Part shown: positions 1 to 64,000 of the stretch, in pieces
Numbering within the stretch: position 1 is the first letter of the stretch
Layout: each line of letters starts with the position of its first letter
Source of the DNA: Brevundimonas sp. 357
GTDB lineage: Bacteria > Pseudomonadota > Alphaproteobacteria > Caulobacterales > Caulobacteraceae
Direction of reading: 5' to 3'
Length of the DNA: 64,000 nucleotides
Assembly (NCBI RefSeq): GCF_003938605.1
Contig: NZ_RHWX01000005.1
Span: 62,001-126,000, forward strand
Position numbers and translations under genes: made by a program
Notes under the pieces: generated by a model
The model's input: only the letters and a program-made list of their open reading frames with translations
Databases searched by the model: none
What the model was told of the DNA's origin: nothing

Positions 1-166
1 TGCCGATACGGCGCGTGCGCTGGCGGTGCTCGGGCGGGAGCTTGTTCGAGAGGATCGAGATGAAGATCAGGTTGTCGATCCCCAGCACCACCTCCATGAC
101 CACGAGGGTCACAAGGGCCGCCCAGGCGGCGGGATCGGTCAACAGCGGGGTTATGCTTTCGAGCAT
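1..166 (-). CDS. TerC family integral membrane protein, N-terminal part only
   Basis: This partial gene runs off the left edge of the window. The minus strand from the ATG at 166 gives about 55 residues containing [18 protein letters not shown], the signature first helix of TerC/YoaE-type membrane proteins, which have an acidic residue and an Asp-Asn inside the membrane. An AGGA element lies about 8 nt upstream of the start. Known TerC proteins are multi-pass inner-membrane proteins linked to metal ion handling, including manganese efflux and tellurium resistance. The specific substrate cannot be read from this fragment. It is transcribed away from the ATP synthase operon. Confidence 0.8.
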
Positions 167-498
167 CGGGGTTCCTGAAGGGTGTTGGAAGTTTTTCGGT
201 AACGGGAGCGTGAGCGCGCATCAAGCGTCGGATGGCGTCGTCGTCGTCGCAGGCCCTCCTGTCGAACCCAGCTTGACCGGTCCTATTCGACCAAAGAGAG
301 CGCGGGTGCGGCGTTATCGTTCCGCGCCCCTCGGTTGCGAGGCGAGGCCTTGCATGGTATCAGCCGCGCGGCTTTAGCGAAGGGCGTATCGAAAGATGCG
401 TCCCCAGCGTGCTTTCTACAAGCATTTCAGGCCCTTGGCTGGCGCAGGCGACTGCGGCCGGTCTTGATCCAAACGCTTCAGACGCGGACCAAATATAA
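167..498. other. Intergenic region between terC-like gene and atp operon
   Basis: This 332-base gap lies between divergent genes and must hold the promoters of both the TerC-like gene and the ATP synthase operon. No convincing -35/-10 pair with 16-18 nt spacing and no palindromic operator was seen. Short open frames here are ordinary GC-rich shadows. Confidence 0.5.
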
Positions 499-2653
<2,155 letters not shown>

Positions 2654-2690
2654 CCGTTCGGCCCTGTAGTCAAAGGAAGAGCAGAGCCGG

Positions 2691-5121
<2,431 letters not shown>

Positions 5122-5124
5122 GCC

Positions 5125-5394
5125 ATGGCCGGTAAGCTGAACTTCTCCCTCGTCGCCCCGGAACGCGAAGTCTTCGCCGGTTCGGTCGATCAGGTCGATG
5201 CGCCGGGCGTCGAGGGCGACTTCGGCGTCCTGCCGGGCCACGCGCCCTTCATGACCACCCTGCGCGAAGGCGTGGTGACGGTCTATGACGGCGCCCAGCG
5301 CCGCCGCTTCGAGGTCAAGGGCGGCTTCGCCGACGTCAACGGCGAAGGCCTGACCATCCTGGCCGAAGAGGCTTCGGAGCTGACCGCGAACTAA
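5125..5394 (+). CDS. atpC: F1Fo ATP synthase subunit epsilon, short form
   Basis: This is the rotor-foot subunit that couples F1 to the c-ring. The 89 residues comprise the N-terminal beta-sandwich (LNFSLVAPEREVFAGSVDQV, then GDFGVLPGHAPFMTTL). They stop where other epsilon subunits (130-140 aa) continue into a two-helix inhibitory domain. The protein therefore lacks the C-terminal helices that restrain ATP hydrolysis in E. coli-type enzymes. Short epsilons are known in alphaproteobacteria, where a separate zeta inhibitor can act. It starts 3 nt after atpD and is followed by a strong terminator, marking the operon end. Confidence 0.95.
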   Translation: MAGKLNFSLVAPEREVFAGSVDQVDAPGVEGDFGVLPGHAPFMTTLREGVVTVYDGAQRRRFEVKGGFADVNGEGLTILAEEASELTAN

Positions 5395-5417
5395 GCTTTC
5401 GCGACGCTGAAACGATC

Positions 5418-5450
5418 AAAGGCCCCTCGCTTGCGGCGAGGGGCCTTTTT
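5418..5450 (+). terminator. Rho-independent terminator of atp operon
   Basis: A near-perfect 12-13 bp GC-rich stem (AAGGCCCCTCGC and its complement) with a short loop is followed by TTTTT. It starts 24 nt after the atpC stop. Confidence 0.93.
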
Positions 5451-5462
5451 CGTGCGCGATGT

Positions 5463-5634
5463 CCGACGCCAACTCCGACGCCAACTCCGCCGTCATCGCT
5501 CCTCACGCCGTCATCCATTATCTCCGCCGTCATCCTCGGGCTTGACCCGAGGATCCAGTGCGGCGCGCGCTCCACCTAGCCAAGGTTCCGCAGACGGACG
5601 GCTGGATCCTCGGGTCAAGCCCGAGGATGACGGC
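5463..5634. repeat. Palindromic doublet, family A copy 1, with iterated leader
   Basis: Two 32-nt arms, 5526-5557 and 5603-5634, are exact reverse complements of each other. Each arm is itself a hairpin with core CCTCGGGCTTGACCCGAGG, and a 45-nt spacer containing CCGCAGACGGA separates them. Upstream, 5463-5486 holds two exact copies of CCGACGCCAACT, followed by three degenerate copies of CCGCCGTCATC that lead into the first arm. The layout resembles REP doublets. Related copies are at 14443-14551 and 48608-48717. Confidence 0.88.
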
Positions 5635-5682
5635 AGTGGGGTCCGAAGAGTGACGCTTGGTCTTTAGAGAAGCGTCAGAGCC

Positions 5683-6159
5683 TCAAACCGCCCATTCCCC
5701 GAACACCCGCGCCACCTGCTCATAGACCGGGCGTTTGAACGGCACGATCAGGCTGGGCGCCTCTTCGAGCCGCCCCCAGCGCCAGGCGTCGAATTCCGGT
5801 TCGCCGTGGGCGTTCAGGTCGATCTCGTCCTCATGGCCGGTCAGGCGGAAGGCGAACCACTGCTGGCGCTGGCCTTTCAGCCCCTTCCAGCTCTTGGGGC
5901 TCGGCAGGCCTTCGGGGAAGTCATAGGGAATCCACTCGCTCGTGCGGCCCAGCAGGGCGATCGAGCGCACGCCCGTCTCCTCGTGCAGTTCGCGGCGGGC
6001 GGCGGCTTCCAGGTCTTCGCCGTCGTCGACGCCGCCCTGCGGGAACTGCCAGTTCCACGGCTCGGGCGTGTCGGCGCGGCGGCCGAACCAGACCTGGCCG
6101 GCCGGGTTGAACAGGACGACCCCGACGTTGGGGCGATAGAGGGACAGGTCGATGCTCAT
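5683..6159 (-). CDS. rppH: RNA pyrophosphohydrolase (Nudix)
   Basis: This enzyme converts the 5' triphosphate of transcripts to a monophosphate, which promotes RNase E-dependent decay, or it cleaves diadenosine polyphosphates. The 158-residue product starts YRPNVGVVLFNPAGQVWFGR and carries a complete Nudix box at residues 42-64, beginning GGVDDGEDLEAAARREL and ending HEETGV. The motif PWNWQFPQGG just before it is typical of RppH. It is convergent with the atp operon and separated from it by a repeat. In many alphaproteobacteria this gene sits near the ctpA/deacetylase cluster, which here lies about 10 kb away. Confidence 0.95.
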   Translation of the reverse strand: MSIDLSLYRPNVGVVLFNPAGQVWFGRRADTPEPWNWQFPQGGVDDGEDLEAAARRELHEETGVRSIALLGRTSEWIPYDFPEGLPSPKSWKGLKGQRQQWFAFRLTGHEDEIDLNAHGEPEFDAWRWGRLEEAPSLIVPFKRPVYEQVARVFGEWAV

Positions 6160-6236
6160 GCCCTTCGCATACGCCGCCGTCTCGTCGCGGGCTAGGCGTC
6201 AACGTCCGGGAAAGGCGGCGCGACTAGGGTGGCGTC

Positions 6237-6647
6237 ATGGACAGACGTCATCTGATCGGCCTGACTTTGCATGGCGTGGCGCTCGGCGGCCTCGCGGCGG
6301 CCGGCGCCGCGCACGCTTCGCCTGAGAAGAGCGGCGGCGGCAAGGGGGGCTATCTGTCCCTGCCCACCGCCACCGCTACCGTTCTGAGGCGCGACGGGCG
6401 ACGCGGGGTGATGACGGTCGAGACGGGCCTCGACATCGCCGACGGCGCCCTGATGGAACGGGCGCAGCTGTCCCAGCCGCGCCTCAGCGCCGCCTACAAC
6501 GAGATCGTTCGCATCGCCGCCGAGCGGCTGCTGCCGGACGCCCCGCCCAATGTCGAATGGCTGGTCGTCGCCTTGCAGCACGCCACCGACGCCATCCTGG
6601 GCAAGCCGGGGGCCAAGCTGCTGCTGGGCACGGTGATGGTGGTTTGA
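6237..6647 (+). CDS. Exported protein of unknown function, weakly FliL-like
   Basis: The 136-residue product has an N-terminal signal beginning MDRRHLIGLTLHG, with a hydrophobic stretch and an AHA cleavage-like site near residue 27. The double arginine is suggestive of Tat export but the hydrophobic core is also Sec-compatible. After a Gly/Lys linker, the mature part (YLSLPTATATVLRRDGRRGV, then METG-type strands, a long helix and a terminal LLLGTVMVV) resembles the fold pattern of the FliL periplasmic domain. No flagellar genes are nearby. The assignment is weak, and it is best treated as a conserved hypothetical periplasmic protein. Confidence 0.7.
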   Translation: MDRRHLIGLTLHGVALGGLAAAGAAHASPEKSGGGKGGYLSLPTATATVLRRDGRRGVMTVETGLDIADGALMERAQLSQPRLSAAYNEIVRIAAERLLPDAPPNVEWLVVALQHATDAILGKPGAKLLLGTVMVV

Positions 6648-6688
6648 GGCGAGGCGCCGCTTACATACGCGCACATCCTCCAACACAT

Positions 6689-6723
6689 GCCGTCATCCTC
6701 GGGTCAAGCCCGAGGATGACGGC
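6689..6723. repeat. Single family A hairpin
   Basis: A lone copy of the family A arm forms a perfect 15-bp stem (GCCGTCATCCTCGGG and its complement) with loop TCAAG. It sits between the convergent exported protein and ABC ATPase genes. There is no T tract on either side. Confidence 0.85.
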
Positions 6724-6781
6724 GGGGAGAGGGAGCGAGGTGCGAAGCGTAGAAGGGAGGGGCGTCGCGACGCCCGCGCCC

Positions 6782-7756
6782 TCAGTCCTGCGTCGGGTCG
6801 GGGCGGCTCGTGTCGCCGTAGGTCATGGCGAGGAAGACGTCCTCCAGGTCCGGGTCTTCGGTGGCGATGTCCTTGATGGTCACGCCCGCCGCGCGCACGG
6901 CGGCCAGCACCTGTTCGACGCTCGACTCGCCTGTCCGATAGGTGACGACGAAGGCGCCGTTGGCGCGCGGGGCGACCGCAAAGCCGTTCAGGGCGGGCAG
7001 GGTCTCGGGCGCCGTCTCGGGCGTCACCACGACGTTGCGGGTGTCCAGCCGCTTCAACAACTGTTCGGTCGGCTCGCAGGCCACGACCTCGCCGCGGTTG
7101 ATGATGGCGATGGTGTCGCACAGCTCCTGCGCCTCCTCGAGGTAGTGGGTGGTCAGGATCACCGTCACCCCTTCCTCGTTGATCTTGCGGACGTACTCCC
7201 ACAGCTGGCGGCGCAGTTCGACGTCCACGCCCGCCGTCGGCTCGTCGAGGATCAGCACGGGCGGATTGTGCACCAGGGCCTTGGCAACCATCAGGCGTCG
7301 CTTCATGCCGCCAGACAGGGCGCGGACATAGGCGTTGGCCTTGTCCGACAGGCCCAGCGCCGCCAGCAGTTCGTCCGAGCGTCGCTCGTTGGCGGGCACG
7401 CCGTAGAAGCCCGCCTGCACCTCCAGCGCCTCGCGCGGAGTGAAGAAGACGTCGGCGACGATTTCCTGCGGCACCACGCCCAGGGCCGAGCGGGCGTCGC
7501 GCGCCTCATGGTCGATGTCGCGGTCCCAGATGCGGACCGTGCCTTCCGACTTGTTCACCACGCCCGCGATGATGTTGATCAGGGTCGACTTGCCCGCGCC
7601 GTTGGGCCCCAGCAGGCCGAACATCGAGCCGCGCGGCACCGTCAGATCGACCCCGCGCAGGGCCGTCTTCGGCGGCGACTTGCGCGAGCCCTTGTAGGTC
7701 TTCTTCAGCCCCCTGACCTCGATGGCGTTGACGGGCAGACGGGGCGCTTGGGTCAT
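6782..7756 (-). CDS. ABC transporter ATP-binding protein (ABC-2 type exporter)
   Basis: This ATPase of an ABC exporter has 324 residues from the ATG at 7756. All motifs are present: Walker A GPNGAGKST at 50-58, Q-loop VVPQE near 95, signature LSGGM at 148-152, Walker B LILDEPT near 168-174, and H-loop His204 in LTTHYLEEA. The C-terminal extension after residue 230, a ferredoxin-like domain ending EDPDLEDVFLAMTYG, is typical of the DrrA/CcmA-like exporter class. No permease gene is adjacent, so the membrane partner must be encoded elsewhere. An open frame extends 44 codons upstream but lacks the conserved start context. Confidence 0.92.
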   Translation of the reverse strand: MTQAPRLPVNAIEVRGLKKTYKGSRKSPPKTALRGVDLTVPRGSMFGLLGPNGAGKSTLINIIAGVVNKSEGTVRIWDRDIDHEARDARSALGVVPQEIVADVFFTPREALEVQAGFYGVPANERRSDELLAALGLSDKANAYVRALSGGMKRRLMVAKALVHNPPVLILDEPTAGVDVELRRQLWEYVRKINEEGVTVILTTHYLEEAQELCDTIAIINRGEVVACEPTEQLLKRLDTRNVVVTPETAPETLPALNGFAVAPRANGAFVVTYRTGESSVEQVLAAVRAAGVTIKDIATEDPDLEDVFLAMTYGDTSRPDPTQD

Positions 7757-7902
7757 GAGGCGGACTTCAACTCGGGCAGGGCGGGGCGGACGGCATAGGT
7801 AGGGCGCGCAAGGCCGTTCGCCAAGCCGCTGGCGCATATGGGGGACAAGGTTGCGAGACGATATGTAAATGGTGCTTGATGTGCGCAAATGTTATGTCTA
7901 GG

Positions 7903-7921
7903 TTGCTTGTCATAAAGACAA
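7903..7921 (+). promoter_or_regulatory. Candidate operator upstream of small membrane protein gene
   Basis: TTGCTTGTCA is followed by an inverted repeat, TTGTC-ATAAA-GACAA (7907-7921), about 25 nt before the start at 7944. The same ten bases occur at 54263-54272 before another small membrane protein gene. The regulator is unknown. Confidence 0.4.
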
Positions 7922-7943
7922 CTTTCATAGACGAGGACACACC

Positions 7944-8234
7944 ATGACCACCGCCGTCGCCGCCCGCAAACCCCTGACCCGCACCCGCATCATCGGCTTC
8001 GCCGCCATGGGCGTCTGCGCCGTCGGCTACGCCGGTTTCGCCCTGGCCCTGCTGGCGGGCAAGCTGGACTATCTGCCGATGGCCCAGGCGGCGATCATCG
8101 CCGCGGTCGCCGCCGTGATCGGCGAGATCGGCCTGTGGGTCGGGGCGGGCTGCCTGGGCCTGACCCTGTTCAAGAAGCGCAAGGCCCTGTTCGATAAGGT
8201 GATGGGCCGCAAGGCCGCTCCCTCTGACGTTTGA
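7944..8234 (+). CDS. Small two-helix membrane protein
   Basis: The 96-residue product has a basic N-terminus (AARKPLTRTR), two strongly hydrophobic segments at about residues 18-38 and 47-73, and a basic tail (FKKRKALFDKVMGRK). This predicts a small inner-membrane protein with both ends in the cytoplasm. It resembles the so-called transporter-suffix small membrane proteins only weakly, and function is unknown. It is divergent from the ABC ATPase gene and has its own palindromic upstream element shared with the locus at 54.3 kb. Confidence 0.75.
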   Translation: MTTAVAARKPLTRTRIIGFAAMGVCAVGYAGFALALLAGKLDYLPMAQAAIIAAVAAVIGEIGLWVGAGCLGLTLFKKRKALFDKVMGRKAAPSDV

Positions 8235-8291
8235 CCTGACGGTCCGGTCCGCCTAGGAACGGCGCAAAGCCTTTCCAGACCGGACCGGATC

Positions 8292-8531
8292 ATGCCTCCC
8301 CGCCATCTCGACGCCGTCATTCCTCCGCCCGAAGAAGTCGTGGTCTCGACCAAGCGCGTCGCCTGCGACGGCGGCGGCGGGGCCCTTGGCCACCCGCTGG
8401 TCTATATGGACATGGGCGAGGACGACTTCATCGAATGCGGCTATTGCGACCGCCGCTTCGTGCTGTCGGACCATCCGCACCCCGAGAGCGAATACCTCGA
8501 TCCTGCGGCCCGTCCGCCTGAGGCGCACTGA
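8292..8531 (+). CDS. Zinc-finger CHCC domain protein (NDUFS6-like)
   Basis: The 79-residue protein has the ligand pattern VACDGGGG...GHPLVYMDM...ECGYCDRRF, the CHCC zinc site found in bacterial and mitochondrial NDUFS6-type proteins. In mitochondria the homologue is a complex I accessory subunit; the bacterial role is less clear. It is 8 nt upstream of the glyoxalase gene and probably co-transcribed with it. The length is typical for the family. Confidence 0.88.
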   Translation: MPPRHLDAVIPPPEEVVVSTKRVACDGGGGALGHPLVYMDMGEDDFIECGYCDRRFVLSDHPHPESEYLDPAARPPEAH

Positions 8532-8539
8532 GGCCGGCC

Positions 8540-8980
8540 GTGCGTTATCTGCACACCATGGTCCGGGTGAAGGATCTGGACGCTTCGATGCGCTTCTACC
8601 GCGACCTGCTGGGTCTGGAGGAGACGCGCCGCGCGGATTACGAGGCCGGGCGCTTCACCCTGGTCTATCTGGCCGCGCCCGCCGACAAGGCCCGCGCCGA
8701 GGCCGAGAAGTCGCCCGAGGTCGAGCTGACCTATAATTGGGACGATCAGGACTACGACGGCGGCCGCAACTTCGGCCATCTGGCGTTTCAGGTCGACGAC
8801 ATCTACGCCGCCTGCCAGCGGCTGATGGACGGCGGCGTCGTCGTCAACCGTCCGCCCCGCGACGGCCACATGGCCTTCGTCCGCTCGCCGGACGGGATTT
8901 CGATCGAGCTGCTGCAGGCGGGCGAGCGCCTGGCTCCGGCCGAGCCGTGGGCCTCCATGCCGAACGTGGGCGCCTGGTGA
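8540..8980 (+). CDS. gloA: Lactoylglutathione lyase (glyoxalase I)
   Basis: This VOC-fold metalloenzyme isomerises the methylglyoxal-glutathione hemithioacetal to S-lactoylglutathione in methylglyoxal detoxification. The 146-residue product starts at GTG and has the expected landmarks: YLHTMVRVKDLDASMRFYRD with the first metal His, GLEETRR, GHLAFQVDDI with the second metal His, and the C-terminal glutamate in SIELLQAG. It is translationally coupled to the next gene through a GTGA overlap. Confidence 0.93.
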   Translation: MRYLHTMVRVKDLDASMRFYRDLLGLEETRRADYEAGRFTLVYLAAPADKARAEAEKSPEVELTYNWDDQDYDGGRNFGHLAFQVDDIYAACQRLMDGGVVVNRPPRDGHMAFVRSPDGISIELLQAGERLAPAEPWASMPNVGAW

Positions 8981-9594
8981 GCGTTTCGGCGCGGCTGATC
9001 CTGGGTCTGGCGGTCCTGAGCCTGGGCGCCTGCGCCTCGGTGACGGAGACCAATCCGGCGCGGACGGCCACGGACATGCTGCTGGTCAACCGCGCCGCCG
9101 ATCGCGCGGTCGAGGGTCTGACCCTGCCGATCCCCCAGGGCGCGCGCGTCTTCGTCGACGAGACCTATTTCCAGGCCGAGAACGCCCGCTATGCGCTGAG
9201 CGCCATCCGCGCCGCCCTGTCGGAGGCGGGCTACGCCATCGTGCGCGAGCGCGGCGAGGCCGACGCCATCTTCGAGGTGCGCGCCGGGGCCTTGTCGCTG
9301 GACCAGCTGCGCCGGGTGGTGGGCATTCCCGACATGCGGGTGCCGATCAACGAGAGCCTGAACGTCGTCTCCCTGCCGGAGCTGTCGCTCTACTCCAACC
9401 GCGACCGCATGGGCGTGGCCGAGTTTTCGGGCTTCCTCTACGACGCGCGCACGGGGATGCCGCTGGGCGCCGTCACGCCGATGATCGGCCAGTACAAGAT
9501 CCGCAGCCACAAGGCCTTCATGATGATCACCTGGGGCCAGCAGTTGGCCCAGCCGGGCGAGCGTGATCCGGGCTCGAGCTGGAAGGAATTCTAG
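8977..9594 (+). CDS. Outer-membrane-type lipoprotein of unknown function (DUF6655-like)
   Basis: The start is the GTG at 8977, which overlaps the glyoxalase stop. The 205-residue product begins with a signal peptide ending in the lipobox LGAC (Cys at about residue 19), followed by ASVTETNPARTATDMLLVNRA. The mature part resembles a family of uncharacterised alphaproteobacterial lipoproteins that share a TNxxRTATEMLL-type opening. No catalytic motif is visible. It probably shares a transcript with the zinc-finger and glyoxalase genes. Confidence 0.82.
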   Translation: MSVSARLILGLAVLSLGACASVTETNPARTATDMLLVNRAADRAVEGLTLPIPQGARVFVDETYFQAENARYALSAIRAALSEAGYAIVRERGEADAIFEVRAGALSLDQLRRVVGIPDMRVPINESLNVVSLPELSLYSNRDRMGVAEFSGFLYDARTGMPLGAVTPMIGQYKIRSHKAFMMITWGQQLAQPGERDPGSSWKEF

Positions 9595-9606
9595 CGCGAA
9601 TATTTG

Positions 9607-9684
9607 GACCATTGTTCTGGGTTCAGTCGATTCCGACTGAACCGAAAATGGTCAGGCCTCTCGCTCCGTTCGCGGAGCGAGACA
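9607..9684. repeat. Two adjacent hairpins in intergenic region
   Basis: The first hairpin has a perfect 10-bp stem, GGTTCAGTCG-ATTC-CGACTGAACC (9619-9642), inside outer arms GACCATT and AATGGTC (9607-9613, 9647-9653). The second is TCTCGCTCCG-TTCG-CGGAGCGAGA (9659-9682). Neither is followed by a T tract, so they look like a repeat element rather than a terminator. Confidence 0.75.
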
Positions 9685-9854
9685 GCCGCTTCGGACCGTG
9701 TTAGGGCGCAGGTGAGCATAAGGCGTTGGCCGCGCTCATCTGTTCGCCGCCGCCGCAAGAGACGCCCTTGTCCTTCTTCCACGCCGGTCCCGCGCCGAAA
9801 GGCTCCGGTCTTCGCCGAGGCGCCCTGCGCGACGGGCTGGATCTGGCGCCGGGG

Positions 9855-10430
9855 ATGAAGGTCGGCCTGTTCGGCGGCTCGTTCAATCCGGCTCACGACG
9901 GCCACGCCCATGTGGCGGCCACCGCTATGCAGCGGCTGGACCTGGACCGGGTGGTCTGGCTGGTCTCGCCGCAGAATCCGCTGAAATCCGAGCACGAGAC
10001 CGCGCCCCTGGCCGAACGCATGGCCTCGGCGCGCGCCGTGGCCGCGAGCGTCGGCCCGGCCATGATCGTCTCAGATTTCGAGACGCGGGCGGGCACGCGC
10101 TGGACCGTCGATACCCTGCGCGCCGTCGTCGCCCGCCATCCCGGCGTGCATTTCGTCTGGCTGATGGGATCGGACAATCTGGCGGGATTCCATCGCTGGA
10201 GGGGCTGGACCGACATCATGCGGTTGATGCCGGTGGCGGTTATCGCCCGGCCGGGCAGCCTGCTGGACAGTCGCACGGCCCCGGCGGCGGCGCGGTTCGC
10301 CCGCTATCGCATTCCCGCCGCCCAGGCCGGACTGCTGCCCAATCTGGAAGCGCCGGCCTGGACCTATCTGACGGCGCCGCTGAATCACCGCTCCTCCACA
10401 GCCATCCGCGCGACGCGCGCGGCGGGGTGA
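9855..10430 (+). CDS. nadD: Nicotinate-nucleotide adenylyltransferase
   Basis: This enzyme adenylates nicotinate mononucleotide in NAD biosynthesis. The core starts MKVGLFGGSFNPAHDGHAHV, containing the nucleotidyltransferase motifs GGSFNPAH and the following GH. WLMGSDNLAGFHRWRGW and a C-terminal NHRSSTAIR (the ISSTxIR-like motif) complete the family pattern. From the ATG at 9855 the product is 191 residues. The frame remains open upstream to a TTG at 9726 (234 residues), and N-terminal extensions do occur in relatives, so the start is uncertain. The usual downstream partners rsfS and rlmH lie about 2 kb further on. Confidence 0.93.
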   Translation: MKVGLFGGSFNPAHDGHAHVAATAMQRLDLDRVVWLVSPQNPLKSEHETAPLAERMASARAVAASVGPAMIVSDFETRAGTRWTVDTLRAVVARHPGVHFVWLMGSDNLAGFHRWRGWTDIMRLMPVAVIARPGSLLDSRTAPAAARFARYRIPAAQAGLLPNLEAPAWTYLTAPLNHRSSTAIRATRAAG

Positions 10431-10448
10431 AGGCGCGGGCCTGTTCCC

Positions 10449-10973
10449 TCAGTGCGCCGTGCGCGGCGCTCGCGACGACGAGTGGTAGCTGAGGATGCGC
10501 CATTCGCCGTTGCGCCGCTCCAGCACGCTGGTGGCGACGCCTTGCCGCTCGACCGGGGCGCGGGCGGCGTCCTTGAAGGCGATACGGAAGCGATAGGTCT
10601 CGGTGGCATAGGCCGTGTCGCCCGCGACGACGACGCGCACGACCGGGTCGATCATCTCGAAGGCCGAGAAGACCAGCAGCTCCGGCCCCAGGTGGTGCTC
10701 CAGATAGCGGGCGAAGTCGCCCTCGACGCCGCCCTGTTCGAACACCTGGGAGTCCGGCCAGAAGAAGCGGGCGGCGGCCGGAGCGTCCAGGGCGCTGAGG
10801 CTGGCGCGATAGCCTTGCAGCACGGCCAGCACCTCGGCCTGCGGCGCCGAGCGCGCGGCGCTGGCCGACTGTGCGGCCTGAGGGGCGGGCTCGTGGGCGG
10901 ATGCGACGGGGGCATGGGCGATCATGAAGCCGGCCAGGATGGCGGGCAGGGCGGCGACGGGCAGGCGGTTCAT
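10449..10973 (-). CDS. Secreted SnoaL/DUF4440-like (NTF2-fold) protein
   Basis: The 174-residue product has a signal peptide ending ASA near residue 26, then an NTF2-like domain: VLAVLQGYRASLSALDAPAA, FFWPDSQVFEQGG, a central VVAGDTAYATETYRF strand and a final NGEWRILSYHSSS. These are hallmarks of the SnoaL/DUF4440 superfamily, whose members range from small enzymes to ligand binders. The substrate is unknown. Its start codon overlaps the end of the upstream acyltransferase gene by 4 nt, so the two are translationally coupled. Confidence 0.8.
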   Translation of the reverse strand: MNRLPVAALPAILAGFMIAHAPVASAHEPAPQAAQSASAARSAPQAEVLAVLQGYRASLSALDAPAAARFFWPDSQVFEQGGVEGDFARYLEHHLGPELLVFSAFEMIDPVVRVVVAGDTAYATETYRFRIAFKDAARAPVERQGVATSVLERRNGEWRILSYHSSSRAPRTAH

Positions 10974-12163
10974 CCGGTTTCTCCTTGGGTGAGCGGGGCG
11001 CCGGCGCGCGCGCCGGGACGGTTGAGCCGGCGACGCAGGAGCCTGCGGCCGGGCTGTTCGACGGCGATGTGAATCACGGCGGCGGCGGCGAGGGTGAGGG
11101 CGAGCAACGCGGCCAGTTCGAGGGGACTCATGCGGTAGTCGCCGTCCAGGCCCAGCAGCGCCTGCATCGCATTGCGCCAGACCATTACCAGCGGAATGTG
11201 GACCAGGTAGAGGGCGTAGGAGGCCTCGCCCGCGAACAGCCAGACGGGGTTCGACAGGAAGGTGCGCGCCCCGGACTTGGCCAGCAGGGCCAGACTGAGG
11301 ATCAGCGGCCCGGCCAGGGCCACGATCAGCCGGTCGTCCAGCGAGGCCTGCATGGCGGCCAGCATGGCCAGGCTGGCGAGGATCACGGCGGCGATCGCGG
11401 TCCTGGAGCTGAGGCGCAGGCGCTGGCCCAGGAAGTAGAGACCGATGCCGAACAGGAATTCAGGCAGAATTCTCAGAACGCCCAGATTGTCTTCGGCGCG
11501 CGGCAGGATGACGCCGAAGGCCATGCGGTAGCCGGCGTCCAGCACAGCGAACAGCGCGATCGCCAGGGCGATCAGGACGACGGGCCGATCCCTCAGGCGC
11601 AAGGCGATCCAGGCGTAGACGGGGAAGATCAGATAGGCGAACCACTCGGCGGACAGGGACCAGGCGGGGCCGTTCCACAGCACCATGGTGGAGCGCGGGA
11701 ACCAGGCCTGGGTCAGCAGCATGGACTGGATGAAGTCGGGCGCGTTGAAACGGCCAGGCTCCAGGCCGACGCCGACCAGTCCCGCGCCCAGCACCATGAC
11801 CAGCATCCCCAGCATGATGGCGGCGTGGGCCGGATAGACGCGGGCGAACCGCGCGACGATGAAGCGCCTGTAGTCCGGCGGTCCTTCGCCCTGCAGATAG
11901 ACGTGGGCGAGGATGAAGCCCGACAGGATGAAGAAGACGTCGACCCCCAGACGCGCCCGGTTCAGCAGGCCGGCGGCCTCGGGCGGCAGGGTCCACATCA
12001 GCTGATAGTGGAAAAGCACCACCCCCAGCGCCAGCAGGAAGCGGACGCTGGTCAGCGGCTCCATCACCGGGGGGAAGGGGTGGGGCGGCGCACGGTCTGA
12101 CGCCCCGGCCGCCTTGCTTTCGCGCGCTGGCGCAGCCCTGGCGACGGTTTCATTCCTGGTCAC
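10970..12163 (-). CDS. Acyltransferase 3 family membrane protein
   Basis: This is a predicted multi-pass inner-membrane O-acyltransferase of 397 residues. After a 33-residue soluble N-terminus come PLTSVRFLLALGVVLFHY, the hallmark first helix with the catalytic-type His, and GVDVFFILSGFILAHVY, both diagnostic of the family (OafA/NodX type). About ten hydrophobic segments follow. These enzymes acetylate surface polysaccharide or lipid substrates, but the target here is unknown. It is the first gene of a two-gene unit with the NTF2-like secreted protein. Confidence 0.9.
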   Translation of the reverse strand: MTRNETVARAAPARESKAAGASDRAPPHPFPPVMEPLTSVRFLLALGVVLFHYQLMWTLPPEAAGLLNRARLGVDVFFILSGFILAHVYLQGEGPPDYRRFIVARFARVYPAHAAIMLGMLVMVLGAGLVGVGLEPGRFNAPDFIQSMLLTQAWFPRSTMVLWNGPAWSLSAEWFAYLIFPVYAWIALRLRDRPVVLIALAIALFAVLDAGYRMAFGVILPRAEDNLGVLRILPEFLFGIGLYFLGQRLRLSSRTAIAAVILASLAMLAAMQASLDDRLIVALAGPLILSLALLAKSGARTFLSNPVWLFAGEASYALYLVHIPLVMVWRNAMQALLGLDGDYRMSPLELAALLALTLAAAAVIHIAVEQPGRRLLRRRLNRPGARAGAPLTQGETG

Positions 12164-12274
12164 GGCAGCGCCCCTCCACGAGCCTGGCTCATGATCCGTC
12201 TACGCAGTTTTACGGCGCGCCCCTCGCCGGAGGCCGCCGGAAGGGAGGCGCGGGGGGGCTCGTCCCTGGCGTGG

Positions 12275-12303
12275 GTGACGTTTTGCACGAGGCGTGCTAT
12301 CAT
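12275..12303 (+). promoter_or_regulatory. Candidate promoter of rsfS-rlmH-envC operon
   Basis: GTGACG and TATCAT are separated by exactly 17 nt, close to the alphaproteobacterial housekeeping pattern. The spacer contains a small palindrome, GCACG-AGG-CGTGC. Confidence 0.4.
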
Positions 12304-12391
12304 CGGCTTTTAGTAATCGCCTCGGAGCCCTCCGCTGACCCCCTCGACCGCGCACGATGCGCAAGACGCCGTTTCGAATGCGGCGCACGAA

Positions 12392-12826
12392 ATGGACCTG
12401 ATGGATTCCGTCCATTCCGAAGACGGTCAGGCCGAGGACGGCCCCAGTAGCGACGAGCGCCAGCCTCTGCCGGTCGGCGCGACCGAGCTGGAGAAGGCCG
12501 TCCTCGCCAAACTCGACGACGACAAGGCGCAGGACATCGTCCTGATCGACCTGCGCGGCAAGAGCCCGATGACCGACGCCATGATCGTGGCTTCGGGTCG
12601 CTCGCACCGCCACGTCGGCGCCATCGCCGACCACCTGCTGCGCCTGTTCAAGGAACTGGGCCTGGGCAAGGTGAAGGTCGAGGGGCTGCCGCACTGCGAC
12701 TGGGTGCTGCTGGATGCGGGCGACGTCGTCGTCCACCTGTTCCGCCCGGAAGTGCGCACCTTCTACAACATCGAGAAGATCTGGGCGGTCGACAGCGCCC
12801 ACCGCGGCGGCCCCGCCCGGGACTGA
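12392..12826 (+). CDS. rsfS: Ribosomal silencing factor
   Basis: RsfS binds uL14 on the large subunit and blocks subunit joining when nutrients are limiting. The 144-residue product has the family core from TELEKAVLAKLDDDKAQDIV through IVASGRSHRHVGAIADHL to GLPHCDWVLLDAGDVVVHLF and RTFYNIEKIW. The acidic N-terminal 25 residues are variable. The ATG at 12392 lacks a ribosome-binding site. The frame is open upstream and CGGAG sits 6-7 nt before an in-frame CTG at 12335, so the true start may lie upstream. The rsfS-rlmH order is widely conserved. Confidence 0.94.
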   Translation: MDLMDSVHSEDGQAEDGPSSDERQPLPVGATELEKAVLAKLDDDKAQDIVLIDLRGKSPMTDAMIVASGRSHRHVGAIADHLLRLFKELGLGKVKVEGLPHCDWVLLDAGDVVVHLFRPEVRTFYNIEKIWAVDSAHRGGPARD

Positions 12827-12830
12827 CCTC

Positions 12831-13295
12831 ATGAAGCTGGCGATCGCGGCCATCGGCAAGCCGGGCCGCGGTCCCGAGGCCGCCCTGGCCGACGACTACG
12901 CCCGGCGGGCCACCCTGTCGGGGCGGCCGCTGGGTCTGGGCCCCCTCGAACTCATCGACCTTGAACCGAAGAAGCCCGGCAAGGCGCCGGAGGCCGAGCT
13001 GCTGCTGGCCGCCGCCGAGGGCGCGCACCTGATCGCCTGCGACGAGCGGGGACGCACCTATTCCTCGCGCGCCTTCGCCGACCATGTGGCGGCTCTGCGC
13101 GATCAGGGCGAGCGGCGGCTGGTCTTCGTCATCGGCGGCGCCGACGGTCTGGACGAAAGCGTGCGCCGCGCCGCGCGCTCGACCCTGGCCTTCGGGCCGC
13201 AGACCTGGCCCCACGCCCTGGCCCGCGCCATGCTGGCCGAGCAGCTGTATCGGGCCGTGACCATCCTGGCCGGTTCGCCCTATCATCGCGACTGA
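12831..13295 (+). CDS. rlmH: 23S rRNA (pseudouridine1915-N3)-methyltransferase
   Basis: This SPOUT-class enzyme methylates the pseudouridine in helix 69 of 23S rRNA. The product is 154 residues, the standard length. It opens MKLAIAAIGKPGRGPE and shows LIACDERGRTYSSRAFA, FVIGGADGLD (the SAM-binding knot) and the C-terminal AEQLYRAVTILAGSPYHRD, the near-invariant tail that reaches the catalytic site. It starts 4 nt after rsfS and its stop overlaps the next start by one base, so the three genes form an operon. Confidence 0.96.
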   Translation: MKLAIAAIGKPGRGPEAALADDYARRATLSGRPLGLGPLELIDLEPKKPGKAPEAELLLAAAEGAHLIACDERGRTYSSRAFADHVAALRDQGERRLVFVIGGADGLDESVRRAARSTLAFGPQTWPHALARAMLAEQLYRAVTILAGSPYHRD

Positions 13296-14389
13296 TGCGA
13301 TCCGGGGCCGTCCTTCTTCTGACCTCTTCTTGCCTGCTGCTGGCCCTTGCTGGACCTGCGGCCGGTCAGCGCACGGCCCAGCCGAACGCCGAACTGACCC
13401 GGCTTCAGGCCGAGTATCGCGACGAGACGGCCCGCGCCCGCCGCCTGAGGGCCGAGGCCGCCGCCGCCGCCGAGGAGATCGTCGATCTGGACCGCCAGTT
13501 GCGCGAGCTGCGCCGCGCCGAGGCGGAGGACGACGTGCAGTTGGACGCCCAGCGCGCTCGGCTGAAGGAGCTGGGCGATCGTGAAGCGGCCCTGCTGGCC
13601 GCCCTGTCGCGCGAGCGCGCGGCGCAGGGGCGGCTGCTGTCCGCCCTGCAGATGATGAGCCGCGAGCCGCCGCCGCCGCTGCTGATCCCGGCCGACAAGG
13701 CGGTGGATACGGTGCGGGCCTCCATCCTGATCCGCGCCATCACGCCCGAGCTTCAGGACCGGGCTGAAACCCTGGTCGAACGTCAGGCCGAGATCGGCCG
13801 CATCCGCCGCCTGGCCGCCCTGTCCAGCGAGCGGCTGTTCACCGTCGAAAGCGCCCAGAACGACCGTCGCGCCGAGATCGAGGGGCTGACGGCGCGCAAG
13901 ACCGCCCTGCGTTCGGTCCTGCGGGCCGAGGCGGCGCGGGCCGAGCGCGCGACCAAGGCGTTGGAGGCGCGTATCCGCGAACTGGGCGGCCAGACGCCTC
14001 GGGTCGCCGAGGCGCCGGAAGAAGCTCCGGCCGCCCGTCTGCCTGCGGGCCGCAGCCGCCTGACGCCGCCCATTGCGGGAACGCCCTCGCAACGCTTCGG
14101 CGGCCGCTCGGCGGGGTGGAGCTGGCGCTCCAGCCATGAGGCGGTCGGCGCGCCGGCGGCGGGCCGCGTCGCCTACGCCGGGCCGCTGAAGGAATGGGGG
14201 GAGGTGGTGATCCTCGACCTCGGCCCCGGCTGGCGGGCCGTGATCGCGGGCCTGGACAGGCTGGAGGTCGAGACCGGCCAGCGTGTCGGGGACGGCCAGA
14301 CCTTGGGCCGCACCGGCGAGGACGGCGAAGCCTATTTCGAACTGCGCCGCCAGGAACGGCCCATCGATCCCGCGCCCTGGCTGCAGTAG
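13295..14389 (+). CDS. EnvC-like murein hydrolase activator (degenerate LytM)
   Basis: The 364-residue product has a signal peptide (cleavage near AAG at about 24), a long coiled coil from about residue 30 to 230 rich in Glu, Arg and Ala, and a C-terminal M23/LytM fold. The zinc ligands are missing: the His-x-His motif reads AYFELR and the first His/Asp pair is absent. In known EnvC/LytM activators such degeneracy means the protein switches on cell-wall amidases rather than cutting itself. Position upstream of ctpA and the divergent deacetylase matches the conserved envelope cluster. Confidence 0.9.
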   Translation: MRSGAVLLLTSSCLLLALAGPAAGQRTAQPNAELTRLQAEYRDETARARRLRAEAAAAAEEIVDLDRQLRELRRAEAEDDVQLDAQRARLKELGDREAALLAALSRERAAQGRLLSALQMMSREPPPPLLIPADKAVDTVRASILIRAITPELQDRAETLVERQAEIGRIRRLAALSSERLFTVESAQNDRRAEIEGLTARKTALRSVLRAEAARAERATKALEARIRELGGQTPRVAEAPEEAPAARLPAGRSRLTPPIAGTPSQRFGGRSAGWSWRSSHEAVGAPAAGRVAYAGPLKEWGEVVILDLGPGWRAVIAGLDRLEVETGQRVGDGQTLGRTGEDGEAYFELRRQERPIDPAPWLQ

Positions 14390-14736
14390 CGGGGGCTCTG
14401 TCTCCCGCCGTCATCCGCCTTCTCGCCGTTATCCGCCTTCCTGCCGTCATCCTCGGGCTTGACCCGAGGATCGGGCCTTCCGTCTGCGTGGCCCAGGATA
14501 GGTCGGGGGCGTTCTGCACTCGATCCTCGGGTCAAGCCCGAGGATGACGGCCAGCGGGAGAGGCGCAGGCGGCAGGCGACGTCATCCGGCAAGCTCTCTC
14601 CCGCCAACCGCGCGAAATTCCTTTCAAATCGGCGCGGACGCTGTTTGTATCGGCGCAACTGTCGTGCGCGCCGTCGTGGCGCTCGCGCCGCCCTGGACGA
14701 CCGGAGCCGAAAGCGGATCCGATGGAAAGAGATCGA
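14390..14736. other. Intergenic region with repeat doublet upstream of ctpA
   Basis: This gap of about 350 bases contains an iterated leader and a family A doublet (14406-14551). About 180 bases follow before ctpA with no clear operator. It separates ctpA from the rlmH operon, so ctpA likely has its own promoter. Confidence 0.6.
14406..14551. repeat. Palindromic doublet, family A copy 2, with 18-bp leader repeats
   Basis: The arms 14443-14473 and 14521-14551 are exact 31-nt reverse complements around a 47-nt spacer. The spacer matches those of the copies at 5.5 and 48.6 kb only when reverse-complemented, so this copy is inverted. The leader 14406-14441 holds two 18-bp near-identical units, CGCCGTCATCCGCCTTCT and CGCCGTTATCCGCCTTCC, leading into the arm. 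Confidence 0.87.
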
Positions 14737-16173
14737 ATGCGTAAACTGCTTCTCGTCGGGGCGGCCGCCCTGGTTCTGGGCGGATCGGCTGCCGCTGTGG
14801 CCGGCCAGACGCCGCGTAACGAGACCTTCCGCATGCTGGAGCTGTTCGGCGATGTTCTGGGCATCGTCGAGCAGGCCTATGTCGTTCCTGTCGACAACAA
14901 GAAGCTGATCGAGGCCGCCCTGCAGGGGATGATGACGGCGCTTGATCCCCACTCCAACTACCTGCCCGCTAGGGCCTTCGGCGACCTGCGCGAGCGGACC
15001 TCCGGCGAATATTCGGGCGTCGGCCTGACCATCACCTCCGAGGGCGGGCTGGTGAAGGTCATCTCGCCGATGGACGACAGCCCGGCGGGCCGCGCCGGCG
15101 TTCAGGCCGGCGACGTCATCAGCGCTATTGACGGACAGAATGCGGCCGGGCTGACCGTGTCCGAGGTGTCGGACAAGTTGCGCGGCGCCACGGGCACCAG
15201 CGTCACCGTCACCTTCCTGCGCGACGGCGAGGAGCCGCGCGAGGTCGTGCTGACGCGCGAGGTCATCAAGGTCGAATCCGTCACCGGCCGCCTGGAAGGC
15301 GACTTCGGCTACCTGCGCGTCTCGACCTTCAACGAGAACACCGGGCGCGAGCTGACCGAGACGATCGAACGGCTGAAGCGCGAGAAACCGGGTCTGAAGG
15401 GCTATGTGCTGGATCTGCGCAACAACGGCGGCGGCCTGCTGACGGCGGCCATCGACGTGTCCGACGCCTTCCTGGAGCGCGGCGAGATCGTCAGCCAGCG
15501 CGGCCGCAAGCCCGAGGACATCGAACGCTACGCCGCCAAGCCGGGCGACCTGACCGGCGGCCTGCCGGTGGTGGTGCTGATCAACTACGGCTCGGCCTCG
15601 GCGTCCGAGATCGTGGCGGGCGCCCTGAAGGACCAGGAGCGGGCCACCGTCGTCGGCCTGACCAGCTTCGGCAAGGGCTCGGTGCAGACGGTGATCCCGC
15701 TGCGCGGCGGCCAGGACGGCGCCCTGTCGATCACCACGGCGCGCTACTACACGCCGTCGGGCCGCTCGATCCAGAAGATCGGCATCGAGCCGGACCTGGA
15801 GGTCGCGCGCTCCGAGGCCGAGGCGCGCATCGTCTCGCGCTCCAGCTTCATCTATTCCGAGGCGGCCTATTCGACGGCGCTGGACTCCTCCATCGGGGCC
15901 GAGCGCAAGGGCCCGCACACCCCGCGTGAGGCGCCGGGCGCCGACTACGCCAAGGACAAGGACTATCAGTTGCAGCGGGCGCTGGACGTGCTGCGGGCCG
16001 GCGGCGACCTGACCAAACTGGCCGCTGCGCCCGAGGGGATCGTCATCACCGAGCCAGGCGAGGAGAAGGTCGAGACGGCCGAGGCCGCGACGCCCAAGGT
16101 TACGGTCACGCCGACGGAGCGCCCGACGCTGCCGCCTGATATCACGCCAGAGAACAAGCCGAAGCCTGACTAA
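14737..16173 (+). CDS. ctpA: C-terminal processing peptidase (S41)
   Basis: This periplasmic serine protease has a Ser/Lys dyad. From the ATG at 14737 (GGAAAGAG 6 nt upstream) the product is 478 residues. It has a signal peptide ending AVAGQ, the N-terminal helical region LDPHSNYLPARAF, a PDZ domain (GVGLTITSEGGLVKVISPMD to AGVQAGDVI), and the catalytic segments GSASASEIVAGAL with the serine and FGKGSVQTV with the lysine. Family members trim envelope proteins and control peptidoglycan hydrolases. An in-frame ATG at 14722 is an alternative start. The Thr/Pro/Glu-rich tail after residue 440 is low complexity. Confidence 0.96.
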   Translation: MRKLLLVGAAALVLGGSAAAVAGQTPRNETFRMLELFGDVLGIVEQAYVVPVDNKKLIEAALQGMMTALDPHSNYLPARAFGDLRERTSGEYSGVGLTITSEGGLVKVISPMDDSPAGRAGVQAGDVISAIDGQNAAGLTVSEVSDKLRGATGTSVTVTFLRDGEEPREVVLTREVIKVESVTGRLEGDFGYLRVSTFNENTGRELTETIERLKREKPGLKGYVLDLRNNGGGLLTAAIDVSDAFLERGEIVSQRGRKPEDIERYAAKPGDLTGGLPVVVLINYGSASASEIVAGALKDQERATVVGLTSFGKGSVQTVIPLRGGQDGALSITTARYYTPSGRSIQKIGIEPDLEVARSEAEARIVSRSSFIYSEAAYSTALDSSIGAERKGPHTPREAPGADYAKDKDYQLQRALDVLRAGGDLTKLAAAPEGIVITEPGEEKVETAEAATPKVTVTPTERPTLPPDITPENKPKPD

Positions 16174-16193
16174 GGGGCGTCTCCCCTTTCCTA

Positions 16194-16307
16194 GTCATCC
16201 CCGGGCTTGTCCCGGGGAGCCATATCCGCGCCGGTCGGGTTCAGGGGCGCGGCGTTTCGACCCCATCGGTCGTGTTTATGGATTCCCGGGACACGCCCGG
16301 GAATGAC
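16194..16307. repeat. Palindromic doublet, family B
   Basis: Inverted arms GTCATCCCCGGGCTTGTCCC and its diverged complement ending GAATGAC are separated by about 60 nt. Each arm is itself a hairpin with GGG/CCC runs. The architecture matches family A with a different arm. It lies between ctpA and the deacetylase gene. Confidence 0.8.
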
Positions 16308-16434
16308 GACGGTTTGAGTAGCCGCAAACGTGGTGAACGCGCCGTTAGGCTTTCTTAACCGACGCAGGGCTTAACTGAGGCTGAGGGGCGCCGCGTCTGT
16401 GCGGCGCCTGCAAGCCCGAGCCGACGCCCTGACC

Positions 16435-17640
16435 ATGTTCGCCAAGCGCCAGTCCGCCCTCGCCGCCGCCGCAGGCGCGCCGCCGGAGCCCCGGTCGCGC
16501 GTCGCCATGGAGCCGGTCCTGAACGCCCTGAAGAAGCCGCCCGTCGCGGCGGGCGCGGCCGGGGTCTTCGTCATCGGCGCCGCCGCCCTGTTCGTCGCGG
16601 TGCTGGGCGACCCGCGCGCGGGCGCGCCGACGGCCAGCGCCGTGCTGGAGCGGCCCGCCGCCGCCGACACGGCCCCGACCGGGGCCGAGGCCTTCGGCTT
16701 CAGCGGCCTGGACATCTATCAAGACCTTGGCCCCATCGACCCGGCCCTGATGGGCGAAGAGGGCGCAGGCATGGCGGGCGAGGCCCTCATCACCCTGCCG
16801 GACGGCGCCAGCGTGGCCTCGGGCCAGGGCTTCAGCGCCCCGGTGCGCGCGCCCTCCAACCCCCTGCCCAAGGCGCCGATCGCGGGCCTGTTCCAGCCCG
16901 GCCCCAACGGCCCCCTGCCGCGCATCGCCGCCGACGGCCGCGTCCCGGCTCAGGCCTACGCCCGGCCCTTCCGCTCGAACGGCAAGCCGATGGTGGCCCT
17001 GGTGGTCGGCGGGCTGGGCCTGAACAGCGCCACGACGCGCGCGGCGATCGAGCGCCTGCCCGCCGAGGTGACGCTCTCCTTCGTGCCCTACGCCGAGGGT
17101 CTTCAGACCTGGATCGACATGGCCCGCGCCCACGGCCATGAGGTGATGATCGAACTGCCTATGGAGCCGACCGGCTATCCTGACAACGACCCCGGCCCCT
17201 ACACCCTGCTGTCGTCCGGCGGCGCCGACGACGTAGCGGTCAAGCTGGATTGGCTGCTGGCGCGCGCCACCGGCTATTTCGGCGTGACCAACTATCTGGG
17301 CGACCGGTTCGCGACCTCGGACGAAGGCGTGACGGCCCTGATGACCAACCTGCGCCAGCGCGGCCTGGCCTTCCTCGACGACGGCTCCATGCGCCGCCGC
17401 CCCGGCGCCTTCGCCCGCGCCAGCGCCGACCGTGTCGTCGACGAGGAACAGACCCCCGCCGCCATCCTGCGTCAGTTCAACGCCTTGGAGGCCGCCGCCA
17501 AGACCAACGGCGCGGCGCTGGGGACCGGCTTCTCCTACCCCGTCACCGTCGAGGCCGCCGCCCGCTGGACGGCGGGTCTGGAGGCTCGCGGCCTCCAGTT
17601 GGCGCCCGCTTCGGCGATGACCCGACGGCCAGGACGGTAA
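16435..17640 (+). CDS. Divergent polysaccharide deacetylase family protein (YibQ-like)
   Basis: From the ATG at 16435 the product has 401 residues, or 413 from a GTG at 16399. The N-terminus has one membrane helix at about residues 34-52, then a Pro/Ala-rich linker, then the domain beginning KPMVALVVGGLGLNSATTRA. The landmarks LPAEVTLSFVPYAEGLQTW, HEVMIELPMEPTGYPDNDPG, GVTNYLGDRF and a late AALGTGFSYPVT mark the divergent deacetylase (DUF610) family. These proteins accompany EnvC and CtpA homologues in many Proteobacteria and are thought to act on cell-wall material. Activity is unproven. Confidence 0.9.
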   Translation: MFAKRQSALAAAAGAPPEPRSRVAMEPVLNALKKPPVAAGAAGVFVIGAAALFVAVLGDPRAGAPTASAVLERPAAADTAPTGAEAFGFSGLDIYQDLGPIDPALMGEEGAGMAGEALITLPDGASVASGQGFSAPVRAPSNPLPKAPIAGLFQPGPNGPLPRIAADGRVPAQAYARPFRSNGKPMVALVVGGLGLNSATTRAAIERLPAEVTLSFVPYAEGLQTWIDMARAHGHEVMIELPMEPTGYPDNDPGPYTLLSSGGADDVAVKLDWLLARATGYFGVTNYLGDRFATSDEGVTALMTNLRQRGLAFLDDGSMRRRPGAFARASADRVVDEEQTPAAILRQFNALEAAAKTNGAALGTGFSYPVTVEAAARWTAGLEARGLQLAPASAMTRRPGR

Positions 17641-17810
17641 GTCGGGAAGACGCCCGCCTGATGGCGGTCAGCGCCATCGGTGCTTCGAACTCGCCAGCCC
17701 TTCATCCGGCGCCGTCCTGCGCCCGTCAAAGAAGCCCGTGCTGCTTGCCTTTCTCTTCATGTTGGCGGCCTATGTGGACGGGTAGCGTGGTTACGTGAGG
17801 TGGCCGCGAC

Positions 17811-18788
17811 ATGGAGACCCTTATGCGGAACATGGGAATTGTCGCGGCTGTCGTTCTGAGCCTGTTTGGGACTGCGCATGCACAGGACGCGCCGAGCCCG
17901 GACGCCACCGTCTTGCCGGATCTGATGGTGCGAGGCCGACCGGTGCAGGAAGCGGCCCGCGATTTCGTCGGGCGGGTCGGCGCGCCTGCGCGCGGGCGAG
18001 GCCTGGCGCTGTGGCGTCGCGAGATTTGCCCTGGTGTCGTCAATCTTGAGCGTGAGGCCGCCCAGGCCGTCATAGATCGGATCACCCAGACCGCCGCAAG
18101 CTTGGACCTGCGGACTGGCGAGCCGGGCTGCCATCCCAATGTGGTCGTGATCTTCACGAATGACGGCCGCGGGCTGGCGAGAACGATGAACGCCGACAAC
18201 CCCCGGCTTTTTCGTCAGAACGTGACGGGCATGCATCGCGACACGACGGCGTTCCAGGATTTTCTGGACGCAGAGCGTCCCGTCCGCTGGTGGTCGCTGA
18301 GCCTTCCCGTCGATAGCGAGACCGGTCGGGCGGTCGTAAGGATGCCAGGGGATGCGGTCGGCGGGATAGTCGATAGCCAGCTGGCGGCGATCTTGGGGTG
18401 CAATCCCAACGACTGCGTCGCAGCCGCCTCTCCTATTGTGCGTCGAAAGGGGCCGGGCCGTTTGAGCACCCAAGTCGTTGACGCGCTGTTTAAGACCATG
18501 GTGATCGTCGACACGGACATGACCGGCGACGTCAACACGACCCAGTTGGGCGACTACATTGCTCTGATCAGTCTGGCTCAGCTTGATCCACGAGCGGAAA
18601 CGCAAGGGTTCGACACGATCCTGAATCTCTTTTCGGGAGATGCGCAGCAGGGTCTTACCGAGTGGGATCGCGCCTATCTCGTCGCCCTTTACGGGCCACG
18701 CCCGGACTGGGCGTCGGTCCGGGCGCAGGCGGGAGCGGTGGCGGATGTCATGGCCCGTGATCTGCGTGCTCCGCGAGGCGGATCCTAG
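17811..18788 (+). CDS. Secreted protein of unknown function
   Basis: The 325-residue product (321 from a second ATG at 17823 preceded by GGAG) has a signal peptide ending AHAQ. The mature part has paired cysteines in GREIC-like, GEPGCHPNVVVIF and LGCNPNDCVAAA segments, suggesting disulphides. A C-terminal stretch reads YIALISLAQLDP, then ILNLFSG and LTEWDRAYLVALYG, a block shared by a group of exported alphaproteobacterial proteins. No HExxH, serine-hydrolase or sugar-binding motif is seen. It stands alone in its neighbourhood, with no predicted operon partner. Confidence 0.75.
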   Translation: METLMRNMGIVAAVVLSLFGTAHAQDAPSPDATVLPDLMVRGRPVQEAARDFVGRVGAPARGRGLALWRREICPGVVNLEREAAQAVIDRITQTAASLDLRTGEPGCHPNVVVIFTNDGRGLARTMNADNPRLFRQNVTGMHRDTTAFQDFLDAERPVRWWSLSLPVDSETGRAVVRMPGDAVGGIVDSQLAAILGCNPNDCVAAASPIVRRKGPGRLSTQVVDALFKTMVIVDTDMTGDVNTTQLGDYIALISLAQLDPRAETQGFDTILNLFSGDAQQGLTEWDRAYLVALYGPRPDWASVRAQAGAVADVMARDLRAPRGGS

Positions 18789-18838
18789 GGAACGGGTCTG
18801 TCGTCCCTCAGAGGCGCGAACGTGCTACTGTCGTCGGC

Positions 18839-19036
18839 ATGACCATTGACGACGATCACGCCCCCGCCGCCGAACCTGCGGACTCCCTTCCTGGCGAGAC
18901 GCCCGTTCAGCGGGCGCTGCGGCTCAAGAAGGCGGCGATCGACGCCCGGCCCAAGCCGCCGCGCGGCGGCCGTTTCCAGCGCGAACAGGCGGCTCGCATC
19001 AAGAGCGGGGCGTCGCGCCCCTGGATGAGCAAGTAG
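18839..19036 (+). CDS. Small conserved basic protein
   Basis: The 65-residue product has an acidic, Pro-rich first third and a basic last two thirds: QRALRLKKAAIDARPKPPRG then GRFQREQAARIKSGASRPWM and SK. The tail pattern of RPKPPRG followed by RxQAAR and a terminal PWM resembles a small protein I recall from other Caulobacterales. No domain is recognised. The Arg/Lys content suggests nucleic-acid or ribosome contact, but this is inference. Confidence 0.62.
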   Translation: MTIDDDHAPAAEPADSLPGETPVQRALRLKKAAIDARPKPPRGGRFQREQAARIKSGASRPWMSK

Positions 19037-19089
19037 TCCGACGGGGCCTTTGGCTTGATCAGCTCGGATAGACGTGATCGTCTGTCGAT

Positions 19090-19434
19090 ATGACGGTGTT
19101 CGCTCTGTTCCTGGCTCTGACTTCCGTGGCCGTGTCGGCGGCCATGTCCTGGCGCGCCGCGAGAGGCCTGCCGCGCGAGACGCGGCTGCCGATGCAGTGG
19201 GGCTTTGACGGGCGGCCCATATGGCGTGCGCCACGTGACGTCGCCCTGAGCTTCACGCCTGTTCTGGCGGCCTTGACTCTGCTTCCCACGGCGATGGCGA
19301 GTCTGTTGGGGCCGCTGGAGAGCGCGGACGCGCGGCGTTACTTCGGCGCCCTGATCGTCATGGGGCTGGCCTGGATCGGCGCTCACGCTCTGCACCTCAG
19401 GCTGGTGCGAGGCTGGCTCGCCCGGCAGGGCTAA
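19090..19434 (+). CDS. Small membrane protein, SdpI/DUF1648-like
   Basis: The 114-residue product has three hydrophobic segments at about residues 2-20, 54-73 and 84-102. Between the first two, RLPMQWGFDGRPIWRAPRDV resembles the loop of DUF1648, where W-x-x-x-G-x-P-x-x-W/x is conserved before a membrane helix. DUF1648 occurs in SdpI-type immunity and signalling proteins, but this protein has only one copy and no downstream partner. Function is unknown. It converges with the acetyltransferase gene, overlapping it by 4 nt at the stops. Confidence 0.7.
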   Translation: MTVFALFLALTSVAVSAAMSWRAARGLPRETRLPMQWGFDGRPIWRAPRDVALSFTPVLAALTLLPTAMASLLGPLESADARRYFGALIVMGLAWIGAHALHLRLVRGWLARQG

Positions 19435-19937
19435 AGCGTCAGCCGCATGGCGGCGCGGTCGGTCAGGCCGCGGGCGGCCTCTGCGGCCAGGGTCTCGCGC
19501 AGATAGGCGGGCGTTTCTGCAAACGTCAGCGCCGCATAGCCCTGGCGCGCATAGAAGGGCGCATTCCAGGGAACGGTGCTGAAGGCGGTCAGTGTCAGGG
19601 CCTGTTTGGCGCGGGCTTCGGCTGCGTGGCGCGCGGCCGCCATCAGCGCCCGTCCGGCGCCGCGCCCTTGATGTTCAGCAGAGACTGACAACTCAAGGAT
19701 ATGCAGGTCCGCGTCCGCCTCGGCGGCGATCAGGAAGCCGACGGGCTGATCCTCTGCATCGACGGCGACCCAGGACAGGCCCTGCGCTACGGCGCGCGCA
19801 TGAGCCTCAGGTCCGGCGACGTGGTCGTCGGCGATCCAGGCCAGATCGGGCAGGGTGCGGAACAGCGTCGCCGCCGACCGCTCCACAGCCTCCAGACGGT
19901 CGATGTCCGTTCCGCGCGTCGGGCGGACCCGGATCAA
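19431..19937 (-). CDS. GNAT family N-acetyltransferase
   Basis: The start is a TTG at 19937 whose last two bases are within the bioB stop (TTGA overlap), giving a 168-residue product that opens [20 protein letters not shown]. The acetyl-CoA-binding motif [20 protein letters not shown] is complete (Q-x-x-G-x-G/A). The later [20 protein letters not shown] provides the beta5-alpha4 region with F-Y-x-x-x-G-Y. The substrate cannot be assigned. Coupling to bioB could mean co-expression without functional relation. The open frame upstream of 19937 is within bioB and is not used. Confidence 0.88.
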
Positions 19938-20950
19938 TGGGCGTCGCAACCCTTGGCGGGCATGGGCTTGAGGTCCAGCAGGGCGAACAGCCTGGCGTCG
20001 ACGTCCTCTTCCGGGTTCGGCGTGGTCAGCAGCTTGCCGCCGACGAAGATGGAGTTGGCGCCGGCCAGGAAGCACAGGGCCTGCATCTCCGGCGTCATGC
20101 CCTCGCGCCCGGCGGACAGGCGGACCATCGACTTGGGGCAGACCAGGCGGGCGACGGCGACGGTGCGGACGAACTCGATCGGGTCGATTTCGCCTTCCTT
20201 CAGCACCCGCTCGCCCAGCGGCGTGCCGCCGACGGGGACCAGGGCGTTGACCGGAAGGCTGTCGGGGTGGACGGGCAGGGTGGCCAGGGCGTGCAGCAGG
20301 CCCGCGCGGTCGCGGCGCTTCTCGCCCATGCCGACGATGCCGCCGCAGCAGGTGTTCATGCCCGCGTCGCGGACGTGCTGCAGCGTCTCCAGCCGGTCCT
20401 GATAGGAGCGGGTCGTCACCACCTCGGCGTAGTACTCAGGCCCGGTGTCGAGGTTGTGGTTGTAGTAGTCGAGGCCCGCGTCCTTCAGCTGCTTCGCCTG
20501 ATCGGCGTTCAGCATCCCCAGGGTGGCGCAGGTCTCCAGACCCAGCGCCTTCACGCCCGAGATCATGGCCGCCAGCTTGGGCGTGTCGCGGTCCTTCAAC
20601 TCGCGCCAGGCGGCGCCCATGCAGAAGCGGCTGGCTCCGCCCGCCTTGGCCGCCATGGCCTCGGCGATGACGGCGGTGGGCTCCATCAGCTTCTCGGCCT
20701 TGAGCCCGGTCTTGAAGCTGGCCGACTGCGAGCAGTAGCCGCAGTTCTCGGCGCAGCCGCCGGTCTTGATCGACAGCAGCTGCGACTTCTGCACCTCATT
20801 CGGGTCGAAGGTGCGCCGGTGCACCGTCGCCGCCTCGAACACCAGCTCCATGAAGGGGCGGGCGAACAGGGCCTCGACCTCCTCCAGCGTCCAGTCGTGA
20901 CGGGGGATCGAGAAATCGCGGGCGGGTCGGATCGATGCGTCGTCAGCCAT
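19934..20950 (-). CDS. bioB: Biotin synthase
   Basis: This radical-SAM enzyme inserts sulphur into dethiobiotin in the last step of biotin synthesis. From the ATG at 20950 ([13 protein letters not shown]) it has 338 residues. The [4Fe-4S] motif is CAENCGYC (Cys 66, 70, 73) in [29 protein letters not shown] and the [10 protein letters not shown] segment (second cluster region) are characteristic. The usual bioFDA genes are not adjacent; instead it is followed by a coupled acetyltransferase. A 33-codon open extension upstream does not resemble the family. Confidence 0.97.
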
Positions 20951-21082
20951 GGGACGACGGCTTAGACGACTTGCTCCCGATCCGCCAAGCCTGTGTTGAT
21001 CGCACGGCGTTGCGCCACTGTGTGATCTCGGCGACGCGGGCGACGTCATACTGCTCTGAGAAGCCTTTGAACGCGCGTCGGA

Positions 21083-22576
21083 TCAGGCGACCAGGCGCGG
21101 TCCCGTCGCGGCGGCGCCGGCGGCGACCGAGCGATCCAGGCGGAAGCGGGCGACCTGCTGGTTCAGGCTGACGGCCTCATTGGCCAGCTGGCGAGCGGCG
21201 GCGGTGGCCTCCTCGGTCATGGCGGCGTTCTGCTGGGTGATGTCGTCCATCTCGCCCATGGCGCGGCGGACGCGGGCCAGGCCGTCGGATTGTTCCTGGG
21301 CGGAGCCGGCGATGCCGCCCGCCAGGCCGTCGACGGCCGAGACCTTGGCGCCGATGCGCTCCAGCGCCGCGCCGGTGCGCTCGACCAGGTCGACGCCGCG
21401 CGCCACCTGGGCCGAGGAGGTGGAGATCAGCGTGCGGATCTCGCCCGAGGCCTCGGACGAGCGCTGGGCCAGGGCGCGCACTTCCTGGGCCACCACGGCG
21501 AAGCCGCGCCCGGCGTCGCCCGCGCGGGCGGCCTCGACCCCGGCGTTCAGCGCCAGCAGGTTGGTTTGGAAGGCGATCTCGTCGATCAGGCTGGTGAAGC
21601 GGCCGATCTCGGTCGAGGATTCGGCGATGGCGTGGATGGCGGATACGGCGTCGCCCACCACCCGGGTCGTGTGTTCGACATCGGCGCGGGCGGCGGCCAG
21701 GGCCTCGGCGGTCTGGCGCGCGCCGTCCGCGGTCGAGGCGACCTGGCGGGCGATGGCGTCCGCTTCGGCGACCGTACGCTCCAGGTTGGCGGCCTGGCGC
21801 TCGGTGCGGCTGGCCAGATCTTCGGAAGCGACGGCCAACTGGCTGGAGCCGGCGCTCAGGCTCTCGACGCTGTCGGCCACGGCCCGCACGGCGGTGCGCA
21901 GGGCACGGGTCGCGGCGTGGAAGTCGTTCTGAAGCGAGCGGTATTCTTCGGGGAAGACGTCCGGGATGGTCACCGACAGGTCGTTGTCGGCCAGGCTGTG
22001 CAGGGCGGCGCCCAGGGCGCGCACGACTTCGGCCTGACGCGCCTCGGCGGCGGCGTGCTCGGCCTGCACGCGGTCGCGCTCTTCCTGCAGGGCGTCCAGG
22101 TAGATGGAGATGGCCAGGTCCATGTCCAGCATGACCCGCTGGTTCAGCTCGGCCACGGCCTCGGCGGTGATGCGGTCGTGTTCGCGGCGATTGGCGAACA
22201 GCTTCCTGGGCCGCTCGATGATGGCGCGGGTCAGATGGGCCAGGATGACGCTGTAGCCGCCGATGTACCAGCGCGGCTCCAGGCCGATGCGGGCGTGGAC
22301 GCGGCCGATGGTGCGCACCGAGGCGGCGTAGTCTTCGTCGGCGCGGCCGTCGATGATGGCGTCCCAGTGTCGCTGCTGGGCGTTGCTGGCCGCGGTGATA
22401 TGGCCTTCGTCACGGAAGAAGCGGCGGGTCTCGGGCTCGGCGCGCACCTTGTCGTAGAAGGCGGCCAGGGCCAGGGGCGCGTTGCGGCGCAGAAGGGGGG
22501 AGATGGCGCTGTAACCGGCGGACGGCCGACCCAGCCCCATGAAGTTCATGCGACGGTCGATCTCGTGGGAAGCCAT
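21083..22576 (-). CDS. Globin-coupled methyl-accepting chemotaxis protein
   Basis: This soluble aerotaxis-type sensor has 497 residues and no transmembrane helix. Residues 1-180 are a protoglobin domain: [36 protein letters not shown], then [20 protein letters not shown], which has the expected proximal haem His. A helical linker follows, then the cytoplasmic signalling domain with the hairpin tip around [21 protein letters not shown] and [19 protein letters not shown]. HemAT-like proteins respond to oxygen. No CheA/CheW genes are nearby, so it must feed a remote chemotaxis cluster. It is divergent from ahcY. Confidence 0.95.
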
Positions 22577-22719
22577 GACGCAACTCGTTTCAACGGCAGG
22601 GCGGGGGAGAGCCCTTAATGCCCCTTGTCACCAAGAGGGTATTGGCCGGGTTAAGCCCGGATTGCGTAGATTCCCTTAACCGCTTCGGAGGGCCCGCGAT
22701 TCAGGTGAGCGGCCGCTCA

Positions 22720-22741
22720 TATAAAGACATCCTTATGTCTT
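22720..22741 (+). promoter_or_regulatory. Palindromic operator upstream of ahcY
   Basis: AAGACAT-CCTT-ATGTCTT is a perfect 7-bp inverted repeat at 22724-22741, overlapping ATAAAGACATCCTTAT (22721-22736), which differs by two bases from the palindrome ATAAAGATATCTTTAT. Sites of this kind are associated with ArsR-type regulators of the SAM/SAH cycle. It ends about 70 nt before the ahcY start. Confidence 0.55.
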
Positions 22742-22811
22742 GATTGCTCCCGCCGCCGCGCCGCGCTATAGCGACGGCGATCCCCCGACAGTGGCCGAAA
22801 GACATTTCTGC

Positions 22812-24203
22812 ATGACCGACTACATCGTCCGCGACATCTCCCTGGCCGACTTCGGCAACAAGGAAATCGCCATCGCCGAAACCGAGATGCCGGGCCTGAT
22901 GGCGCTGCGCGCGGAATACGGCGCGTCCCAGCCGCTGAAGGGCGCCCGCATCGCCGGCAGCCTGCACATGACCATCCAGACGGCCGTGCTGATCCAGACG
23001 CTGGAAGCCCTGGGCGCCGAAGTGCGCTGGGCCTCGTGTAACATCTTCTCGACCCAGGACCACGCCGCCGCCGCCATCGCCGCGTCGGGCACGCCGGTCT
23101 TCGCCTTCAAGGGCGAGACCCTGGTCGAGTACTGGGACTACGCCCACAAGATCTTCGAATGGGCCGACGGCGGCTATCCGAACCTGATCCTGGACGACGG
23201 CGGCGACGCCACCCTGCTGTGCGTGCTGGGGCCGAAGGCCGAGAAGGACGCCAGCGTCCTCGACAACCCGCAGAACGAGGAAGAGGAAGCCCTCTTCTCG
23301 GTCATGAAGCGCTATCTGAAGGAGAAGCCGGGCTTCTATTCGGCCATCCGCGACGCCATCGGCGGCGTGTCGGAAGAGACGACCACGGGCGTCCACCGCC
23401 TGTATCAGATGGCCGAGCGCGGCGAGCTGCCCTTCCCCGCCATCAACGTCAACGACAGCGTCACCAAGTCCAAGTTCGACAACCTGTACGGCTGCCGTGA
23501 GAGCCTGGTCGACGCCATCCGTCGCGGCACCGACGTCATGCTGTCGGGCAAGGTGGCGGTGGTCTGCGGCTACGGCGACGTGGGCAAGGGCTCGGCGGCT
23601 TCGCTGCGCAACGGCGGCGCCCGCGTGATCGTCACCGAGATCGACCCGATCTGCGCCCTGCAGGCGGCGATGGAAGGCTATGAGGTCCAGACCCTGGAAG
23701 ACGTCGCCGACAAGGCCGACATCTTCGTCACCACCACGGGCAACAAGGACGTCATCCGCGTCGAGCACATGCGCGCCATGCGCAACAACGCCATCGTCTG
23801 CAACATCGGCCACTTCGACTCTGAGATTCAGGTCGCGGGCCTGAAGAACTTCAAGTGGGACAAGATCAAGGATCAGGTCCACCACGTCGAGTTCCCGGAT
23901 GGCAAGAAGATCATCCTGCTGTCGGAAGGCCGTCTGGTGAACCTGGGCAACGCCACGGGCCACCCGTCCTTCGTGATGTCGGCGTCCTTCACCAACCAGA
24001 CGCTGGCCCAGATCGAGCTGTGGACCAACGCCAAGGCCTACGACAACAAGGTCTACACCCTGCCCAAGCACCTGGACGAGAAGGTCGCCTTCCTGCACCT
24101 GGCCAAGCTGGGCGCCAAGCTGACGACGCTGAGCCAGGATCAGGCAGACTACATCTCGGTGCCGGTCGAGGGTCCGTTCAAGCCGGAACACTACCGCTAC
24201 TGA
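22812..24203 (+). CDS. ahcY: Adenosylhomocysteinase
   Basis: This enzyme hydrolyses S-adenosylhomocysteine to adenosine and homocysteine, regenerating the methyl cycle and removing a methyltransferase inhibitor. From the ATG at 22812 it has 463 residues, the usual bacterial length. Features include [20 protein letters not shown], the NAD site [28 protein letters not shown] and the C-terminal PDKI-like tail ending PFKPEHYRY. An in-frame ATG at 22740 lies inside the operator region and is unlikely. It is followed by a strong terminator. Confidence 0.98.
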
Positions 24204-24228
24204 GACCTGTCTCGGGTCTGAAAGACAG

Positions 24229-24263
24229 AACCCCGCGCCGGCGACGGCGCGGGGTTTTCTTTT
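24229..24263 (+). terminator. Terminator of ahcY
   Basis: A 9-bp GC stem (CCCCGCGCC and its complement) with a 6-nt loop is followed by TTTTCTTTT, beginning 26 nt after the ahcY stop. Confidence 0.92.
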
Positions 24264-24267
24264 GAAC

Positions 24268-25392
24268 TTACGCTGCGACGTCGCGTGGATCGAACTCGTC
24301 AGGCCCTCGGCCCATCAGGCCGGTTTCGAAGTCCATGAAGATGTCGATCAGCTCATCCACCCCGACCGGCGGCGCCTTGGGGTTGAAGCGGAAGCGCCAG
24401 AAGCTGACGATGTGCTGCACTGCGCCCAGCTGGTCGCCCAGGCGAGTGAACAGGGCGGGCGCCTCCAGCAGGAAGTCGCGGAACGCCACCGGATTGCCCT
24501 CGCGCGTCAGTCCCGCATAGGCGTCGTCGTAGTAGCGCAGGGTGCGGCTGACCTCTTCGCAGGTCTTCATGATGCGGCCGCGCAGCACGCCGCGTCCGCG
24601 CGCGATATAGTCCTTGGCCGCCTGGTCGCTGGGGCCGGCGGGCTGGATCGTGCCCACTTCGTCGGCCACATGGACGATGTCGGCCATCAGACTGGCGAGC
24701 GCCCATTTGTAGTAGAGGAAGCCCTTCCAGCAGAAGACGCCCTCCTGATACTGCTCGGGCTCCAGCTTCAGCGTCAGGCGCAGCGCCTCCAGCCGGTCGC
24801 CGGGGGCGTTGGACAGGATCTTCGACGCCATGCGGGCGGTCGAACCGGCGGCCACCACCCCGTCGCCGACGCTGAGCGTGACCAGAGGCTCGATCTCCTT
24901 CTGGACGAACTCCAGCATACGCTCCAGGTCGGCCTCGCTGAGGGCGAAATAGCAGGGGGCGGCGTCCACATTGCCGCGCCGCAGCTGTTCGCGCAGCAGA
25001 AAGGGGTCCAGCGACGGCAGCTGATCCATCAGCCGCAGGGTCTTCAGGTCCGGGTGGTCGGGGTCGACGCCGAAGGCCTCGTGCATGGCGCGCTCGAAGC
25101 CGATCTGGTTGACGAAGATGAAGCGGCCGCCGGTCTTCAGGTCGGTGCTGTCGATCGGCACTACGATCTTGGTCGCCACCTGACGGCGGCCCGGAAAGGC
25201 GTCGGTCTCATTGCGCCGCAGCCTGTGCTTGATGATCAGGGCGCGGTTCAGGGCCGGGTTGCGGAACATGGGGCGCTCGGCCCAGTCGTCGCTGTCGCCG
25301 TGCTCGTCATAGACCTTGAGCAGGTTCAGCACGCGCGCGGTCGAGGCGGTGCGGCGCAGGTGTTCGAGGTTGCGGATGGCGCGATCAGTCAT
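24268..25392 (-). CDS. Conserved cytosolic protein of unknown function
   Basis: The 374-residue product from the ATG at 25392 (AGGA 8-9 nt upstream) is unrecognised. It has no signal peptide and no membrane helix. It is mostly alpha-helical, with regular leucine and arginine spacing at the N-terminus (IRNLEHLRRTASTARVLNLL) and a middle region that includes KIVVPIDSTDLKTGGRFIFV and YYKWALASLMADIVHVADEV. A late segment, HIVSFWRFRFNPKAPPVGVD, is distinctive. It is flanked by ahcY and a TonB receptor gene with no operon partner. An upstream in-frame ATG at 25401 is less likely. Confidence 0.8.
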   Translation of the reverse strand: MTDRAIRNLEHLRRTASTARVLNLLKVYDEHGDSDDWAERPMFRNPALNRALIIKHRLRRNETDAFPGRRQVATKIVVPIDSTDLKTGGRFIFVNQIGFERAMHEAFGVDPDHPDLKTLRLMDQLPSLDPFLLREQLRRGNVDAAPCYFALSEADLERMLEFVQKEIEPLVTLSVGDGVVAAGSTARMASKILSNAPGDRLEALRLTLKLEPEQYQEGVFCWKGFLYYKWALASLMADIVHVADEVGTIQPAGPSDQAAKDYIARGRGVLRGRIMKTCEEVSRTLRYYDDAYAGLTREGNPVAFRDFLLEAPALFTRLGDQLGAVQHIVSFWRFRFNPKAPPVGVDELIDIFMDFETGLMGRGPDEFDPRDVAA

Positions 25393-25508
25393 GACGGCCA
25401 TCCTGCCAGTCAAAAATGACCAACGGCTTAGTTTGGCGCAGGTCAAAAAAACGGGCCGCTTCCTTCAAGGAGGCGGCCCGGTCAGTCGGGGAGGAAACTG
25501 AAGAGGGG

Positions 25509-27665
25509 TTAGAAGGTCGTCGTCACCGACATCCAAAGACGACGCGGCTCCTGATTGTTGGCGTATTCCGGCGAATAGGCGACCGGCGCGCCATAGGGAG
25601 CCAGACGGACGAAGTCCTTGTCGAACAGGTTGTAGATGGCCGCATTGAGGGTCACGCGGTCATTGACTTCGTACGAGCCGCCGAAGTGGAACAGCTCATA
25701 GGCCTTGAAGTCGCCCAGGGCGTCGCGGGCGGCGCCCTCGCCGCGCCAGCGCTCCGAGCGGTATTCGCCGCGCAACCAGGTGGACAGGCGGTCGGTCGCC
25801 TGCCAGCGCAGCTGGGCGTTGATCATGTGCTCGGGCGTATCGGTCAGGGGGCGGCCGGCCTGCGCGCCGGTCTTCTGCTCGCTGTCGGTGTAGGTATAGT
25901 TGCCGTGCAGGCTCCAGGCCTCGGCGAAGCGCCAGCGGGCGACGACTTCCAGGCCCTGGGTCGTGGCCTCGTCGATGTTCACGCTCTGACCGAACTCCTT
26001 GATCGCCGACCAGAAGCCGACGTCGGCGCAACCCGTCTTGGAGTAGTCGCCGGCGTCGTATTGGGCCTGGGTCAGGCCGAAGGTGCAGTTGGCGATCGGC
26101 TGGCCCGAGGCGATCTTGTCCTCGAAGTCGTTGCGGAAGACGGTGGCGTTGGCGCGGAAGGTCGAGCCGTTGTCGAAATAGACGCCGAACTCATAGGCCA
26201 CGCTGGTTTCCGGCTGCAGGCCGGGGCTGCCGATCAGCGGCAGGGCGCCCTGGCGCCCGAAGCCGTTGATGCCGGGAGTCAGTTGCTCTAGGCGCGGGGT
26301 CTTGTAGCCGCCGCTGACGCCGCCCTTCAGGGTCCATTGCTCATTGGCGTTCCACACCAGATAGGCGCGCGGGCTGACGTGGTCGCCGAAGCTGGAGTGG
26401 TCGTCGTAGCGGAGGCCGACGGTCAGGGCCAGATCGTCGCGCAGCCGCCATTCGTCCTCGGCGAACAGGGCCCATTGCTCGAAGGTGAAGGCGCCGGCCG
26501 CCACGCCGTCGGTCATTTCGGCGTCCATGTACTGGCCGCCGACGGTGAAGGTGTGGTTGCGCCACTGGCTGTTCAGCTTGGTGTCGAACAGGGTGGTCTT
26601 GGTCTCCAGGGTGCGGTCGCCCCCGGCGCCGGGAACGCCGCGGGGGATGATGCGGCCGACCGTCTCGGTCTTGTTGTGCGAGAGGGTGGATTCCAGCGTG
26701 CCGAAATCCAGGCGCCAATTGTGCGCCAGCAGGTACTGCTCGCGGTTGAACTCCAGGAAGTCCTTGTAGCCGCCGGCGACGGTGTTGGTGCCCATCTGGC
26801 CCTTGGCGTTGTCGTACCACTGGCCGGCCGCGTCGACGTCCAGCCACAGGTCGTGGTCCGCGTTCGGCGTCAGGCTGAGGCGGGCGCCCAGGGTCCAGAT
26901 CTCATAGGCGGTGGCGCTGCGCCCGAAGCCGGTGACGTCGACCTCGTTTCCGTTCACGTCGCGGTATTTCAGGTCCGACTGTTCGCGCTCGGACCAGGAG
27001 CCGCGCAGGGCCAGGCCCAGGCGGTCGCCGATCAGCGGACCCGAGGCGTAGCCGTTGATCCCCCAGAAGTCGCCGAACTCGTCGTCGCCCTGCAGGGTGT
27101 AGTTGGCCGAGGCCGAGCCCGTCCAGGCGTCGCCGACCTTGCGGGTGATGATGTTGACGACCCCGCCCATCGCGTCCGAGCCGTAGAGGGTGGCGACCGG
27201 GCCGCGCACCACCTCAATGCGGTCGATGGCCGAGACCGGCGGCAGGAAGCTGTTGGCCGTTTCGCCGAAGCCGTTCGGGGTCACGCTGCCGGCCGTGTTC
27301 TGGCGGCGGCCGTCGATCAGGATCAGGGTGTAGTCCGAGCCCATGCCGCGAATGTTGATGGTCTGGCCGCCGGTTTTGCCGACGCCGGAACCCGTGTCGA
27401 CGCCCTCGATGTTGTTCAGGATCTCGGCGATCGAGGCGGCGCGGATCTCTTGGATCTCCTTGCGCGGCAGGACGCTGATCGAGGCGGGCGCCTGGGTGAT
27501 CTTCTGCTCGAAGCCCGAGGCGGTGACGACCACGTCGGCGACCTTGTGCGTCTGCTCCATCATGTCCGTGGTCTCGTCAGCCAGGGCGGGCGCGCCGGCG
27601 CCCACAGTCATCAGAGCGGTGGCGGCCAGCAGGGACGAGCGGCGTGACGAGCGGAAGCAGGACAT
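25509..27665 (-). CDS. TonB-dependent outer-membrane receptor (ferric siderophore type)
   Basis: The 718-residue product has a signal peptide ending PALAD, a TonB-box-like VADVVVTASG, and a plug domain with ISVLPRKEIQEIRAASIAEI, INIRGMGSDYTLILIDGRRQ and VEVVRGPVATLYGSDAMGGV-like elements ending in NIITRK. A long beta-barrel follows and closes with MSVTTTF, an aromatic C-terminus as needed for barrel insertion. The closest class by eye is FepA/CirA-type siderophore receptors. A possible Fur site precedes the gene. Substrate is not determined; no ABC importer or siderophore genes are adjacent. Confidence 0.93.
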   Translation of the reverse strand: MSCFRSSRRSSLLAATALMTVGAGAPALADETTDMMEQTHKVADVVVTASGFEQKITQAPASISVLPRKEIQEIRAASIAEILNNIEGVDTGSGVGKTGGQTINIRGMGSDYTLILIDGRRQNTAGSVTPNGFGETANSFLPPVSAIDRIEVVRGPVATLYGSDAMGGVVNIITRKVGDAWTGSASANYTLQGDDEFGDFWGINGYASGPLIGDRLGLALRGSWSEREQSDLKYRDVNGNEVDVTGFGRSATAYEIWTLGARLSLTPNADHDLWLDVDAAGQWYDNAKGQMGTNTVAGGYKDFLEFNREQYLLAHNWRLDFGTLESTLSHNKTETVGRIIPRGVPGAGGDRTLETKTTLFDTKLNSQWRNHTFTVGGQYMDAEMTDGVAAGAFTFEQWALFAEDEWRLRDDLALTVGLRYDDHSSFGDHVSPRAYLVWNANEQWTLKGGVSGGYKTPRLEQLTPGINGFGRQGALPLIGSPGLQPETSVAYEFGVYFDNGSTFRANATVFRNDFEDKIASGQPIANCTFGLTQAQYDAGDYSKTGCADVGFWSAIKEFGQSVNIDEATTQGLEVVARWRFAEAWSLHGNYTYTDSEQKTGAQAGRPLTDTPEHMINAQLRWQATDRLSTWLRGEYRSERWRGEGAARDALGDFKAYELFHFGGSYEVNDRVTLNAAIYNLFDKDFVRLAPYGAPVAYSPEYANNQEPRRLWMSVTTTF

Positions 27666-27687
27666 TCGGAGAGGGAGCCTTCAAAAA

Positions 27688-27720
27688 TGAGAACGCCTCT
27701 CAACAGCGTTCGCATTCTCA
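27688..27720 (-). promoter_or_regulatory. Candidate Fur-type operator of TonB receptor
   Basis: Just upstream of the receptor start is an inverted arrangement. TGAGAA and TTCTCA form its outer ends, GAACGC and GCGTTC its inner arms, and TGAGAGG-C-GTTCTCA is a partial 7-1-7 match to Fur boxes. The fit is imperfect. Confidence 0.4.
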
Positions 27721-27808
27721 GTGCAATGGGGGTGTGTGAATAGGTCGCAATTGCGCCCCGGTTTCGACACGTCTGGCGCGGAATGGCGGGCGGGCCTAAG
27801 AAGCGGGC

Positions 27809-28012
27809 ATGGACCTCATCGACATTCTGATCCTGATCGCCGTGGCCGGCGTCGTCGTCACCCTGGGCTTCGGCCTCTACAACCTGAACAAGGGCGGGGA
27901 AGGCGCGAGCGCCCGCTCGAACAAGCTGATGCGGCTGCGCATCATCCTTCAGGCGGTGGCGGTGCTGCTGCTGATGATCGGCATGTGGCTGAAGCGTACG
28001 CACGCGGGCTGA
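27809..28012 (+). CDS. Small twin-transmembrane (HIG1-like) protein
   Basis: The 67-residue product has two hydrophobic helices (IDILILIAVAGVVVTLGFGL and LRIILQAVAVLLLMIGMWL) joined by a polar loop NLNKGGEGASARSNKLMRLR. This layout matches small HIG1-like proteins of alphaproteobacteria, whose mitochondrial relatives associate with cytochrome oxidase. The residues RSNKLMRLRI before the second helix are typical of the family. It is 34 nt upstream of the cobalamin adenosyltransferase gene and probably co-transcribed, a pairing that I recall as common in related genomes. Confidence 0.82.
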   Translation: MDLIDILILIAVAGVVVTLGFGLYNLNKGGEGASARSNKLMRLRIILQAVAVLLLMIGMWLKRTHAG

Positions 28013-28046
28013 GGCGCGCGCCAACACGAACAGGGGAGGGCGCGTC

Positions 28047-28619
28047 ATGGTGACGCTGAACAAGATCTACACCCGCACCGGCGACGCCGGGCAAACTCGC
28101 CTGGCCTCGGGCGCGCCGGTGTCCAAGACGGATCAGCGGGTCGAGGCCTATGGCGCGGTGGATGAGCTGAACGCCGTCATCGGCGTGGCCCGTCTGAACA
28201 GCGGCCAGAACGACCGCATCGACGCCATGCTGGGCCGCATCCAGAATGAGCTGTTCGACCTCGGCGCCGATCTGGCCACGCCGATGGAGCCGGCGCCCAA
28301 ATGGGAGGCCCTGCGCATCATCGCCACGCAGGTCGAGCGGCTGGAATCCGAGATCGACTGGATGAACGACTGCCTCAAGCCGCTGGACAGCTTCATCCTG
28401 TCGGGCGGTTCGCCGTTGTCGGCGCATCTGCACCTGGCGCGCACCGTGTGCCGTCGGGCCGAGCGCGAGGCCGTGCGCCTGGTCGAATCGGGCGAGGTCG
28501 TGAACCCGGAGGCGGTGCGTTACCTCAACCGTCTGTCGGACCTGCTGTTCGTCGCCGCCCGTCGCGCCAACGCCAATGGCGCCGGCGACGTCCTGTGGCG
28601 TCCCGGCGCGACGCGCTGA
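28047..28619 (+). CDS. Cob(I)alamin adenosyltransferase, PduO type
   Basis: This enzyme transfers the 5'-deoxyadenosyl group of ATP to cob(I)alamin or cobyrinic acid diamide to make adenosylcobalamin. The 190-residue product has the P-loop-like N-terminus IYTRTGDAGQTRLASG, KTDQRVEAYGAVDELNAVIG, and the conserved CRRAEREAVRL and VNPEAVRYLNRLSDLLFVAA segments of the PduO/MMAB family. The start has a strong GGGGAGGG upstream. No other cobalamin genes are in the window. Confidence 0.95.
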   Translation: MVTLNKIYTRTGDAGQTRLASGAPVSKTDQRVEAYGAVDELNAVIGVARLNSGQNDRIDAMLGRIQNELFDLGADLATPMEPAPKWEALRIIATQVERLESEIDWMNDCLKPLDSFILSGGSPLSAHLHLARTVCRRAEREAVRLVESGEVVNPEAVRYLNRLSDLLFVAARRANANGAGDVLWRPGATR

Positions 28620-28628
28620 GGCGTCGCG

Positions 28629-28970
28629 TTACTGAGCCTGCAGCGCTTTCACCCGCTCGCGTTCCGCCTCGGTGGCGGCGGCGCGGGCGCGTTTCTCGGC
28701 ATTGACCTGATCCTCCAGGCTAAGCAGTTCCTGATTGGCCTTGTTCGACGCTTCGGCGCGCGTCGTCCCGGCCGGGCGGCCGGTGATGTCGGGGATGTAG
28801 ATGGGCTGGGCGCAGATACGCGACTCCATATCGTACCAGTGGCCCTTGGCCGAACAGCGCTCGCCCGGATCAACCCAGACGCGCTGCAGGACGAACAGGC
28901 CGACCAGCATCAGGGCGAACACGCCGAAGAACAGGATGCTGAGACGACGAAAGGTCAGGAAGCGTTTCAT
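28629..28970 (-). CDS. Single-pass membrane protein with coiled-coil tail, unknown function
   Basis: From the ATG at 28970 the product has 113 residues. It has a basic start (MKRFLTFRRLS), one hydrophobic helix at about 12-31, then a periplasmic stretch with two cysteines (GERCSAKGHWYDMESRICAQ), possibly disulphide-bonded, and IYIPDITGRPAGTTRAEA. The C-terminal third is a highly charged helix with a heptad pattern. No family is recognised. It converges with the adenosyltransferase gene and is divergent from etfB. Confidence 0.72.
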   Translation of the reverse strand: MKRFLTFRRLSILFFGVFALMLVGLFVLQRVWVDPGERCSAKGHWYDMESRICAQPIYIPDITGRPAGTTRAEASNKANQELLSLEDQVNAEKRARAAATEAERERVKALQAQ

Positions 28971-29094
28971 GCAGGCTACATAGCCGAAAATTGACCGCTG
29001 AACACGAACGCAGTTCACGTAGCGTTACGTTGACAGGCCGGTTTCATCGGTCCAATCCCTCGACCGACATTTCGATGACCAAGTGGATAGGCTC

Positions 29095-29859
29095 ATGAAG
29101 GTACTCGTCCCGGTGAAACGGGTGATCGACAGCAACGTCAAGGCCCGCGTGAAGGCGGACCAGACCGGCGTCGACCTGGCCAACGTCAAGATGAGCATGA
29201 ACCCCTTCGACGAGATCGCCGTCGAAGAGGCCGTGCGTCTGAAGGAAGGCAAGGAACACCATGCCGCGGGCACGGCGACGGAAATCGTCGTCGTCTCCAT
29301 CGGCGTGACCCAGGCTCAGGAAACCATCCGCACCGCCCTGGCCATGGGCGCGGATCGCGGCGTCCTGGTGCAGTCGGACACGGACCTGGAGCCGCTGGCC
29401 GTCGCCAAGGTGCTGAAGGCCGTGGTGGAAGAAGAGAAGCCCGACCTGGTGCTGCTGGGCAAGCAGTCGATCGACGGCGACAACAACGCCGTGGGCCAGA
29501 TGCTGGCGGCCCTGCTGGACTGGCCGCAGGCCACCTTCGCCGGCAAGCTGGTCATCGACGGCGGCAAGGCTGTCGTCACGCGTGAAGTCGACGGCGGCCT
29601 GCAGACCGTTTCGGCCGAACTGCCCGCCGTGGTGTCGGTCGACCTGCGTCTGAACACGCCGCGCTATGCATCGCTGCCCAACATCATGAAGGCCAAGAAG
29701 AAGGAGATCGCCATCAAGGCGGTCGCCGACTACGGCGTCGACACGGCGGACCGCCTCAAGGTGCTGAAGGTGACGGAGCCGCCGAAGCGTTCGGCGGGCG
29801 TCAAGGTCGCCGATGCGGCCGAACTGGTTTCCAAGCTCAAAGACGCAGGGGTTCTGTAA
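29095..29859 (+). CDS. etfB: Electron transfer flavoprotein subunit beta
   Basis: This is the small subunit of ETF, which carries electrons from acyl-CoA and other dehydrogenases to ETF-ubiquinone oxidoreductase. From the ATG at 29095 the product has 254 residues. It opens [20 protein letters not shown] and includes [18 protein letters not shown] and the AMP-binding region around [20 protein letters not shown], then [20 protein letters not shown], the recognition loop. It is coupled to etfA through a TAATG overlap. Confidence 0.98.
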
Positions 29860-30788
29860 TGGCCGTTCTCGTCATCGCCGACCACGACGGCTCGGTCGTT
29901 CGCGACACCACCCACAAGACCGTGACGGCCGCCCTGGCCCTGTCGTCGGACGTGGACGTTCTGGTGCTGGGCAAGGGCGCTCAGGCCGTGGCTGACGCCG
30001 CCGCCAAGATCGCGGGCGTGCGCAAGGTGCTGCTGGCCGAGGGCGACGCCGTCGCCCACGGTCTGGCCGAGGCCGTAGAGGCTACCGTCCTGCCGCTGGC
30101 CGGGAACTACGACGCCATCCTGACCCCGGCCAACACCGACGGTAAGAACTTCGCCCCGCGCATCGCCGCCAAGCTGGACACGGCGCCGATCTCGGACATC
30201 GTCGAAGTCGTCTCGGCCGACACCTTCGTGCGTCCGATCTATGCGGGCAATGCGCTGGAGACCGTCCAGTCGGCCGACGCCAAGAAGGTCATCACCGTGC
30301 GCCCGACGGCTTTCGCCGCCGCCGCTGAAGGCGGATCGGCCTCGGTCGAGAGCGTCGCCGCCGGCGAAGCGCCCAAGACCGCCTTCGTGTCGGAAGAAAT
30401 GGTCAAGTCGGATCGCCCCGAACTGGGCGCCGCCAAGATCGTCGTCTCGGGCGGCCGCGCCCTGGGCTCGGCTGAAGAGTTCCACGCCGTCATGGACCCC
30501 CTGGCCGACAAGCTGGGCGCCGCCGTCGGCGCCTCGCGCGCGGCGGTCGATGCGGGCTACGCCCCTAACGACTATCAGGTCGGTCAGACCGGCAAGGTCG
30601 TGGCGCCGGCTCTCTACATCGCCATCGGCATCTCGGGCGCCATCCAGCACCTGGCCGGGATGAAGGACTCCAAGGTGATCGTCGCGATCAACAAGGACGC
30701 CGACGCCCCGATCTTCCAGATCGCCGACTACGGCCTGGTCGCCGACTACAAGACCGCCGTGCCGGAACTGATGGCGGCCCTGGGCTGA
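29859..30788 (+). CDS. etfA: Electron transfer flavoprotein subunit alpha
   Basis: This is the FAD-binding subunit of ETF. The 309-residue product contains the N-terminal domain and the C-terminal FAD domain with [54 protein letters not shown] and [20 protein letters not shown], a complete family signature. It shares one base with the etfB stop. A terminator follows. The ETF dehydrogenase partner is not in this window. Confidence 0.98.
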
Positions 30789-30813
30789 TCGGTTTCACAC
30801 GCTGAGTTAGAAG

Positions 30814-30850
30814 CGCGCCGGGCGAGGGATCGTCCGGCGCGTTTTCTTTT
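30814..30850 (+). terminator. Terminator of etfBA
   Basis: An 8-bp stem CGCGCCGG/CCGGCGCG with a 12-nt loop is followed by TTTTCTTTT, 26 nt after etfA. Confidence 0.9.
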
Positions 30851-30863
30851 GCGCCCTCTCTAT

Positions 30864-30988
30864 CCGCTCGTCCCGGCGGACGCCGGGATCCAGTGCTTTG
30901 GCTTTAGATGCAGCGCTCGGCATAGGCGCAAATTCCACGGTGGAGCGCGTGGCTCTTACTGGATCCCGGCGTCCGCCGGGATAAGCGG
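30864..30988. repeat. Palindromic doublet, family C copy 1
   Basis: The 31-nt arms 30864-30894 and 30958-30988 are inverted with a single-base difference (CTCGTCCCGGCGGACGCCGG against its complement). Each arm folds on CCCGGCGGACGCCGGG. The 63-nt spacer opens with GCTTTGGC. A second copy is at 34408-34519. Confidence 0.86.
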
Positions 30989-31057
30989 GAGAGGGATGGA
31001 ACGCCCCTTTTCTCTGCGTGGCTTGCGCCGTTTGACCGGGATGACGGATAGGGGGCC

Positions 31058-31339
31058 ATGACCGCCCGCCTCGCCATCAAGCTGACCCCGCGCGCCGCGG
31101 CCGACCGCATCGACGGCTGGGACGTCGACCCGGACGGCCGCCCGGTGCTGAAGGTCCGCGTCCGCGCCCAGCCGGTGGAGGGCGAGGCCAACGCCGCCCT
31201 GACGGCCTTCCTCGCCAAGGCCCTGGGCGTGCCCAAGCGCGATGTGGCGCTGGCGCGCGGCGGACAGTCGCGGCTGAAGATGATCGAGGTCGACGGCCTG
31301 ACCGACGCGGAGGTCCGCGCCCGCCTGCCTGCGGATTGA
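31058..31339 (+). CDS. DUF167 family protein (YggU-like)
   Basis: The 93-residue product has the family pattern LAIKLTPRAAADRIDGWDVD, VLKVRVRAQPVEGEANAALT, FLAKALGVPKRDVALARGGQ and SRLKMIEVDG. The YggU fold is known from structures, but biochemical role is not established. Length is normal. It stands between a repeat and the amidohydrolase genes. Confidence 0.92.
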   Translation: MTARLAIKLTPRAAADRIDGWDVDPDGRPVLKVRVRAQPVEGEANAALTAFLAKALGVPKRDVALARGGQSRLKMIEVDGLTDAEVRARLPAD

Positions 31340-31455
31340 GCGCGCGCCTGACTTTGCCGAGAGCGGCGGCTTTTAGAGCTTTACCCTGACGGAAACTGGC
31401 GATTGTATACGCGCCATTGTCTGCTCGCAGTTCGCGGGCGCGAGGGGGCTCGCCC

Positions 31456-32952
31456 ATGTTGTTCAGTCGCCTGCGGGGTCCAAGCCTCGCCGTTCTCACC
31501 TGCGCGCTCGGCGCGCTCAGCCTGTCGGCCTGCGCCACGACCGGCGACGCCGCGCCCAAGACCGAGACGGCCTCCGCCGCGTCGTCCTCCAAGGACCGGA
31601 CGATGGCGCCGGGTCTGGACGGCTGGGCCAATACGGACCCCTATCCCTCGACCTATCGCGGTCTGCCGCGCCAGAACATGGCCATCGTCGGCGCCACGGT
31701 GCTGACCGGCGCGGGCCAGAAGATCGAGGGCGGCGTCGTCGTCGTCACGGACGGCCGCATCGCCGCCGTCGGCGGCGCGGACACGCCGGTCCCGGCGGGC
31801 CACCAGGTGGTGGACGCGCGCGGCCGCTTCGTCACGCCGGGCATCATCGACATCCACAGCCACCTGGGCGTCTATCCCTCGCCGGGCGTCATGGGCATGA
31901 GCGACGGCAACGAAGCCACCAACCCCAACACCGCCCAGGTCTGGTCCGAGCACTCGATCTGGCCTCAGGATCCCGGCTTCAACACCGCCCGCGCGGGCGG
32001 GGTGACGACGATGCAGATCCTGCCCGGCTCTGCCAATCTGTTCGGCGGCCGCGGCGTGACCCTGCGCAATGTGCCGTCGGTCACTATGCAGGGAATGAAG
32101 TTCCCCAACGCCCCCTACGGCCTGAAGATGGCCTGCGGCGAGAACCCGTCGCGGGTCTATGGCTCGCGCAACACCTCGCCGGCCACCGGCATGGGCAATG
32201 TCGCGGGCTATCGCGCCGGCTTCATCGCCGCGCGCGACTACAAGGCCAAGTGGGACAAGTGGCGCGAAACGGGCGAGGGGACGCCCCCGACCCGCAACCT
32301 GCAGCTTGAGACCCTGGCCGGCGTTCTGGACGGCTCGATCCTGATCCAGAATCACTGCTATCGCGCCGACGAGATGGCGGTGATGCTCGATGTGGCCAAG
32401 GAGTTCGGCTACAAGATCACCACCTTCCACCACGCGGTCGAGGCCTACAAGATCGCGCCGCTGCTGGCGCGTGAAGGCGTCTGCGCCGCCATGTGGACCG
32501 GCTGGTGGGGCTTCAAGATGGAGGCCCTGGACGGCATCGAGGAGAACGCCGCCCTGACCGACGCGCCCGAGGGCTCGTGCGCCGTCATCCACTCGGACGA
32601 CGCCGAACTGATCCAGCGCCTGAACCAGGAAGCCGCCGCCGCCCTGTCGGCCGGTCGCCGCGCCGGGATGAACATTTCCGAAGAGCACGCCATCAGCTGG
32701 ATCACGCTGAACGCGGCCCGTTCCATCGGCATCGACAAGGAGACCGGCTCGCTGGAGAGCGGCAAGCGCGCCGACGTGGTGATCTGGAGCGCCGATCCCT
32801 TCTCGATCTACGCCCGCGCCGATCAGGTCTTCATCGACGGCGGCCTGGCCTTCGATCGCCAGAACCCCGCCTTCCAGCCCGTGTCCGATTTCGAACTGGG
32901 CCAGCCCGGCTTCGGCCAGGCCGCCGCCGGCGTCGCCCAGGGAGCTCGCTGA
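31456..32952 (+). CDS. Exported amidohydrolase, metal motif intact
   Basis: From the ATG at 31456 the product has 498 residues. A lipoprotein signal (LSLSACAT, Cys near residue 26) suggests periplasmic anchoring. The amidohydrolase core starts NMAIVGATVLTGAGQKIEGG, and the metal-binding motif is intact in GIIDIHSHLGVY. Later ligands are plausible in QNHCYRADEM and TTFHHAVEAYK, and a conserved aspartate in VIHSDDAELI. Members cleave cyclic or peptide-like amides; substrate is unknown. It is 3 nt upstream of a second amidohydrolase gene. Confidence 0.9.
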   Translation: MLFSRLRGPSLAVLTCALGALSLSACATTGDAAPKTETASAASSSKDRTMAPGLDGWANTDPYPSTYRGLPRQNMAIVGATVLTGAGQKIEGGVVVVTDGRIAAVGGADTPVPAGHQVVDARGRFVTPGIIDIHSHLGVYPSPGVMGMSDGNEATNPNTAQVWSEHSIWPQDPGFNTARAGGVTTMQILPGSANLFGGRGVTLRNVPSVTMQGMKFPNAPYGLKMACGENPSRVYGSRNTSPATGMGNVAGYRAGFIAARDYKAKWDKWRETGEGTPPTRNLQLETLAGVLDGSILIQNHCYRADEMAVMLDVAKEFGYKITTFHHAVEAYKIAPLLAREGVCAAMWTGWWGFKMEALDGIEENAALTDAPEGSCAVIHSDDAELIQRLNQEAAAALSAGRRAGMNISEEHAISWITLNAARSIGIDKETGSLESGKRADVVIWSADPFSIYARADQVFIDGGLAFDRQNPAFQPVSDFELGQPGFGQAAAGVAQGAR

Positions 32953-32955
32953 ACC

Positions 32956-34299
32956 ATGCGTATCAAAACTCTCCTCGCGGGCGCTGTCGCGGCGCTCGCC
33001 CTCGCTGGGCCCGCTCTGGCCCAGGACGTCGCCATCACCGGCGGCCGGGTGCTGACCGGAACCTCGGTGATCGAGAACGGCACCGTCGTCATCCGCAACG
33101 GCAAGGTCGTCTCGGTCGGAACCGGCGCGGCCCCGGCCGGTCTGCGGGTCATCGACGCGCGCGGCAAGATCGTCACCCCCGGCTTCGTCGCGGTCGATTC
33201 AGGCCTCGGCGGTTCGGAGGTCGGCTCGGTACGCGGCTCCAACGACCTGTCGAACAACGCCAACACCCTGACGGCGGCCTTCGACCTGTCGTACGGCCTG
33301 GACCCCTGGTCCTTCACCCTGCCGACGGCCCGTCTGGGCGGCGTCACCCGCGCGGTGGTCACGCCCCAGCACGCGGGCTCGGGCGGCGGTCACAGCCATG
33401 ACGACAGCGATTTCGCCGGGGCCGGTCACGGCGGCTATCAGTCGCCGGGCCTGTTCGCGGGCCAGGCGGCGGTCATCAAGCTGGGCGGCGCCGACATCCT
33501 GGTGAAGCCGCGCGTGGCCATGGTCGCCCCGTTCGGCGAGGCCGGGAAGGGCGTGGCGGGCGGCGCGCGCGGCGCCGAGTTCGTCCTGTTCAAGGAGACC
33601 ATGGCCGAGACGCGCCTCTATGCGCGCAACAAGGCGGCCTATGATCGGGCGGCGCTGCGCGACCTGTCCCTGTCGCGCGCCGACCTGGAGGCCTTGATCC
33701 CGGTGGCCAATGGTTCGATGCCGCTGATCGTCACCGTCAATCGCGCCTCGGATATCCAGCAGGTGCTGCGGCTGGCGCGCGAGGAGGGGATCAAGATCAT
33801 CCTCGACGGCGCCGCCGAAGGCTGGCTGGTGGCCGATGAGATCGCGGCAGCCAATGTGCCGGTCCTGCTGCACCCTCTGACCAACCTGCCGGGTAATTTC
33901 GAAAGCCGGGCGGCGCGGATGCAGAACGCGGCGGCGCTGAACGCAGCCGGCGTGGTCATCGCCATCAAGGGCAATGAGGGCTCGACCCATCGTGCTCGCG
34001 ACATCCGCTACAATGCCGGCAACGCCGTGGCGCACGGTCTGCCGTTCGCGGCGGCCATCCAGGCGATCACCGTCAACCCGGCGCGCATCTTCGGCTTCGA
34101 CGGCCAGTTCGGCGAACTGAAGGCCGGGGCGGCGGGCGACGTCGTGGTCTGGTCGGGCGATCCGCTGGAGCCGCTGAGCCAGCCCTCGGCCGTGCTGATC
34201 GACGGGGTGGATCAGCCGCTGCAGGCGCGCAACCTGCTGCTGCGCGACCGCTACCGCACCGGCGGCGAAGGGGCCATGCCGCCCGCCTACGGCGACTGA
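32956..34299 (+). CDS. Exported amidohydrolase-like protein lacking the HxH motif
   Basis: The 447-residue product has a signal peptide (ALALAGPALAQDV) and the amidohydrolase scaffold (VAITGGRVLTGTSVIENGTV, then VIDARGKIVTPGFVAVDSGL). At the place of the D-x-H-x-H metal motif it reads VDSGLGGSE with no histidine. A His-rich GGGHSHDDSDFAGAGHGG insert lies near residue 145-160. The C-terminal composite domain (AVNPARIFGFDGQFGELKAG-like) is retained. It probably pairs with the intact neighbour as a non-catalytic or differently metallated subunit. That is inference. Confidence 0.88.
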   Translation: MRIKTLLAGAVAALALAGPALAQDVAITGGRVLTGTSVIENGTVVIRNGKVVSVGTGAAPAGLRVIDARGKIVTPGFVAVDSGLGGSEVGSVRGSNDLSNNANTLTAAFDLSYGLDPWSFTLPTARLGGVTRAVVTPQHAGSGGGHSHDDSDFAGAGHGGYQSPGLFAGQAAVIKLGGADILVKPRVAMVAPFGEAGKGVAGGARGAEFVLFKETMAETRLYARNKAAYDRAALRDLSLSRADLEALIPVANGSMPLIVTVNRASDIQQVLRLAREEGIKIILDGAAEGWLVADEIAAANVPVLLHPLTNLPGNFESRAARMQNAAALNAAGVVIAIKGNEGSTHRARDIRYNAGNAVAHGLPFAAAIQAITVNPARIFGFDGQFGELKAGAAGDVVVWSGDPLEPLSQPSAVLIDGVDQPLQARNLLLRDRYRTGGEGAMPPAYGD

Positions 34300-34320
34300 G
34301 GCTTCACGGCCTGAAGACGG

Positions 34321-34353
34321 AAGGGCGCTGCGGGAGACCGCGGCGCCCTTTTT
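34321..34353 (+). terminator. Terminator of the amidohydrolase pair
   Basis: GGGCGCTGCGG-GAGA-CCGCGGCGCCC forms a stem with one bulge and a GAGA loop, followed by TTTTT. Confidence 0.88.
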
Positions 34354-34407
34354 CGTATTCCGGATGTCCGCCAGCTAATCGGTGCTAACTGGCTTCGACA
34401 GCTGATT

Positions 34408-34519
34408 CCCGCTCATCCCGGCGGACGCCGGGACCCAGTTCTTTGGCCTCGGGCTGGACATTGGAGACCGCTGTGCGCGGAGTTCTCACTGGGTCCCGGC
34501 GTCCGCCGGGATGAGCGGG
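34408..34519. repeat. Palindromic doublet, family C copy 2
   Basis: The 32-nt arms 34408-34439 and 34488-34519 are inverted repeats, with GCTCATCCCGGCGGACGCCG as core. The spacer is 48 nt and opens TCTTTGGC, close to the start of the spacer of copy 1 at 30.9 kb. Confidence 0.86.
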
Positions 34520-34538
34520 GTATATAAGCTCGCGCGCC

Positions 34539-35324
34539 CTACTGCGCCGTCAGCCCGCCGTCGATCTTGAACTCGGCGCCGGTCACGAACTTGGACTCGT
34601 CCGAGGCCAGGTAAAGCACGCAATAGGCCACGTCGTCCGGCTCGCCGATGCGCTTCAACGGAATGCCCCGCGCCAGCTTTTCGTGCGCGCTGACCTCGTC
34701 CCCGCCCGCCATGGCGACGAAGGGATCGAGGATCGGCGTCTTGATGAAGACCGGGTGCACCGAGTTGGCGCGCATGTTCCAGCCCGCCTTGGCCGCCTCC
34801 AGCGCCACCGTCTTGGTGTAGAGCCAGACCGCCGCCTTGGTGGCGTTGTAGGCGCCCATGCCCGGCGCGGCCGCCAGTCCCGCGATCGAGGAGATGTTGA
34901 CGATCGACCCCGCGCCCGAGGCCCGCAGCGGCGCCATGGCGTGCTTGCAGCCCAGCATGACGGATTCCAGGTTGATCGCCTGGACCTTGCGCCAGTTTTC
35001 CAGCGTGTCCTGCTCGGCCCATAAAAGCTGGCCGCCGATTCCGGCGTTGTTCACCAGGATGTTGAGCCCGCCCATGTCCTCGACCGCCGCGCCGACGACG
35101 CGGACCCAGTCGTCCTCGCGCGTGACGTCGTGCTCATAGGCGAAGGCCATGCCGGGGTGGTCGGCGTTGATCGCCTCGGCCAGGGCGCGGACGCCGTTCA
35201 GGTCCAGATCGCTGAGCGCCACCCTGGCCCCTTCGCGGACCAGCATTCGGGCCATGGCCTGGCCCAGCCCCCCTGCGGCGCCGGTGATCAGCGCCGTCTT
35301 GCCCGCGACGCGCCCGCCCGTCAC
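34539..35324 (-). CDS. Short-chain dehydrogenase/reductase
   Basis: This NAD(P)-dependent oxidoreductase has 261 residues. It shows the Rossmann motif TGAAGGLG at about 14-21, the NNAG motif in [12 protein letters not shown], and the catalytic Ser-Tyr-Lys as ISSIAG and YNATK. DLDLN after the second strand suggests NAD rather than NADP. The sequence resembles 3-beta/17-beta hydroxysteroid dehydrogenase-like and cyclopentanol-type SDRs, but the substrate is unknown. It starts at a GTG coupled to the preceding phhB stop by a 4-nt overlap. Confidence 0.92.
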
Positions 35325-35617
35325 TCGACCAGACCCTTGACCGCCGCGTCGATGAAGCGGGCCATCGCCACGTCGCGCTCGGTCACGCCATCGGCGTCAT
35401 GAGTGGTCAGAAGCACCTCGACCCGGTTGTAGACGTTCGACCACTCGGGATGATGGTCGACCTTGTCGGCCAGCAGGGCGACGCGGGTCATGAAGCCGAA
35501 GGCGGCGTTGAAATCGGCGAAGCGCAGGGTGCGCGCGATGGCCGGGCGCGGATCGTCGGCGCGGCGCCAGTCGGGCAGGCCCGCCAGAACTTCGGTCACG
35601 TCGAGGGCGGCGGTCAT
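35321..35617 (-). CDS. phhB: 4a-hydroxytetrahydrobiopterin dehydratase
   Basis: This enzyme recycles the pterin cofactor used by phenylalanine hydroxylase. The 98-residue product has the family signature [20 protein letters not shown], with the catalytic His pair, and [20 protein letters not shown]. Length is normal. No phenylalanine hydroxylase gene is in the window. It is upstream of, and overlaps, the SDR gene on the minus strand, and is divergent from ubiE. Confidence 0.95.
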
Positions 35618-35741
35618 GGGCGTCTCCTTATGCTTTCGTCAGGCGTATCGCGGCCCCCGAGGCGCGACAAGCCGCCAGCCTGCGTCAGATGCGACGCTTC
35701 CCCGGATGACGGCGGCGACGGGAGGCGTTACACCCCCATCC

Positions 35742-36527
35742 ATGACCCAGGCCGATCCCTCCTCCGACGCTTCCGGCAAGACCTCCTCCTTCGGCTTCCG
35801 CGACGTGGACGCCAAGGAAAAGGTGCAGATGGTGCGCGGCGTGTTCAACTCCGTCGCCTCCAACTACGACCTGATGAACGACCTGATGAGCGCGGGCGTC
35901 CACCGCATCTGGAAGGACGCCACGGCGGCCAAGCTGAACGTCCGGCCGGGCGAGGTGGTGCTGGACATGGCCGGGGGCACCGGCGACATGGCGCGCCGCT
36001 ATTCCAGGATGGCCCGCGCGGCCCAGGAACGGCGCGGCGGCGAGGACGCCACGGTCATCGTCATGGACTACAACGCCGAGATGATCCTGAACGGCGTGGC
36101 CAAGGGCGGCGAGCCCGAGATGGCCTGGGGCGTCGGCGACGCCATGCACCTGCCGCTGCCGGACGCCTGCCTGGACGCCTATTCGATCAGCTTCGGCATC
36201 CGCAATGTGGCCGATATTCCGCAGGCCCTGCGCGAGGCGCGCCGCGCGCTGAAGCCGGGCGGCCGCTTCATCTGCCTGGAATTCTCGCGGCCGACGACCG
36301 GCGCGCTGAGGAAGGCCTATGACGCCTGGTCCTTCCACGCCATTCCGCGCATCGGCCAACTGGTCGCCAAGGACCGCGATTCCTACCAGTATCTGGTCGA
36401 GAGCATCCGTCGCTTCCCCGATCAGCAGACCTTCAAGCGGATGATCGAGGAGGCGGGCTTCAGCCGCGTCAGCGTCACCAATCTGTCGGGCGGGATCGCC
36501 GCCATCCACCACGGGTGGGCGATCTGA
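35742..36527 (+). CDS. ubiE: Ubiquinone/menaquinone biosynthesis C-methyltransferase
   Basis: This enzyme methylates the benzoquinol ring in ubiquinone synthesis. From the ATG at 35742 the product has 261 residues. It shows [20 protein letters not shown] then [20 protein letters not shown], the SAM motif [15 protein letters not shown], and the UbiE signatures [20 protein letters not shown] then [16 protein letters not shown]. The tail [15 protein letters not shown] is typical. The open frame further upstream is not similar. It overlaps ubiB by 13 nt. Confidence 0.97.
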
Positions 36528-38098
36528 GCCGGCTGACCTTCAACGCCCCGCCGCCGACGCCCAAGGCCCAGCCGGTGCGCCATCCGGTGGGCGCGGCCCT
36601 GCGCATGGTCCGCTGGGGCTGGGTTCTGGCGCGCCACGACGCCCTGATCCCGCGCGAGGCCAACCCCCTGCTGCCCGCCTGGGGCCGCCCGTTCGCCCGC
36701 CTGATCCAGCTGTTCGCCAGCCGCAGGCACCGCGCCGGACGACCGGGGCAGCGCGTCGGCCAGGCGTTCGAGCATCTGGGGCCGGTCGCCATCAAGCTGG
36801 GTCAGGTTCTGGCCACGCGCGCCGACATCTTCGGTCTGCAGTTCGCCCAGGATCTGGGGCGTCTGAAGGACAAGCTGCCCCCCTTCCCGCTGGAAGAGGC
36901 CAAGCGCGAGATCGAACGCTCGCTGGGCCGTCCGGTAGAAAGCCTGTTCATCGATCTGACCGAACCGATGGGCGCGGCGTCTCTGGCGCAGGCGCACCCG
37001 GCCCGGCTGGCCGACGGGCGCAAGGTGGCGGTCAAGGTGCTGCGTCCCGGCGTCGAACGCCGCGTGGCCCAGGGGCTGGACGCCATGCGCCTGGGGGCCA
37101 AGCTGGTGGACCGCTTCGTCGAGCCCGCCCGTCGGCTGGAGCCGCGCGCTTTCGTCGAGATCATCGCCCAGTCCTTGCAGTTGGAACTGGACATGCGGCT
37201 GGAGGCGGCCGCCGCCTCCGAACTGGCCGAGGTCATGGCCAAGGACGGCTATATGTCCGCGCCCGCCGTCGTCTGGGACGGGGTGGGCAAGCGGGTGCTG
37301 ACGCTGGAATGGGCGCCGGGCCTGCCGATGACGGACCCGGCCCTGGTCGAGCTGCCGGGCCTCGACAAGGACGCCCTGGCCGACAAGGTGGTGCGCGCCT
37401 TCCTGGTCCAGGCGCTGGATCACGGCGTCTTCCACGCCGATCTGCACGAGGGCAATCTGTTCGCCGACGCGCCCGCGCAGCTGACGGCCATCGACTTCGG
37501 CATCGTCGGGCGACTGGGCCCGGCCGAGCGGCGCTATCTGGCCGAGATCCTGTGGGGCTTCATCAGCCGCGACTACGACCGCATCAGCCGCGTCCATTTC
37601 GAGGCCGGATACGTGCCGCCGCACCATTCGGTCGACACCTTCGCCCAGGCCCTGCGCGCGGTCGGCGAGCCGGTGATCGGCCGCCAGGCCAGCCAGGTGT
37701 CGATGGGCCGCCTGCTGGGCCAGCTGTTCGAGATCACCGCCCTGTTCGACATGCATATGCGTCCCGAACTGGTGCTGCTGCAGAAGACCATGGTCTCGGT
37801 CGAGGGGGTGGCGCGCCGCCTGAACCCCGATCACGACCTGTGGGAGGCCGCCAAGCCGGTGGTCGAGCGCTGGATCAAGCGCGAACTGGGACCGCAGGCT
37901 CAGATCAAGGAAACGGTCGAGGAGGCGATGGCCGCCCTCAAGGCCCTGTCGCGTCTGGTGCAGAACCCGCCGCCGTCTCAGACGTTGGTGATCGAGAAGG
38001 CCGGAACGCGGCCCTGGGTGGTCGCCGCCGTCACCGTCGCCGTCTGCGCGTCGGCGGCCGCCTTGGTGCTGACGCTTTGGCCGATGATCGTCGCCTGA
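36515..38098 (+). CDS. ubiB: 2-polyprenylphenol 6-hydroxylase accessory kinase-like protein
   Basis: This atypical ABC1/ADCK-family kinase is required for ubiquinone synthesis. The 527-residue product starts at a GTG. Signatures are the KxGQ motif in [15 protein letters not shown], the Ala-rich loop [12 protein letters not shown], the catalytic [12 protein letters not shown] and the metal site [11 protein letters not shown]. Two hydrophobic helices at the C-terminus ([20 protein letters not shown]) anchor it to the membrane, as in E. coli UbiB. The gene order ubiE-ubiB is widely conserved. Confidence 0.97.
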
Positions 38099-38118
38099 CG
38101 TTTCTTCGGAGTTTGCGC

Positions 38119-38622
38119 ATGAAGACCCTTTCGCTGACCGCCGCCCTGATGGGGGCAAGTCTGCTGGCCGTTCCGGCCCTGGCACAGGCTCAACAGGCGC
38201 CCGCCCGTCCGGCGACCGGATCGGGCGCGGCTGCGGCCACCCTGCCGGGCGCTTTCGAGGGCGACGCCGCCCCGGCTCGTCCGCAGACCGCGCCCGCCGC
38301 GCCTGCAGCCACGACTGCGACCGCTCCGGACATCGCTCGTTCGGAAGAGGCCCTGCGCGCCGTCATCGCCGCCATGCAGTCCGGTCAGATCGACTACGCG
38401 GTCTTCACGCCCGACCTGGCCCAGCAAATCCGCGCCCAGTCCGGCCAGGTGGCTCCGTTGATCCAGCAGTTCGGCCCGTTGAAGTCGATCTCGCACCTGG
38501 ACCAGCAGAACGGCGCCGACGTCTTCCGCGTCGTGTTCGACAAGCAGGCCACGGACTGGATCATTGGCTTCAATGACGAAGACCTCATCGCCGCCCTGCT
38601 GTTCCGCCCCGCCGAGGACTGA
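38119..38622 (+). CDS. Secreted protein of unknown function
   Basis: The 167-residue product starts at the ATG at 38119 and has a signal peptide ending ALAQAQ. A Pro/Ala/Thr-rich linker occupies residues 26-70. The C-terminal 95 residues, from SEEALRAVIAAMQSGQIDYA to FRVVFDKQATDWIIGFNDED, form a compact alpha/beta domain with an NTF2-like look (short helices, then strands around VFRVVFD). It is probably read from the ubiEB transcript. Function is unknown. Confidence 0.78.
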   Translation: MKTLSLTAALMGASLLAVPALAQAQQAPARPATGSGAAAATLPGAFEGDAAPARPQTAPAAPAATTATAPDIARSEEALRAVIAAMQSGQIDYAVFTPDLAQQIRAQSGQVAPLIQQFGPLKSISHLDQQNGADVFRVVFDKQATDWIIGFNDEDLIAALLFRPAED

Positions 38623-39024
38623 TCAGTCCAGCGACGGCTTGCCGCGTCCGCTCTTGATCGAGGATCGGCTGGACTTGGCCTGCAGCCGACGCTCCTTCGA
38701 CGCCCGCGTCGGGCGGGTCGGCACGCGATAGACCGGCTTGATCGAGGCCTCGGCGACCATGGCCTCCAGCCGTTCGATGGCGTCCGCCTTGTTGCGCTCC
38801 TGGGTGCGGAAGCGCACGGCGCTGATGACGATCACCCCGTCTAGCGTCAGGCGGCTGCCCGCCAGCTTCATCAGCCGCGCCTTCACCGGCTCGGTCAGGC
38901 TGGGCGAGTTCTTGACGTCGAACCGCATCTGCACGGCGGTCGAGACCTTGTTGACGTTCTGCCCGCCCGGTCCGCCGGCGCGGAAGAAGCGGAACTCCAG
39001 CTCGTCCTCGGGGATGCGGCTCAT
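38623..39024 (-). CDS. arfB: Alternative ribosome-rescue factor (peptidyl-tRNA hydrolase)
   Basis: This GGQ-domain protein releases peptides from ribosomes stalled without a stop codon. The 133-residue product carries FRAGGPGGQNVNKVSTAVQM with the catalytic GGQ, and a basic C-terminal tail (ASKERRLQAKSSRSSIKSGR) that occupies the mRNA channel. Length is normal. It is directly convergent with the secreted protein gene, with adjacent stops and no gap. Its ATG overlaps the stop of the DUF188 gene upstream by 4 nt. Confidence 0.94.
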   Translation of the reverse strand: MSRIPEDELEFRFFRAGGPGGQNVNKVSTAVQMRFDVKNSPSLTEPVKARLMKLAGSRLTLDGVIVISAVRFRTQERNKADAIERLEAMVAEASIKPVYRVPTRPTRASKERRLQAKSSRSSIKSGRGKPSLD

Positions 39025-39479
39025 GACGCCTCTCTGCGCGCCCGCACCACGGCCGCGTCCAACGCCTGCAGGAAGCGCGAGCGGTCGGCGGCCGAGAAGG
39101 GCGGCGGCCCGCTGGTCGGCACGCCCATGGAGCGCAGGTGTTCGCCGATCATCCGCCCGGCCAGGGCCGAGCCGATGGAGTCGGCCGTGAACGGCTGGCC
39201 GTTCGACTTCAGCGCCTGGGCGCCCGATTTCAGCACCCGGTCGGCCAGCGGGATGTCGGCGGTGATGACGATGTCGCCGCGCTGGGCGCGCTCGGCGATC
39301 CAGTCGTCGGCTGCGTCCGGCCCGGCGTCGACGACCACCTGTTCGATCAGCGGTTCGCGCGGGGTGTTGATCCAGGTGTTGGACACCACGAAGACTTTCA
39401 GCCCGCAGCGGCGCGCCACGCGATACACCTCCTCCTTCACGGGGCAGGCGTCGGCGTCGATGTAGAGGGTGGTGGCCAT
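39021..39479 (-). CDS. YaiI/YqxD family DUF188 protein
   Basis: The 152-residue product from the ATG at 39479 begins MATTLYIDADACPVKEEVYR. The family signatures ADACPV, SNTW, VDAGPDAADDWIAERAQRGD, IVITADIPLADRVL and NGQPFTADSIGSALAGR are intact. The fold is PIN-like with acidic residues (IDAD, DAADDW, ITADIPLAD), suggesting a nuclease, but activity is not established. It is coupled to arfB downstream. Confidence 0.93.
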   Translation of the reverse strand: MATTLYIDADACPVKEEVYRVARRCGLKVFVVSNTWINTPREPLIEQVVVDAGPDAADDWIAERAQRGDIVITADIPLADRVLKSGAQALKSNGQPFTADSIGSALAGRMIGEHLRSMGVPTSGPPPFSAADRSRFLQALDAAVVRARREAS

Positions 39480-39496
39480 GACAGGCTTATGGCGCC

Positions 39497-39622
39497 TTTT
39501 CCTCCCCATTTCATGGGGAGGGGGACCACGAAGTGGTGGTGGAGGGGCCAGCACGACCGGCAGCCCCTCCGTCACGTCGCCTTGCGGCGCCGCGCCACCT
39601 CCCCACAAACTGGAGAGGAGAA
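39497..39622. repeat. Multi-hairpin intergenic mosaic repeat
   Basis: Successive hairpins are packed into this gap: CCTCCCCAT-TTC-ATGGGGAGG (9-bp stem), ACCAC-GAA-GTGGT, and GGAGGGG paired with CCCCTCC across the centre. A second CCTCCCC/GAGAGGAG half follows. Shorter related hairpins occur at 47364 and 51162. There is no T tract. Confidence 0.7.
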
Positions 39623-39634
39623 GCGCGTTCAGTC

Positions 39635-41575
39635 TTACGCCACACCGTCGCGGAGGCGCTTCAGGTCCGGCGCCAGGGCCTCGTCCGTCAGCATGGCGAT
39701 GGCCTCATCCACCGTGACGATGGTCTGGGCCTGCGAGCCGAAGCGGCGGATGGCGACCTTGCCTTCCTCGGCCTCCTTGCGGCCGACCACGGCGATGGCG
39801 GGCACCTTGGCGACCGAGTGTTCGCGGATCTTGTAGTTGATCTTCTCGTTGCGCAGGTCGATTTCGGTGCGCAGGCCCGCCGCCCGGAACTTGGCCAGAA
39901 CCTCCTGCGCATAGCCGTCGGCGTCGGACGTGATGGTCGCCACCACGGCCTGCGTCGGCGCCAGCCACAGCGGGAAGGCCCCGGCGTAGTTCTCGATCAT
40001 GATGCCGATGAAGCGCTCGAACGAGCCCAGGATCGCGCGGTGCAGCATGACCGGGCGGTGCTTCTGGCCGTCCTCGGCGATGTAGGTCGCATCCAGACGC
40101 TCGGGCAGGACATAGTCCAGCTGGATCGTGCCGCAGGTCCATTCGCGGCCGATGGCGTCCTTGACGATGAAATCCAGCTTGGGCGCGTAGAAGGCGCCGT
40201 CGCCCTCGGTGACGACCGGCTCGGTTCCGGCGGCGCGGGCGGCTTCCAGCATCTGGGCCTCGGCCTTGTCCCAGAATTCCTCGGTGCCGGCGCGCAGCTC
40301 GGGGCGGGTGCCCAGGCTGATGTATTTGGTCTCCATGCCCAGGTCGGCGTGGACCGAATAGGCCAGCTTGATGAACTCGGCCGTCTCCTCGACGATCTGG
40401 TCCTCGCGGCAGAAGATGTGGGCGTCGTCCTGCGTAAAGCCGCGCACGCGCATCAGGCCGTGCAGCGAGCCCGACGGCTCATAGCGGTGACAGGCGCCGA
40501 ACTCGGCCATGCGCAGCGGCAGTTCGCGATAGGACCGCTGGCCCTGATCGAAGATCTGCACGTGGCCGGGGCAGTTCATCGGCTTGAGGCTGAGCGTCTC
40601 GCCCTCGACCGTTTCGCAGACGAACATGTTGGCGCGGTACTTGTCCCAGTGGCCCGAGGCTTCCCAGAATTTGCGGTCCAGCACCTGCGGCGTCTTGACC
40701 TCGACATAGCCCGCGGCGTCCAGACGGCGGCGCATATAGGCCTCCAGCACGCGCCACAGCACCCAGCCCTTGGGGTGCCAGAAGACCATGCCCCGGCCCT
40801 CTTCCTGCATGTGGAAGAGCTCCATGGCGCGGCCCAGCTTGCGGTGGTCGCGCTTCTCGGCCTCCTCGATACGCAGCAGATAGGCGTCCAGATCCTCCTT
40901 GGTCGCCCAGGCCGTGCCGTAGATCCGTTGCAGCTGGGCGCGGTTGGAATCGCCGCGCCAATAGGCGCCCGCCAGCTTGGTCAGCTTGAAGGCCTTGCCC
41001 ACGAACTTGGTCGTCGGGAAGTGCGGTCCCCGGCACAGGTCGGCCCATTCGCCCTGCTTGTAGACGGTGATCGTTTCCGTCTCGGGCAGGTCGCGGATCA
41101 GTTCGGCCTTATATTCCTCGCCGATCTTTTCGAAGTGGGCGATGGCCTCGTCGCGGTTCCAGACCTGACGCTCCAGCGGCGCGCCCCGGTCGATGATCTC
41201 GGCCATCTTCTTCTCGATCTTCGGGAAATCGTCGGTCGAGAAGGGCTCGTCGCGAGCGAAGTCGTAATAGAAGCCGTCCTCGATGGCCGGGCCGATCGTG
41301 ACCTGGGTGCCGGGGAACAACTCCTGCACCGCCTGGGCTAGCACGTGGGCGGCGTCGTGGCGGATGGTCTCCAGCGCCTCGGGATCGTCGCGCATCAGCA
41401 GGCGGAAGTCGCCGTTCCCGTCGATGACGCGGTCCAGGTCGCGCTGCTCGCCGTTCCAGACGACCAGGGCCGCCTTCTTGGCCAGCGAGGGCGAGATGGC
41501 GGCGGCCACGTCGCGGCCCGTCGAGCCGGCCGGATACTGACGCACGGCGCCGTCGGGGAATTTCAGTTCGATCAT
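39635..41575 (-). CDS. thrS: Threonyl-tRNA synthetase
   Basis: This class II synthetase charges tRNA-Thr. The 646-residue length is normal. Domains in order are TGS ([20 protein letters not shown]), the editing/SAD domain with [11 protein letters not shown] and RCHHFP-like elements ([11 protein letters not shown]), the catalytic core with [12 protein letters not shown] (zinc ligand Cys, His), [20 protein letters not shown] and the anticodon-binding domain at the C-terminus ([20 protein letters not shown]). It is upstream of yidD and their ends overlap by 4 nt. Confidence 0.98.
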
Positions 41576-41874
41576 GACGGACGTTCTTTTTCGGTCTTGG
41601 CGGGCGGGACGGGATCATAGCCCGAACCGCCGAAGGGATGGCATTTACAGAGGCGCCGCACGGTGAGCCATCCCCCCCGAACCGGACCGTGTTGGATCAA
41701 GGCGTCGCGCCCATAATCCGAACAGGTCGGCATGAACCGGCACTGTTGGCCGATCAGGGGGGACAGCGTCAGCTTATAGCCCCGATGGGCCGCGCGGACG
41801 CTGCGTTCGTAGAGAGACATCGGTCCCTTCGCCGGGGGCTCTGTTTCGGGTTCGTCGCGCTTATCCCTCTTCAC
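41572..41874 (-). CDS. yidD: Membrane protein insertion efficiency factor
   Basis: YidD assists YidC-mediated insertion. The 100-residue product has the family motifs [40 protein letters not shown] and [17 protein letters not shown], including the three conserved cysteines. A 20-residue charged N-terminal extension precedes them, including [15 protein letters not shown]. It is upstream of thrS on the minus strand, overlapping by 4 nt. This differs from the classical rnpA-yidD-yidC order. Confidence 0.95.
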
Positions 41875-41900
41875 AGCAGGGGGATCAACCGACGCGCCGT

Positions 41901-42371
41901 TCAGGCCGCGCCGGCGAGGCGAGTTCGCGTATCGGTGTGGTGTTTGGCCAACGCCTGCCGCACCGCTTCCAGCGTCGCCTCCAGCGCCACCAGGGTCGAG
42001 GCGTGGCGGGCGGGATAGTCGGCGACCTGCTTCAGGACGCGCAAGGCCTCGAAGCGGCCCTCGGGACCGTCGCCGCCGGATTTCAGCATGGCCGACATGG
42101 CGTCGCGCGCGGCCTCGATCTCCTGAACCGAGGCGCCGAGGACGTTCTCCCCGACCACGCCCGCCGCCGCCTGGCCCAGGGCGCAGGCCTTGACCGTCTG
42201 GGCGAAATCGCTGACGCGGCCGTCGGCGTCCAGCGCCACGTCAACGATGGCCTTGGAGCCGCACAGCTTGGCCACCCGCTCGGCCGAGCCTTCGGGCGCA
42301 GGCAGGCGCCCGCTGTGCGGCAGGTTGGCCGCCAGCGACAGAATGCGCGCGCTGTAGAGGTCGTCGATCAC
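41901..42371 (-). CDS. Iron-sulphur cluster assembly scaffold protein (IscU/NifU-N-like)
   Basis: The 156-residue product starts at GTG ([20 protein letters not shown]). It contains two of the three scaffold cysteines of Isc[14 protein letters not shown] and [13 protein letters not shown]. The third position reads [13 protein letters not shown], with serine where IscU has cysteine. This divergent subgroup is common in alphaproteobacteria next to folE or yidD. It may carry clusters transiently or act in another sulphur-linked step. It is upstream of yidD on the same strand. Confidence 0.85.
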
Positions 42372-42450
42372 GGGGTGAAGATAGGCGTTTGCGGGCGGAA
42401 GGTGAAGAGACGCAAGGCTTCTCCCTCAGTCGCGTGGGCCTTGCTCTACC

Positions 42451-42489
42451 CCGCCGTCATCCTCGGGCTTGACCCGAGGATGACGGCGG
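42451..42489. repeat. Single family A hairpin, perfect
   Basis: A perfect 17-bp stem CCGCCGTCATCCTCGGG with loop CTTGA lies between the scaffold and TPR genes. It extends two bases further than the copy at 6689. Confidence 0.88.
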
Positions 42490-42507
42490 TATTTGAGCGG
42501 GGTGAAC

Positions 42508-43332
42508 CTACCCGTCCTGCAACGACGACCACGTCCGCGCGGTCGGCGACGCCTCAGTGAGGGCGGGGGCGACGGCGGGAGAGGGCGCCTGACCCGGCTG
42601 CATCCGCGCGGCCAGCCAGCGCAGGTTCTGGTCCGCCGCCTCGGGCGGCAGGTCGCGGCGCAGGATGGCCTCGGCCTCGGCGGTCTTGCCCTGCAGGCCC
42701 AGCGCAAGGGCCAGGTTCTGGCGCACCTGCAGACTGGCGCCCGGCTGGGCGGCGGCGCGGCGCAGCAGAATTTCGGCGGACGGGGCGTCGCCCTCGCCGA
42801 TGCGGGCGATGGCGGCGTTGGTCAGGACGTCGGCGTTGTCGGGCGACAGACGCAGGGCCTCGTTCCAGGTGGCGCGGGCGTCGTCGGGGCGGCGCACCTG
42901 CTGATAGGCCACGCCCAGCAGCGACAGGGGCCGCCAGTCGCGCGGCGCGGCCGCCTTGGCCTGTTCCAGCGCGGCGATGCCGTAGAAGGCCTGGCCGCGC
43001 GCGATGTGGGCGCGGCCGACCTCCAGCATGGCCTCGACGTTGGCGGGCTGGACGACCAGCACGCCCTGCGCCGTCTCGGCCGCCTGATCGAACTGGCCCA
43101 GTTCGCGCAGGGCCTGGGCCAGCTTGACCCCGGCGACCGGGTCCATCGGATTGAGCTGCTGCTCCTGGGTCCAGAAGACCGAGCGGCTGAGGGCGTCGGC
43201 CCGGTCATAGCCCGCGCGCGTCGCGGCGTCGGCAGGGGCGCGCGCTGCGGGCGCGGTCTGGCTCAGGGCCGGGGCGGCGAGGGTCAGAAGCGTCAGGCTG
43301 ACGGTTGCGGCGAGGGCGGCGTTGCGCGACAT
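42508..43332 (-). CDS. Exported tetratricopeptide repeat protein
   Basis: The 274-residue product has a signal peptide ending APALSQ and then about four to five TPR units with the 34-residue spacing. Examples are PVAGVKLAQALRELGQFDQA, VEAMLEVGRAHIARGQAFYG, WRPLSLLGVAYQQVRRPDDA and ADVLTNAAIARIGEGDAPSA. It resembles TadD-type lipoproteins in repeat content but lacks a lipobox. TPR proteins act as protein-interaction scaffolds; the partner is unknown. It is divergent from the aminopeptidase gene. Confidence 0.88.
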   Translation of the reverse strand: MSRNAALAATVSLTLLTLAAPALSQTAPAARAPADAATRAGYDRADALSRSVFWTQEQQLNPMDPVAGVKLAQALRELGQFDQAAETAQGVLVVQPANVEAMLEVGRAHIARGQAFYGIAALEQAKAAAPRDWRPLSLLGVAYQQVRRPDDARATWNEALRLSPDNADVLTNAAIARIGEGDAPSAEILLRRAAAQPGASLQVRQNLALALGLQGKTAEAEAILRRDLPPEAADQNLRWLAARMQPGQAPSPAVAPALTEASPTARTWSSLQDG

Positions 43333-43421
43333 GGAAGGGGTCCGTGGCGGTTCAGCCTGTAGGGTCGCGCCGACGGGTCAAGGTTTGGTTAATCGGCGTT
43401 AAGCGTCGGAAAGGTCGCCCC

Positions 43422-44804
43422 ATGTCCCATCAGTCCGATCTGCTGATCGCCGCCGCCGAGGCCGCGCGCCCGGTCCGCATCGTCAAGGCGGGGGCGGCGC
43501 TGGAGGGACGCATCGCCGCCTGGGCCGAGGCCAACGGCTTCACCGGCAAGGCGGGCCAGCTGCTGGTGGTCCCCGGCGCCGACGGCGCGCCGGAGCTGGC
43601 CCTGTTCGGGGCGGGCGAAGCCTTTGATCCCATGACGACGCGCGGCCTGCCGACGCGCCTGCCTGCGGGCGACTGGCGGCTGGAGGGCGTCGAGGGCGAG
43701 GCGGCGCATTCGGCGGCCCTGGCCTTCGCGCTGGGGGGCTATCTGTTCGACCGCTACAAGGCCCGGCCCGAGCGTGGCCGGGCGCGTCTGGTCGCGCCGG
43801 ACGGCCTCGACCTGACGGCGACGCTGAACATCGCCGCCGCCTGCGCCCTGACGCGCGAGATGGTGGACACCCCCGCCGCTGACATGGGGCCGCTGCAGCT
43901 TGAGACCATTGCGCGCGAGATCGCCGAGGGCGCGGGCGCGAGCCTGACCGTCACCACCGGCGACGCCCTGCTGGAAGACAACTATCCGGCCGTCCACGCC
44001 GTCGGCCGCGCCGCCGCCCCGCACCGCGCGCCGCGCGTGCTGGAGATCGGCTGGAATCTGGACAAGGCGGACCGTCCGCTGGTGGCCCTGGTCGGCAAGG
44101 GGGTGGTGTTCGACACCGGCGGTCTGGACCTCAAGGGCGCCGCCGGGATGCGCAACATGAAGAAGGACATGGGCGGCGCCGCCCACGCCCTGGCGCTGGG
44201 CCGGCTGATCATGCAGGCGGATCTGCCGGTGCGGCTGGTGGTTCTGGTCGCGGCGGTCGAGAACGCGGTGTCGGCCGACGCCTTCCGGCCGGGCGACATC
44301 CTGAACAGCCGCAAGGGCCTGACCATAGAGATCGGCAACACCGACGCCGAGGGGCGGCTGATCCTGGCCGACGTCCTGACGCGGGCGGGCGAGCATCAGC
44401 CGGACCTGACGCTGGATTTCGCCACCTTGACCGGCGCGGCGCGCATCGCGCTGGGGCCGGAGCTGCCGCCGCTCTACACCGACGACGACGCCCTGGCAGA
44501 GGGCGTGCTGGGCGCGGGCCGGGCGGTTGGCGACCCTGTGTGGCGGATGCCGTTGTGGGCGGGCTATCGCGCCTCGCTGGACAGCGAGATCGCCGATGTG
44601 CGCAACGATTCGGCCGCCTGGGCCCAGGCCGGGTCGGTGACGGCGGCCCTGTTCCTGCAGAAGTTCGCCCCGACGAGCGGCAGCTGGGCGCACATGGACG
44701 TCTTCGCCTGGAATCCGCGCGCCCGGCCCGGCTGGCCCGAAGGCGGCGAGGCCCAGGCCATCCGCGCCTGCTTCCGCTACCTCAGCGACAAATTCGCCAA
44801 ATAG
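43422..44804 (+). CDS. Leucyl aminopeptidase family protein (M17)
   Basis: This dizinc or dimanganese exopeptidase has 460 residues from the ATG at 43422. The M17 signatures are complete: LVGKGVVFDTGGLDLKGAAG with the metal-binding Asp and Lys, MRNMKKDMGGAAHALALGRL, and NTDAEGRLILADVLTRA with the catalytic Arg. The N-terminal domain is shorter and divergent compared with PepA. It is followed after 53 nt by an NlpC/P60 peptidase; this pair is conserved in alphaproteobacteria and suggests a role in peptide or murein-peptide recycling. Confidence 0.94.
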   Translation: MSHQSDLLIAAAEAARPVRIVKAGAALEGRIAAWAEANGFTGKAGQLLVVPGADGAPELALFGAGEAFDPMTTRGLPTRLPAGDWRLEGVEGEAAHSAALAFALGGYLFDRYKARPERGRARLVAPDGLDLTATLNIAAACALTREMVDTPAADMGPLQLETIAREIAEGAGASLTVTTGDALLEDNYPAVHAVGRAAAPHRAPRVLEIGWNLDKADRPLVALVGKGVVFDTGGLDLKGAAGMRNMKKDMGGAAHALALGRLIMQADLPVRLVVLVAAVENAVSADAFRPGDILNSRKGLTIEIGNTDAEGRLILADVLTRAGEHQPDLTLDFATLTGAARIALGPELPPLYTDDDALAEGVLGAGRAVGDPVWRMPLWAGYRASLDSEIADVRNDSAAWAQAGSVTAALFLQKFAPTSGSWAHMDVFAWNPRARPGWPEGGEAQAIRACFRYLSDKFAK

Positions 44805-44857
44805 CCAAGGCTGTTAACGCCCCCTTCGGGATCGGCGCCTAGGGTGGGCGGCTCGAA

Positions 44858-45700
44858 TTGTCCGAGCCGTCTAGAGACCGCCGCTTGACCGATGTCCTGG
44901 CCCTGCTGCCGCCTGGCGCGCCCCTGATCCTGCGGGACGGGGATCGCGTGGTGCTGGCCGAACAGGCGCTGGAAGGCCTGATGCGGGCCGAGGCCTATCG
45001 CCGGACCGATCCCGCTCACTGTCGTCTGCCGGTCGCCGACATCGTCGCCGACGATGGTCAGCGCATCGACCAGCTGCTGTTCGGCGAGGCCTTCGACGTG
45101 CTGGAGCGCCGGCAGGCCAAGAAGGGCGAGATGCGCGCCTGGGGCCGGGCGCGTCGCGACGGCGTGGTCGGCTGGGTCTCGCTGGAGGCCCTGGCGCCCG
45201 GCGCGCCCCTGGCGACGCGCCGCGTCGCCTCCGTTTCCGCCGCCCTGCCGCTGAACGCCCTGGTCGGCGACGATGCTCAAGGCCTTGCTGAGTCTGACCT
45301 TCAGTCCGTCGGCGCGTTCGAGCGTGACCTGGTCGCCGTGGCCGAGCGCCTGCTGGGCCGTCCGCACGCTCTGGGCGCCCGGTCTTCGCTGGAGACCGAC
45401 TGCTCTGGCTTGGTGCAGCAGGCCTTGCTGGCCTGCGGCCTGCCGGGGCCCCGCCGAGCGGAAGAGCAGGCCCGTCTGGGGCGCGCCGTGACGCGCGCGG
45501 ACGCCCAGCGCGGCGACCTGGCGATCTGGTTGTCGTCGGCCGAGGGCGACTGGACCGGCCATTCGGCCCTGATGATCGACGCCGAGCGCATCATCCATTC
45601 GACGCGCGCGCGCGGCGGCGTGGTGGTCGAGGCCCTGGCCGAGGTCGAGGCCCGCCTGACCGCCGACGGCTTCGCCTCCGCGATCTTCCGTCGGGTCTGA
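44858..45700 (+). CDS. NlpC/P60 family cell-wall peptidase (C40)
   Basis: The 280-residue product starts at TTG (SEPSRDRRLTDVLALLP); a TTG at 44885 is an alternative. An N-terminal SH3-like region (GEAFDVLERRQAKKGEMRAW to DGVVGWVSLEAL) precedes the papain-like domain with catalytic Cys in ETDCSGLVQQALLACG, His in DWTGHSALMID and a third polar residue in IIHST. No signal peptide is seen, so it may act on murein peptides in the cytoplasm, consistent with the adjacent aminopeptidase. Confidence 0.92.
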   Translation: MSEPSRDRRLTDVLALLPPGAPLILRDGDRVVLAEQALEGLMRAEAYRRTDPAHCRLPVADIVADDGQRIDQLLFGEAFDVLERRQAKKGEMRAWGRARRDGVVGWVSLEALAPGAPLATRRVASVSAALPLNALVGDDAQGLAESDLQSVGAFERDLVAVAERLLGRPHALGARSSLETDCSGLVQQALLACGLPGPRRAEEQARLGRAVTRADAQRGDLAIWLSSAEGDWTGHSALMIDAERIIHSTRARGGVVVEALAEVEARLTADGFASAIFRRV

Positions 45701-45727
45701 AACCCTAAAGCCTGATCCTGAAACGAA

Positions 45728-45753
45728 GAAAGGCGACCCGAAGGCCGCCTTTC
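45728..45753 (+). terminator. Hairpin after NlpC/P60 gene
   Basis: GAAAGGCG paired with CGCCTTTC around a 10-nt loop lies between the convergent peptidase and cytochrome genes. The 3' side ends TTTCC, so it is a weak terminator on the plus strand. Confidence 0.6.
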
Positions 45754-45778
45754 CGTCGTCTGTCGTGTCCGCTCGCCC

Positions 45779-46486
45779 TTAGGCTTTCGGAGCCGGAGGC
45801 GTCGCCTGGGTCGCGGGGGCGTCGGCGGCGGGCGCCTCGGCCGGAGCGGCGCCGGCTTCCGTCGCGGCGGCGCCTTCAGCAGCCGGAGCTTCGCCTTCAG
45901 CAGCGGCCGGAGCGGCGGCGCCCGGCTGACGGGCGGGGTCCGGCGCCGGGATGGCGAAACCGGCCGAGCCTTGCGAGCGCAGCCAGGCGATCAGGTTGAT
46001 GCGGGTCTTCTCGTCGCGGATGCCGGCGAAGGACATCTTGGTGCCCGGCACATAGCGGCCCGGCGCGTTGATGAAGTGATCCAGCTCGTCATAGTTCCAG
46101 GTCGGGGCCTCGGCCTTGTGCTTGGCCATGGCGTCCGAATAGGCGAAGCCCGCGCGGTGCATGGCGGGGCCGCCGACCACGCCGAACAGGTTCGGACCGA
46201 TGCCGTCGGCGCCGCCCGAGTTGACGGTGTGGCAGGCCTGGCAGCGCGCGAAGGCGGCTTCGCCGGCGGCCAGGTCGGCGGTCGGCAGGACCGTGCCCCA
46301 GTCGATCGGCAGGGCGGCTTCGGCCGCGCCCGCAGCCGCTTCATCCGGCGCGTCGACGAAGTAGCCCATCTTCTCGGGCTGCTTGGTGTGGTAGACCATG
46401 CCCGAAACCTGCTGGACCACCAGGATCGCAAAGGCGGTGCCCAGGCACGCGCCCATAATCTTGTTCCACTTCAGATCGCCGCTCAT
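45779..46486 (-). CDS. Membrane-anchored cytochrome c (CycM/c552-like)
   Basis: The 235-residue product from the ATG at 46486 has an uncleaved N-terminal anchor (MGACLGTAFAILVVQQVSGM), then a class I cytochrome c domain with the haem motif CQACH (82-86) in AFARCQACHTVNSGG and an axial Met in GTKMSFAGIRDE. The tail after residue 180 is a low-complexity Pro/Ala/Glu extension. Similar proteins pass electrons between the bc1 complex and terminal oxidase in alphaproteobacteria. It is divergent from kdsB. Confidence 0.93.
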   Translation of the reverse strand: MSGDLKWNKIMGACLGTAFAILVVQQVSGMVYHTKQPEKMGYFVDAPDEAAAGAAEAALPIDWGTVLPTADLAAGEAAFARCQACHTVNSGGADGIGPNLFGVVGGPAMHRAGFAYSDAMAKHKAEAPTWNYDELDHFINAPGRYVPGTKMSFAGIRDEKTRINLIAWLRSQGSAGFAIPAPDPARQPGAAAPAAAEGEAPAAEGAAATEAGAAPAEAPAADAPATQATPPAPKA

Positions 46487-46634
46487 TCCGCGTCGTCGCA
46501 TCCCGTCTCTAGGTGAGCCCCCCGACCGCGAAGCGGCGTTCAGGCGTATTCTTGCGTGGGCGTCTCTTACACGCTAGCGCGACCTTCGCAACCGGCCCGG
46601 ACGCTTCCGGGCGCTTTCAAGGCGCTGGGCGACC

Positions 46635-47357
46635 ATGAATCCGCTGATAATGATACCCGCTCGCATGGCGGCCACCCGTCTGCCCGGCAAACCCCTGGCG
46701 GACATCGGCGGCAAGCCGATGATCGTGCGGGCGTGGCAGCAGGCCATGGCCTCGGGTTTCCGCGTCGCCGTGGCGGCGGGCGATCCGGAGATCGTCGCGG
46801 CGGTGCAGGCGGCGGGCGGGGAGGCGGTGCTGACCGATCCCCACCTGCCCAGCGGCTCGGACCGCATCCTGGCGGCGGCCCAGGCGGTCGATCCCGACGG
46901 CGCCCATGAGGTGGTCATCAACATCCAGGGCGACATGCCGTTCGCCTCGCCGGACCTGGCGAAAGCCTGCGCCGAGTTGCTGGCGCGCGAATCAGCCTGC
47001 GACGTCGCCACCCTGGTCGCGACCGAGGCGGACGTCTCGGACCGGGCCAATCCCGATGTGGTCAAGGCGGTGCTGGCCCTGGCGGACGGCGGGACGAGCG
47101 GCCGGGCCCTCTACTTCACCCGCTCGACCCTGTACGGCGACGGTCCCGTCTGGCGCCATGTCGGCATCTACGGCTATCGCCGTGAAGCCCTGGCCCGCTT
47201 CTGCGCCGCCCCGCCGTCGCCGTTGGAGAAGCGCGAAAAGCTGGAGCAGCTGCGCGCCCTGGAGATGGGCCTGCAGATCTGGGCCTCGGTGATCGATGAA
47301 GCGCCGCTGTCGGTGGACAATTCAGCCGACCTTGAGGCGGCGCGCGCGCTGGCGTGA
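46635..47357 (+). CDS. kdsB: 3-deoxy-manno-octulosonate cytidylyltransferase
   Basis: This enzyme activates KDO as CMP-KDO for lipopolysaccharide core assembly. The 240-residue product starts MNPLIMIPARMAATRLPGKP, the classic KdsB opening with nucleotide-binding Arg and Lys. It has VLTDPHLPSGSDRILAAA, VINIQGDMPFASPDL, HVGIYGYRREAL and LEKREKLEQLRALEMG. All family signatures are present. It stands alone between divergent and convergent genes. Confidence 0.97.
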   Translation: MNPLIMIPARMAATRLPGKPLADIGGKPMIVRAWQQAMASGFRVAVAAGDPEIVAAVQAAGGEAVLTDPHLPSGSDRILAAAQAVDPDGAHEVVINIQGDMPFASPDLAKACAELLARESACDVATLVATEADVSDRANPDVVKAVLALADGGTSGRALYFTRSTLYGDGPVWRHVGIYGYRREALARFCAAPPSPLEKREKLEQLRALEMGLQIWASVIDEAPLSVDNSADLEAARALA

Positions 47358-47389
47358 CGCTCTTCCTTCTCCCACAAGGGGAGAAGGCT

Positions 47390-48307
47390 TTATTCCGCCG
47401 CCCAGCTTTCCAGCAGCCGCCGCGCGATGGCGTAGGGCGGCGGAGGTTGGATGGTCGGGTGCGTCTCGTCCAGCACGGCGCGCGCTTCGCTGCGTGTCAA
47501 CCAGGCGACGGCCTCCAACTCGGTCTGGTCGGGGGCGGCTTCGTCGGTCGTGACCTCGGCGATCAGGCCGATCATCAGCTGGGCCGGGAAGGGCCAGGGC
47601 TGGCTGGAGTGGTAGCGCACGTCCGACACCGTCAGACCCGCTTCCTCCATCACCTCGCGGGCGCAGGCTTCCTCGATTGCCTCGCCCGGCTCCATGAAGC
47701 CCGCCAGCGCCGACATGCGACCGGCGGGCCAGGCGGCCTGACGGCCCAGCAGGCAGCGCGGCTCGGCTCCGCCCTTATAGACCGGCAGCATGATGACGAC
47801 CGGATCGACGCGCGGAAAATGCTCGGTCCCGCAAGCCGGACAGACGCGCTTCCACCCGCCGGACGCCTGGTCCGACGCCTTGCCGCAGGCGGCGCAGAAG
47901 CCGTGACGGCGGCGCCAGTCGAACAGGCTCTTGGCCGTGGCGGCGATGCCGGCGTCGGCTTCGGGCAGGACGACCGCCGCCTCGCGCATCTCGACAAAAC
48001 GGCCCAGGCCTCCGGCGGGACCGCTGGTCGGGTCGATGGAGCCCTCGAACTCGGCGGCGAAGACCGGCGCGCCCTTCCACAGCCCCAGAAACACATCACG
48101 ATCGCGCGCCAGATCGCGCGCATGGCCCAGCGACAGCCAGACCAGCCGCTCGGCGCCCTCATGGGTCTCGATCAGCGGCCGCCCCTCCCACAGGATCATG
48201 GCCAGGGCTTCGGGGTTGGCCTCCTGCTCGGCCAGCCAGGCGGCGTCGTTGCGAAGGTCGCCGGAGCGGTCGAGCGGATTGCCGGAAAAGACGTTGCGAT
48301 GGGACAT
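47390..48307 (-). CDS. nudC: NAD+ diphosphatase / NAD decapping hydrolase (Nudix)
   Basis: This Zn-ribbon Nudix hydrolase cleaves NAD(H) or NAD-capped RNA. The 305-residue product has an N-terminal domain, four zinc cysteines (FCAACGK and RVCPACG), the Nudix box GFMEPGEAIEEACAREVMEE followed by AGL, and the diagnostic SQPWPFPAQLM motif. Length is normal for the longer NudC subgroup. It converges with kdsB and is divergent from the SRP RNA. Confidence 0.96.
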   Translation of the reverse strand: MSHRNVFSGNPLDRSGDLRNDAAWLAEQEANPEALAMILWEGRPLIETHEGAERLVWLSLGHARDLARDRDVFLGLWKGAPVFAAEFEGSIDPTSGPAGGLGRFVEMREAAVVLPEADAGIAATAKSLFDWRRRHGFCAACGKASDQASGGWKRVCPACGTEHFPRVDPVVIMLPVYKGGAEPRCLLGRQAAWPAGRMSALAGFMEPGEAIEEACAREVMEEAGLTVSDVRYHSSQPWPFPAQLMIGLIAEVTTDEAAPDQTELEAVAWLTRSEARAVLDETHPTIQPPPPYAIARRLLESWAAE

Positions 48308-48345
48308 GACGCTTCATAGCCTTGAGCGCGCGTGCAGGGGAGGGC

Positions 48346-48374
48346 TTGATTCCCGCGCCGTCCGCCGTCATATC
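48346..48374 (+). promoter_or_regulatory. Promoter of SRP RNA gene
   Basis: TTGATT and CATATC are separated by exactly 17 nt. They are placed so that transcription would begin about 7 nt downstream, at the first base of the RNA helix. Confidence 0.6.
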
Positions 48375-48378
48375 CCCT

Positions 48379-48474
48379 CTCGGAGATCGCGGGCGAAGGC
48401 TTCGCCAACCTGGTCAGGGCCGGAAGGCAGCAGCCACAACGAATTCCCCTTCGGGTCGCGGTCTCCACCTTTCC
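48379..48474 (+). ncRNA. ffs: Small signal recognition particle RNA (4.5S type)
   Basis: This is the RNA core of the bacterial SRP. The conserved apical region AACCTGGTCAGGGCCGGAAG then GCAGCAGCCACAACG carries the GGAA tetraloop and the asymmetric loop bound by Ffh. Flanking sequences pair: GGAGA with TCTCC, CGCG with CGCG, CGAAGG with CCTTCG. TTTTTT after the RNA serves as a terminator tract. It lies upstream of DUF3597 and the dnaX-ybaB-recR block, an order also seen in other bacteria. Confidence 0.95.
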
Positions 48475-48485
48475 TGATTTTTTAG

Positions 48486-48573
48486 TGCGCTATCGTCGAT
48501 CACGCGGTGATCGACTGCTTGAGCGCGTTTATGCGCTATCGCTCGTGACGCGGTCACGAGCTGCTTGAGCGCG
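48486..48573. repeat. Tandem hairpin pair with compensated stems
   Basis: Two units repeat at a 46-bp interval. Both have the same 10-nt left flank TGCGCTATCG, the same loop GCG and the same 13-nt right flank CTGCTTGAGCGCG. The 8-bp stems differ: TCGATCAC/GTGATCGA (48496-48514) against CTCGTGAC/GTCACGAG (48542-48560). Both are perfectly paired. Confidence 0.9.
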
Positions 48574-48607
48574 CCGTCCCCTACATCTCCACCGCACCCG
48601 CATCTCC

Positions 48608-48717
48608 GCCGTCATCCTCGGGCTTGACCCGAGGATCGAGTTAAACGGCGTGCTCTGTCTTGCCGATGCCCCGCAGACAGATGGCCCGATCCTCGGGTCA
48701 AGCCCGAGGATGACGGC
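48608..48717. repeat. Palindromic doublet, family A copy 3
   Basis: The 31-nt arms 48608-48638 and 48687-48717 are exact reverse complements. The 48-nt spacer contains CCCCGCAGACAGATGGCC, aligning with the spacer of the copy at 5.5 kb. Confidence 0.88.
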
Positions 48718-48825
48718 GAGGGAGGGGCGAACGGCGGCGTGGAAGGCCCATCGCGCAAGCTTCACGGAACCGGGCCGCGCCTCATTCGCTGAAAGGGCTT
48801 CGATCCCCTCATCAGGAGCAGGCGA

Positions 48826-49224
48826 ATGAGCATTCTCGGCAAGATTCTCGGCGGCGTCTTCAGGAAGAAGGAGGCCCCGGCGGCGGCGCCCGCAGCCCCC
48901 GCGCCCGAAGCGGCGGCCCCGACCCCGGCGCCCGCGCCCGCCGCAGCCGCCGTCGCGCCCCAGCCCGCGGCCGAGGTCGATGTCGCCGGCATCCTCGACT
49001 TCATGAACGAGCAGCGCGCGCAGAAGCTGAACTGGCGCACCTCCATCGTCGACCTGATGAAGCTGATCGGCCTGGAATCCTCGCTGGCCGAGCGCAAGGA
49101 GCTGGCCGACGAACTGGGCTACACCGGCGACAAGTCGGACACGGCGAGCATGAATATCTGGCTGCACAAGCAGGTGATCCAGAAGATCCGCGACAACGGC
49201 GGCCAACTGCCCACCGATCTCTGA
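48826..49224 (+). CDS. DUF3597 family protein
   Basis: The 132-residue product begins MSILGKILGGVFRKKEAP, then has an Ala/Pro-rich linker of about 35 residues, then the DUF3597 domain VDVAGILDFMNEQRAQKLNW, SIVDLMKLIGLESSLAERKE, LADELGYTGDKSDTASMN and WLHKQVIQKIRDNGG. The C-terminal domain has known structures but no assigned activity. A strong GGAG precedes the ATG. Confidence 0.92.
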   Translation: MSILGKILGGVFRKKEAPAAAPAAPAPEAAAPTPAPAPAAAAVAPQPAAEVDVAGILDFMNEQRAQKLNWRTSIVDLMKLIGLESSLAERKELADELGYTGDKSDTASMNIWLHKQVIQKIRDNGGQLPTDL

Positions 49225-49281
49225 ACCTCTCTGCGGCGCGAGGGGGTGCGCGACGGCGCCCCTTCGCGCTAAGACAGGACC

Positions 49282-51156
49282 ATGAGCGACGCCGATCACA
49301 GTCTCGATGGTCCTCCGTGGGAGGAAGACGCGCCCGAAGTCGAGGAGCGCGACCCCAACACCGACGACATGTTCGGCGCCCCGCCGCCGTCCGCTGCGCC
49401 TGCCGCCGCGTCCGAACCCGCGCCTGAACCGAAGGCGGAGCCCGCGCCGGCGCCCGCTCCCAAGGCGTTCGAGGCCCCGCCCGCCGAGGGCGAGGCCTAC
49501 ACCGTTCTGGCCCGCAAATACCGGCCGCGCGCGTTCGAGGATCTGATCGGGCAGGAGGCGATGGTCCGCACCCTGACCAACGCCTTCGCTACCGGGCGGA
49601 TCGCCCACGCCTTCATGCTGACCGGGGTGCGGGGCGTCGGCAAGACGACGACGGCCCGCCTGCTGGCTCGCGCGCTCAACAACGAAACCGAGACCATCGA
49701 CAAGCCGTCCCTGGCCCTGAGCCCCACCGGGCGGCACGACGCCGCCATCATGGCGGGCCAGCACATGGACGTGATGGAGATGGACGCGGCGTCGCACACC
49801 GGCGTCAACGACATCCGCGACATTCTGGAAAGCGTCCGCTACGCGCCGGTCGAGGCCCGTTACAAGGTCTATGTGCTGGACGAGGTCCACATGCTGTCGA
49901 CGCAGGCGTTCAACGCCCTGCTGAAGACGCTTGAGGAGCCGCCGCCCCACGCGAAGTTCATCTTCGCCACCACCGAGATTCGCAAGGTGCCGGTGACGAT
50001 CCTGAGCCGCTGCCAGCGCTTCGATCTGCGCCGCGTCGAGCCTGAGGTTCTGGTCGGCCACCTGGGCCGCGTCGCCGAGCGCGAAGGCATGAAGATCGAG
50101 CAGGAGGCGCTGGCCCTGATCTCGCGCGCGGCCGAAGGGTCGGTGCGCGACGGCCTGTCGCTGCTGGATCAGGCGCTGGTCCAGGCCGAGCGCGGCGCGG
50201 TGGTCGAGACGGCCACGGTGCGCGACATGCTGGGTCTGGCCGACCGCACCCAGACCATCGCCCTGTTCGAACAGACGATGGCGGGCAAGACGGCCGAGGC
50301 GCTGACGACCTTCCGCACGCTTTACGGCTACGGCGCCGATCCGGTGCAGGTGGCCAACGACCTGCTGGAGCACTGTCACGCGGCCTCGGTCGCCAAGATG
50401 CTGGGGCCGAACGCCACCCGCCTGCCGGGCGATCAGGCGCAGAAGCTGGCGGCGCTGGGCGCGGCCATCTCGGCCGGGACGCTGTCGCGGACCTGGCAGA
50501 TGCTGCTGAAGGCGCTGGACGAGGTGCGCCGCGCGCCCAATCCGGCCGATGCGGTGGAGATGGCCATTGTGCGGCTGGCCTACGCCGCCGACCTGCCGGG
50601 ACCGGAAGAGGCGTTGAAGGCGATCCAGTCGGGCGGCGTGCCCGGCGGCGGGGCCGGTCCTCGCGGCGGCGGTTCAGGGGGCGGAGGCGGCGGCGCCTCG
50701 GCCATGCTGGCGGCGCGGCCGATGCAGGCGCCCGCCCTGCCCGATCCGCAGAGCTTCGAGGCCGTGGTCGCCCTGATCGGCGAGAAGCGCGAGATCACCC
50801 TGCAGATGGACGTGGAGCGCTACGTCCGCGTCGTCAGCTTCCGCCCCGGCGCCATCACCTATGAACCGGCCGAGGGTTCGCCCCACGATCTGGCGCGGCG
50901 TCTGGCTGGCCGCTTGAAGGAGTGGACCGGCCGCACCTGGCTGATCGCCGCCAACGGACAGGGCGGCGGCGAGACCCTGATCGAGGTCGAGAAGAAGGCC
51001 CGCGCCGCCCGCCGCGCGGCGGTCGAGGCGGACCCCTTCGTGGTGTCGGTCATGCAGGCCTTCCCCGGCGCCGAGATCAAGGAGATCGTCACCCTGGCCC
51101 CGGCCGTCGAGATGCCCGCCATCCCCGACGACGGCGAGGCGGGCGAAGACGACTGA
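49282..51156 (+). CDS. dnaX: DNA polymerase III subunit gamma/tau, zinc ligands absent
   Basis: This is the AAA+ clamp-loader motor. The 624-residue product has an acidic/Pro-rich N-terminal extension of about 70 residues, then YTVLARKYRPRAFEDLIGQE, Walker A GVRGVGKT (115-122), the DEVH box and the SRC sensor TILSRCQRFD. Residues 134-161, where DnaX usually has four zinc-binding cysteines, read NETETIDKPSLALSPTGRHD with none. A Gly-rich segment near residue 455-470 leads to the tau-specific C-terminal domains. It is upstream of ybaB-recR with a nitroreductase gene between on the opposite strand. Confidence 0.96.
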   Translation: MSDADHSLDGPPWEEDAPEVEERDPNTDDMFGAPPPSAAPAAASEPAPEPKAEPAPAPAPKAFEAPPAEGEAYTVLARKYRPRAFEDLIGQEAMVRTLTNAFATGRIAHAFMLTGVRGVGKTTTARLLARALNNETETIDKPSLALSPTGRHDAAIMAGQHMDVMEMDAASHTGVNDIRDILESVRYAPVEARYKVYVLDEVHMLSTQAFNALLKTLEEPPPHAKFIFATTEIRKVPVTILSRCQRFDLRRVEPEVLVGHLGRVAEREGMKIEQEALALISRAAEGSVRDGLSLLDQALVQAERGAVVETATVRDMLGLADRTQTIALFEQTMAGKTAEALTTFRTLYGYGADPVQVANDLLEHCHAASVAKMLGPNATRLPGDQAQKLAALGAAISAGTLSRTWQMLLKALDEVRRAPNPADAVEMAIVRLAYAADLPGPEEALKAIQSGGVPGGGAGPRGGGSGGGGGGASAMLAARPMQAPALPDPQSFEAVVALIGEKREITLQMDVERYVRVVSFRPGAITYEPAEGSPHDLARRLAGRLKEWTGRTWLIAANGQGGGETLIEVEKKARAARRAAVEADPFVVSVMQAFPGAEIKEIVTLAPAVEMPAIPDDGEAGEDD

Positions 51157-51161
51157 GGTCT

Positions 51162-51191
51162 CACCTCCCCGCCAAGTGGGGAGGAGGGAGA
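51162..51191. repeat. Short GGGGAGG hairpin
   Basis: ACCTCCCC-GCCAA-GTGGGGAGG forms a compact hairpin between convergent dnaX and the nitroreductase gene. It could end both transcripts but lacks a T tract. Confidence 0.55.
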
Positions 51192-51197
51192 CGCCGC

Positions 51198-51812
51198 TTA
51201 CAGAATCTGGGCGGCTTCTTCGAAGTCGAGGCGAGGCGAGCGGGGGAACAGGTTCTCGTCCGTGCCGTAGCCCAGATTCATGATGAAGTTCGGCTCGACA
51301 TTGCTGTCGGGGAAGAACTCGGCCTTCACCCCCGCCGCGTCGAAGCCCGACATCGGACCCACGTCCAGACCCAGGGCGCGCGCGGCGATGGTCAGATAGC
51401 CGCCCTGCAGCGAGGCGTTGCGGAAGGCGGCTTCACGACGGCCCGCTTCTTCCGGGAACCAGTCGCGGGCGCCCGGCGCGTGCGGGAACAGCTTGGGCAG
51501 GGTCTCGTGGAAGTCGACGTCCTGGGCGATGATCAGATTGACCGGCGCGGCCAGGGTCTTGGCGCGGTTGCCTTCGGCCATGTGCGTCGACAGCCGGGCC
51601 TTGGCCTCGGGCGAGGTGACGAAGACGAAGCGAGCCGGGGTCATGTTGACCGCCGTCGGGCCGAACTTGGTCAGGTCGTAGAGTTTGCGGATCAGGGCCT
51701 CGGGCACGGGGCGATCGCTCCAGCCGTTGCGCGTGCGCGCCTCGGTGAACAGCTGGGCCAGGACCGGTTCGGAGACCGGCATGTCACGGGTCGGGAAGGC
51801 GTCAAAGGCCAT
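51198..51812 (-). CDS. Nitroreductase family protein, RutE/malonic semialdehyde reductase type
   Basis: This FMN-dependent NAD(P)H oxidoreductase has 204 residues. It contains [60 protein letters not shown] and [16 protein letters not shown], the pattern of the RutE/HadB-like subgroup that reduces malonic semialdehyde or nitro compounds. No rut operon is nearby, so the physiological substrate is unclear. Start at 51812 follows the family alignment. Confidence 0.92.
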
Positions 51813-51986
51813 CAGAGCTTCTCCAGAAACTGATTAGTAACTTCAAGTGTGGCTAATTAAGCGTGCGTCGCTGCGCCGTCAAGGGGATCGGCCACATAAG
51901 TTGTGACGGATGCGACGTCGCCGGGCGCGGCGCGCTTTCTTCGCCGGGGTCTGGAGCCGCGCGGCGCTTCGCCCTATCTAGGGGCT

Positions 51987-52316
51987 ATGAAAGACCTCAA
52001 CGCCCTGATGCAACAGGCCCAGGCGATGCAGCAGAAGCTGCAGGACGCCCAGGCGAAAATGGCCGAATCCACCGCCGAGGGCACCTCGGGCGGCGGCCTT
52101 GTCACCATCGCCTTGAAGGGCCCTGGCGAGATCACCTCGGTGAAGATCGACGACAGCCTGATGGCTCCCGGCGAGGGCGAGATCCTGGCCGACCTGATCG
52201 TCGCCGCCCACGCCGACGCCAAGCGCAAGCTGGACGAGATCAACAACGCCCTGATGCGCGACGCCGCCGGGCCGATGGCCGGGATGAACATCCCCGGAAT
52301 GCCGAAACTCTTCTGA
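51987..52316 (+). CDS. YbaB/EbfC family nucleoid-associated protein
   Basis: The 109-residue product starts at the ATG at 51987: MKDLNALMQQAQAMQQKLQD, then AKMAESTAEGTSGGGLVTIA and LKGPGEITSVKIDDSLMAPG. The helix-strand-helix fold and central GGGLVT match YbaB, which binds DNA as a dimer. The stop overlaps the recR ATG by one base. The dnaX-ybaB-recR order is common in bacteria; here a reverse gene interrupts it. Confidence 0.95.
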   Translation: MKDLNALMQQAQAMQQKLQDAQAKMAESTAEGTSGGGLVTIALKGPGEITSVKIDDSLMAPGEGEILADLIVAAHADAKRKLDEINNALMRDAAGPMAGMNIPGMPKLF

Positions 52317-52933
52317 TGGCCGCCTCCGCCGGGCCGGAAATCGAACGGCTCATCAGCCTGCTGGCCAAGCTGCCGGGCATGGGCCCGCGCTCGGCCCGGC
52401 GCGCGGCGCTGGCCCTGTTGAAGCGGCGCGAGCAACTGCTGGTCCCGTTGGCGGCGTCTCTGGCCGAGACGGCGGACAAGGTCGTCAACTGCTCGGTCTG
52501 CGGCTCGCCCGACACGCGCGATCCCTGCTCGGTCTGTTCGGATCAGGCGCGCGACAACACCCTGATCTGCGTGGTCGAAGAGGCCGGCGCCCTGTGGGCG
52601 ATGGAGCGGTCGGGCGCCTTTCGCGGCAAGTATCATGTGCTGGGCGGCCTGCTGTCGGCGCTGGACGGCGTCGGCCCTGAGCAATTGCGCATCGCCGAAC
52701 TGATCGGCCGCGTCAAAGGCGGCGAGATGGGCGGCGGGAAGGCTCGGGAGGTCGTTCTGGCCCTGCCCGCCACGGTCGACGGCCAGACGACCGCCCACTA
52801 CCTGGCCGAGCGCCTGTCGGCGGCGGGGGTGCAGGTCACGTCGCTGGCGCGCGGGGTTCCCGTCGGCGGCGAGCTGGACTGGCTGGACGACGGCACCATC
52901 ATTCAGGCACTGCGGGCTAGGCGTCCCGCCTGA
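52316..52933 (+). CDS. recR: Recombination mediator RecR
   Basis: RecR forms a ring clamp that, with RecF and RecO, loads RecA at gaps. The 205-residue product has an HhH motif near LAKLPGMGPRSARRAALALL, four zinc cysteines (59, 62, 71, 74) in VNCSVCGSPDTRDPCSVC, and a Toprim domain with ICVVEEAGALWAMERSGAFR and YHVLGGLLSALDGVGPEQLR. It is translationally linked to ybaB. Confidence 0.97.
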   Translation: MAASAGPEIERLISLLAKLPGMGPRSARRAALALLKRREQLLVPLAASLAETADKVVNCSVCGSPDTRDPCSVCSDQARDNTLICVVEEAGALWAMERSGAFRGKYHVLGGLLSALDGVGPEQLRIAELIGRVKGGEMGGGKAREVVLALPATVDGQTTAHYLAERLSAAGVQVTSLARGVPVGGELDWLDDGTIIQALRARRPA

Positions 52934-52997
52934 CGCCTCCCTCTCCCGGGAGAGAGGGAGGCTATTATCCGCTCCCGACTCCCGCTAGGAACGGAGC

Positions 52998-54212
52998 ATG
53001 AACACGCTTGAGCTCATCCTGCTGATCGTCGCGCTCATGGCGGGCGGCGGTTTCCTGTGGGCCTTCATGGGCTGGCAGAAGACGAAGGGCGCGCTGGACG
53101 CCGCCGACGCCCGGCTGGAGCTGATGGAGGAGAGCCGGGACTCCATGGCCGAGTTCCTCAAGGCCCAGGCCTCCCAGTCGGCCGAGGCGGTGGCGTCCAA
53201 GCTGGTCGCTCGCGCCACCGAGACCTTTCAGGCCCAGGACCGCGTCGCGCGCGAGCGGATGGAGGCCCAGCTCAAGCCGGTGTCCGAAACCCTGGCCAAG
53301 TTTCAGCAGCACGTCACGGCTCTGGAAAAGGCGCGCGCCGACGAAACCGGCGGCCTGAAGGAGCAACTCAACCTGCTGATGGCCGCCTCCACCGCCACCC
53401 GCGACGAGGCGCGGCGCCTGACCGAGGCGCTGAAGGGCAACACCGGCCGGCGCGGCCGCTGGGGCGAACAGACCTGCCGCAACGTCCTGGAGGCGGCGGG
53501 CATGGCCGGCCGCTTCGACTTCGAGGAGCAGAACTCCTCGGCCACCGATGAAGGCCGCCAGCAGCGCCCGGACTTCATCGTCAAACTGCCCGGCGGCGGC
53601 ATGTTCGTCATCGACGCCAAGGTGTCGCTGGCCTTCGCCGACGAGGCCGACGGCGACGAGGAAGCCCAGGCCCGCGCCATGTCCCTGCGCACCGCCGCCA
53701 GCATGAAGACCCATGTGCGCCAGCTGTCGTCCAAGGCCTATCAGGACCAGTTCAAGCCCAGCCCCGACTTCGTCGCCATGTTCGTGCCGGGCGACGCCTT
53801 CCTGGCCGCCGCGCTGGACCACGAGCCGGACCTGATGACCACGGCCATGGCCTCGCGCGTGGTCATCGTCACGCCCACCACCCTGTTCGCCCTGTGCAAG
53901 GCTGTCGCCTACGGCTGGCGCGCCGAGGAGCAGGCCCGCAACGCCGAGGACGTCGCCAGGCTGGGCAAGGAGCTCTACAAGCGGCTGTCGGTCATGGGCG
54001 GCCACGCCGCCTCGGTCGGCAAGGCGCTGGACGCGGCGGTTTCCCGCTACAACCAGTTCGTCGGCTCGCTGGAAAGCCAGGTCATGGTCTCGGCGCGCCG
54101 CTTCGAGGATCTGAAGGTCGATCACGAGGGCAAGGAGCTGCCCGAACTGAACGCCGTCGAGCAGTCGCCTCGCGCCCTCAGCCGCCCGGAGCTGCTGAAC
54201 GCGCCGGAGTGA
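52998..54212 (+). CDS. rmuC: DNA recombination protein RmuC
   Basis: This predicted membrane-tethered nuclease-like protein limits DNA rearrangement. The 404-residue product has an N-terminal helix (LELILLIVALMAGGGFLWAF), a coiled coil to about residue 150, and the RmuC core: GRRGRWGEQTCRNVLEAAGM, RPDFIVKLPGGGMFVIDAKV, HVRQLSSKAYQDQF, PDFVAMFVPGDAFLAAAL and VVIVTPTTLFALCKAVAYGW. The D/E-x-K element (VIDAKV) is retained. It is 64 nt after recR. Confidence 0.95.
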   Translation: MNTLELILLIVALMAGGGFLWAFMGWQKTKGALDAADARLELMEESRDSMAEFLKAQASQSAEAVASKLVARATETFQAQDRVARERMEAQLKPVSETLAKFQQHVTALEKARADETGGLKEQLNLLMAASTATRDEARRLTEALKGNTGRRGRWGEQTCRNVLEAAGMAGRFDFEEQNSSATDEGRQQRPDFIVKLPGGGMFVIDAKVSLAFADEADGDEEAQARAMSLRTAASMKTHVRQLSSKAYQDQFKPSPDFVAMFVPGDAFLAAALDHEPDLMTTAMASRVVIVTPTTLFALCKAVAYGWRAEEQARNAEDVARLGKELYKRLSVMGGHAASVGKALDAAVSRYNQFVGSLESQVMVSARRFEDLKVDHEGKELPELNAVEQSPRALSRPELLNAPE

Positions 54213-54262
54213 CGGCTGCGTGTGACAAACATGCTTGACGCCCTGCGGTCGGGCTGTAAAAC

Positions 54263-54280
54263 TTGCTTGTCAAATCAGTT
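54263..54280 (+). promoter_or_regulatory. Candidate operator upstream of the XRE operon
   Basis: TTGCTTGTCA repeats the element before the membrane protein gene at 7944. It sits inside an outer imperfect repeat, GTAAA...TTTAC (54256-54260, 54278-54282). The first gene starts 25 nt downstream. Confidence 0.4.
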
Positions 54281-54296
54281 TACGCGCGGCGAGCCT

Positions 54297-54734
54297 ATGA
54301 AATCGATGAAACCTCTCGGCCTGAAAGGCGTCGCGGCCATGTTCGGCCTGGTGGTGCTGATCGGCTTCTTCGGCGGACTTGGCAGCGGCTTCTTGGCCGA
54401 CCAACCCGGTACGGTGGCGTTCTGGACGACTGTCGCCTTCACCGCCGTCACGATGGCCGCCGTCCTGGGCGTGTCCTACTGGTGGTGGAGCCGTCTCGAC
54501 GAGGCTGCGCGCGAGGCGCACAAATGGGCCTGGTACTGGGGCGGCAGCACGGGAATGTTGGTCGGTCTCGTCCTCATGTTGATGCTGACCACGCGCCCGG
54601 GCGACATCGTTCTTCCCGCCAGCCTGGGCGAGACGCCCGCTGATCTGGTCGCCGCCGGCATGATCATGATCTTGGGCTTCCAGCTCATCGGCTACGGCCT
54701 GGCCTGGGTCTGGTGGTGGCTGGGCCGTCGTTGA
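54297..54734 (+). CDS. Membrane protein of unknown function, three to four helices
   Basis: From the ATG at 54297 the product has 145 residues (a second ATG at 54306 is possible). It has hydrophobic segments at about 12-30, 40-60, 78-95 and 113-138. The central loop WWWSRLDEAAREAHKWAWYW, with many Trp, is distinctive, and the C-terminus is Trp-rich (YGLAWVWWWLGRR). It is the first gene of a tight three-gene operon with another membrane protein and an XRE regulator. No family is recognised with confidence. Confidence 0.78.
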   Translation: MKSMKPLGLKGVAAMFGLVVLIGFFGGLGSGFLADQPGTVAFWTTVAFTAVTMAAVLGVSYWWWSRLDEAAREAHKWAWYWGGSTGMLVGLVLMLMLTTRPGDIVLPASLGETPADLVAAGMIMILGFQLIGYGLAWVWWWLGRR

Positions 54735-54744
54735 GGAGAATGCC

Positions 54745-55188
54745 GTGAGCGACTGCGCTTTCCTGGGCGACAAGCCCTTGGCCCGAACCGGTGTGTTGTT
54801 CCTGCTGAAGATGGCGGCGGGCGTCGTCTGGCTCGCCGGCGCCGCCTGGGGCGGCGCCTACCTGTCCAAGGGCGGCGACGCGCTGCCTTTGAAGGCGCTG
54901 GCCGCAGCCGCCGTGGTTCTGCCTGTCTTCGTCTGGATCGCCGTGCTTCGCCGACAGGCGGCGATCGATGAGCTGGAAGAGCGTTTGGCCCTGATGGCGC
55001 AGGCCCAGGGCGGCTGGTGGGCCCTGGCCTACGGCTCGACCCTGTTCGTCATCTCGAGCCTGATGGGCGATGGAGTGAGCCCTGTCATGCTGGCGACCCT
55101 GCCTGCGGGGGGTTTCCTGTTCGGCGAGGCGATGGCCCAGGTGGCGCGTTTCAACCTGTCGCGTCCCGGCCAGGAGAGACGCGCATGA
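54745..55188 (+). CDS. Membrane protein of unknown function
   Basis: The 147-residue product starts at GTG with GAGGAGAA upstream. It has hydrophobic segments at about 16-34, 46-67, 92-108 and 113-129. A cytoplasmic loop LRRQAAIDELEERLALMAQA precedes a small hydrophobic hairpin. The size and layout resemble the first gene of the operon, so the two may form one complex. The stop overlaps the regulator start by 4 nt (ATGA). Confidence 0.78.
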   Translation: MSDCAFLGDKPLARTGVLFLLKMAAGVVWLAGAAWGGAYLSKGGDALPLKALAAAAVVLPVFVWIAVLRRQAAIDELEERLALMAQAQGGWWALAYGSTLFVISSLMGDGVSPVMLATLPAGGFLFGEAMAQVARFNLSRPGQERRA

Positions 55189-55382
55189 AGAACCGCCTCA
55201 AGGTGCTGCGCGCCGAGCGCGACTGGAGCCAGGCGCACCTGGCCGATGAACTGGGCGTGTCGCGCCAGACGGTGAACGCGCTCGAGACCGGCCGCTACGA
55301 CCCTTCCCTGCCGCTGGCGTTCAAGATCGCCCGGCTGTTCCAGATGCCGATCGAATCCATCTTCATCGACGAAGAAGGCTGA
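55185..55382 (+). CDS. Small XRE-family transcriptional regulator
   Basis: The 65-residue protein is a single helix-turn-helix domain: MKNRLKVLRAERDWSQAHLA, DELGVSRQTVNALETGRYDP then SLPLAFKIARLFQMPIESIF. This short Cro/C1 type is common as the last gene of operons encoding small membrane proteins, where it likely autoregulates. The shared upstream elements at 7903 and 54263 are candidate sites. Confidence 0.9.
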   Translation: MKNRLKVLRAERDWSQAHLADELGVSRQTVNALETGRYDPSLPLAFKIARLFQMPIESIFIDEEG

Positions 55383-55419
55383 CGGCTGTTTCTCCCCTGC
55401 GACCCCTAGGAGCCTGACC

Positions 55420-56373
55420 ATGATCCGCCGACTCTGGAGCCGCGCCGCCGCCTCCGTCTCCGCCGCCGCCCTGACCGCCGTCCTGCTGGCGCCGACGACG
55501 CCCGCCTTCGCCCAGGCCGCGCCCGCCGCCGCCGATCCGGCGGCCGTGACCGCCGCCCCGGCCGGGTCCGGTCCGCGCCTGTGGGTGGTCAAGGATGCGG
55601 ACTCCACCCTCTATCTGTTCGGCACCGTCCATGTGCTGAAGCCCGAGACGCCGTGGGGCAGCGCCAAGCTGGACCGCGCCTTCGCCGGCGCCGACGAATA
55701 CTGGTTCGAGATCGCCGACCTGAACGACGCGGCCGGCGCCGTGCCGATCATCCAGTCCAAGGGCGTGTCGCCCGACCGTCCCCTGTCCAGCCTGCTGACC
55801 GCAGAGGAACAGGCCGACCTCGACGCCGCCGCCCGCTCCATCGGCGCGACGGCGGCCCAGTTGGACCCGCTGCGTCCGTGGTTCGCGGCCCTGCAACTGG
55901 CCATGGCCAGCATCACCAAGGCCGGCTACCTGCCGCAGAACGGCGGGGATCAGGTGCTGCACGCCCGCGCCGCCGCGACGGGCAAGCCGATCAAGGGTTT
56001 CGAGACCATGCCCCAGCAGATCGGCTTCATCGCCGACATGTCGGAAGAGGCGCAGCTGGCCATGCTGCGTTCGGGTCTGAAGGAGTTCGATCAGGCGCCG
56101 GAGTTCCTGGGCCGCATGGTCGGCGCCTGGTCGACCGGCGACGTCGACGGCCTGGACGCCCTGATCGGCCAGGAGATGAAGGCGGAATCGCCCGAGATGT
56201 ACGAGGTCATGCTGACGCGTCGCAACACGGACTGGACCAATCAGATCGTGACCCTGCTGGAAGGCTCGGGCACAGCCTTCATCTCGGTCGGCGCCGGCCA
56301 CCTGGCGGGGGCCGACAGCGTCCAGGCCATGCTGGCCAAGCGCGGCGTCACGGTCGAGGAAGTGCGCGACTGA
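55420..56373 (+). CDS. TraB/GumN family secreted protein
   Basis: The 317-residue product has a signal peptide ending AFAQ and a TraB/GumN domain. LYLFGTVHVLKPETPWGSAK has the first conserved GxxH, GADEYWFEIADLNDA follows, and the last GxxH is FISVGAGHLAG. The C-terminus ends QAMLAKRGVTVEEVRD. Members are proposed metalloproteases related to Tiki; activity in bacteria is unproven. It is 37 nt after the XRE gene, but the gene class suggests an independent role. A terminator follows. Confidence 0.93.
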   Translation: MIRRLWSRAAASVSAAALTAVLLAPTTPAFAQAAPAAADPAAVTAAPAGSGPRLWVVKDADSTLYLFGTVHVLKPETPWGSAKLDRAFAGADEYWFEIADLNDAAGAVPIIQSKGVSPDRPLSSLLTAEEQADLDAAARSIGATAAQLDPLRPWFAALQLAMASITKAGYLPQNGGDQVLHARAAATGKPIKGFETMPQQIGFIADMSEEAQLAMLRSGLKEFDQAPEFLGRMVGAWSTGDVDGLDALIGQEMKAESPEMYEVMLTRRNTDWTNQIVTLLEGSGTAFISVGAGHLAGADSVQAMLAKRGVTVEEVRD

Positions 56374-56400
56374 CCCGTCGCGTTCTCTGTCAAAAAATCC

Positions 56401-56430
56401 AAAGGCCCGGTTCGCCGGGCCTTTTCTTTT
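56401..56430 (+). terminator. Terminator of TraB/GumN gene
   Basis: AAAGGCCCGG-TTCG-CCGGGCCTTTT has a 10-bp stem with a TTCG loop and is followed by CTTTT. Confidence 0.93.
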
Positions 56431-56468
56431 GGTCCGCGCCCTATATCTTCGCCGCTCGCTTCGGCGAC

Positions 56469-56543
<75 letters not shown>

Positions 56544-56544
56544 A

Positions 56545-56890
56545 CACTTAGCTGGTCTTTTACAGGCGATTTTTGTCGCCGGTTTTGCGTTTTCTTCCTC
56601 CGTTCGGCTTGGTCGATGTGCTGGATGGGTTCGTCGCGCTTCACGTACCGGTCGATAAGTCGCTCCACGCGGACCTCGCACCAGCCCATGACATCCGCGA
56701 TTTCGCGAGGTGTTGGCTCTGCGCGATAGAACCTCGTTGCCGCCGTCCCTCTCAAGTCATGGAAGTGAAGACCCTTGGGGCGCGCTTGATTGCAGAGTTC
56801 CAGGACGCCCTGAAGCCGGCGCCCAACGGCGACATCCTCCTGGCGTCCGTGAACTGCGTACTCCTGCTGATGTCGCTGATCATCGTCTTG
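56545..56890 (-). pseudogene. Tyrosine recombinase (integrase) remnant
   Basis: This is a decayed phage-type integrase abutting the tRNA-Gly 3' end. The minus strand reads GLHFHDLRGTAATRF (the second catalytic Arg with upstream His), then PREIADVMGW (His/Trp box) and LIDRYVKRDE with the nucleophilic Tyr. Upstream, the family-typical AGFRASWNSAIKRA appears in a different frame, so a frameshift lies near 56780. The N-terminal half of the enzyme is missing. Position at a tRNA end is what is expected of a site-specific element that was lost. Confidence 0.75.
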
Positions 56891-57034
56891 GGTCGGTGGG
56901 AGTGGCGCGCGTACGCTCCGCTGCGTGACGCGACTTCGCGACGTCAATTTCAATCCTGGCCTGTGGTATTGAGCGCCTTCATTCTCTCTTAAGTTGAATT
57001 GAAGCATCCTGTCGGCTCAATCAGGAGCCCAACG

Positions 57035-57466
57035 ATGCAGAAGGCGTGTGGTTCTGGAGGGCGGGGCGTGCGGCGGCGCGAACGGCGCGGCGCGGCCGCC
57101 ATAGAGTTCGCCATCGTCGGCCCGTTTTTCCTGCTGCTGGTCGTAGGCATGATCGTCTATGGCGGCTGGCTGTGGATGGCGCACTCGGTACAGGCGGCAG
57201 TGTCCGAGGGCGCGAGGGCCGCCGTCGCCGGACTGGATGCGGCCGAACGGGAAGGGCTGGCCCGCGACGTGGTCGCCGATCATCTGCGTGATCTGGGGCT
57301 GAGGAGCGGCGACGCAACGGTCGAGATCGATGCGGATGGTCGCTTCTTCCGCGTCGTAGTGGCCTATGACGCTGGACGGCATCCGTTGATGGCGCTGGCG
57401 CCGCTGACCGTGGCGCCGCCCAGGGTCATCCGCCGCACCGCCGTCATTCAGATCAGCGAGGCGTGA
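57035..57466 (+). CDS. TadE-family pilus assembly protein
   Basis: The 143-residue product from the ATG at 57035 (AGGAG upstream) has the TadE motif RRERRGAAAIEFAIVGPFFL, with the type IV prepilin-like cleavage region ahead of a hydrophobic helix, then VGMIVYGGWLWMAHSVQAAV and SEGARAAVAGLDAAEREGLA. Members are pseudopilins or minor proteins of Flp/Tad pili. It is followed at once by a TadG-like gene, but no tadABC or flp genes are in this window. Confidence 0.9.
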   Translation: MQKACGSGGRGVRRRERRGAAAIEFAIVGPFFLLLVVGMIVYGGWLWMAHSVQAAVSEGARAAVAGLDAAEREGLARDVVADHLRDLGLRSGDATVEIDADGRFFRVVVAYDAGRHPLMALAPLTVAPPRVIRRTAVIQISEA

Positions 57467-57467
57467 T

Positions 57468-59123
57468 ATGCTGAGACGACTGATGGAACGAAGCCTGCCC
57501 GCGCGCCTGCGTCGGGATCGGCGCGGCGGGGTGACGATCATGTCCGCGGTGTTCGGCGGCCTGATCTGCGTCAGCGCGGCCCTGGCGGTCGATGTCGGGG
57601 TGGTCGTTCTCAAGGGGCGCGAGCTTCAAGGCGCGGCCGATCTGTCGGCCCTCGCCGCCGCCGGCGCTCTGAACGACGCCGAGACGGCCGCCGAGACGAC
57701 GGCGCGCGCCAACATCGCTGATCTGTCAGACGTTCAGGTGGAAACGGGAGTATATACGCCTGATCCGGCCTTGCAGCCGTCAGAACGATTCGTTGCCGGC
57801 GGGACTGACGTCAACGCGGCGCGGGTCGTGGCGACAGCGCCCGCGCCGTTGTTCTTCGGCCGGTGGATCCTGGGCCGAGAGACAGTCAGCGTCACCAAGC
57901 AGGCGACGGCGGCGCGGCCGGGCGGGGCGCCTACGGCCATGTTCTCGATCGGATCGCGCCTGGCGTCGCTGGACGGGGGCTTGGCCAACGCCCTGCTGTC
58001 GGCGCTGTTGGGTGCAAGCGTGTCCCTGACCGCGATGGACTATCGCAATCTGGCCGACGCCCAGGTCAGCCTGCTGCAGTTTTCGGACGCTCTGGCCGTG
58101 GACCTGGGCGTGACCGCCGGCGACTATGACGCCCTGTTGAAGCATGAGATGGAGACGCGCCGTGTCCTGCGGGTGCTTGAAAGAGTCGCGGGCTCTGACG
58201 CGAAAGGCGTGTTGGGCAAGCTGGTCGGCGCGCCCGCCGATGCACGCCTGAAGCTGGGTGATCTGATCGGGGTGGAAGCCGAGGCGCGCCACGGCCTGCG
58301 CGAGCGCTTGAACGCGCAGGTGTCGGCCTTGGATCTGCTGATGGCGACGCTGCAGACGGCGAACCAGGAGCGTCAGTTGGCCCTGGACGTCGGCGCTCGG
58401 GCCGGGCTGGCGGATCTGGACGTCATGCTGGCGATCGGCGAGCGCCCGAACCGTTCGTCCTGGCTGACGATCACCGGCAAGGGCGAACCGATCATTCGCA
58501 CGGTGCAGACGCGGCTTTACCTGAAGGCGACGGCGCTAGACCGTGTTCCTCTGGTAGGTGCGCTGGCCCAGGTGAAAGCGCCGGTCCTGGTCGAAGTCGC
58601 CGGGTCGGAGGCGCGGTTGAAGTCCATCCATTGCGGGGCCTCGCCGCGTGTTCTGGTTGAGGCGAAACCGGGCGTGGCGCGGGTGCGGCTAGGGCAGATC
58701 AACGAAAGGCGCCTGCACGATTTCAAGTCCGAGTTGACGGTATCGCCGGCCGCTCTGGTCTCCGTCCTGCTGATCAAGGTTGAGGGCAAGGCCGACATCC
58801 AGGTTGCGGACATGACCTGGAGCGAGCTGGGTTTCACCGGCTCGGATATCGGTTCGAGCGAGCCCAAGACGGCGCAGTCGAGCGGTTTCATCAACGGCTT
58901 GATGGTCAGTCTGCTTCGCGATTTGGAGCTGACGGCCCTGGGGTTGCCGCTGCACATCGTCACCCAGCCGCTGGGCGTGGTGCTGACGCCGCTGGGGCCG
59001 GCGCTGGATGCGGTGGTTCAGCCGCTGCTGCAACTGTTGGGCGTGGGGGTGGGCGAAGCTGACGTATGGGTGCACGGCGTGCGCTGCCCCAACCAGGGCG
59101 GGACGCCGCAACTGGTCGGTTGA
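57468..59123 (+). CDS. TadG-family pilus-associated protein
   Basis: The 551-residue product has LRRDRRGGVTIMSAVFGGLI then VSAALAVDVGVVVLKGRELQ and GAADLSALAAAGAL, the N-terminal membrane anchor and TadG motif. The large periplasmic part is mostly novel in appearance, with DIGSSEPKTAQSSGFINGLM near the C-terminus and two cysteines (IHCGASP and VRCPNQG) that may bond. It is coupled to the tadE-like gene with a 1-nt gap. Confidence 0.88.
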   Translation: MLRRLMERSLPARLRRDRRGGVTIMSAVFGGLICVSAALAVDVGVVVLKGRELQGAADLSALAAAGALNDAETAAETTARANIADLSDVQVETGVYTPDPALQPSERFVAGGTDVNAARVVATAPAPLFFGRWILGRETVSVTKQATAARPGGAPTAMFSIGSRLASLDGGLANALLSALLGASVSLTAMDYRNLADAQVSLLQFSDALAVDLGVTAGDYDALLKHEMETRRVLRVLERVAGSDAKGVLGKLVGAPADARLKLGDLIGVEAEARHGLRERLNAQVSALDLLMATLQTANQERQLALDVGARAGLADLDVMLAIGERPNRSSWLTITGKGEPIIRTVQTRLYLKATALDRVPLVGALAQVKAPVLVEVAGSEARLKSIHCGASPRVLVEAKPGVARVRLGQINERRLHDFKSELTVSPAALVSVLLIKVEGKADIQVADMTWSELGFTGSDIGSSEPKTAQSSGFINGLMVSLLRDLELTALGLPLHIVTQPLGVVLTPLGPALDAVVQPLLQLLGVGVGEADVWVHGVRCPNQGGTPQLVG

Positions 59124-59129
59124 AGCGGG

Positions 59130-59157
59130 AGCGGGGCGGCGACTTCGGCCCCGCTCG
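59130..59157 (+). terminator. Hairpin after tadG-like gene
   Basis: GAGCGGGG pairs with CCCCGCTC around GCGGCGACTTCGGC-type loop bases, between convergent genes. There is no T run, so efficiency is uncertain. Confidence 0.5.
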
Positions 59158-59160
59158 ACG

Positions 59161-60516
59161 TCAGCCTTCGGTCGGGCGCAGGCCGGTGGCGGCTTGCTGC
59201 ACCGCGGCCGGACGACGTTGGCCGCCGGCGGCGATGACGCGGTCGATGCGGGCCTTTTCGGCGCGGAAGGCGGCCAGATCGGCGCCCGCCAGGACGGTGC
59301 CTTCCTGGGTCTTGATGCCGGCCGGATTGATCCGCTGGCCGTTGCGCCAGATTTCATAGTGCAGGTGCGGGCCGGTGGAAGCGCCGGTCGAACCGACGTA
59401 GGCCACCACCTGGCCCTGGGTCACGCGCTGACCGGCGCGCATGCCCGAGGCGAAGCGCGACAGGTGGCCGTAGCCGCTTTCCAGCCCATTGGCGTGGCGG
59501 ATGCGCAGCCAGTTGCCGTAACCGCCCCAGCGACGGGCCTCGACCACCACGCCGTCGGCGGGGGCCACGACCGGCGTGCCGGTGGAGGCGGCGAAGTCCA
59601 TCCCCTGGTGCATCTTGCGATAGCCCGAGATGGGGTGGGTGCGGACGCCGAAGTTGGAGCTGACGCGGCGGAAGTTCTGCAGCGGGGTGCGCATCATGGC
59701 GGTGCGCGTGTTCTTGCCCGTGGCGTCGAAATACTGGGCCGTCTTCGAGCCGGCGGGCTGGAAGCGGTAGAAGGCGTGGCCCTTCAGCTCGGCGTAGAGC
59801 AGTTCGCCGGTCTCCACCGTGCGGCCCGATTCCGTCACCGTGCGGTCGAAGACCAGGGTGAACTCGTCCGAGGCGCGCACGTCGCGCTGCATGTCGAACT
59901 TGTGGGCGAACAGCTGGCTGGCGCGGCGCACCACGGCCGAGGTGGCGCCCAGTTCGCGAGCGCTGGCGGACAGGGAGCGCTGCACCTTGTCGTTGGCGAC
60001 GACGGTTTCCTCAGTGACCTTCTCGTCCAGCGAGCGCAGGCGAAGCGCGCCGTCGAAGCTGCGCGACACGGTCAGCTGGCTGGCCGGGCCGGTGCGCATG
60101 GTCAGGCCGATCAGGCGGGCGTCGCCCAGGCCGCCGCGCGGCTTGGACACGGCGGTCTCGAAGCGGAGACCCGCGCGCAAATCCTTGAGATCGAAGGCGC
60201 TGGCGACGGTGTCGGCGACAGCGCGGGCTTCATCGGCGCCGACGCCGGTGCGTCGCACGGCCTGTTCGAAGGTTTCGCCGCGACGAATCTGGACCGGAAT
60301 GGCTTCCGGGGCGGTCATGCCGGCCGGCGCGGCGGCGGCGGCGTAGGCCTGCGCTTCAAGCGATTCGATCTGTTCCGCGGTCAGGACCGGAACTTCCTCG
60401 GCCTTCACCTGTTCATATCCACGACCGGCCAGCAGGGCGATGCCCACGGCGGCGCAAGTCGTCAGCAGGTGCGGCGCAAGCCGAACGGGCTGGCGGCGAG
60501 GATCGAACTGAGCCAT
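59161..60516 (-). CDS. M23 family peptidoglycan endopeptidase (MepM-like)
   Basis: The 451-residue product has a non-cleaved or cleaved N-terminal hydrophobic segment (LLTTCAAVGIALLAGRGY), a helical/OPA-like region (PVQIRRGETFEQAVRRTGVG), and a LytM domain with intact zinc ligands in YRKMHQGMDFAASTGTPVVA (His and Asp) and GPHLHYEIW (His-x-His). The YGHLSRF motif is present. It likely cleaves cross-links to allow wall growth, and contrasts with the degenerate LytM protein at 13.3 kb. Confidence 0.95.
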   Translation of the reverse strand: MAQFDPRRQPVRLAPHLLTTCAAVGIALLAGRGYEQVKAEEVPVLTAEQIESLEAQAYAAAAAPAGMTAPEAIPVQIRRGETFEQAVRRTGVGADEARAVADTVASAFDLKDLRAGLRFETAVSKPRGGLGDARLIGLTMRTGPASQLTVSRSFDGALRLRSLDEKVTEETVVANDKVQRSLSASARELGATSAVVRRASQLFAHKFDMQRDVRASDEFTLVFDRTVTESGRTVETGELLYAELKGHAFYRFQPAGSKTAQYFDATGKNTRTAMMRTPLQNFRRVSSNFGVRTHPISGYRKMHQGMDFAASTGTPVVAPADGVVVEARRWGGYGNWLRIRHANGLESGYGHLSRFASGMRAGQRVTQGQVVAYVGSTGASTGPHLHYEIWRNGQRINPAGIKTQEGTVLAGADLAAFRAEKARIDRVIAAGGQRRPAAVQQAATGLRPTEG

Positions 60517-60849
60517 GGGTCCCCGGCATATCGACGACGCTTAAAGCGCCAGACCAGTCGAAATTAGATTCACGCCGGACATTCCTGACCGACAGTGAAG
60601 CGAGCCGTATAGCCCGCCTGACCCATATTGGGAAGCGGGTGCGTTACATTCAGTTAACTTGGCGGGGGATCGGCGCAGTATTTCAGCGTTCGTTTTGGTG
60701 CGGATGTGAATCTTCGCCATTTTTAAGGTCTGGTGGTCCTGTAGTGGCGACATGGACACGGTATAGTTGTCGTGCTGCAACGACTGTCATCGTGGCGCAT
60801 TTTGTGGCGTTGTCGCCCTCAACCACTAAACGAAGATCGTTCCGCGACC
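60517..60849. other. Intergenic region between M23 gene and YdbH-like gene
   Basis: This divergent gap of 333 bases is relatively AT-rich (TTCAGTTAACTTGG, TTTTTAAGG) and likely holds promoters for both genes. A small imperfect palindrome (GTTGTCG...CAACGAC) lies at 60769-60787. Nothing stronger was seen. Confidence 0.5.
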
Positions 60850-63800
60850 TTGACCGAAGACGCCGATCCTTCCCCGCCGCGCGCGCAGACACGCAAACGC
60901 ACTGCTTCGATCGCCCTTCTGAAGGGGGCGGGCGTGGCGCTGATGGTTCTGCTGATCCTGGCGGCGACGTTGTATCTGAACCGCCGGGCGGCGGCGCGGG
61001 AGCTGCTGGTCGGCTGGCTGGACCGCAAGGGCATCGACGCCGATGTCGAGGTCGAACGGCTGGAGCTCAACGGCTTTGTCGGCAAGGTCTCCATCGGCGA
61101 TCCCAAGAACCCCGACTTCAAGGTCGAGCGGGTCGAGGTCGACTACGCCGTGGGGCTGCCGTGGTCGAAGGCCGGGCTGGGGGTGACGCCCAGCCGCGTC
61201 CGTCTGGTCCGCCCGATCGTGCGCGCGACGTGGAAGAACGGCGAGCTGTCGCTGGGCAGCCTTGATCCCCTGGTTGAGGAGTTCACCGGCAAGCCGCCCA
61301 AGCCGGATTCCCGCGCGCCCCTGGTCATCGTCGAAGGCGGCCAGGCGCGCCTCGACACCGAATACGGTCCGTTGCGCCTGCTGGCGGACGCGCGGATCGA
61401 CGACGGCAAGCTGATGCGGCTGTCGGGTCGGATGCCCGCCGCCTCGCTCAAGAGCGGCGATACCGAGGCGCGCGGCCTGGCCGGCGTCATCGAGGTGACG
61501 ACCGTGGGCGACCGTACGGCGGTGAAGCTGGACGCCCAGGCCGAGCGCTTCGTTGCTGCGGGCTTCGGCGGGCAGGGGGCGGCCTTGAGCCTCAGCGGCG
61601 ATCTGCCCTACCCGGACATGAAGACCCGGCGCGGCGACGGCCGGGTCGGCCTGACCGCGCGATTGACGGCGGATGAACTGGCCAGCGCCGGGACGACGGC
61701 GCGTCAGGCGGCGGCGACGATGGAATTCGCCGGGGCGGTCGAAGGCTGGCTCAACGCCTATAGCCTCAAGGGCGAGGCCAAGACGGCGGCGACGGCGGAC
61801 CGGCTTCAGGGCGAGGGGATGGAGGTTCGCCAGGCGGCGCTGGACCTCAGCCGCGTGACCCTGTCGACGTCGGGCGGGACGGAAGGCCAGGAGATGAAGT
61901 GGCGCGCGGCCTCGCCCCTGCGGCTGACGGCGGCGTCGGGTCGGTTGGGCGAGGCCCGCCTGACCCAGGCGGTCGTCGCTTCAAGCGCGATCGAGGCGGG
62001 CGGCAGGGGCGGCGCCTTCGAGGTGCGGGGTCCGGCGACCCTGAGCGCGCAGCGGCTGGCGACCGGCGATGTGGCCCTCAGCGGCGCGCGCGGCCGCCTG
62101 GACTTCGATCTGGTGCGGGACTCCATCACGCGGATCAGCGCGACCGGCGCGCTGGGGGCCGATCGGGTTTCGGCGCCGGTGCTGGGCGCGCCGCTGGCCG
62201 GCGATCTTCCGGAACTGGCCGAGTTGAAGCGGGCGCTGGGCGCCTTCGCCGTGGATGCGCCCCAGGTGCGGCTGGTCAGCGACAACGCCGGGGTCGAGCT
62301 GACCCTGCTGCGGCCGATCACCGCCCGCCCGGCCAACGGCGGCGAGCTGAGACTGTCGGCGGCGACGGGGCCGGTTCTGTCCCTGACGGCGGACGGAGCG
62401 ACGCGCGGGGCTTTCAGCGTGGCGTCCAAGCGCGGCGGCGGCCTGCCCGAGGCGCGCTTTGACGGCGTTGAATGGCGGCTGACGCCGGGCGGCTTCGCGG
62501 CGAAGCTGAAGGGGCAGGCGGCCCTGGACTTCGGCCCGGCGCGCGGGATCGCCTTCAGCACCCAGGGCGAACTGGCCTCGGCGGGCGGGCGCCTGACCTA
62601 TACGGCAAGCGATTGCATTGCGGTGACGCTGGACAAGCTCGACCTGGGCGAGAACTCGGTCGAGGCCGTGTCCGGCCGCGTGTGCCCGACGTCGGCGCCC
62701 CTGTTCGCCGCCCGGAACGGCGCCTGGCGCGCTCAGGCGCGTCTGGCCGATGTGGCGGCGACGGCGCCCGTCTTCGAGATCGGAATCTCCGGCGCCGAGG
62801 GCGATCTGGTCGTCGACGGCGCGGCCAAGGGGCTGTCGATGCGGGTGGGCGTCAGCAAGGCCCAGGTCGCGGATACGGCCGATCCGGTCCGCTTCCTGCC
62901 GCTTCAGGCCAAGGGCGAGGCGCGGCTGGCGGGCGACGTCTGGACCGCCGGATTTGATCTCAGCCGACTGGAGCACGCCATCGGCCGCGTCGAGGTGCGC
63001 CACGACGTTCAGGCTGAAGCGGGCGGGGCGGTGATCTCGGCGCCCAGCCTGGCCTTCACCGAGCATGGGCTTCAGCCGGACGACCTCAGCCCGCTCGTGG
63101 CCGACTATGTGAAGTCGCCGGTCGAAGGTTCGGCCGGGTTCGAGGGGCGTTTCGACTGGGCGGCCGAGGGGGCGACCAGTTCGGGCGTCCTGATCGTGCC
63201 GGAGCTGGATTTCACCAGCCCGGCGGGCAAGGTCCAGGGGCTGAAGGGGCGGGTGGAATTCACCAGCCTGACGCCGCTGATCACCGCCCCGGACCAGAAA
63301 CTGACCGCCGATCGGGTGCAGACGGTGACGCCGCTGACCGATCTTCAGCTGTCCTTCGGCCTGGACGAGAAGGCCCTGACCATCGGCGGCGGCCAGATTC
63401 AGGCGGCGGGCGGGCGCATCAGCGTCGAGCCCCTGTCCCTGCCGCTGACGCCGGGCGAAGGCTGGGGCGGGGTGGTCGTGGTCGAAGGCGTACAACTGAA
63501 CGAATTGCTGAAGAGCGCCAATCTTCAGGACAAGGCCGAGTTCGACGCCGTGGTGTCGGGGCGGCTGCCTTTCACCTATGATCCCAAGGACGGCTGGCGC
63601 ATTGTCGGCGGGGTGCTGAACGGGGTGCGGCCCGGCCGTCTGTCGATCGAGCCTCAGGTGTTCGACGACCTGGCCGCCGGCGGCGGGGGCGAGGCGGGCG
63701 TCCCGCCTAACGCCATGCAGGATCTGGCCTATCAGGCCATGCAGGATCTGGCGATCAGCGACCTGACCGCCGAGGTCAACAGCCTGGATCAGGGGCGTCT

Positions 63801-64000
63801 GGGCGTCCGCTTCCGCATCAACGGCCGCCACGATCCGCCCGAGCGCGAACAGCTTCGCCTGACCTTCTTGGAACTGATCCGCCGCGACTTCATGACCAAG
63901 AAGCTGAATCTGCCGTCGGATACGCCGATCGACCTGACGCTGGACACGACCTGGAACGCCAACCAGATCATCTCGGATCTGCTGGAATATGCGCGTCGCG
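60850..64000 (+). CDS. YdbH-family (AsmA-like) intermembrane phospholipid transport protein, 3' part cut by window
   Basis: A continuous reading frame from a TTG at 60850 runs off the right edge (1050 codons seen). After a short basic start come the membrane helix VALMVLLILAATLYLNRR, then LLVGWLDRKGIDADVEVERL and thousands of bases of beta-rich repeats of the AsmA/DUF748 kind. The C-terminal YdbH-like pattern is recognisable in NSLDQGRLGVRFRINGRHDP and SDLLEYARR. YdbH, with TamB and YhdP, is thought to bridge inner and outer membranes. No strong ribosome-binding site precedes the TTG, so the start is uncertain. Confidence 0.85.
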   Translation, partial: MTEDADPSPPRAQTRKRTASIALLKGAGVALMVLLILAATLYLNRRAAARELLVGWLDRKGIDADVEVERLELNGFVGKVSIGDPKNPDFKVERVEVDYAVGLPWSKAGLGVTPSRVRLVRPIVRATWKNGELSLGSLDPLVEEFTGKPPKPDSRAPLVIVEGGQARLDTEYGPLRLLADARIDDGKLMRLSGRMPAASLKSGDTEARGLAGVIEVTTVGDRTAVKLDAQAERFVAAGFGGQGAALSLSGDLPYPDMKTRRGDGRVGLTARLTADELASAGTTARQAAATMEFAGAVEGWLNAYSLKGEAKTAATADRLQGEGMEVRQAALDLSRVTLSTSGGTEGQEMKWRAASPLRLTAASGRLGEARLTQAVVASSAIEAGGRGGAFEVRGPATLSAQRLATGDVALSGARGRLDFDLVRDSITRISATGALGADRVSAPVLGAPLAGDLPELAELKRALGAFAVDAPQVRLVSDNAGVELTLLRPITARPANGGELRLSAATGPVLSLTADGATRGAFSVASKRGGGLPEARFDGVEWRLTPGGFAAKLKGQAALDFGPARGIAFSTQGELASAGGRLTYTASDCIAVTLDKLDLGENSVEAVSGRVCPTSAPLFAARNGAWRAQARLADVAATAPVFEIGISGAEGDLVVDGAAKGLSMRVGVSKAQVADTADPVRFLPLQAKGEARLAGDVWTAGFDLSRLEHAIGRVEVRHDVQAEAGGAVISAPSLAFTEHGLQPDDLSPLVADYVKSPVEGSAGFEGRFDWAAEGATSSGVLIVPELDFTSPAGKVQGLKGRVEFTSLTPLITAPDQKLTADRVQTVTPLTDLQLSFGLDEKALTIGGGQIQAAGGRISVEPLSLPLTPGEGWGGVVVVEGVQLNELLKSANLQDKAEFDAVVSGRLPFTYDPKDGWRIVGGVLNGVRPGRLSIEPQVFDDLAAGGGGEAGVPPNAMQDLAYQAMQDLAISDLTAEVNSLDQGRLGVRFRINGRHDPPEREQLRLTFLELIRRDFMTKKLNLPSDTPIDLTLDTTWNANQIISDLLEYARR

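Follow-up and report, generated by a model that had tools for sequence, protein, structure and literature searches.

Tandem hairpin units behind ffs as probable copies of a REP-like repeat family of Brevundimonas

The two hairpin units that follow the SRP RNA gene ffs in Brevundimonas sp. 357 are probably copies of an interspersed, REP-like repeat that spans Brevundimonas, works as a hairpin at the DNA level and was placed by an enzyme acting in trans, and their link with the SRP RNA is positional. Such a family bears on an open question about REPs, namely whether their folds persist because of an RNA role, a DNA role or mutation alone, and copies in 108 of 112 genomes together with one series from an orthologous site make a natural data set on these elements.

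The units behind ffs and their relatives

The window analysed here is a stretch of 64,000 nucleotides, in which ffs occupies positions 48379 to 48472 of the plus strand (RF00169, 64 bits), the Rfam match stopping before the units. A T tract at 48478 to 48483 (+), which sequence and flank composition mark as a family feature, precedes the core of unit 1 (48487 to 48526, +; 58.7 bits, E 1.4e-15 against a family covariance model built from 46 copies). The core of unit 2 (48533 to 48572, +) has the same frame with a different inner stem and scores 62.2 bits (E 1.1e-16), and the two cores lie head-to-tail on either side of the spacer GTTTAT (48527 to 48532, +). No other part of the window matches the model well, the next match having an E value of 0.039. 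When folded alone, each unit has a 5-bp outer stem (GCGCT/AGCGC), an asymmetric internal loop (ATC/TGCTTG), a 9-bp inner stem and a GCG loop, and when both are folded together (105 nt, one fold) the outer stems re-pair across the units. One relative (G072) has an identical unit 1 at its ffs site, together with a unit 2 that is shorter by one base and whose stem differs.

A sequence-only reading of the region had described two 42-nt units with common flanks and a common loop, and these are exact at 48486 to 48527 and 48532 to 48573, with 0.00 expected from 100 shuffles. The left stem arms, TCGATCAC and CTCGTGAC, differ at five of eight positions, and all five changes are compensated on the right arms. 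The 8-bp stem that it proposed is thus compensated as claimed but is one pair too short, the inner stem having an extra closing G-C, and the identical flanks make up the 5-bp outer stem and the internal loop.

No Rfam family matches the units at the gathering score, nor up to E 5 within 48300 to 48800, and the SRP RNA and a tRNA are the sole matches at the gathering score. Weak matches to microRNA families at 48596 to 48737 were rejected, as they sit on a palindromic REP pair downstream of the units. This pair consists of two GTC-tagged REPs in opposite orientation (48611 to 48714; matches at 48611 on the plus and 48689 on the minus strand), which belong to a different repeat family and lie in the same intergenic region as the two units. 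Further oppositely oriented GTC-tagged pairs occur in the window at 5529/5606, 14446/14523 and 16194/16282, with single copies at 6692 and 42456. The window has 12 hairpin rows of this kind, two hairpins being counted once per strand, which leaves 10 distinct ones. The arms are ATCCTCGGG/CCCGAGGAT in 8 of these and different in 2, so that the contrast originally drawn between the diverging stems of the units and the constant arms of the window's REP doublets mostly holds.

Searching for the frame in this genome and its relatives, as the sequence-only reading had suggested, revealed dozens of further copies and hence a dispersed family of which ffs is one site. In the 3.29-Mb genome (61 contigs), 28 sites fit the frame with at most three mismatches, against none for a reversed-pattern control, and at least 57 matches to the model were obtained at E≤0.0012 from 150 scored candidates. 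Most of these 57 listed matches are held by contigs C11 (the dnaA contig), C55 and C59. The exact frame is present in 31 of 37 Brevundimonas genomes and in none of 24 genomes from other genera of the order (reversed-pattern control 0). Of the six Brevundimonas genomes that lack this frame, four are near-complete and give 21 to 54 model matches, and the remaining two (G005 and G006) are of low completeness and lie outside the model search. Over the wider sample, model matches at E≤1e-6 are found in the 108 genomes mentioned above, with 5 to at least 60 in each, these counts being lower bounds from about 59 scored candidates per genome; the other four genomes have no match at this threshold.

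The full-form unit is rare outside Brevundimonas. A class-wide sample searched with stricter filters gave a single weak match in each of 2 of 238 genomes from outside the genus, and weak matches (E≤0.001) occur in 5 of the 24 genomes from other genera of the order (26 in G039, 6 in G047, 3 each in G048 and G056 and 2 in G060), where the unit at each of four inspected loci has a short stem and a loop identical or similar to that of the family. Among the matches listed in a wide locus scan, 50 of 80 loci are labelled Brevundimonas, and the 30 with other labels include several unstructured chance matches and several real units. Such short-stem units, again with an identical or similar loop frame, are found at L374 (from G039) and L134, both from other alphaproteobacteria (one labelled Methyloceanibacter). 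Family copies also occur at L067 (several), L068, L081 and L117, all on contigs labelled as one Bordetella MAG, where the label or the binning may be wrong. Plasmids and phages gave no match to one 40-nt copy (blastn, E≤0.01); a looser viral scan with 17 fixed bases produced matches of scattered lengths, and those loci were excluded from copy counts.

Covariation among copies and at orthologous sites

Aligning the stems and counting covarying pairs gives strong covariation, both across copies and at the orthologous ffs site. Over 45 distinct units, standard pairs fill 88.0% of pair cells compared with 74.4% after shuffling, and 71 double-change cells compare with 21.8 (none of 500 shuffles being as high), counts which are not independent because the copy set combines orthologues with paralogues and was partly found with fixed patterns. 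As a control, sliding the pairing partner along the same units gave at most 14 double-change cells. The outer stem also varies (GCGCT, GCCCT, TCCCT, CCGCT, GGCCT, CGGCT and others) with partners that mostly match, and the part that varies little comprises a C-G and a T-A pair below the internal loop, this loop minus its first two bases and a G-C pair above it, a constancy that is partly by construction in that the copy-collecting patterns fix some of these letters.

One part of the stem behaves differently. Of 288 copies, 187 have an uncompensated 2x2 mismatch in the lower inner stem, where CTCG faces CTCG. Above this mismatch, nearly every common type has four complementary pairs. Uncompensated stem changes in copies elsewhere, which the sequence-only reading had named as evidence against itself, are found at CTCG/CTCG, and the rest of the stem covaries. 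Its proposal that structure rather than sequence is kept in a conserved frame is borne out as regards covariation, a pattern that fits selection and a mutational cause alike. In the commonest 40-nt form, CTCG is a 4-nt direct repeat flanking an 11-nt apical palindrome, and three 25-nt copies are without this CTCG-flanked apex, which looks like either the insertion of an apex with a duplication or its loss via slippage.

A match to ffs was found in 111 Brevundimonas genomes, this one included, and 91 downstream flanks were read (30 loci, a further 60 loci and the window); one (G102) was incomplete, so that 90 were used, and 20 of the 111 genomes were left out. A 40-nt unit begins 18 to 28 nt (once 43 nt) past the GGTCTC of ffs in 62 of the 90 flanks. 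Among the other 28, 12 hold variant, shortened or interrupted units as judged by eye (a looser pattern flags 10) and 16 have none. The copy at ffs is thus in the same place in most species examined, with stems that differ by compensated changes: across 52 distinct units the double-change cells number 78, where shuffling gives 22 on average and at most 34 in 1000 shuffles, and the paired share of cells is 83.9% against 72.4% after shuffling. Flanks with a unit are also T-richer than those without one, with a mean of 5.73 against 3.69 in the best 8-nt window (ranges 4 to 7 and 2 to 5; n=74 and 16; p 3e-8).

Several ffs flanks depart from the common form. Variant loops (ATG/CGACTTG-like) are seen in G066, G107, G031 and G078, and in G012 and G014 another palindrome lies within the apex of the unit, the frame being otherwise kept. 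In G113, G021, G018 and G115 a GTC-tagged palindrome seems to replace the left half of the second unit, as if one repeat family had landed inside another.

Recurrent copies are not limited to ffs, and at three sites in one 12.5-kb region (G000, contig C55) relatives carry units with altered or swapped inner stems. At C55:23516 a unit is present in all eight relatives that have both flanks, and its outer stem is GCCCT/AGGGC or close to it; the unit is of the 40-nt form in two relatives and measures about 30 nt in the others and in G000. The site C55:32890 lies near a gene start, and of the 18 relatives in which both its flanks are present, 14 have one or two units and 4 have none. At C55:29357 the content varies, with one relative lacking a unit.

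Paired changes of this kind could also arise from mutation and not selection, if polymerase template switching copied one arm onto the other so that stems changed in two-sided blocks, an explanation that we consider somewhat unlikely. It is favoured by ten genome pairs that have near-identical 20-nt spacers ahead of the unit at ffs and yet differ in the unit itself, six of them by two to five compensated pairs with zero to two one-sided changes and four with no compensated pair; by a site at which whole inner stems are swapped (30-nt against 40-nt form) within the same outer stem; and by 24- and 25-nt forms that resemble slippage between the CTCG repeats. The commonest form, however, retains its CTCG/CTCG mismatch uncorrected, arm-copied forms are rare (CTCG/CGAG 3, CGAG/CTCG none among the 40 types listed), and mutation alone leaves the near-fixed internal loop unexplained. 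Arm-copying was separately checked in the lower-stem types and was not clearly upheld.

Strand neutrality and genomic placement

If the fold were an RNA fold on one strand, G-U pairs should exceed A-C pairs on that strand. In 185 distinct 40-mers, with the two mismatch columns omitted, the stems have 30 G-T and 32 A-C oppositions, and in the 36 distinct 40-mers that lie in sense between two genes there are 5 G-U and 8 A-C. The SRP RNA of the same genomes served as a control (76 distinct sequences) and gave 27 against 0, counted over the 25 pairs at which a Watson-Crick type is the most frequent. The contrast between the hairpin family and the SRP RNA is significant (Fisher p 4e-7), with the qualification that RNA-folding software chose the SRP pairs from this same alignment, a procedure biased against A-C, and that related copies are not independent. 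The pattern used to collect copies also fixes 3 of the 12 pairs wholly or partly, and one of these can show G-T and not A-C (2 of the 30), a bias that leans against the DNA reading. The GTC-tagged REPs gave 1 G-T and 5 A-C in 17 distinct stems, too few to weigh.

The second line of evidence is placement. Of 233 distinct copies in the fetched loci, 204 lie outside script-called genes and 29 inside, in a set that includes loci with other labels, excludes viral loci and is not independent, as it contains orthologues and exact-pattern finds. For the 202 copies between two called genes, 51 are in sense, 54 antisense, 60 between convergent and 37 between divergent genes. With G-T about equal to A-C and a balanced gene orientation, a DNA-level hairpin is indicated, and the fold apparently acts as DNA and not as RNA.

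That the hairpins work instead in transcripts, for example by stabilising 3' ends, stopping an RNase or signalling the processing of the SRP RNA, with RNA folding keeping the pairing, is accordingly quite unlikely in our assessment. In favour of it, all units counted behind ffs are in sense (in a scan that covered the sense orientation only), the unit frame there is kept while the sequence downstream, by eye, is not, and, where the upstream gene is co-oriented, roughly half of the copies begin within 12 nt of its stop codon (median 12 nt, n=111). Against it stand the wobble counts, the near-equal numbers of sense and antisense placements and the lack of an Rfam family at the units. For the same reasons, namely copies beside many genes in all orientations and no excess of G-U over A-C, the suggestions of a small structured RNA and of a processing device of the SRP RNA find no support.

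The edges of the copies are placed unevenly. Of the 202 intergenic copies, 135 have their 5' edge closer to a gene than their 3' edge (p 2e-6), the antisense class alone giving 30 of 54 (p 0.50). The stop codon of a co-oriented gene lies no more than 10 nt ahead of the start of 50 copies, and 38 start within 25 nt of a divergent start. In the 94 copies whose upstream gene is over 40 nt away, T makes up 52 to 80% at positions −8 to −4, which puts the tract on the 5' side, and the flanks are composed of a T tract, a purine-rich position and G/T on the 5' side and of G followed by G/T on the 3' side. Intrinsic transcription terminators might be expected from GC-rich hairpins that often lie directly past stop codons, but the T tract is on the wrong side, T amounts to just 5 to 33% over the first six positions 3' of the hairpin, and placement is independent of gene direction, all of which makes terminators highly improbable. 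The idea of a transcription-stopping device of the SRP RNA loses ground with them, its T tract lying 5' and its relatives lying beside many genes in all orientations.

On three complete chromosomes (G009, G012 and G036), 17 of 20, 28 of 34 and 27 of 33 loci fall in the densest half (p 0.0295, 0.0025 and 0.0045), with Kuiper p values of 0.053 (not significant), below 0.0002 and 0.0026. A distribution centred on dnaA was not upheld in all three: the loci no more than a quarter genome away from this gene number 14 of 20, 24 of 34 and 17 of 33. G012 also has a 4.1-kb duplication of 99.95% identity with three family copies (C1, about 1302448 to 1306535 and 1977500 to 1981587, the second copy reaching the edge of the sequence examined), which was considered as a transposon and rejected, its contents reading as type II secretion-like genes, as named from translations.

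Concentration in one half of these chromosomes, a strand-neutral constraint and recurrent positions by the same genes in several species would suit a cellular DNA-binding site, duplex or cruciform, that serves chromosome organisation, was spread by duplication and is held in place. Such a site is unlikely in our view: copies are not centred on dnaA in all three chromosomes, four Brevundimonas genomes of the wider sample have no match at E≤1e-6, and stems free in sequence are unlike a normal duplex site. A frame kept genus-wide at ffs nevertheless also fits a cellular function.

A REP-like family and its comparison with known REPs

The reading that we prefer, a REP-like repeat placed in trans, would involve a protein that recognises the internal loop on folded single-stranded DNA, or on a cruciform, with the stems merely scaffolding the shape of the loop, so that pairing would be kept and stem sequence left free. 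The loop is the likely recognition part because, by analogy, TnpAREP contacts an irregularity in the REP stem (PMC8266576). Copies would have been placed beside T-rich tracts by some enzyme acting in trans, perhaps a non-standard one given the failure to find the usual REP transposase, and the copy at ffs would be an old resident that was duplicated head-to-tail in some species, including this one. It is possible, if tentative, that the family is a third REP-like kind, in which the tag is the asymmetric internal loop, an enzyme other than Y1 moves or binds folded single-stranded DNA, and sites are as old as the genus; with only shape and loop being read, stems would drift in compensated blocks while the element persists at sites such as ffs.

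The searches for a mobilising enzyme bear on this proposal. Y1_Tnp is not found in this genome and is absent from 36 of 37 Brevundimonas genomes, some of them incomplete, while 5 of 14 control genomes match, Caulobacter vibrioides and E. coli among them. Neighbouring genes fall into 212 clusters, of which the 25 largest show no transposase and read as ordinary cellular genes, so that enzyme and movement are both inferred. Among the sites compared across relatives there was no clean empty site with a defined junction, and the earlier suggestion of a mobile hairpin family with diversifying stems is the best fit in kind, with no movement seen.

The kind of element is already known. GTAG and CGTC REPs are described as palindromes of 20 to 40 bp with many copies, intergenic and often near the 3' ends of genes, and most GTAG families divide into sub-families with alternative complementary stem residues (PMC3733652). 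The same account places CGTC-tagged REPs mainly in alphaproteobacteria, with no dedicated transposase, and it is because of this lack and of the complementary stem sub-families that the present family can be assigned to a known kind. Titles and abstract openings of the best matches in the open-licence literature gave no description of this repeat family, and the main texts of PMC3733652, PMC12306157 and PMC2817692 do not mention Brevundimonas or Caulobacter. What the analysis adds to the REP question is a strand-neutral wobble test that favours DNA, and a missing transposase that asks what spreads or holds such repeats.

Placed beside known systems, the family adjoins the SRP RNA (RF00169) and is distinct from it, the Rfam match ending at 48472 with the units outside it and dozens of relatives elsewhere. 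Group 2 REPs have a conserved stem irregularity that is contacted by TnpAREP, an upper stem read largely without specificity and recognition as a single strand, as presented in PMC8266576, and the present hairpin resembles them in having a conserved irregular zone; group 2 REPs need GTAG and an HUH Y1 transposase (PMC8266576), neither of which was found for the present family. Like GTAG and CGTC REPs, it is a short intergenic palindrome with tens of copies and complementary stem sub-families, and unlike them it has, by flank composition, no GTAG or CGTC end tag, its near-fixed part being an internal loop between variable stems, with a T-rich tract 5' of it. Inverted dimers prevail in the REP super-families and head-to-tail ones are rare, whereas 7 of 9 close pairs of the present family are head-to-tail (this genome only; both members at E≤0.0012, starts less than 100 bp apart). 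Within the literature searched, it is this loop-based tag, the T tract and the head-to-tail pairing that are new with respect to known REPs.
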